Positions 1 through 23,488 of a stretch of DNA of 23,488 bases are shown piece after piece. The number at the start of each line of letters is the position of its first letter. Position 1 is the stretch's first letter. This DNA is from a virus. Made by a program: the position numbers and the translations under genes. The stretch spans positions 1 through 23,488 of IMG/VR virus record IMGVR_UViG_3300027573_000117, one strand, 5' to 3'. Below the pieces are notes generated by a model. The model did no database searches, was not told the DNA's origin, and saw only the letters and a list, made by a program, of their open reading frames with translations.

Positions 1-1229
1 CAGCGAAAGAGCAGCCGCGCGCTCTGATTGGTGATTATTCTCGACTGATGGTCAGCCCCGACCATCCCAAGCTTCACGCGCCCCCGATAGGTTTCGGGTA
101 TGTCAGGAAAAAGGTTTTTGGTCTCTAAGTGCCCCACCGTTACATGGCCGCTAGAATTGACGTTGATCCCGTCTTCCCACTCGAACAGGTCACTAATTTC
201 GTTGGCTGCGTATGCAGTTAATCTGCCAATCTCGACGGTCTTCTCGTTATCGGAGATGTTCTCGAACCAAATACCAACACCGGCCTCAATGCCGACTTCG
301 CCTATCTTGAGCGTCGACGCCCCGTCAGAAAGCGTGCTGATATTCCCGTACAGAGCAAACAAATGATCCGGGTCATTGGAGGTAATCTCGTAGTGGATTT
401 TTTCAAACTTTGCACCACCCGTAGACAGGGCAACAGCAGCCGTCATTCCGGCAAGGCCAGCGCCTTCTATGAGAAAAACACCAGTACACACGACACTTCG
501 CGTTGATCGAAAATCCCAAATAAACGGCTTTGGTGTGATGCCACCATAGATGCCAACATCCAGGCCAACATTGTCAAACGTATAAAGAGTAGAGAATAGA
601 TAGCTTGATGGGATGGTGTACTCAACAGTTGGGCCGAAGCATCCGCCAACCGACCAAAAATGACAGTCGCGCATCGCTGCGTTTTGGTGATACGACGCGC
701 CAACCGTTGGATCGTGAGCGACGGCGTACCCTGTGAATAAATGAAAACCACAGTTGCGAATCGTGTGGTTATTGCATCGCCCAGCAAACACAATCCCCGA
801 CTGATTGGCACCGGCACCAGGGAAATTTCCCATGAGCGTCAGCCGTTCCACGATCTGCCCGCCGCTTGCTGCACCCGTGAATGCATATTTAATGAGTGCC
901 GCATCATCAGTGGCGCTATCAAGCCATAACACCGAAGCCGTGCCGCCGGTTGTGTAGTTGGCTGGGCTTGCGCCAGTCCCAGCAAAGTTCACAAACTTTA
1001 TAGAGTCGTTAATAACGCCGGTCGTGAATCTATAACGCGCCCCCTCTTGGCTAGCAGGGAAAACAATAGTCCCGCCGTCCAACAGCTCCCACGCGTCTAT
1101 GAGTGCCTGCACAATGCCGGAGTTGTCATAGGTGTCGTTCGCCAGAGCGCCATAGTTTTTCGCGTTCGCTACCCCGCCATGCATCCCCAGCGTCTTGAGG
1201 TTCACCCCGCCTACAAGAATGTTAGCCAT
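1..1229 (-). CDS. Beta-helix tailspike / pectate-lyase-3-like protein (3' end beyond window)
   Basis: An open frame starts at ATG 1229 and reads to the left edge without a stop, giving at least 409 residues. The start overlaps the upstream stop as TAATG. Residues about 20-60 (AKNYGALANDTYDNSGIVQA, then a GGTIVFP strand) look like the N-terminal block of pectate-lyase-3 / glycosyl-hydrolase-28-type beta-helix proteins. Irregular short strands with many Gly, Asn and Val follow, as in a right-handed beta helix. Family knowledge: such proteins form trimeric phage tailspikes that bind or cleave host surface polysaccharide. No catalytic residues can be assigned by eye. It lies at the far end of the leftward early operon, away from the main late block, which is unusual. 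It could instead be a non-enzymatic receptor-binding spike or a lysogenic-conversion surface protein. Confidence 0.82.
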   Translation of the reverse strand, partial: MANILVGGVNLKTLGMHGGVANAKNYGALANDTYDNSGIVQALIDAWELLDGGTIVFPASQEGARYRFTTGVINDSIKFVNFAGTGASPANYTTGGTASVLWLDSATDDAALIKYAFTGAASGGQIVERLTLMGNFPGAGANQSGIVFAGRCNNHTIRNCGFHLFTGYAVAHDPTVGASYHQNAAMRDCHFWSVGGCFGPTVEYTIPSSYLFSTLYTFDNVGLDVGIYGGITPKPFIWDFRSTRSVVCTGVFLIEGAGLAGMTAAVALSTGGAKFEKIHYEITSNDPDHLFALYGNISTLSDGASTLKIGEVGIEAGVGIWFENISDNEKTVEIGRLTAYAANEISDLFEWEDGINVNSSGHVTVGHLETKNLFPDIPETYRGRVKLGMVGADHQSRIITNQSARLLFR

Positions 1230-1684
1230 TAGATAAACACCGTCCCGCTAACCAAGAACCAAGCTGTAGCGCTTTTGTGCTCGAAATACGCCCAGTCCCC
1301 CGGAGCAATCGAAAGCGCGGCATTCGTACCCGCTCCAAGATCCTCCCCAGAGGTAGGGAATAACTGCGCGTTGTCCGCAGCGTCATCGTTGAAGAAAACG
1401 AAGTAGCGAAGCAAGGCAGTACCCGCAGGAGCTTTGAAAGCATTATTAGACGACGTGACAGTGGTCGCTATGTTCTTGTTCGCGGCGAGCTGAGTGGCTG
1501 TAGCTTGTATGATCCCGACACCCGTTAGACCACCAGCGTAGGTCTCAACATAGCCAAGATAGGCGCCAAACTCGCTAAGTACAATCGAGTTTCCACCTGG
1601 TTGCCCGGTGCGATGAACGGGTATCTTGTCGGTTAGCGATAGAGCCGCAGCGGTTGTTGAGGCTCTATCCCAAATCGTGGTCAT
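1229..1684 (-). CDS. Small virion-type protein preceding the tailspike
   Basis: A 151-residue protein starting at ATG 1684. Its stop TAA overlaps the tailspike ATG. The N-terminal segment (about residues 8-24, ASTTAAALSLTDKIPV) resembles a short motif common at the start of phage tail and fibre accessory proteins. The rest is rich in Ala, Gly and Thr with a beta-rich C-terminus (GDWAYFEHKSATAWFLVSG). No transmembrane segment or nuclease motif is visible. Coupling to the tailspike suggests a structural role such as an adaptor or a cap of the spike. That is inferred from context; the family is not recognised. The Shine-Dalgarno is weak, so translation may depend on coupling with the overlapping upstream ORF. 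Confidence 0.75.
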   Translation of the reverse strand: MTTIWDRASTTAAALSLTDKIPVHRTGQPGGNSIVLSEFGAYLGYVETYAGGLTGVGIIQATATQLAANKNIATTVTSSNNAFKAPAGTALLRYFVFFNDDAADNAQLFPTSGEDLGAGTNAALSIAPGDWAYFEHKSATAWFLVSGTVFI

Positions 1685-1877
1685 GCGGTCTAGTTTCTAT
1701 TGGAGCGGCCGGAATGTCTACAGGTTCCGCCTGCAAAATCCCACCCATCAGGCAGATGTGCTCGACCTCGAAGCCTTGAAGGTCAGACGTGCTTCTAACG
1801 ACGTAGCAGCCTAGGTGGGTGCGGTAGGACTCGATCACTTGCCTTGCCTGTAGTTGGAATAGAGGCTCCGACACCAT
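1665..1877 (-). CDS. Small hypothetical protein, overlapping both neighbours
   Basis: A 70-residue ORF with ATG at 1877. It overlaps the upstream gene by 43 bases and the downstream gene by 20. It fills what would otherwise be a 150-base hole in a tightly packed operon, and its composition is protein-like (HLGCYVVRSTSDLQGFEVEH, then ICLMGGILQAEPVDI). No Shine-Dalgarno lies at good distance, so translation would rely on coupling. No family recognised. It may be a small regulatory or structural accessory protein, or a non-coding overlap. Confidence 0.5.
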   Translation of the reverse strand: MVSEPLFQLQARQVIESYRTHLGCYVVRSTSDLQGFEVEHICLMGGILQAEPVDIPAAPIETRPHDHDLG

Positions 1878-2164
1878 TCTGTGACGATAGCCTCAGACCG
1901 CCGCCGGTTCGCTACTCGGTCGTAATCGCGGACAGCTTCGAGCCATTCGCGGTTGGCTTTGACGGCTTCGGCGTTGGATCGAGCATCAGCCCGCCTCAAG
2001 TCAGCCGAGCCCTTGTCGCTGTGAAGTAGCAAAACATCAACGATGGCTTCGTATTTCGCCTCGGCCATATCGGCTGCGTGTTTCAGGTCCGCTGCTTGCT
2101 CGTCGCTGCCGGTGAGGTAGGCGAGCGCTTCGTTAGCGCGACTCTCGATATCAAGCACCTTCAC
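1835..2164 (-). CDS. Conserved-type phage protein downstream of ninG, function unknown
   Basis: A 109-residue, charged, almost all-helical protein. GTG 2164 is chosen as start because GAGG lies 7 bases upstream and the ORF then overlaps the 3' end of ninG by 14 bases. The longer ATG frame (from 2284) would lie inside ninG and encodes an Arg/Ser-rich shadow. Features: an N-terminal helix (IESRANEALAYLTGSDEQAA), a central stretch LLLHSDKGSADLRRADARSN and a C-terminal EWCRSLYSNYRQGK. From memory it resembles a family of small phage proteins found near recombination genes, but I cannot name a domain. The position next to NinG suggests a DNA replication or recombination accessory role, which is inference. 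Confidence 0.75.
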   Translation of the reverse strand: MKVLDIESRANEALAYLTGSDEQAADLKHAADMAEAKYEAIVDVLLLHSDKGSADLRRADARSNAEAVKANREWLEAVRDYDRVANRRRSEAIVTEWCRSLYSNYRQGK

Positions 2165-2747
2165 GCTTTGCCCTCGCTTCTTTCCACCACCGCAAATAGG
2201 CCCTACGGAGCTGCACGAGCTCGTCACGCTGCCACTTCGGCGCGTCGTTCTTGTTCTCGATGCGCTCAACCACCACGAGTCCAATCAACTCGACAAGCCG
2301 CTTGCGGTACTCGATTTGGTTGCCTGACAGGTACGAGTTGCAATGCTCACATTGTGCGTGGACGTTCAGCTCGTTGAACCGGTGCTGCGGCGCTGCTCCG
2401 ACGCTTCGATAGTGGCCCGCGTTCATCTTCGCCCCAGTCAAACGACCGCACGAGATGCACGCCTTGCCATAGTCCCGCTGCAAAATAAATCGGTTGAACT
2501 CCTTCTGCGCCTCGGCGAGTAGCTTGCTTATAGGCTTGTTCTTCGCCCTCCAAACCTGCCGCTCGGCCCGGATTACCCGAAGATTCTTCTCGGCCTGCTC
2601 GACGCGCATGAACGCTATTGCGCATTTGACGCTGCACGTCTTCTGCCCGATGCGCTTGGGCTCGTACTCGTTCACGCAGTTAGGCGCGCGGCACTTTTTC
2701 AGGCGCGGCCGGCGAGCGGTTTGCAGCTTCAAGACGGGACGATTCAT
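2151..2747 (-). CDS. ninG: NinG-like recombination/Holliday-junction protein (Rap family)
   Basis: A 198-residue protein close in length to lambda NinG (Rap). It has an N-terminal zinc-finger-like cluster (Cys19, Cys24, Cys38, Cys42), a basic helical stretch (residues 48-95), and the characteristic C-terminal HNH-like block: CISC at 97-100, MNAGHYRSVGA at 108-118 and QCEHCNSYLSGNQ at 132-144. Family knowledge: NinG/Rap binds branched DNA and acts in Red-type homologous recombination, cutting Holliday or D-loop structures. That fits the Bet/RecT gene on the other strand at 7466-8407. ATG 2747 overlaps the upstream gene by 68 bases. Family assignment is confident; activity in this phage is inferred. 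Confidence 0.93.
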   Translation of the reverse strand: MNRPVLKLQTARRPRLKKCRAPNCVNEYEPKRIGQKTCSVKCAIAFMRVEQAEKNLRVIRAERQVWRAKNKPISKLLAEAQKEFNRFILQRDYGKACISCGRLTGAKMNAGHYRSVGAAPQHRFNELNVHAQCEHCNSYLSGNQIEYRKRLVELIGLVVVERIENKNDAPKWQRDELVQLRRAYLRWWKEARAKREGA

Positions 2748-2892
2748 AACAGGACCTGTGAAGCCATTTCGTTACCTTGAACGCCACGGAGTACGGATTG
2801 ACCTCGCTCCCAATCTGCCCGCTCTGGCCGCAGTGATCGCAGAGACCGAAGACGGTTGGGGGCTCGTAGTCCTTTTTCTTGGTCCTGGCCAT
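2680..2892 (-). CDS. Small zinc-binding-type protein
   Basis: A 70-residue basic protein starting at ATG 2892, with GAGG 4 bases upstream. It has a CxxC (Cys18, Cys21, in LCDHCGQ) and an HxxC (His45, Cys48, in LHRSC), a plausible treble-clef or zinc-ribbon site. The N-terminus (MARTKKKDYEPP) is lysine-rich. It lies between an HNH nuclease and ninG and overlaps ninG by 68 bases, so co-translation is likely. Zinc and nucleic-acid binding are inferred from Cys/His spacing and charge; no named family recognised. Confidence 0.78.
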   Translation of the reverse strand: MARTKKKDYEPPTVFGLCDHCGQSGQIGSEVNPYSVAFKVTKWLHRSCYESSRLEAANRSPAAPEKVPRA

Positions 2893-2914
2893 TCATCCTC
2901 ATTTCATCTAAACC

Positions 2915-3289
2915 TCAAATCCACTCGCGAAATTCTCGCAGCATCTCGATATCTAATTGCCGTTCAGCACAGTCCTGCCTGTAATCCGTGCTGTGATAAT
3001 TCCACTTCAACACATTGCATTTACGACACAAAATTTGCAGGTTATCGAAATCCCAACGCAACTCTGGAAACTTTGATCTAGGCTTGATATGGTCAACTTC
3101 GATATTCTCAGTCGATCCGCACTTCATGCACTTCGAGCCATACTCTTTCAGTGCCTTTGCGCGTAATCGAAACCACTTTTTAACCGCCCTGGGCAACTTC
3201 CGTCGCTTGCCTTTGCGATTACGTTTCCGCTGTGGCGATGCTATCGCTCTCGGCCCTAACTCCGGTTTGTAGCTCCAATCCCTCTTCAT
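2915..3289 (-). CDS. HNH endonuclease
   Basis: A 124-residue protein with a very basic N-terminal tail (residues 15-45, rich in Arg and Lys) and a classic HNH domain. The elements are CMKC (54-57), EVDHIKP (64-70, with the catalytic-type Asp66-His67), DNLQILC (82-88) and RKCN (89-92). All core residues of the beta-beta-alpha-metal fold are present. Family knowledge: such small HNH proteins nick or cut DNA and occur in phages as packaging-linked or homing nucleases. Its place in an early operon beside ninG rather than terminase favours a recombination or homing role. ATG 3289 has AGG very close upstream. Downstream spacing to the next gene is 22 bases. Confidence 0.9.
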   Translation of the reverse strand: MKRDWSYKPELGPRAIASPQRKRNRKGKRRKLPRAVKKWFRLRAKALKEYGSKCMKCGSTENIEVDHIKPRSKFPELRWDFDNLQILCRKCNVLKWNYHSTDYRQDCAERQLDIEMLREFREWI

Positions 3290-3301
3290 ACGCCTGCAAT
3301 G

Positions 3302-3481
3302 TCAAAGATTGAGCGTCAGCGGACACAGCTCATACGACTTGATCGTGATCGCTACTTCTGACCCTAGGTGGTCATAGAAACAAATCTTGTTAATCCCTGA
3401 GATTCGCTCGTACTTGAAGAACGCTGTCCCTGCGTAAGCCGAGGACGAGATCAAAGCCAGAACTAGTACTAAGGTTTTCAT
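3302..3481 (-). CDS. Exported 59-residue protein with signal peptide
   Basis: ATG 3481 is preceded by AAGGA at 8 bases. The product begins with a textbook Sec signal peptide: Lys2, a hydrophobic run LVLVLALISS, and a probable cleavage after AYA (residue 17). The mature part is about 42 residues with two cysteines (Cys34, Cys52) that could form one disulfide, a central CFYDHLGSEVAITIKS and a terminal ELCPLTL. It resembles small secreted proteins seen in other phages and prophages, of unknown role. It sits between regulators and an HNH nuclease in the leftward early operon, an odd place for a periplasmic protein. A role in superinfection exclusion or envelope modification is speculation. Confidence 0.85.
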   Translation of the reverse strand: MKTLVLVLALISSSAYAGTAFFKYERISGINKICFYDHLGSEVAITIKSYELCPLTLNL

Positions 3482-3484
3482 TCG

Positions 3485-3694
3485 TTAGTTCCTTACCAAA
3501 GAATATACGGCAACTCTGCTGCCACCTCTTGTGCGCTTGTAGTCGGTGCGAATGTCGCAACCGTCGAGACGTAGGTCGTAGATTCTCGCGCCTAACCGAT
3601 AGATTCCGAGCTTTCTCAGAGCTGTCAGAGGGTCTAGCGGTCCTTGTCTCGAGAGCCAGCGCAACACGCGCAACGTTTGATTCTCCGGTTTCAT
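3485..3694 (-). CDS. Small winged-helix DNA-binding protein (HTH_39-like)
   Basis: 69 residues from ATG 3694, chosen because AGGA lies 9 bases upstream and the ATG overlaps the upstream stop as ATGA. An ATG three codons earlier is also possible. The sequence NQTLRVLRWLSRQGPLDPLT followed by RKLGIYRLGARIYDLR is typical of the phage helix-turn-helix family often placed in HTH_39 (PF14090), with a basic wing near residues 47-60. Likely a small transcription or replication regulator acting in the cytoplasm. It is co-transcribed with the two other HTH-like genes upstream. Confidence 0.85.
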   Translation of the reverse strand: MKPENQTLRVLRWLSRQGPLDPLTALRKLGIYRLGARIYDLRLDGCDIRTDYKRTRGGSRVAVYSLVRN

Positions 3695-3891
3695 GTAGAA
3701 CATTCCTGCTTACTCCTGATCTCCAAATCGGCCAAATCGGTTTCGGTCAACTTCACCCAAAGGTACAAAGTCCTGCGATCGATCTCGAACTTCCGCGCGA
3801 TCTCAGTCGCCGACATTCGGTACGCCTTGCGAGTGAAGTACAGCTCCCGCACGAGCTTTACGTCGTTAAGGCGGAGGTGTAACGGTTGCAT
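3691..3891 (-). CDS. Small helix-turn-helix protein
   Basis: 66 residues from ATG 3891. A TTG at 3918 would add nine residues. Residues 27-47 (SATEIARKFEIDRRTLYLWV) match a helix-turn-helix of the transposase/terminase-small or MerR-like type: a first helix with Ala at position 5, a turn, and a recognition helix RRTLYLWV. The preceding segment LVRELYFTRKAYR is basic. The short C-terminal tail (TDLADLEIRSKQE) is acidic. It probably binds DNA in the cytoplasm as a regulator. It overlaps the upstream gene by 26 bases and couples to the next by ATGA. Confidence 0.8.
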   Translation of the reverse strand: MQPLHLRLNDVKLVRELYFTRKAYRMSATEIARKFEIDRRTLYLWVKLTETDLADLEIRSKQECST

Positions 3892-4102
3892 TCGCTTTCT
3901 CTGCTGCCCTTCGATCAAGTTCCGCCCCCCAGCGCTTGTCGTAATAGCCGTTGATAGCTTCGACGATTTCTCGAACGCGCTTGGCGCTGATTCCCTGATT
4001 GCGGATATCTGCTGCCGCTAGTTCGACGATGACATACCCAAACAACTCCTCTTTGTCGTGAGCGCTTGCGTAGAGTTTGGTGATGTCTCTAATCTTGCCC
4101 AT
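3866..4102 (-). CDS. Small helical protein, unknown function
   Basis: 78 residues from ATG 4102, overlapping the upstream gene by 14 bases. AAGG lies about 9 bases upstream. The sequence is helical and amphipathic (DKEELFGYVIVELAAADIRN), followed by KRVREIVEAINGYYDKRWGA and an Ala/Pro tail. No catalytic motif, membrane segment or cysteine. Position between HTH genes suggests a regulatory or DNA-replication accessory role, by context only. Confidence 0.78.
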   Translation of the reverse strand: MGKIRDITKLYASAHDKEELFGYVIVELAAADIRNQGISAKRVREIVEAINGYYDKRWGAELDRRAAEKANATVTPPP

Positions 4103-4301
4103 TGCGCTTCGCCTTTGCTCGCCGCTCCAATTCCGCCTTGCCGCGTCTCAAAGCCTCGAGCGGAACGCCGTACCTAAGATTGACGTACTCAACACTCGCC
4201 CCGTTCTTCAAAGCTGCCCAAGCCAAATCACGTATCTTGTGAGCGGCTTGCAGCTCTCCGGCTAGGCGGGCTCGAGCTAAATCTCTAGCGACGTCGTCCA
4301 T
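4089..4301 (-). CDS. Small basic helical (HTH-like) protein
   Basis: 70 residues from ATG 4301; the GTG at 4304, which overlaps the upstream TAG as TAGTG, is the alternative start. The protein is rich in Ala, Arg and Leu. Residues about 34-58 (NGASVEYVNLRYGVPLEALR) have the pattern of a helix-turn-helix with a Gly in the turn, as in sigma-region-4 or small-regulator folds. The C-terminus is Lys/Arg-rich (ELERRAKAKRNGQ). DNA binding is inferred. No Shine-Dalgarno is evident, so translation is probably coupled. Confidence 0.75.
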   Translation of the reverse strand: MDDVARDLARARLAGELQAAHKIRDLAWAALKNGASVEYVNLRYGVPLEALRRGKAELERRAKAKRNGQD

Positions 4302-4303
4302 CA

Positions 4304-4663
4304 CTAGAACTTCGCGAGCGTTACCACCAACATCTTTAGATCTCGAATGCGCGCAGGGTCGAGATATTGCGTGCGCTCTTTTACCGCCTTGTCCACAATT
4401 TTCACCCGCTTCTCGTTGTGAACTCGCAGCAGTTCAGCAACCGGCATATCGAAGAATAATTCTTGATCTGTCTTGTCGGTGAACTGCTCCTTGCTGTCAT
4501 ACAAAAGCGCAGTCTCAACCGGCACATCGTCATGCGGATCGACCATCACAACACGGACTAAACGACGCTCGCTCATAGCTATTTCCTTTTTAGGCTGATT
4601 CAAAATGACTTTTGGTGCGGCTCGTGCCGCGATGGCTTGCATGAACTGGTTCTGCTTTTCCAT
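4304..4663 (-). CDS. Hypothetical early protein with two possible starts
   Basis: 119 residues from ATG 4663, which has a strong AGGAGAGGGA site directly upstream. A second in-frame ATG at 4576 has its own AAGGA at 7 bases and would give a 90-residue form starting MSERRLVRV. The C-terminal part has a mixed alpha/beta look: RLVRVVMVDPHDDVPVETA, then LLYDSKEQFTDKTDQELFFD and a basic tail. No family recognised. It follows the zinc-ribbon gene by 31 bases and couples to the next gene. The two ribosome sites could produce two isoforms from one frame. Confidence 0.78.
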   Translation of the reverse strand: MEKQNQFMQAIAARAAPKVILNQPKKEIAMSERRLVRVVMVDPHDDVPVETALLYDSKEQFTDKTDQELFFDMPVAELLRVHNEKRVKIVDKAVKERTQYLDPARIRDLKMLVVTLAKF

Positions 4664-4694
4664 TCCCTCTCCTCTTCCTCTTGAAGGTTTTCGG

Positions 4695-4883
4695 TCAAAA
4701 TCCCATCGTGCCTTGTCGTTCGTTGACCGCGCCTTCCGCCCAGAATCTTTCACGCGGCCACTCAGGCATGTTCCAAATCCAAGCGATGAATCCGCAAACG
4801 CGACAGCGCTTGTAACGAGCGACGGTCTCGCCGTCTCGTACTACTTCGTGATCGTTTGTTTCGCCACCGCATTTGCACTGCAT
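4695..4883 (-). CDS. Small zinc-ribbon protein
   Basis: 62 residues from ATG 4883, the ATG just before the CxC motif. The longer frame to 5000 runs into sequence that does not look coding. A C-x-C-G-G motif (Cys3, Cys5) and a C-x-x-C-G motif (Cys27, Cys30) frame a short beta hairpin (ETVARYKRCRVCGF), the layout of a zinc ribbon. An aromatic tail (FIAWIWNMPEW) follows. The site upstream is purine-rich (AAGAGAAAGAG) but not a canonical ribosome site. First protein gene of the leftward operon after the RNA-rich region. Possible transcription or nucleic-acid-binding factor. Confidence 0.8.
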   Translation of the reverse strand: MQCKCGGETNDHEVVRDGETVARYKRCRVCGFIAWIWNMPEWPRERFWAEGAVNERQGTMGF

Positions 4884-5132
4884 AACTCTTTCTCTTAGTG
4901 GGGATGCTTCCGGGGTGACGGGGTGCGCCGAGTTATCCCAATGAAGGGATACCAGGCGCAGCACTCCATGCCACCGGGGCTTAGAGGTGTGAGCGGCCAC
5001 TGTCCGTTTCCGGTCGAGTCTTTCGGCTTCCGCTCGCCTACCGATGCGCTTCGCTCGAATCCCTTGGTAGCGCAGTGCCGTGCAGACGCCAACGTTATGA
5101 TTTCCCGCCCGTTTGCACGGTCGGATTTGGCT
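4884..5132 (+). other. Gene-poor segment without a supported gene
   Basis: I see no convincing coding frame on either strand here. ORFs that cross it have low-quality composition and no ribosome sites. One perfect 6-bp hairpin is present (TATCCC at 4934-4939 pairing with GGGATA at 4946-4951, 6-base loop). The segment lies between the leftward gene block and the RNA-like region, so it may hold the leader and promoter of the leftward genes or a replication origin. Neither could be shown. Confidence 0.4.
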
Positions 5133-5143
5133 TGTGTTAAACT
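5133..5143 (+). promoter_or_regulatory. Candidate extended -10 promoter
   Basis: TGTGTTAAACT carries the TGn extended -10 signature ahead of TAAACT (4 of 6 matches to TATAAT). No good -35 lies at 17 bases. Transcription would begin near 5150 and run through three hairpins to the terminator ending at 5290. Weak on its own; the terminator gives it context. Confidence 0.4.
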
Positions 5144-5290
5144 GGCGGCAAGTCGGTGAAGGAGTGAGTGCTCGTTACACTTGCTGCCGGTTGGACGCCA
5201 ATCCAGACCCGACGAATAAAATGTACGCCACCCACGGCGTACTAGCAAGAGCCTCCGAGGTGCCACCGCTACTCGGGGGCTTTTGTTTTT
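5144..5290 (+). ncRNA. Candidate small RNA or structured leader with three hairpins
   Basis: Three successive inverted repeats fill this stretch. The first pairs GGCGGCAAGT (5144-5153) with ACTTGCTGCC (5178-5187), nine Watson-Crick pairs and one G-T pair. The second is a perfect 7-bp stem, GTACGCC (5223-5229) with GGCGTAC (5236-5242). The third is the terminator stem at 5247-5284. No good ORF lies inside. Two readings are open: a free RNA of about 140 bases ending at the terminator, or an attenuating leader for the 53-codon ORF starting at 5301, whose Shine-Dalgarno begins directly after the T-tract. Structures are read by eye; no family is recognised. Confidence 0.5.
5247..5290 (+). terminator. 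Rho-independent terminator
   Basis: GCCTCCGAG (5251-5259) pairs with CTCGGGGGC (5272-5280) with one G-T pair. The stem extends through A-T and G-T pairs into the flanks, with a 12-base loop, followed by TTTTGTTTTT (5281-5290). Strong on the plus strand; the minus strand lacks a T-tract in the right place. Confidence 0.8.
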
Positions 5291-5300
5291 CGGAGGACCG

Positions 5301-5462
5301 ATGGAAACGAAACCGCTCCACATCGTCCGTCTGGAAGACCTGCAGCCCATCCGGGCCCCGGAAACCTTTGCGCCCGATGAGCTGGTGATCGTGGTGGAGG
5401 CTGTTCCCATGATCGTCACCCTCGGCGAGCTGGCTGAGGTTCAGGAACTTCAGGCGGCGTAG
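5301..5462 (+). CDS. 53-residue acidic microprotein after the terminator
   Basis: ATG 5301 has a very good ribosome site, GGAGG at 5292-5296 with 4 bases between. The product begins METKPLHIVRLEDLQPIRAP and continues with an acidic, hydrophobic segment (DELVIVVEAVPMIVTLGELA). No Cys, no membrane helix of full length, no family recognised. The gene sits directly behind an intrinsic terminator and its stop codon abuts the long inverted repeat starting at 5462. Expression would therefore depend on readthrough or antitermination. It points rightward towards the 3' end of the Cro-like gene. Confidence 0.65.
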   Translation: METKPLHIVRLEDLQPIRAPETFAPDELVIVVEAVPMIVTLGELAEVQELQAA

Positions 5463-5591
5463 AGAGGGCTTGAGTGGATGAGCAGGCATCCTGATACGCC
5501 GCGGTCGCCGAGTCGAACAGCTCACCGCCAATCGTAGCCCCGATAGCGCTTGTGGTCAGTTCCACAGCCTGCCCATCCCTAAAGCCCTCTC
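5462..5591. ncRNA. Long inverted-repeat RNA-like element with three internal hairpins
   Basis: GAGAGGGCTT (5462-5471) is the perfect reverse complement of AAGCCCTCTC (5582-5591). After a 4x3 internal loop, GGATGAGCAGGC (5476-5487) pairs with GCCTGCCCATCC (5567-5578) at 11 of 12 positions. Inside this 21-bp closing helix lie GCGGT/ACCGC (5501-5505 with 5524-5528), ATCG/CGAT (5531-5534 with 5541-5544) and TGTGG/CCACA (5551-5555 with 5562-5566). The result is a multibranch structure. Both strands fold nearly equally, so the transcribed strand is unknown. It begins 4 bases after the Cro-like stop when read on the minus strand. Sequence symmetry is direct observation; function as RNA, attenuator or protein-binding site is inference. 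Confidence 0.55.
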
Positions 5592-5595
5592 ATGT

Positions 5596-5784
5596 CTACG
5601 CCCGCTTGCGTCTATAGGTGACGACCTTGACGAGACCCAGCGCCTTTAGCACTGCCGGTCCAGCCTCCTTTCGCCCTTTCAGCATGTCGTTTAGATACTG
5701 CGGCGAGATGCCCAGCTCTTCAGCGACTACCGTCTGTGCCGCGCCATTGCAACGGTCCCTGAGTACTGCTATTGGGTGTATCAT
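5596..5784 (-). CDS. Cro-like helix-turn-helix repressor
   Basis: 62 residues from ATG 5784. Residues about 14-44 (AAQTVVAEELGISPQYLNDM, then LKGRKEAGPAVLKALGL) form a typical lambda-Cro/XRE helix-turn-helix: Gln17 opens helix 2, Gly25-Ile-Ser make the turn, and QYLNDMLKGRK is the recognition helix. The C-terminus is a short basic strand (VVTYRRKRA). Such proteins dimerise on operators between divergent promoters. Here the gene diverges from the rightward early operon, with the 5785-5917 interval between, as expected for a phage switch. No CI partner or integrase is in the window, so whether the phage is temperate is open. Confidence 0.82.
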   Translation of the reverse strand: MIHPIAVLRDRCNGAAQTVVAEELGISPQYLNDMLKGRKEAGPAVLKALGLVKVVTYRRKRA

Positions 5785-5840
5785 GGTTCGGATGGTAGTA
5801 CGCGGGCGGGCAGATTACAAGCGTCTATGCAAGTGGCTGA

Positions 5841-5855
5841 AAATAGGCTTTATTT
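5841..5855. promoter_or_regulatory. Possible operator palindrome
   Basis: AAATAGGCTTTATTT is a palindrome with 5-base arms and a 5-base spacer. It ends 5 bases before the -35 box of the rightward promoter, in the interval controlled by the Cro-like protein. Candidate operator by position only. Confidence 0.35.
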
Positions 5856-5860
5856 AGTTG

Positions 5861-5890
5861 TTGACCGGAATACGCTCCGTCGAGTAGAGT
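5861..5890 (+). promoter_or_regulatory. Rightward early promoter
   Basis: TTGACC (5861-5866; 5 of 6 to TTGACA) and TAGAGT (5885-5890; 4 of 6 to TATAAT) are separated by 18 bases. Start of transcription would fall near 5897. That would leave almost no leader for the ATG at 5900 and supports the GTG at 5918 as the first start codon. Likely drives the whole 5918-10249 operon. Confidence 0.6.
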
Positions 5891-5917
5891 AGCCACATCA
5901 TGAAACGGGAGACGCAA

Positions 5918-6079
5918 GTGACCGACCAAGCCAGAGCGCTCGAGCAAGACGGTCGCAAAAAAGCACAGTGCCCGCACTGCCAGACGTTTATTCATATTCA
6001 CAGAATGGAGAAACACATACGTGTTGCACATCAAGGAATTAATGCTCCTGCTGTTCCCATGGCGATACGACGGGCGTAA
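5918..6079 (+). CDS. C2H2 zinc-finger microprotein
   Basis: 53 residues from GTG 5918, chosen because GGGAG sits 6 bases upstream and the promoter would make ATG 5900 nearly leaderless. It has one classical C2H2 finger: Cys18, Cys21, His33 and His38 (C-x2-C-x11-H-x4-H). A Phe lies three residues after the second Cys and a hydrophobic Met three before the first His, as in single-finger bacterial Ros-like and eukaryotic fingers. The short flanks are charged. As first gene of the early operon it may be a small DNA- or protein-binding regulator; targets are unknown. The frame overlaps the next gene by 38 bases. Confidence 0.75.
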   Translation: MTDQARALEQDGRKKAQCPHCQTFIHIHRMEKHIRVAHQGINAPAVPMAIRRA

Positions 6080-6248
6080 TCCGTATCGACGGTATTGCAA
6101 AACATGCGGGCAGCAACAGGACCAGTACGAGTTTGCGTTGTACGGTCTATTTCATCCACGAAACCCCTGCTCGTGGGAATCCACGTATCCAGCGCAGCGC
6201 TGCGCGGCCATGACCCACGATATTTCCCCCAAGGAGCAAACCAAGTGA
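6042..6248 (+). CDS. Small Cys-rich protein
   Basis: 68 residues from ATG 6042, with AAGGA about 4 bases upstream. It contains a CxxC (Cys19, Cys22, in YCKTCGQQQDQ) preceded by the aromatic/basic segment WRYDGRNPYRR, and later Cys43 and Cys54. Together these could bind zinc. Similar short W-YDG-NPY-R-CKxCG sequences occur in phage small zinc-binding proteins. Its stop overlaps the next start as GTGA. It overlaps the zinc-finger gene by 38 bases. Function unknown. Confidence 0.65.
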   Translation: MLLLFPWRYDGRNPYRRYCKTCGQQQDQYEFALYGLFHPRNPCSWESTYPAQRCAAMTHDISPKEQTK

Positions 6249-6505
6249 CCGACCTCGACAAGTACGCCAAAGACACCGCCCACGACTGGGACGGAACGAT
6301 AGACACCGCGAACTGGGACGAGATTTACAACGCCGACCAGCTCGCGGAGGTGATCGACGACTTAGCCAACCGCCTTGCCGCTCGTGGCGCATACGCAGAT
6401 GCCGCCTTCTGCACGATGGCTCGTGACGCCCTGTGCGAGCTGCACAACCGCCGCGACGCTGAGGAAGTGCTGGCGCACGCGGCAAGCCTTGGAGTGACGC
6501 CGTGA
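6245..6505 (+). CDS. Small early protein, unknown function
   Basis: 86 residues from GTG 6245, with GGAG 8 bases upstream and a GTGA overlap with the previous stop. A longer upstream frame exists but duplicates the preceding gene region. Acidic and helical: KYAKDTAHDWDGTIDTANWD, then AEVIDDLANRLAARGAYADA and a helix ending EEVLAHAASLG. No motif recognised. Its acid content could indicate a DNA-mimic or protein-inhibitor type, which is only a guess. Confidence 0.75.
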   Translation: MTDLDKYAKDTAHDWDGTIDTANWDEIYNADQLAEVIDDLANRLAARGAYADAAFCTMARDALCELHNRRDAEEVLAHAASLGVTP

Positions 6506-6666
6506 AGCGCAGAACCCCGTCAGAGTTTAGCGATGCTGAGATTGACCGCCTTTGGGAGCACGGCGAGCTTCCACCCGTTGACACCGGCCGACGTGAGCGG
6601 GAGGACAACGAGGTTTTGTTGTGGGCCTTGCTGACTGGGTTAGTGAACGAGGTGAAAACGGAATGA
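6502..6666 (+). CDS. 54-residue early protein
   Basis: GTG 6502 overlaps the preceding TGA (GTGA), and its TGA overlaps the following ATG (ATGA). It starts MKRRTPSEFSDAEIDRLWEH, is charged and helical, and ends ALLTGLVNEVKTE. It carries no recognised motif. The double coupling and lack of gaps argue that it is translated. Confidence 0.65.
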   Translation: MKRRTPSEFSDAEIDRLWEHGELPPVDTGRREREDNEVLLWALLTGLVNEVKTE

Positions 6667-6839
6667 AACGCTTCGCCCTTTACGCTTTCTCTGCTGCGGC
6701 GCTGTTTGGTTGGTTTGTGCTGTTCGGCCTGGCGATAGTGGAGACGGTTCGGGAGGACGTCTGCTCGCATGTGACTAGCATCCCCTATGAGACTGGCGAG
6801 CGACCTTTGTGCGTGATTGTGGAACGGAGAGAGCCATGA
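6663..6839 (+). CDS. Small membrane-anchored protein
   Basis: 58 residues from ATG 6663 (ATGA overlap). Residues 5-24 (ALYAFSAAALFGWFVLFGLA) form one transmembrane helix or an uncleaved signal anchor. A short extracytoplasmic tail has two cysteines (Cys34 and Cys50). An early membrane microprotein of this sort could affect superinfection or host physiology; function unknown. Confidence 0.72.
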   Translation: MKRFALYAFSAAALFGWFVLFGLAIVETVREDVCSHVTSIPYETGERPLCVIVERREP

Positions 6840-7036
6840 CCGAGCGCATAGCAGAATTTCTTGAGATCGAGGACGCTCAACTGTTCCTGCGCGCCAAGGG
6901 GAAGGATAGCTACCACATTTGCGGTGGGATCAATCTCCCCTACGCCGTTCGCCCGAAGGAAGTCATTGCGATTTACCGAGGGCCGTATGAGCCGCCCGAT
7001 TATCGAACCGTCGAGCCCTACGAGGAGGACTTGTGA
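6836..7036 (+). CDS. Small early protein
   Basis: 66 residues from ATG 6836, with GGAGAGAG just upstream and an ATGA overlap. It starts MTERIAEFLEIEDAQLFLRA and continues into a beta-like segment with HICGG and AIYRGPYEPPDYR, ending acidic (EPYEEDL). Soluble, no known family. Context: middle of the rightward early operon, coupled on both sides. Confidence 0.7.
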   Translation: MTERIAEFLEIEDAQLFLRAKGKDSYHICGGINLPYAVRPKEVIAIYRGPYEPPDYRTVEPYEEDL

Positions 7037-7230
7037 AAACCGGCATCGTCACCTGCGGCCTATGGAGCCTTGAATTCGAGGTGGACGGCTTGCGCCCATT
7101 GCCGCTGGTCTACACCCGGGTCGGAGATTTCATGGCCCGTCAATTCATGCCCCCGGAAAAGGTACGCGAGGAGCTTTTCACTCGCGCTTTGAAGTACTGC
7201 ACCGAACAACTTGAGGAACAAACCCCATGA
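7033..7230 (+). CDS. Small early protein
   Basis: 65 residues from GTG 7033, with GAGGAGG close upstream and a GTGA overlap. Its first half is beta-like (IVTCGLWSLEFEVDGLRPLP) and its second half helical and charged (PPEKVREELFTRALKYCTEQ). No motif recognised. It is followed by an ATGA overlap. Confidence 0.7.
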   Translation: MKTGIVTCGLWSLEFEVDGLRPLPLVYTRVGDFMARQFMPPEKVREELFTRALKYCTEQLEEQTP

Positions 7231-7469
7231 TTACCGCCCCTGCCGACACGACCGAGCACGAAGAAAGGCTCCTACTGCTGTACCTGCGCATGTACCGCCT
7301 GAAAGCGCTCGCGGCACTGCTAGGCTTCGGCGGAATCTACGAGAGATTGCCGTACCAAAGTATGCGCTTGTGGTTTCGGCCTGATAGGCGCAAGCGACTA
7401 GCGGAATTACAACGCCAAGCCGACGAGATACGCGCCGCCGTCATCGAACTAGAGGGGTTGGACGCATGA
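7227..7469 (+). CDS. Small basic helical protein upstream of Bet/RecT
   Basis: 80 residues from ATG 7227. It is helical throughout, with a Leu-rich start (EERLLLLYLRMYRLKALAAL), an aromatic middle and an Arg-rich coiled-coil end (RRKRLAELQRQADEIRAAVI). It couples to the annealing-protein gene by a 4-base overlap. It could be an accessory of recombination by neighbourhood; no family recognised. Confidence 0.75.
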   Translation: MITAPADTTEHEERLLLLYLRMYRLKALAALLGFGGIYERLPYQSMRLWFRPDRRKRLAELQRQADEIRAAVIELEGLDA

Positions 7470-8407
7470 ACGAACCGAAACAAAACGTCATCACGGCCGA
7501 GGAAGTAGCCACCGCTCGAGCGGAGCGTAAAAGCCTGGTCGAGAAGTTCGCCAACAAGTACGGCATCGAGCCCAACAAGATGATGGCGACGCTCAAGGCC
7601 ACGGCATTCAAGGGTGACGTGACGACCGAGCAGATGGCCGCTTTGTTGATCGTGGCCGATGCCCACAACCTGAACCCCTGGACGCGCGAGATTTACGCCT
7701 TCCCCAGTCGCAACGGAATCGTGCCGATTGTCGGCGTAGACGGATGGGCCAGAATCACGAATGAGCACCAGCAGTTTGATGGCATGGACTTCGAGCAGGA
7801 CGACGAAAAGTGTACCTGCACGATCTACCGCAAAGACCGCAGCCACCCGACCAAGGTCACGGAGTACCTGTCGGAGTGCAAACGCCAGACAGACCCATGG
7901 ACGACGCACCCCAAGCGGATGCTGCGGCACAAGGCCATGATCCAATGCGCCCGGCTGGCTTTTGCCTTCGCTGGAATCTATGACCCTGACGAGGGCGAGC
8001 GAATCCTGGCCGCAGAAGCTATCGACGTAACCCCCGCCAAGATCGCCCCCAAGCGCCTACGGGAGCTTATCGACGGGATGCTGGAGTCAACCAAGGCAGC
8101 GGACGGCGACGCCCTACGGTCAATCTGGAACGGCCTAAAGAGCGAAGAACAGCTATTCGTCTGGGACCACCTGCGGTCGTGGGAGCGGTCAGCCATCAAA
8201 AAGCTATTGGACGCCCCTAAGGGCCTACCAGCAGCCGAGATCGACCTAGACCCCTGGTCCGTGGAAGCCCTAAGGGCTAGCGCGTCCCTAGAGGCCCTAG
8301 AAACGACCTGGACGCTAGTACAGCACGCCTTTGCCGAAAGGGATCAGATGCCATCCCCGGATGTCGAGATATTTTACAACGACCGGAAAGCAGAGTTGAC
8401 CGCATGA
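7466..8407 (+). CDS. bet: Bet/RecT-family single-strand annealing protein
   Basis: 313 residues from ATG 7466. The Bet core is clear: FANKYGIEPNKM (28-39), the conserved HNLNPWTREIYAFP (67-80), PIVGVDGWARI (87-97), a short insert with CTCTIYRKD (116-124) and HPKRMLRHKAMIQCARLAFA (148-167). Family knowledge: these proteins anneal complementary single strands and drive phage recombination, usually with a 5'-3' exonuclease partner. No exonuclease gene is recognisable beside it. The last about 125 residues (KRLRELIDGMLESTKAADGD onward) form a helical tail that lambda Bet lacks in this form and may mediate partner contacts. Part of the rightward early operon; NinG is on the opposite strand. Confidence 0.95.
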   Translation: MNEPKQNVITAEEVATARAERKSLVEKFANKYGIEPNKMMATLKATAFKGDVTTEQMAALLIVADAHNLNPWTREIYAFPSRNGIVPIVGVDGWARITNEHQQFDGMDFEQDDEKCTCTIYRKDRSHPTKVTEYLSECKRQTDPWTTHPKRMLRHKAMIQCARLAFAFAGIYDPDEGERILAAEAIDVTPAKIAPKRLRELIDGMLESTKAADGDALRSIWNGLKSEEQLFVWDHLRSWERSAIKKLLDAPKGLPAAEIDLDPWSVEALRASASLEALETTWTLVQHAFAERDQMPSPDVEIFYNDRKAELTA

Positions 8408-8565
8408 GCCGCCAAGCCCTGCTCTCGATCATTGCCGCCCTAGTGGTCTATTCCGGGTTTATGACCTGGCTCGACTTCCAGCAGGACGCGATGAACGACA
8501 AGCTGTTAACCATCACTTTGAACAACTGCTTGAGGCCCGCTGTGGGGCCGAGAACGGAAGCATGA
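8404..8565 (+). CDS. Small single-span membrane protein
   Basis: 53 residues from ATG 8404, overlapping the previous stop (ATGA). Residues 5-22 (ALLSIIAALVVYSGFMTW) form a membrane helix or signal anchor, followed by a 30-residue tail with one Cys. Coupled to the next frame by ATGA at 8562. Function unknown; gene call rests on coupling and the hydrophobic profile. Confidence 0.6.
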   Translation: MSRQALLSIIAALVVYSGFMTWLDFQQDAMNDKLLTITLNNCLRPAVGPRTEA

Positions 8566-8678
8566 TTTTTACTAGACGTGGCTATCGTTGGCGCATCAAC
8601 GAGCGCGGCTTTCTCGAGATGGAGGTCGTCGAAGGATCTGGGGAGTGGTTTCTATACGGTTGGCTAGATTTGATCTGA
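8562..8678 (+). CDS. 38-residue microprotein
   Basis: ATG 8562 overlaps the preceding TGA. The product starts MIFTRRGYRWRINERGFLEM and ends with the aromatic stretch EWFLYGWLDLI, a likely small beta-sheet protein. Very short, but it fills the only gap between coupled genes. Its stop lies at the first base of the 24-base repeat at 8678. Confidence 0.5.
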   Translation: MIFTRRGYRWRINERGFLEMEVVEGSGEWFLYGWLDLI

Positions 8679-8701
8679 GGAGCACGGGACGCTATGAGCG
8701 A
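8678..8701 (+). repeat. 24-base exact direct repeat, copy 1
   Basis: Identical over 24 bases to 8998-9021. It spans the ribosome site and first codons (MSD) of the gene at 8694. Upstream of the ATG it still reads as the C-terminal codons EHGTL plus stop in the frame used by copy 2, so it looks like the tail of a lost duplicate gene. Confidence 0.9.
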
Positions 8702-9017
8702 CGACAACGTGGAGTGGCTGCGAAGGAAACAGCAAGAGGCAGAAGGCTTTGATTGCTGGCCTGACTACACCAGTTACGGAGCTTGCGCCGACGAACTCGC
8801 CAATCTGCGGAGGAACGTCGAGAGCTTTCGTGCATCGCTCCGCCTGGTCGCGCAGCTCGACGGGCAAACGTTGCTCGGTCCTTCTGACCTTGACTTCGAT
8901 CATTTGACCAAACGCGTTCCAGACCAATGCTGGGCGCACGAGGTCGGTGCTGCTAGGGCGTTCAATCAAGCGGCAGAGATCGCCAAAGAGGCATTGAAGG
9001 AGCACGGGACGCTATGA
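8694..9017 (+). CDS. Coiled-coil array protein 1
   Basis: 107 residues from ATG 8694. N-terminal NVEWLRRKQQEAEG and central ACADELANLRRNVESF are shared with the next gene (NVEWLRDAAKYRAA and ACADELAELRKENERL). The middle (HLTKRVPDQCWAHEVGAARA) is unique, and the end EALKEHGTL overlaps the following ATG. The heptad-like central helix suggests a coiled coil. First member of a tandem family of four. Function unknown; the modular pattern suggests recombination among paralogues. Confidence 0.78.
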   Translation: MSDDNVEWLRRKQQEAEGFDCWPDYTSYGACADELANLRRNVESFRASLRLVAQLDGQTLLGPSDLDFDHLTKRVPDQCWAHEVGAARAFNQAAEIAKEALKEHGTL

Positions 9018-9021
9018 GCGA
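8998..9021 (+). repeat. 24-base exact direct repeat, copy 2
   Basis: Same 24 bases as 8678-8701. Here it forms the real gene junction: the C-terminal EHGTL codons of protein 1 and the ATG of protein 2. A shortened copy of 21 identical bases (relative to 8684-8704) lies at 9590-9610. Confidence 0.9.
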
Positions 9022-9334
9022 GCACTTTGAAACCATGGATAACGTGGAGTGGCTACGGGATGCCGCCAAGTATCGTGCCGCCGGTACTGACGTGCGAATG
9101 CGCGCCTGCGCCGACGAGCTCGCCGAGCTGCGGAAGGAGAACGAGCGGCTGAACGAAGTTATGGAGTATTTACAGACTCGTATTTTCGAGCGCAAATGGG
9201 ACGGCACCATAGGACGACCGGAGACATGGAACATGGCCGGGCCGTTCCGCCATGAACTCGTTAAGTGGCGAGGTCCGTCTCTAGTTGACGCCATCGACTC
9301 CGCCAAGGCGTCAGCCTCAAAGGAGCCGAAGTGA
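9014..9334 (+). CDS. Coiled-coil array protein 2
   Basis: 106 residues from ATG 9014 (ATGA overlap). It shares the NVEWLR and ACADELAELRK modules with protein 1. The coiled-coil run continues as ENERLNEVMEYLQTRIFERK. The C-terminal part (MAGPFRHELVKWRGPSLVDA) is distinct. The AELRKE-ER segment is also nearly repeated, at nucleotide level, in the gene at 9600. Unknown function. Confidence 0.78.
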   Translation: MSEHFETMDNVEWLRDAAKYRAAGTDVRMRACADELAELRKENERLNEVMEYLQTRIFERKWDGTIGRPETWNMAGPFRHELVKWRGPSLVDAIDSAKASASKEPK

Positions 9335-9603
9335 GCGACCAAGCAGAATACGAACGCATTCTCGACAATCTGCTCGCGGAGAATGAGAGACTGAAAAGAG
9401 ATATGGACGATCTCGTCTTGGACCGCATTGCACCGTTAGAGCAGAAGCTAGCCGAGGCGAACAAGCTAATCGCTGCCGCTGACCCGCTGGCATGGTGGGT
9501 GGCAGGAGGATGGAACATCCCGACCGTGGAGTGGAAAGAACGTCAAAAAGAACTAGATGCCATCATCGCCGCCGTTAAGGCGAGCAAGGACGGGACGCTA
9601 TGA
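9331..9603 (+). CDS. Coiled-coil array protein 3
   Basis: 90 residues from GTG 9331 with AAGGAG 5 bases upstream. It opens with a long coiled coil (ERILDNLLAENERLKRDMDD), contains the LAEANKL module (residues about 41-47) that reappears in protein 4, then a Trp-rich turn (DPLAWWVAGGWNIP) and a helix ending VKASKDGTL. The last codons and next start lie in the third copy of the junction repeat. Confidence 0.78.
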   Translation: MSDQAEYERILDNLLAENERLKRDMDDLVLDRIAPLEQKLAEANKLIAAADPLAWWVAGGWNIPTVEWKERQKELDAIIAAVKASKDGTL

Positions 9604-9610
9604 GCGACGA
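9590..9610 (+). repeat. Junction repeat, copy 3 (21 bases)
   Basis: Identical over 21 bases to 8684-8704. It encodes DGTL plus stop of protein 3 and MSDE of protein 4 across an ATGA overlap. Confidence 0.85.
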
Positions 9611-10010
9611 ACTACTCAAAGCAATTACAAACCTGGAAAACGCGAATTTCTGGTGTGGTCAAGCGTGCGGCACTCAAGAGGATAACTCGCTAGAAGTAGC
9701 AGCCCTCGGGGATCGAGTTAAGGCAGCGCGTGAAAAAGTACTTACGCCCATCGCCGAGCTGCGGAAGGAGGTAGAGAGGCTGGAAGCCCAGCTCTCAATA
9801 AGCGACAAAGCTCGCGCGGAGGCGTGGCAGCAGTTGGCCGAGGCGAACAAGCTGAACCTAGCGCTAGACGTGGCTCTAAAAACCATCTACCAGACAGACG
9901 TGAAGGCGCGGCAGAGCGGGCACAGAGCGAGCCTCGATGAGGTTGTGAGGCTCGCAGCAGATGCGCTTGAAAAGTACGGCGTGGCTTTGTCAGGAGGCGC
10001 AGCGCCATGA
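9600..10010 (+). CDS. Coiled-coil array protein 4
   Basis: 136 residues from ATG 9600. A unique N-terminus (LENANFWCGQACGTQEDNSL) is followed by a long heptad-rich helix: AELRKEVERLEAQLSISDKA and WQQLAEANKLNLALDVALKT. The AELRKE-ER part matches protein 2 and LAEANKL matches protein 3, both closely at nucleotide level. The end is helical with DEVVRLAADALEKYG. Likely an oligomeric helical protein. Function unknown. Confidence 0.8.
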   Translation: MSDELLKAITNLENANFWCGQACGTQEDNSLEVAALGDRVKAAREKVLTPIAELRKEVERLEAQLSISDKARAEAWQQLAEANKLNLALDVALKTIYQTDVKARQSGHRASLDEVVRLAADALEKYGVALSGGAAP

Positions 10011-10249
10011 CCCGCGTCGCCTACTACCGCCACCTCGCTAGATGCCTAGCTGCAATGGCCGCTCGCTACCGGTGGATGAAGCAAGACGTGAACCATGAGC
10101 TTTGGCATTCTCGTGCTATGACCGCGTTCCACATGATGCGTTTGGCTTTGGACGGCAACGAGCCTGACTTACTACCGCCCGACAATCTCGGCAAGCGGTT
10201 TAGAAGTTCTCCGCGTGCGGCTGATGATAGTAGTACTCATCGCCCGTAA
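10007..10249 (+). CDS. Last gene of rightward operon, small basic protein
   Basis: 80 residues from ATG 10007 (ATGA overlap). Rich in Arg, His and Met: YYRHLARCLAAMAARYRWMK, then HELWHSRAMTAFHMMRLALD. Helical; no known motif, though the His content is high. Its last 50 bases overlap the last gene of the leftward operon on the other strand, tail to tail, so its C-terminal 15 residues are encoded antisense to that gene. Confidence 0.65.
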   Translation: MTRVAYYRHLARCLAAMAARYRWMKQDVNHELWHSRAMTAFHMMRLALDGNEPDLLPPDNLGKRFRSSPRAADDSSTHRP

Positions 10250-10442
10250 TTCTTTCGATACCTTTGCGGAGTTTCTTCACCTGATCTTTCACGAGCTTCT
10301 CGAGCTGGGCGTGTTTGACCGAGTCAAGACCAGCAGTACTCACCCGAATCGCAATATCCGCGCGAGTGTGCGTGTAAATCTTGATAGTCTTTTCGCCAGT
10401 GACTTCACCGGCCCCGCCGCAGATGATAATGTCGTGCGCCAC
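10200..10442 (-). CDS. Last gene of leftward late/lysis block, unknown
   Basis: 80 residues from GTG 10442 with AGGGG 5 bases upstream. A beta-like N-terminus (HDIIICGGAGEVTGEKTIKI) is followed by a long basic helix (HAQLEKLVKDQVKKLRKGIE) and a Tyr/His-rich tail. No family recognised. It follows the membrane protein gene by 8 bases and converges with the rightward operon, overlapping it by 50 bases. Confidence 0.7.
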   Translation of the reverse strand: MAHDIIICGGAGEVTGEKTIKIYTHTRADIAIRVSTAGLDSVKHAQLEKLVKDQVKKLRKGIERITGDEYYYHQPHAENF

Positions 10443-10450
10443 ATTCGCCC

Positions 10451-10807
10451 CTATTCGTGATCGCCAGCCGTTTCGGTGTGGATTCCGTGAGCCTTCACCG
10501 CAGAGCGTAGCAGCATCAAATCCTCTTGAGCTAGTCGTGATTCTCGCTCTGTCAAGTTCGACCTTTCCATTGCTCGGGATGATTGCTGCAAAGCCTCGTT
10601 GGCTATTCTAACCGCTTCGCGCGCGTCCTTCACGACGTACATAGCGACCACTGCTAGCACGAGCGCGGCAATGCCAATCAGGAGCGCGACAATCCATCCG
10701 AACCGATCCCCGACGATAGACGCTTGCGCGGTCGGGGCGGTGTTGCTGCTTGAAATGTTGCCATTTGCCGGGTAAGACTTGCCGAGCTTACCCGGAGCGG
10801 AGGTCAT
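10451..10807 (-). CDS. Single-span membrane protein with coiled coil
   Basis: 118 residues from ATG 10807, overlapping the previous stop (ATGA). An unstructured N-terminus (about 35 residues, Ser/Ala/Asn-rich) is followed by a transmembrane helix at 37-59 (GWIVALLIGIAALVLAVVAM) and a cytoplasmic- or periplasmic-side coiled coil (DAREAVRIANEALQQSSRAM). The layout recalls i-spanin (Rz-like) or envelope-anchoring phage proteins, but no outer-membrane lipoprotein partner is evident. Part of the lysis/envelope cassette by position. Confidence 0.75.
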   Translation of the reverse strand: MTSAPGKLGKSYPANGNISSSNTAPTAQASIVGDRFGWIVALLIGIAALVLAVVAMYVVKDAREAVRIANEALQQSSRAMERSNLTERESRLAQEDLMLLRSAVKAHGIHTETAGDHE

Positions 10808-11133
10808 TTGAGTTTCAGCAGCAAGTTACAGTCAGGCGGGTTGTACCGACCGCCCGCTAGTCGCTGGTAATCCTGCTGGAGCTCTCTAATCCGTTCTAGT
10901 ATCGCCGGGTCGCCGGGATTCATGCATAGAGCAGAGTACGCAGCGTCCAGCCTCTGCTCGAAGCTCGACAACTGCAAATCGACTACCGCGTCCTTAACGT
11001 CCGTGACCTCTGCCGATAGAGGCTCGATCTCGAACAGATACAAGTAACCTAGAAGGATCAAGGCTGCATACCCCGATGCGGTGGTGAGGATTTTGGAATC
11101 CCACAAAAGTTTGAGTAAGGGGATGAGTCCCAC
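10804..11133 (-). CDS. Single-span membrane protein
   Basis: 109 residues from GTG 11133, supported by GGAGG 6 bases upstream. One transmembrane helix at about 15-34 (ILTTASGYAALILLGYLYLF) precedes a helical domain (FEQRLDAAYSALCMNPGDPA, IRELQQDYQRLAGGRYNPP). This N-in topology with a helical tail suits a spanin- or holin-associated protein, but no family is recognised. It stands between a holin-like gene and another membrane protein gene. Confidence 0.75.
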   Translation of the reverse strand: MGLIPLLKLLWDSKILTTASGYAALILLGYLYLFEIEPLSAEVTDVKDAVVDLQLSSFEQRLDAAYSALCMNPGDPAILERIRELQQDYQRLAGGRYNPPDCNLLLKLK

Positions 11134-11160
11134 ATCGTGCCTCCGTGCATCAGATCGGAA

Positions 11161-11475
11161 CTACGCGGCCTTGCCAGCACGGATGCGCCCGAGAATGCCG
11201 AGAATGCCGCCGATCACCGTGCCTATGGCCGTCACCCACAATGAGAGATCCTCGGAGCCGATGCCGTACTTGGCCACTAGCGGCGTAAGGATCAAAATGG
11301 CTAGACCTGTATAAGTTTGCGTGCCCTTCGGTAGCATAAGATCGTCCTCTTCAGTGATCGGAAGAGGCGGTATGCCCTTCCTCTCTCGTCGTCGATTCCG
11401 CGCTTCCTTTAACCGTTTCCACGGCCGAACAGTCGTCCAGATTTTCCAGCCGATGGTTACTGGGTCGAGTGCCAC
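11161..11475 (-). CDS. Holin-like protein with two membrane spans
   Basis: 104 residues from GTG 11475, which overlaps the upstream stop as TAGTG. A basic N-terminal half (KRLKEARNRRRERKG) is followed by two hydrophobic segments, about 55-70 (YTGLAILILTPLVAKY) and 76-96 (LSLWVTAIGTVIGGILGILG), with a Gly-rich second span. The end is basic (RIRAGKAA). Two spans, small size and position in a lysis-type cassette suggest a holin, the membrane pore that times lysis. This is inference from topology; the unusually long basic cytosolic N-terminus differs from standard class II holins. Confidence 0.72.
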   Translation of the reverse strand: MALDPVTIGWKIWTTVRPWKRLKEARNRRRERKGIPPLPITEEDDLMLPKGTQTYTGLAILILTPLVAKYGIGSEDLSLWVTAIGTVIGGILGILGRIRAGKAA

Positions 11476-11894
11476 TAACTCTCAGCTTTCCTGAGTTGTC
11501 CCGGCGGTAGGGGTTTCACGCCCTGACCAGGAGGCATCCAGTTGCCAGTGATGTTGATCGAGTTGCACACGATGTTGGACGGGTCGGACTCGTTGCCGAA
11601 CACGTCCACCGACGTCGCGTAGAAGTACCAGCCGCCGTTGTACTGCTGGCTGTAGACGTGCGAAGCAATCCCCGAAGCGACCGAGGCTACGAGCACGAAC
11701 GAAGCCAAAGCCGGAGCCGTCCCGCACGTCACGTTCGCATCTCGAGCGGCGTATATCCGCTGATTCTGCAGCACCATAAACGTGCCGTCGGTGTAGCTCG
11801 TGGCGGGAGTCCAGAGCAACGAAGTAGAGCCAGTACCGGCAGCATGGGCGCCAGTCGAGACGAGCAGCAGTAGAGCTACTTGGAGGCTGCGCAT
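11475..11894 (-). CDS. Exported fibronectin-III-like protein
   Basis: 139 residues from ATG 11894, chosen for the excellent GGGAGGAGAT site directly upstream. It begins with a Sec signal peptide (RSLQVALLLLVSTGAHA, cleavage after residue 18). The mature part starts with SLLWTPATSYTDGT and ends its domain with YFYATSVDVFGNESDPSN, the signature G-strand region of fibronectin-type-III repeats. A Pro-rich tail (PPGQGVKPLPPGQ) follows. Phages do carry Fn3 domains, usually in virion proteins, so a secreted free Fn3 is notable. Location would be periplasmic or cell surface. Possible lysis accessory or conversion factor; not known. Confidence 0.82.
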   Translation of the reverse strand: MRSLQVALLLLVSTGAHAAGTGSTSLLWTPATSYTDGTFMVLQNQRIYAARDANVTCGTAPALASFVLVASVASGIASHVYSQQYNGGWYFYATSVDVFGNESDPSNIVCNSINITGNWMPPGQGVKPLPPGQLRKAES

Positions 11895-12463
11895 ATCTCC
11901 TCCCACCCGCACTCAGCTAGTGCTCGTTGTTCGGATGCCTTGTAGGATTCTGTGGCCGCTTTGGAAGCCTCGGTCTGTGCCCTGATCGTTTCTAGGCGCA
12001 GCGTCGCCATACGCTCTTGGTGGGCTCTTGCGGCTTGTACGTCGGCAATGCATTGCTCGTCACGCTCGAGGACGGCGGACATTTGCGCGAGCCCAAGACC
12101 AAAGCTGAAACCACGCTTGAACCCGTTGCCTGGCACGTAGCATTCGGGCGTAGCGCCGTACGGTAGCGGCGATTCCATACCGACCGCGAACGCGCGCGAG
12201 TTGGTGCTTTCGTACAGGTTCGCGTTGCTCGCCCCGCCGCCGGAGTTTGCGTTCACGATCGGGTTCGCGGTAGCGCTCGAGCTCGACGCCGACAAAGCAT
12301 CGACCGTGGTGCTCGGGATGTTCTCACCAGTCCTCGGAGTCGAGGGGATGCCGGGTCGGTCGGTGGCAAACACCGGATACGCCATCCCTACTGCCACGAT
12401 GGCTAACACCACGGCAATCGAGAGATACACCCAGTCCCAGCGTTCCTCTTTCGGTCGCATCAT
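11876..12463 (-). CDS. Membrane-anchored protein with helical ectodomain
   Basis: 195 residues from ATG 12463 (TGATG overlap with the upstream stop). Three ATGs stand in a row at 12466, 12463 and 12460; spacing to GGGGA favours the second or third. A transmembrane helix occupies residues 10-33 (WVYLSIAVVLAIVAVGMAYP). Then come a low-complexity Ser/Ala/Asn/Gly linker and a helical C-terminal domain with ERDEQCIADVQAARAHQERM and a long Glu/Ala-rich coiled coil. The layout suggests an inner-membrane-anchored periplasmic protein of the lysis cassette. Function unknown; the longer upstream frame overlapping the DUF5675 gene is not credible. Confidence 0.78.
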   Translation of the reverse strand: MMRPKEERWDWVYLSIAVVLAIVAVGMAYPVFATDRPGIPSTPRTGENIPSTTVDALSASSSSATANPIVNANSGGGASNANLYESTNSRAFAVGMESPLPYGATPECYVPGNGFKRGFSFGLGLAQMSAVLERDEQCIADVQAARAHQERMATLRLETIRAQTEASKAATESYKASEQRALAECGWEEICAASK

Positions 12464-12921
12464 CATTTCCCCGTGCCGAGCGCCGGCGCTATCTTGAGTT
12501 TCGTGTCCCCTGCCTGAAAGGCTTTTAACACAATCGCCATGGCTTGCCGTGAAGCAGTTACCATAAGGCGGTTCTCGTTGATCGTCAGGCCAAGGCCCGG
12601 AGCAATGCACCCCTGAAGCTCCGAGGCGTAGTTCGCCGAGTGAATCAGGATCAGTGTCCGACCACCAGCGGCCGGAAGGTGCTCTTGCGAGTAGTACACG
12701 CCACAAGAGGGATTCCGCAAGGCGACACACACATCACCGTTCGGTCGCGCGTGACGCACAAGCGAATACACTCCGTCCGGCACACAGGACACATTAGGCG
12801 CCCCGCCGGGTGCTCGACCAGCGATCCAAGGTCGCTCGATCGTGTAGAGAGTCTCGCAGCCATCAATCATCAACCGGCCTACCGTGGCCTCGGGCAAATA
12901 AGCTATGCGGTCGATTCTCAT
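12463..12921 (-). CDS. DUF5675-family protein, possible cell-wall-active protein
   Basis: 152 residues from ATG 12921. It matches the DUF5675 pattern: an N-terminal strand with YLPEATVGRLMIDG, the invariant-type YTIERPW (26-32), CVPDGVYSLVRH, and LILIHSANYASELQGCIAPG in the middle. The H-x(n)-GC arrangement resembles the active-site layout of L,D-transpeptidase-type folds (His and Cys). DUF5675 has no established activity that I know of. Because no conventional endolysin is seen in the cassette, this gene is a candidate for the lytic or wall-modifying function. The ribosome site is weak. It follows the tailspike gene by 25 bases. Confidence 0.82.
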   Translation of the reverse strand: MRIDRIAYLPEATVGRLMIDGCETLYTIERPWIAGRAPGGAPNVSCVPDGVYSLVRHARPNGDVCVALRNPSCGVYYSQEHLPAAGGRTLILIHSANYASELQGCIAPGLGLTINENRLMVTASRQAMAIVLKAFQAGDTKLKIAPALGTGK

Positions 12922-12945
12922 GTGGCTATTCTACCAGTTTATGCA

Positions 12946-14136
12946 TCAACTTATGCGCACGCGCACCGCGCCGCCGTCGTTGTACATACCACCTATTGGA
13001 ACTCCTGCAGCTTCGGCAGCAGCATCGTCGGCGTAATCGCCAAGGCCCATCTGCACCAGCGTGATGCCGCTGTCCACGAGATCCACGTTGCTAAGTCGGA
13101 CAACCTCGTTAAGCGGGTTGCCTTCGACGTCGTTGTTCTTCGCGATCAAATCGCCCAGTGCAACACCAGTTGAGTTAGTGAGGTAGAGCGCGGACGTGAA
13201 GCAGTCCTCAACGATCAGGACGCCCATTGCGAGGCTGTCCACTTCATCAATACGAATACCGGCGTAGTGCGTCGTCCCGGTTACTGTGACATTCGATACC
13301 GTGACTCGCTTGCTTCTGGCATCACCCCCTCCAGTGTCTGAGAAGATGTGAACCCCCGCCCCTCGACGTTGGTCCTTCGAGCGAATACCGCGAACCTGGG
13401 CGTCCGTGACTGATCGCAAGTAAACAGCATGGTGCAGCGTAGTAGCTCCAGACGCCGCTCCTGTGCCGTCGAACTCAGAATCAAGCACCTTCACCCCGTC
13501 CGCGTATCCAACGAAAACTACACCCGTGCCAGAAGCATCAGCGGCCGTGTCTCCACCAGTCACTTTCACACCCCGAACGAACACGCTCGAGGATCGAGCC
13601 AAAGCGTTGCTTTCCCCGACGTACAGGACCGATGACCCCAGTCCTGTTCCCGTACAGTCTATGAAGTCCAGTCCCTCAACGCGGTCTAACTCTGCGCCGC
13701 GAAACACGTTCGAGAACCTACACCGAAGAAATTCGATGTTCTCCGAAGCCGCTGCATCCGCGTCGAACAACACGCAGCGATTGGACGAGCCGACCGAGTT
13801 ACCGTCGAAGCCGATATCGCGAAAGCTCACGTTGGAGCGTGCTGTTCCGCCGTCGTTGAAAATTGAGAACGTGTTCGCCGAGGCTTTGATGATGCTCCGT
13901 CGAGAACCGATACCGCGGACCATAATCCCAGACAGAGGCACTAGAGCCGACGAAACGATCGACGTGCCGCCGGGATGGAATACCTCGGAGCCAGTCTCGA
14001 AGGCCAAAGCGATAGCGCTATTCCAAGCATCGGTATCGTCCGTTGAGCCATCAATCTTGGCCCCGTGCCAAGTGATATCACCAGGCTCGTAAACGGTCCC
14101 GATGCGCCGGCCGATCGGGGATAAAACTGCGCTCAC
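12946..14136 (-). CDS. Beta-helix tailspike / receptor-binding protein
   Basis: 396 residues from GTG 14136 (GTGA overlap). The N-terminal ~55 residues include VYEPGDITWHGAKIDGSTDD and DAWNSAIALAFETG, the pectate-lyase-3-type opening also seen in the left-edge spike. Then come repeated short strands with Asn, Ser and Val (VSFRDIGFDGNS; FLRCRFSNVF; VSNVTVTGTTHYAGIRIDEV), the coils of a right-handed beta helix. The C-terminus (DAAAEAAGVPIGGMYNDGGA) is a common ending in phage tail proteins and may form the trimerisation tip. It would recognise or degrade host surface polysaccharide. Last gene of the late virion operon before the lysis block. Confidence 0.87.
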   Translation of the reverse strand: MSAVLSPIGRRIGTVYEPGDITWHGAKIDGSTDDTDAWNSAIALAFETGSEVFHPGGTSIVSSALVPLSGIMVRGIGSRRSIIKASANTFSIFNDGGTARSNVSFRDIGFDGNSVGSSNRCVLFDADAAASENIEFLRCRFSNVFRGAELDRVEGLDFIDCTGTGLGSSVLYVGESNALARSSSVFVRGVKVTGGDTAADASGTGVVFVGYADGVKVLDSEFDGTGAASGATTLHHAVYLRSVTDAQVRGIRSKDQRRGAGVHIFSDTGGGDARSKRVTVSNVTVTGTTHYAGIRIDEVDSLAMGVLIVEDCFTSALYLTNSTGVALGDLIAKNNDVEGNPLNEVVRLSNVDLVDSGITLVQMGLGDYADDAAAEAAGVPIGGMYNDGGAVRVRIS

Positions 14137-14513
14137 AGCACCGTCATCGTCATGCCGGTGTGAACTTTGAGCGTAGCCCCACCGACCAGCCTAAACGACA
14201 TGTCGTAAGTGACCGTGCCTACCCCTGAGTACGTCCATGTGTGACTCGAGGTGCACGCTAGCCACGTGTTGATAGTCCCCGTCGTGAAACTACCGCTAGT
14301 CGGGTCAACGCGAACCTCGTAGTTCGCAGCCACTAGAGCAGTGGACGGCGTTACCCAATCCTCGGTATCGGCTCCACCGGCGCCGTTCCCGAAGACGTGA
14401 TCGCCGTCGTTTTGAATCTCCGCGCTAGTCGAAATCAGGTTTGACGCATTGGAAAGCGTCGCTGCCAACAAACCATTTCCGCCAGAGATAGCGGCTAGTA
14501 AAGCTCCGCTCAC
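14133..14513 (-). CDS. Small fibre-associated protein
   Basis: 126 residues from GTG 14513, which overlaps the fibre stop as GTGA; a longer frame exists but lies inside the fibre gene. Composition is Gly/Ser/Thr/Ala-rich with beta character: GALLAAISGGNGLLAATLSN, NTWLACTSSHTWTYSG and DMSFRLVGGATLKVHTGMTM. It lies between a tail fibre and a tailspike and is coupled to both. Probably a virion protein of the fibre/spike complex. No family recognised. Confidence 0.78.
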   Translation of the reverse strand: MSGALLAAISGGNGLLAATLSNASNLISTSAEIQNDGDHVFGNGAGGADTEDWVTPSTALVAANYEVRVDPTSGSFTTGTINTWLACTSSHTWTYSGVGTVTYDMSFRLVGGATLKVHTGMTMTVL

Positions 14514-15643
14514 GTCAACTGCCCTGCGATGTTCCAGTTGCCCGAGCTCGCATGGATCGCGGCGCACATGCTCCCGGTGGGCAGTGTCCGACTTCCGGTG
14601 TTGCCGGCGAAGGTCAACGTTCCACTTGCTGCGATGGTCCAGCTATTGCCGGACGAGTTGACGAGAATCACCACCGCGTCATTAGCCGGATCGCCGTCTA
14701 GCGTGAACGTCTGCCCGCTGCCAGAAGTGAACCGAATGGTTCCGCCGGAATCACTCGCCGCGGTGTTGCCTGTAGACGTGACGTTGCGAGACGGAGCGGT
14801 CCGGTATCCGACTTCAATGCTTCCGTATTGCAGCGTCCCATTGGCAAAGTTGATCGTGGTCGGTGTCGCACCCGTACGAGCAATGCTCAACACGGTCGAG
14901 GTAGCCGCTAGCGAATCGTCCAGCGTGAACAGAGCAAGCGTTCCGGTCGTGTTCCGCCACTCCCACCCCTTCTCGTCTGTCGCTCCAGCGGAGTCGATCA
15001 GCCGCGTACGTGGAGCAGTGGCATTGCTAACCGACAGAATCTGCCCGGTTAGAAACAGACTGCTGCCAGTCAGCAGAGGAACCGTAGCCGGGAGCATCCC
15101 CTCCGGTATCTCAGACGGTGGGGAAGTCAGCACCCACCGATCAGGCGAAGCGTTCGCGTCGTAGGTGAACTCGTAGAGACCACCGAGCAGGATTGCACCG
15201 CTAGCGAGCGCAACACCGTCAGGCGTTTGCACGGCAATCGGCCCCAAGCCGTTGACGTTGAGCGTTGTAGCACCGGAGTTGTTCGCAGCGGCGCGGACGA
15301 CGAATCGCTGGCCTTCTTCGTAGGCGGCGATAGCAGGGGACGGTGTAATGACTAGGGTGTTGGCGCTGCCTGAGTCTACGAAATAGCACAAATCTTGATC
15401 GATCACCTCAGTGACGCGCGGATACCCCGTCAACGTCGTGGCCGCTGCGGCGTTCAGCAGCTTTGTGCCGTTCAAGTTCTGATCGGCGGTCGGGAGCCCC
15501 GTGCCGTCACGCAGCATCGCGAGCGACATGCCAGTCGCAATGTCGTTGCAAGTCTCTGTCAATTTGGCTATCTCAATCGGAGGCGAAGCCGCTTCCGTAT
15601 CGAAGTCAAATAACATCGAGAATGTCCCGCTTGAATACGGCAA
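14510..15643 (-). CDS. Tail fibre protein
   Basis: 377 residues from TTG 15643. The TTG is preferred because the resulting MPYSSGTFS start matches the typical N-terminus of many podovirus fibre proteins and GGAG lies 9 bases upstream; the next ATG is at 15616. An N-terminal segment with ASPPIEIAKLTETCNDIATG is followed by a long Ala/Gly/Thr/Asn-rich beta-structured shaft (NSGATTLNVNGLGPIAVQTP) and a C-terminal part with SGQTFTLDGDPANDAVVILV. The product attaches to the tail and contacts the receptor. An HNH gene on the other strand starts 37 bases upstream. Confidence 0.85.
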   Translation of the reverse strand: MPYSSGTFSMLFDFDTEAASPPIEIAKLTETCNDIATGMSLAMLRDGTGLPTADQNLNGTKLLNAAAATTLTGYPRVTEVIDQDLCYFVDSGSANTLVITPSPAIAAYEEGQRFVVRAAANNSGATTLNVNGLGPIAVQTPDGVALASGAILLGGLYEFTYDANASPDRWVLTSPPSEIPEGMLPATVPLLTGSSLFLTGQILSVSNATAPRTRLIDSAGATDEKGWEWRNTTGTLALFTLDDSLAATSTVLSIARTGATPTTINFANGTLQYGSIEVGYRTAPSRNVTSTGNTAASDSGGTIRFTSGSGQTFTLDGDPANDAVVILVNSSGNSWTIAASGTLTFAGNTGSRTLPTGSMCAAIHASSGNWNIAGQLT

Positions 15644-15680
15644 AGTTGCCTACTCCATCGAGATGATATATTCTAGCCTC

Positions 15681-16262
15681 ATGCCATATCGAGCCGGGCC
15701 AGTCCCTTGCAAAATCTGCGGAAAACAGAGTCTTGCACGCAAGCTATGCAAGACTCACTACCATCGTTTTAGACAGAACGGATCGCTCAGTCAACATACA
15801 ATTCTAGGCCCACACGAAGCGTTCCGCGTCAAATACGAAATCGTCAAAACTGGATGCTGGGAATGGACCGCGAATCTTTCGTCCAATGGGTACGGCTTTT
15901 TCCACGGAGCACCAGGTCACAAATACGGAGCCCATAGATACTCTTACGAAATCCACAACGGACCAATTCCGCCTGGGATGTTGGTCATGCACACCTGCGA
16001 CAACCGTAAGTGTGTGAATCCAGATCACCTCAAACTCGGCTCTATCGCGGACAACATCAAAGATGCGGCGGCGAAGAACAGAATTCAGCACGGCGAAACC
16101 CACTCGAATGCAACGCTGACAAACAGACAGTGCGATGAAATACGCGCATCGACCGAGGTTCAATCCGTGGTGGCGAAACGGTATGGAATCTCGCAGTCGC
16201 ATGTTTCAAATATTAGGCAAGGCAAACGCCGATCTAAAGATCACCTATCTACTCCCTTGTAG
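15681..16262 (+). CDS. HNH homing endonuclease, freestanding, antisense to the late operon
   Basis: 193 residues from ATG 15681; an ATG at 15663 would add six residues, and the longer frame runs antisense to the fibre gene. Domains: an N-terminal Cys/His cluster (CKICGK at 10-15, CKTHYHRF at 23-30), an AP2/NUMOD-like segment (CWEWTANLSSNGYGFF at 59-74), an HNH_3 core (VMHTCDNRKCVNPDHL at 102-117, with His104, Asn113, His116), and a C-terminal helix-turn-helix (QSVVAKRYGISQSHVSNIRQ at 161-180) for site recognition. All catalytic positions look intact. It is the only plus-strand gene within the late block and overlaps the 3' end of the ejection-protein gene by 18 bases, as expected for a mobile intron-less homing gene. 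Confidence 0.92.
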   Translation: MPYRAGPVPCKICGKQSLARKLCKTHYHRFRQNGSLSQHTILGPHEAFRVKYEIVKTGCWEWTANLSSNGYGFFHGAPGHKYGAHRYSYEIHNGPIPPGMLVMHTCDNRKCVNPDHLKLGSIADNIKDAAAKNRIQHGETHSNATLTNRQCDEIRASTEVQSVVAKRYGISQSHVSNIRQGKRRSKDHLSTPL

Positions 16263-17738
16263 GCGCTCGGCCATCATTCTGCGGCGCGATTCTTCTGCCG
16301 TTCCCGCGCCTAGCGTAGCAGCCGGGAGGTATCCGAGTTGAGGGAGCGATTCGCCGGTAAGTCGTCGCCCCATAGCGGTAGCGGCTCCGCTTCTAACGAG
16401 TTCATCCACGTTTCTGGCAGAACGATTTCGGAGCGCCGACGCACCGGCACGCCCGGCGATACCAGCGCCCGCAAGAGCAAAGCCAGCACCAGGTGCAACA
16501 CCCTCAGCAGCAAGTGAAGCGATCGCCGGAACCGTCCCTGTGGGCGCGAATTTGCCCACAAGTCGAAGGGCGTGCTGGACTGGCCCGCCTCTGACGACTT
16601 TGAGGATGGCGGAGCGCTCGTCTTCACTAAAACGGCGGAACCTTCGAGGATTGTCGGCAAGTTGCTTGAACTGGGTTCGTAGGGCATTTTCCATCCCCGA
16701 CATTGAGAATTGACCGGCTTGGTTCTTGGCTCGCTCGAATAGGTTTTCAACGTCTTGCGCCTTCCTCTGCACGTTCCAAAGGCTTCGAGCCGTCTGGTAT
16801 TCTGCTGACGAGCTCGGCATCTGTTGGTCGATAAAGTCGTCGAATTCATCGAGCAATTGACCTGCTAGCCTTGCATCGCTCGAGACTTGCCCGCCTGCCG
16901 CTGCAATAGCTTCTGTCTCGGCGTTCGATAGGACGCGCCGCAACGTTTCAGTCCCTTGCACAGAATGCCCGGCAACGTTCGGGCGCGTGGCATCCTCCAT
17001 GAGCCGATTGAAGGCGGCCATTGTTTTGGGGTGTAGAGCTTTGTCTACGCCTTCCTTGGCTAGAACCTGCTCGACCTGGGTCACAAATCCGCCGAGGTTG
17101 TTTTGCGGCAGCATCCCGCCAGACTGCTCAGCGCGCTGGTAGGCTTGCTGCGAGGCGGCTTTGATCTCCGGCCTAGTCGGGATCGCAGCGCGGCGTGACA
17201 TACGAGATTTCATGGCGCCAATGCCCGGAATGACTCCGAGCCCAAGCCCTATAAGGTTGCCGGTCGCCCGCTTGGCAGGGTCGGGATTCTCGAGGTCCAT
17301 CCCAGCCTCGAGCGCTTGCGGAACGCCAGTCATTCGAGCGGCTTTATCAACACCGGAAAGCATCGACTGCCCCTCGGGTGTCCGCGGCTGGTAGGTTCCG
17401 ACCGGCTGCCCGGTAGGCAGTTCTAACGCCTCCATACCCGCGTTCCAGGCGTAGTTGAGCGGAGCGGCGACCATCCCCGTGCCTACAGATAAAGCCGCCT
17501 CGCCAGCGCCAAGCCCAAGCCGCTGCGTAGGGCTCATGGCAAGGCGCGCGGACTCGACAGCGCCCATTGGCTTTTGCGGCTCTTCGGCCGGCACCGGGGG
17601 CCCTACAAACTGCCGTGGCTGGTCTGCTGGCATAGCGCGAATAGCCTGCGCGAGCTTGGTAGCCGCCGCGGTGTCGCCTGCCGCATCAGCAGCACGTAGA
17701 GCCTGCTCTAGTCTCTGTCTATTGGGCGGCGGGGGCAT
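16245..17738 (-). CDS. Internal virion / DNA-ejection-type protein
   Basis: 497 residues from ATG 17738, overlapping the upstream gene by 20 bases. The N-terminus is a basic, Ala-rich helix (PPPPNRQRLEQALRAADAAG). A Gly-rich hydrophobic stretch near 160-175 (GNLIGLGLGVIPGIGAMKSR) and a second near 410-440 (APGAGFALAGAGIAGRAGAS) resemble membrane-inserting segments of podovirus ejection proteins. Between them lie long helices (ETLRRVLSNAETEAIAAAGG). Family knowledge: such large internal proteins are injected with the genome and build a trans-envelope conduit. Assignment is by position and composition rather than a named domain. Confidence 0.72.
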   Translation of the reverse strand: MPPPPNRQRLEQALRAADAAGDTAAATKLAQAIRAMPADQPRQFVGPPVPAEEPQKPMGAVESARLAMSPTQRLGLGAGEAALSVGTGMVAAPLNYAWNAGMEALELPTGQPVGTYQPRTPEGQSMLSGVDKAARMTGVPQALEAGMDLENPDPAKRATGNLIGLGLGVIPGIGAMKSRMSRRAAIPTRPEIKAASQQAYQRAEQSGGMLPQNNLGGFVTQVEQVLAKEGVDKALHPKTMAAFNRLMEDATRPNVAGHSVQGTETLRRVLSNAETEAIAAAGGQVSSDARLAGQLLDEFDDFIDQQMPSSSAEYQTARSLWNVQRKAQDVENLFERAKNQAGQFSMSGMENALRTQFKQLADNPRRFRRFSEDERSAILKVVRGGPVQHALRLVGKFAPTGTVPAIASLAAEGVAPGAGFALAGAGIAGRAGASALRNRSARNVDELVRSGAATAMGRRLTGESLPQLGYLPAATLGAGTAEESRRRMMAERLQGSR

Positions 17739-18972
17739 ACTTGTTCAGCAGTGATTCGAGTTCGTCACCGCCGTCAGCGACTGGTTGTGTTGGCGCGGGT
17801 GGTTGCCCACCGCTGCCTATTCTGGCGATCTGGTAATCCAAATCACTCAGGAATTCTTCTAGCTCTGCCAGAGCCTTCTTACGCACGCTCGGGAACATCG
17901 AAGCAGTCGGCAGCACGAGCTGTGCCAATCTCTGCTCAAAGTCTGACTGAGCCCCGAGCCCCGGTGTACGGGTAAGTGCCGTGAGTTCGGTCAATAGCTG
18001 CGCGTTGGCTTGGTCGAGCTCGTTCCCTTCCTCGGTTAAACCGATAGCGCCGCCCTGCATCGGCCCGCCCGCCAGCAGGTTGTTTTCAAGCGCCGTCGAT
18101 GCATCAACCACGCGCTGCAAGCGACGTTGTGCGGCCTCGACGCGTGGCATTTTGTTCTGTGCGGTCATGCGGTCTTCAGCGGGGATTACGCCAGCCTTGG
18201 CGCCGGCTTCCGAACCAGCGATATCGCCCCTGTACTTGACCAGGAATTGATCCATCGGCAACGGCTGCATGCCTTGCGGTAGGCCCATGATGTATTGGGC
18301 GTAGAGCTGCGAATCCGACGAGCTACCGCGCCGCTGCGACAAGTACTCTTCCGGCTTCATCGGCGCTTCGCCGCGGGCCGCTCGATCCTCGTTGATGCGG
18401 TCGAGTTCTTGCAGAGACCCGGGTATGCCGCTTTCGCCGCCCACATTCGGCGGAGCCGATGCTATTTCCTGCCCTTGCGGGCTATACCGGCGAGCCCCGG
18501 GGGCGAGCGTGAATCCCTCGGACGCTTGCGGAAATAGTTGGTTAGCAGACTCCGCACCCAAAATCTGCCCCTGCTGATCGAGGGGTAACGAGCCGATGGA
18601 CTTCATGGCGGCCTGTTGCTGCGAGCTGAACGGAGCGGGTTGGCCCGGGCGAAGCACGCCCGATCCTGGTTGACCAGGCTGAATCGTCTGACGGGGTACA
18701 AGTCCCTGCAAACTTGCAGCCATCGCTTGGCGTTCCTGCTCGTGGAGCTCTGTTTCCTGCTGGCTAGCGTCTCGGTCGATCTTGTTCCCGAGTAATGCCT
18801 GCCCAAGCTGGGTAAGCCCCTGTCCCACTCCGTACGTTGGAACGATTCGCATACCGTTCCATTCTTGCGGAGCGCCTTGCTGGCTTTGCATCATCAGCCG
18901 CTCGGCCTGTAACCGCCGGCGGTCGATGGCTTCACGCTCAGGATCGCGGACGGAAACGTTTCTCGTCGGCAT
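17719..18972 (-). CDS. Internal virion / ejection-type protein
   Basis: 417 residues from ATG 18972 (TAATG overlap). Gln/Ala/Pro-rich and largely helical, with LMMQSQQGAPQEWNGMRIVP near the start, a disordered Gln-rich middle (FSSQQQAAMKSIGSLPLDQQ), and helical repeats at the C-terminus (MPRVEAAQRRLQRVVDASTA; VRKKALAELEEFLSDLDYQI). No membrane segment. Size, composition and position between two other internal-type proteins fit a podovirus core/ejection protein. No enzymatic motif (for example lysozyme) is visible. Confidence 0.7.
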   Translation of the reverse strand: MPTRNVSVRDPEREAIDRRRLQAERLMMQSQQGAPQEWNGMRIVPTYGVGQGLTQLGQALLGNKIDRDASQQETELHEQERQAMAASLQGLVPRQTIQPGQPGSGVLRPGQPAPFSSQQQAAMKSIGSLPLDQQGQILGAESANQLFPQASEGFTLAPGARRYSPQGQEIASAPPNVGGESGIPGSLQELDRINEDRAARGEAPMKPEEYLSQRRGSSSDSQLYAQYIMGLPQGMQPLPMDQFLVKYRGDIAGSEAGAKAGVIPAEDRMTAQNKMPRVEAAQRRLQRVVDASTALENNLLAGGPMQGGAIGLTEEGNELDQANAQLLTELTALTRTPGLGAQSDFEQRLAQLVLPTASMFPSVRKKALAELEEFLSDLDYQIARIGSGGQPPAPTQPVADGGDELESLLNKYAPAAQ

Positions 18973-19502
18973 TAGTAGCGCCTCATCAATCGGCTAGCCA
19001 TGAGCTGTTCTCTTGGCGTGACGGAAATCATCGGTGTGGCATTCTGAAACCGTCGGCCCTGTGGCTGCTGTGGTTGCTGAGCTCCACCACCACCACCGCT
19101 CGGGATGCGTGAGAACTTCTGCATCTGGTCTAGGAACGACATTCCACCACCAGAAACGCCAGGCGAGGCACCCACCGCCGGAACGCCCCCGCTCATCGTG
19201 CCCACTCCACCACCCGCCGCAGAAGCCGGCCCGGTCGGCAGTCCTGCCGCGGTGACGTTAGGAGGCGGGGCTGCTCCACCCAATCCAAGTCCGCCACCGG
19301 CGGCCACGGCGCCCATGTTCACAGCCCCTGCCCATAGAGGCGAGCCAGCCGAGAAATTGAACGGCCCCTTTTGCGTATTGATCGAATTCCGCCGGCGTGA
19401 CTCAGCCACCTGCGCGGCGTGGGCCGCGTCGAGCGCGTTATAAGCTGGCGAGGCGCTCCACTCTTGGAGCGCCTGAAAGGCCATGTTCGGATCGACGGTC
19501 AC
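18972..19502 (-). CDS. Gly/Pro-rich internal virion-type protein
   Basis: 176 residues from GTG 19502 (GTGA overlap). A helical N-terminal 45 residues (AFQALQEWSASPAYNALDAA) are followed by a long low-complexity Gly/Ala/Pro segment (about residues 60-130) including GGGLGLGGAAPPP, then a short Gln-rich piece and a basic end (EQLMASRLMRRY). Likely a disordered minor virion or ejection protein. Function inferred from position only. Confidence 0.68.
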   Translation of the reverse strand: MTVDPNMAFQALQEWSASPAYNALDAAHAAQVAESRRRNSINTQKGPFNFSAGSPLWAGAVNMGAVAAGGGLGLGGAAPPPNVTAAGLPTGPASAAGGGVGTMSGGVPAVGASPGVSGGGMSFLDQMQKFSRIPSGGGGGAQQPQQPQGRRFQNATPMISVTPREQLMASRLMRRY

Positions 19503-20389
19503 GGCTTTTTACCACCAGCACCAATCGCAGCACCACCCAGGCTGAATAGCCCGCTCATCATCGCGTTGCGCTGGGCCTGTTTCGCGTTGTAGGCGTCGAG
19601 CTGCCCTTGGTAGCTGTTGTAGATCGGGTTAGTGATGTCGGTCGGCTGCATTGAAACGTCAGGCGGCTGCGAGAACTGTGGCAGGTTCACCGGGTCGCGC
19701 ATCCCGCTGACCGAGGCGAACTCCTGAAAGGGTCTGTCCCGAAGGGTAAGCAGTTCGTTCAATCCGCGGCCTCGCGCGTCGGCACTCATGTTGTAAAGCC
19801 CCTGCATCTCGCTCATTCCGCCTTGAATGGCAGCGTCCCGAGCTTGACCATAGTCAAACTCGCGTTCTCTGCCGAACTGGCTCCTGGCATTGTTCCAAGC
19901 CTCTGAACCTTCAACCACGCCCTTATTGGCTAGCTGCGTCTCAAGGCCTCGTTCCCTATCTGCGTAGGCAGGGTCTAGGAACGCCGTCTGCCGGCCGTAA
20001 ATCGAGTCCTGCGCCTGCTGGCGAGCCCCCAGTAGGTCGCCTTCGCCGTACATCTTCTGTAGGCCAGAGGTATCGACCGGCTGCCCGTAGGCGCTCTGTA
20101 CGCCCGGCAGGAGCCCACCAGCCACATCTCCAACCGCTTGGCTCTGCTGCGTCTGTTGGTTATACAAAGCCTGCTGCTCGGGGCTCAGCGTGACGTTCTC
20201 ATCCCACATCGGCGCACCGGTAGTAGGGTCGGTGCCGCGGTAGTTGAACGTCTGCGAGCCCAAAGGCGTGGAAACGTTTCCACGATTTATCGCCGAATTG
20301 AAGCCCGCTGCCTGCTGGTTCAGCTGGGTCTGCTGCCCGGCGACCTGGGTAGGATCAGGCGGCGGCGGCGGCTTGGACTTCTTGCCCAT
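19499..20389 (-). CDS. Tail/internal structural protein with Pro-rich start
   Basis: 296 residues from ATG 20389. It starts MGKKSKPPPPPDPTQVAGQQ, an opening I recognise from podovirus structural proteins in the same genomic position. A Gln/Asn-rich helical body follows (QQTQLNQQAAGFNSAINRGN; LSPEQQALYNQQTQQSQAVG), then a central region with SIYGRQTAFLDPAYADRERG and EAWNNARSQFGREREFDYGQ. A short Gly/Ala hydrophobic end (MMSGLFSLGGAAIGAGGKKP) could insert into membrane. The gene overlaps the acetyltransferase by 35 bases. Probably an ejection or core protein. Confidence 0.75.
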   Translation of the reverse strand: MGKKSKPPPPPDPTQVAGQQTQLNQQAAGFNSAINRGNVSTPLGSQTFNYRGTDPTTGAPMWDENVTLSPEQQALYNQQTQQSQAVGDVAGGLLPGVQSAYGQPVDTSGLQKMYGEGDLLGARQQAQDSIYGRQTAFLDPAYADRERGLETQLANKGVVEGSEAWNNARSQFGREREFDYGQARDAAIQGGMSEMQGLYNMSADARGRGLNELLTLRDRPFQEFASVSGMRDPVNLPQFSQPPDVSMQPTDITNPIYNSYQGQLDAYNAKQAQRNAMMSGLFSLGGAAIGAGGKKP

Positions 20390-20789
20390 AAAAGCGGCAC
20401 TCCGATTTCAAAAGACCCAAAACAATCACGTCCTCGCCATCCGGCCCAGCCTCGCGCATACGGCCTTCGTAGACAAACCCTAAGTGCCGGTCGAGGTTTA
20501 ACGCCCGTTCGTTGTTCGCTGGAACGAACGCCGTGACCCGTCGCAATCCGAGCTGCACGAACGGATACCGGAACGCAGCCGACAAGAACTCCGGCACGCA
20601 CCACTTTCGACCGTGCAAGGCGGCGACGTGCATCGAGATATCGGACTCCGAGAGGTTATTGTAGACCGCCACGGCTAACAGTTCTCCGTTGCGCTCGTAG
20701 CCAATCGCTTGCGCCCACGGACCCCATTCCCTATTACCCAGGACTCTGTCGGTAAACGCCAAGCACCTTTCTCGATCGAACACGATCAC
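20355..20789 (-). CDS. GNAT-family N-acetyltransferase
   Basis: 144 residues from GTG 20789 (GTGA overlap); the longer frame to 20837 lies inside the nozzle gene. The fold pattern is GNAT/RimJ-like: strand YERNGELLAVAVYNN, strand SDISMHVAALHG, motif-A helix region (KWCVPEFLSAAFRYPFVQLG), then RRVTAFVPANNERALNLDRH and LGFVYEGRMREAG, the typical N-x-x-A-x-x-L-x-x-LGF-x-x-EG motif. It transfers an acetyl group from acetyl-CoA to an amine; the substrate is unknown. Its position within the virion operon suggests modification of a structural protein, or a cytosolic host target. All signature residues are present. Confidence 0.9.
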   Translation of the reverse strand: MIVFDRERCLAFTDRVLGNREWGPWAQAIGYERNGELLAVAVYNNLSESDISMHVAALHGRKWCVPEFLSAAFRYPFVQLGLRRVTAFVPANNERALNLDRHLGFVYEGRMREAGPDGEDVIVLGLLKSECRFYGQEVQAAAAA

Positions 20790-22360
20790 AGCGCCGGCCC
20801 TCGTGCTTCCTCGTAGACAACATCTGTTGCCGACCACGACGCGTTGACGTCCAGTGGTTGCAACCGCAGTCTAGGCGCAATCGCCGCCCCGTAGCCTACG
20901 GCCGTCTGCCAGTCAACGAAGGCTTCCGTAGCACCAGCCCAGGTCACGTCCCAAATCCCACCCCACGGGTCATTACCAGAACCTACACCGATGGTTTGCA
21001 TGACAGTCGGTGGCGTGTCTTCGTAGTCCACGTCGATATCGACGGCCATGTTCACCTGACCACCGATAGCGAGAATCGGCCGAATCATGGTGACGAGCTT
21101 CCCGCGTCCGCGGGACTTGAAGTAGTTGAACGCCTGCTTACCGTCAGCCGTGATGTCGAGGTTATCGTCCTGGTGTCCGATATCCGCTTTGGCTAGAACA
21201 CCGTTCCCACCGAAGTACAGTTGATCGCGCGACACCTCGAAGCAGAACGCATTCCACCCTGTGAACTTGCACCACGAGCCGTGCTGAGTGTTCATGACCC
21301 ACTGTCTAGCAGCGACGTTCTCATTCGTCGGCACGTTCACGATGAGCTTTGACCCGGTGGGATGAGTCATGATCTGCCAGCCGAACCGCCCGCCGTGAAT
21401 CAGCACGTCTCCAGTGATCAGCTTCCGAATCTTGTCCGTAACCGATAGGGTCGGGTCGTACTTCTGCGCTGCAATCGTCGCTCGTAGCGGGTAAGCACCA
21501 TCTGCACACATCACGACGGCATCGGCGCCGTACTTCGTCCAAACGCGATTGCCTTGCTGTACTGGTCTACCAATCACGAAATGCGCCACGCGCGACCAAG
21601 TGGTAATCGACGCTGGATCGGTTCCAGCAAACGCTACCACTTCCCCCTCGGTCGAAACGAAGGCGATGTAATCCACGAGGTCATTGAGCGAGTCGGTGAG
21701 CGTGACAATCGAATGTAACCGCCCGCCGCGCTTGAACAGCGAAGCAAGGTTGAGCTCGGTGAGCGCTCCAGTGATTGACCTGACCGGCAAGTACCAAACC
21801 GAAAAACTGTTCTTCTCGCCGAACCACAACCGATCTTCGTACACCGCAACGGTGAACAGGTCCGCCGTAGTCACTCCGGTCATAGTAGAAACGGTCCACG
21901 TCGAACCGTCGTACTGCAAGGCCGAGTCTGCACCGTTCACCAGTACCGCGAACTGCCCACCGATGGTGCCGAAGTTCTGGTAATCATACCGAGTCGAGGT
22001 GACCGCTTGAACTGTGGCGCCGGCGCCGCCGACTACCGGAACCGACAGAGCTCCACCAGCGGTGCCGTTGAAGATCGAACGTGTAGAACCGTTCACGACC
22101 GCGGTGAAAACGCTCGTAGCCACTGAGCCTGAGTAAACGATGATCGTCTCGCACTGCCCTGTGAAAGTAGCGTACGGGTCATACCCAAGCCTAACGTCCA
22201 CGCTCGTCGGAGTCGGAAAGAAGTTGTCCAAGACAAGCGCGTCGGTCTCGTCCATGTTCGCCACGGAGTCTCGAGCGTTAAGTCCACCAACCGGAGCAGG
22301 CAACGAAACCTGCTTCGAGACCGGAGCGCCGCGGCGGACTGAGTAGGCTGGCTGTCGCAT
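20786..22360 (-). CDS. Tail nozzle / tail-tubular-B-like protein
   Basis: 524 residues from ATG 22360 (TGATG overlap; GGA 7 bases upstream). ATG 22372 is an alternative, and the much longer frame to 22534 runs into the adaptor gene. The N-terminus after the start carries SLPAPVGGLNARDSVANMDE followed by LVLDNFFPTPTSVDVRLGY, a well-conserved opening in podovirus tail proteins. The rest is beta-rich with repeated short blades (YEDRLWFGEKNSFSVWYLPV; RDQLYFGGNGVLAKADIG), as in a propeller. It likely forms the hexameric nozzle below the adaptor, equivalent to T7 gp12 or P22 gp10. No enzymatic motif. Confidence 0.83.
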   Translation of the reverse strand: MRQPAYSVRRGAPVSKQVSLPAPVGGLNARDSVANMDETDALVLDNFFPTPTSVDVRLGYDPYATFTGQCETIIVYSGSVATSVFTAVVNGSTRSIFNGTAGGALSVPVVGGAGATVQAVTSTRYDYQNFGTIGGQFAVLVNGADSALQYDGSTWTVSTMTGVTTADLFTVAVYEDRLWFGEKNSFSVWYLPVRSITGALTELNLASLFKRGGRLHSIVTLTDSLNDLVDYIAFVSTEGEVVAFAGTDPASITTWSRVAHFVIGRPVQQGNRVWTKYGADAVVMCADGAYPLRATIAAQKYDPTLSVTDKIRKLITGDVLIHGGRFGWQIMTHPTGSKLIVNVPTNENVAARQWVMNTQHGSWCKFTGWNAFCFEVSRDQLYFGGNGVLAKADIGHQDDNLDITADGKQAFNYFKSRGRGKLVTMIRPILAIGGQVNMAVDIDVDYEDTPPTVMQTIGVGSGNDPWGGIWDVTWAGATEAFVDWQTAVGYGAAIAPRLRLQPLDVNASWSATDVVYEEARGPAL

Positions 22361-23085
22361 CAGACGTTCCATGAACCGACGGGAACGACCACGAATGGCC
22401 GATACTCCCCAGTCGAGCCCATCATCGAAAGCGTGGGCTTGGTCCCATCCCTCGCCATCGCATCGGCAACCATTCGCTCGTAAGTCACGAAGTCCTCGGT
22501 GTAGTCGAGCTTCTTGGCTGCTCGCCACCGCCACAACAGACCTTGCTGCATGATGTCTTCGTCTAGCAGCATCTCGTCGCTATCGACCGTGATCGCTTGC
22601 TTGTACGTCGTCCCTAATGTGTCAGTGGCCCACATGCGGTCCACGTACTCAAACGCGCACGTCTCCCCGGCTGCAGGGACCGGAGAGAAGAGCAGCGTAT
22701 TGCCGCGGATTCGGTATTCGCTGATCGGCCCAGTGACTGAAAACGCCTTGTACGCCTGCCAATGCTTGGGTGACTTCGGACCTAACACCGGCCAAATGCG
22801 GTCACGGTTCCAAATCGTGTCGTTGACGATGTACCGGAACGTGTGCCCAACATCCCCTGCGGTGATGATCGAGGCAATAGTCCCTTGAGACTCAGTAGCC
22901 AACGTGAGGAACGTCACCTCACGAATCAGCACCTGCCACGCGTACCGAGACGATAGCTCTTTCCCTTCCTTGTTCAGCAACCGTACCAGCTGCATGATCT
23001 GAGGATCGGTGGACGACAGCGCGCTGGACGGATTCGGTAATCCAATCTCAACGCACGTCGTCTGGATGATGGAAAGAGCCGTCAT
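22360..23085 (-). CDS. Head-to-tail adaptor / tail-tubular-A-like protein
   Basis: 241 residues from ATG 23085. The N-terminal helical pair (ALSIIQTTCVEIGLPNPSSA; QIMQLVRLLNKEGKELSSRY) followed by the aromatic AWQVLIREVTFLTLATESQG is typical of podovirus adaptor proteins of the T7 gp11 / P22 gp4-like type in this gene position. The centre is beta-rich (RIRGNTLLFSPVPAAGETCA), and a C-terminal helix follows (EDIMQQGLLWRWRAAKKLDY). It would form the ring joining portal and nozzle. It couples directly to the nozzle gene and lies 3 bases after the upstream stop. Confidence 0.82.
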   Translation of the reverse strand: MTALSIIQTTCVEIGLPNPSSALSSTDPQIMQLVRLLNKEGKELSSRYAWQVLIREVTFLTLATESQGTIASIITAGDVGHTFRYIVNDTIWNRDRIWPVLGPKSPKHWQAYKAFSVTGPISEYRIRGNTLLFSPVPAAGETCAFEYVDRMWATDTLGTTYKQAITVDSDEMLLDEDIMQQGLLWRWRAAKKLDYTEDFVTYERMVADAMARDGTKPTLSMMGSTGEYRPFVVVPVGSWNV

Positions 23086-23088
23086 GGC

Positions 23089-23488
23089 CTAACTCTCTGC
23101 TACTTTCCTCGGCCTACCGGGACCACGCTTTTCCTCGACGCCATCCAACCTAGCGGTGAGGTTCGCCAGTCGTTCCTCGAGCTGTTGGATACGAAGATCC
23201 TTGTCAGCCGCTTCAGCTCGTAAGGCCGCTAACTGTTCAGCGTTGCCGTGCGATAGCCGGGAGTCGAGAAAGGCTTGCGCGCGGTCCTTGTCAGCCCTGG
23301 AACCCATTCCAGCCCGCTGCATGGCTTCCTCATTCATCGCCGCGACGTCTTCCACGGTGAACACGCCCATCTGTGCATAGTTCTCCGCGCGCGCTTTGCT
23401 GATCGACGCCCAGTCCTTCAAAGGGTATCCAACCGGAGGAGCTTCGCGGCCTTCCTTCCACTGGTCGTATCGTTTACGGAAACCAATG
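23089..23488 (-). CDS. HhH/AT-hook-type virion protein, 5' end beyond window
   Basis: At least 132 residues; the frame is open to the right edge (IGFRKRYDQWKEGREAPPVG upstream of the first in-window TTG at 23421). Segments: a helix-hairpin-helix-like part (FTVEDVAAMNEEAMQRAGMG), a coiled coil (LRIQQLEERLANLTARLDGV) and a basic AT-hook-like tail (KRGPGRPRK). Such proteins occur just upstream of the adaptor in many podoviruses; scaffold or head-completion roles are possible. The true start is outside the window. Confidence 0.78.
   Translation of the reverse strand, partial: IGFRKRYDQWKEGREAPPVGYPLKDWASISKARAENYAQMGVFTVEDVAAMNEEAMQRAGMGSRADKDRAQAFLDSRLSHGNAEQLAALRAEAADKDLRIQQLEERLANLTARLDGVEEKRGPGRPRKVAES

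Follow-up and report, generated by a model that had tools for sequence, protein, structure and literature searches.

The 3' ends of two convergent phage genes meet at a lineage-specific interrupted inverted repeat, a candidate bidirectional 3'-end hairpin

In phage lambda, the sib-type 3' hairpin is the basis of RNase III retroregulation. Across 40 bacterial genomes, stem-loops are concentrated between convergent genes and in the 50 bp around stop codons (PMC1590033), and bacterial bidirectional terminators between convergent genes have been described (Ju 2019, as cited in PMC11347151). Like the stem-loops of convergent spaces, the element analysed here is a stable inverted repeat with the 3' end of a coding gene on either side, the two genes converging on it. 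It falls outside the definition of an intrinsic bidirectional terminator, which comprises a GC-rich stem, a short loop and a U-run on each strand, because no U-run follows its stem.

The window, by which we mean the whole stretch of 23,488 bases that was analysed, is an IMG/VR virus record encoding a RecT/Bet-type annealing protein, NinG and HNH nucleases, together with a tail protein that resembles podovirus tail proteins. The inverted repeat sits between two genes whose 3' ends converge on it. The plus-strand gene (5301–5462) has 53 codons, a coding score of 0.25 and no assigned function; PHROG and Pfam searches returned no matches, and a relative with 77% identity is present in locus L042. 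The minus-strand gene (5596–5784) is a Cro-like helix-turn-helix gene (Pfam HTH_3, E 8e-6; PHROG 1468 transcriptional repressor, E 6e-4).

The left arm of the repeat occupies 5462–5487 (GAGAGGGCTTGAGTGGATGAGCAGGC) and the right arm 5567–5591 (GAGAGGGCTTTAGGGATGGGCAGGC in the minus-strand reading), the latter with the Cro-like stop on one side of it and the GTG of a 49-codon minus-strand frame on the other. Local alignment of the left arm with the reverse complement of the right joins these 26 and 25 nt with two mismatches and a single one-base gap. Both arm pairs that an earlier note on this DNA had described are present, the perfect outer one of 10 bp at 5462–5471/5582–5591 and the inner one, matching at 11/12, ending at 5487/5567. 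The placement of the element in that note likewise holds, with position 5462 being the last base of the plus gene's TAG (5460–5462) and the right edge separated by 4 bases from the Cro-like TAG (5596–5598). The similarity between the arms runs further outward than that note had seen. CA.GC.GGCGTA is found on both sides. Both extensions lie inside gene 3' ends: that of the left arm covers 5451–5461 (CAGGCGGCGTA) in the plus gene, and that of the right arm covers 5592–5608, with a 5-nt bulge, in the Cro-like gene. The extended alignment has about 33 matches in 43 columns and continues past the two stop codons into the final codons of each gene.

Predicted folding of the 130 nt gives −59.3 kcal/mol on the plus strand and −70.1 kcal/mol on the minus strand, where the element is the window's best fold. 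Comparison of the whole element with dinucleotide shuffles, the check that the earlier note had proposed, yields z of −5.4 (plus) and −5.8 (minus). This signal traces entirely to the arms. The 79-nt interior (5488–5566), folded alone, is no more stable than its shuffles (z 0.09 plus, −0.62 minus), and the 'three further perfect stems' reported within it are only 4–5 bp each, which at these z values is what any GC-rich sequence yields. The proposal of a multibranch structured RNA is therefore unsupported. Rfam, at gathering and relaxed thresholds, holds nothing credible for the element. Proximity to a Cro-like gene and a z below −5 for the whole fold would suit a phage switch that works through a multibranch regulatory RNA or a DNA cruciform, but an interior that is not structured beyond chance, the lack of an Rfam match, absence of the element from relatives and copies without variation make such a switch very improbable. 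Other identities were set aside. The retron msr-msd has the same layout of a closing repeat around hairpins and was dismissed because no reverse transcriptase was noticed, by eye, among the open reading frames. Imperfect arms, a single orientation in all copies and no recombinase noticed in the vicinity led us to reject an invertible DNA segment. Inspection by eye revealed neither hammerhead-like cores nor CRISPR-like repeats.

The repeat is the strongest in the window and was equalled in 1 of 1,000 whole-window shuffles. The Gumbel p of the arm pair, about 0.002, refers to one window, and many windows and features were screened. Hence the description of the symmetry as far beyond chance stands against shuffles, 999 of 1,000 of which are beaten, but not against natural phage DNA: about 325 kb of related phage loci that had not been fetched for a repeat contain five scoring at least as high as the arm pair, two of them with loops longer than 90 nt. 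This corresponds to roughly one per 65 kb, or about 0.36 per 23.5 kb. Both this frequency and a p of only about 0.002 among many windows speak for chance symmetry, or for mutational palindrome formation with no function. The exact placement of the repeat between convergent stop codons argues the other way, and we consider a chance origin unlikely.

We lean, tentatively and with a little less than even confidence, towards a bidirectional 3'-end hairpin. Paired, the arms are predicted to give a helix of 22–24 bp immediately behind either stop codon. Pairing is slightly better on the Cro-gene strand, where an A-C mismatch seen on the plus strand is replaced by a G-U pair in the minus-strand RNA. 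On transcription from either side, this helix would form behind the stop codon, shield both messages at their 3' ends and slow or release polymerases that would otherwise enter the opposing gene in antisense; the hairpin may also be an RNase III substrate. Transcription through the element, its folding in the cell and an effect on termination or stability are suggested by its position and fold. The fit of the arms between the stop codons, with one arm starting on a stop and the other ending 4 nt short of the second, argues for such a hairpin, as do the z-scores below −5 on both strands with their signal in the arms alone, the repeat's rank as the best in the window, and, for the minus-strand RNA, the added G-U pair and the window's best minus-strand fold.

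Several features weigh against it. Neither strand has a U-run after the stem, and a terminator scan found no terminator-like site in 5462–5591 (tails ATGTCTACGC and TACGCCGCCT). At 79 nt, the loop is longer than expected of an intrinsic terminator, and a canonical terminator-like hairpin lies further on along the minus strand at 5242–5223. The repeat is not conserved, being absent from the closest relative and from eight Cro-family loci. Moreover, strong repeats were not clearly linked to convergent gaps in a rough survey, where a repeat scoring at least 14 occurred in 2 of 44 convergent, 4 of 94 codirectional and 0 of 39 divergent gaps. Without a U-run, RNA stabilization, polymerase slowing or RNase III cutting is as likely as true termination. 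Of the readings offered in the earlier note (regulatory RNA, bidirectional attenuator, protein-binding cruciform), the part that survives is a bidirectional 3'-end structure, which suits the convergent stops; a multibranch regulatory RNA lacks support.

Comparison with relatives shows where the repeat is found. The region recurs without change in two other contigs, both from one metagenome. All copies found are identical and come from one virus population, and divergent homologues of the repeat were not found, so there is no variation in which to examine arm pairing. Phage and plasmid records contain no DNA similar to the element. Both flanking genes were found together in just one relative, L008 (the same contig as L042), which is 89% identical over window positions 4668–5413 and then diverges. 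Its slot contains no such inverted repeat and instead carries a gene for a C-5 cytosine methyltransferase-domain protein of 231 aa (Pfam E 3e-8; L008 3628–4323, minus strand), which overlaps the Cro-like gene through ATGA and at its other end overlaps the 3' end of the plus gene. Eight Cro-family loci (L064–L071, L071 being the L008 contig) have no long repeat after the gene, their best score being 9.5 as against 17.5. In each of the eight, a codirectional gene closely follows the Cro-family gene in our reading of the sequence, formally listed only for L065 and L008. The methyltransferase in L008 and the repeat-free Cro-family loci thus indicate that the slot is variable and the repeat lineage-specific. 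The space behind the Cro-like gene appears to be a gene-exchange slot, filled by a methyltransferase in one phage and by a repeat with a coding-like remnant in another.

The coding-like sequence is on the Cro-gene strand. A minus-strand frame is open across the whole element, in the reading frame of the Cro-like gene with two stops between, and from a GTG start it runs for 49 codons (5416–5565). Its 28 interior codons score +0.24 per codon against the phage's own codon usage. Real coding windows have a median of 0.18, which places this score at their 71st percentile, and it is reached by 0.9% of 340 stop-free wrong-frame windows. Exactly one frame of the interior has such codon use, which suggests that the interior may be a small gene in its own right or what is left of a gene lost from the slot. 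The earlier note had named a conserved protein frame across the element as something that might explain its symmetry. A coding-like frame does span the interior, but it leaves the pairing of the arms unexplained: synonymous recoding of the 49-codon frame lost the fold in 998 of 1,000 trials (z −3.7).

It is possible, if rather doubtful, that the interior is coding, as a 49-codon gene or the 3' remnant of a gene behind the Cro-like gene, and that the repeat is a functionless by-product of rearrangement. Apart from codon use in a single frame, the layout of relatives points this way. They have a codirectional gene directly behind the Cro-like gene, as with the methyltransferase of L008 and its ATGA overlap, and in the window an ATGA is kept at the matching place, now followed by a stop after only 4 codons. 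The 89% match to L008 ends at 5413, adjoining the stop of the frame (5416–5418), and in L008 this is at the methyltransferase stop. Set against these observations, the 49-codon peptide has no relatives in Pfam, PHROGs, phage records or 20 related records, the ribosome-binding site ahead of the GTG is weak, and coding alone does not account for the arm pairing. A remnant of the L008 methyltransferase itself was rejected, as comparison by eye found no similarity besides the shared ATGA position. In the minus-strand reading, the 5' arm fills nearly the whole gap from the Cro-like stop to this GTG, so the small protein could be made only once ribosomes ending the Cro-like gene had opened the stem. 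A translational-coupling switch on a hidden small gene, tied in this way to repressor synthesis, strikes us as exceedingly improbable.

Another reading is a MITE- or REP-like insertion, either a short mobile element or an extragenic-repeat unit, with terminal inverted repeats of about 26 bp. The length of about 130 bp, the terminal inverted repeats and an intergenic slot that differs from that of a relative all fit, and arm patterns searched in viral and genome contigs returned three other viral contigs with intergenic inverted repeats that have the same 10-bp ends at a similar distance, as well as one Verrucomicrobia MAG with a single similar arm. The three contig repeats, however, are generic and share just the searched ends, and the MAG match is near chance level and single-copy in that MAG. 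Neither a target-site duplication (the flanks, read directly, are GGCGTA and ATGTCT) nor a second copy in the window is present, plasmid and phage records yield no DNA match, and the arms together with the inner part were matched nowhere else in the limited collections searched with exact patterns. Insertion of such an element is therefore quite unlikely. MITE/REP-type repeats resemble the element in being about 130 bp, intergenic and bounded by terminal inverted repeats; the element is unlike them in being single-copy, with no target-site duplication and no related copies having the same interior. Two viral contigs have features of their own: L054 (2783–7221 and 5971–6144) carries many intergenic palindromic repeats of the CCCTCCCCC type and an inverted repeat with 75-nt arms, and L051 has at 3380–3510 a sequence that looks integron attC-like by eye, beside a long intergenic inverted repeat.

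The locus also draws attention to a structured RNA beside the repeat. Upstream of the small plus gene, plus-strand positions 5118–5290 (L008 3346–3512) are likely to encode a conserved phage RNA, which is better conserved than the inverted repeat. It consists of a 99-nt long imperfect hairpin (z −5.9) that is 100% identical in the window phage and L008, a 20-nt hairpin with two compensatory pairs, and a terminator-like hairpin followed by a T-run in the window. Rfam gave no match to it and phage records no relative. The minus-strand hairpin at 5242–5223 (GTACGCC...GGCGTAC; ATTTTATT) is a candidate for the true terminator of the Cro-like transcript.

The element is thus real, lineage-specific and ordinary in kind, and is not a demonstrated regulatory RNA. 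By itself it matters little, stem-loops at the ends of convergent genes being widespread. With these stem-loops and with bidirectional terminators it shares a repeat between convergent 3' ends, located at the stop codons and folding on both strands; it differs from them in having no U-run and a 79-nt loop in place of a tight hairpin. Its genes converge whereas those at the lambda sib-type hairpin are codirectional. Like the sib-type hairpin, it offers a long imperfect stem downstream of a phage gene, of sufficient length for RNase III.
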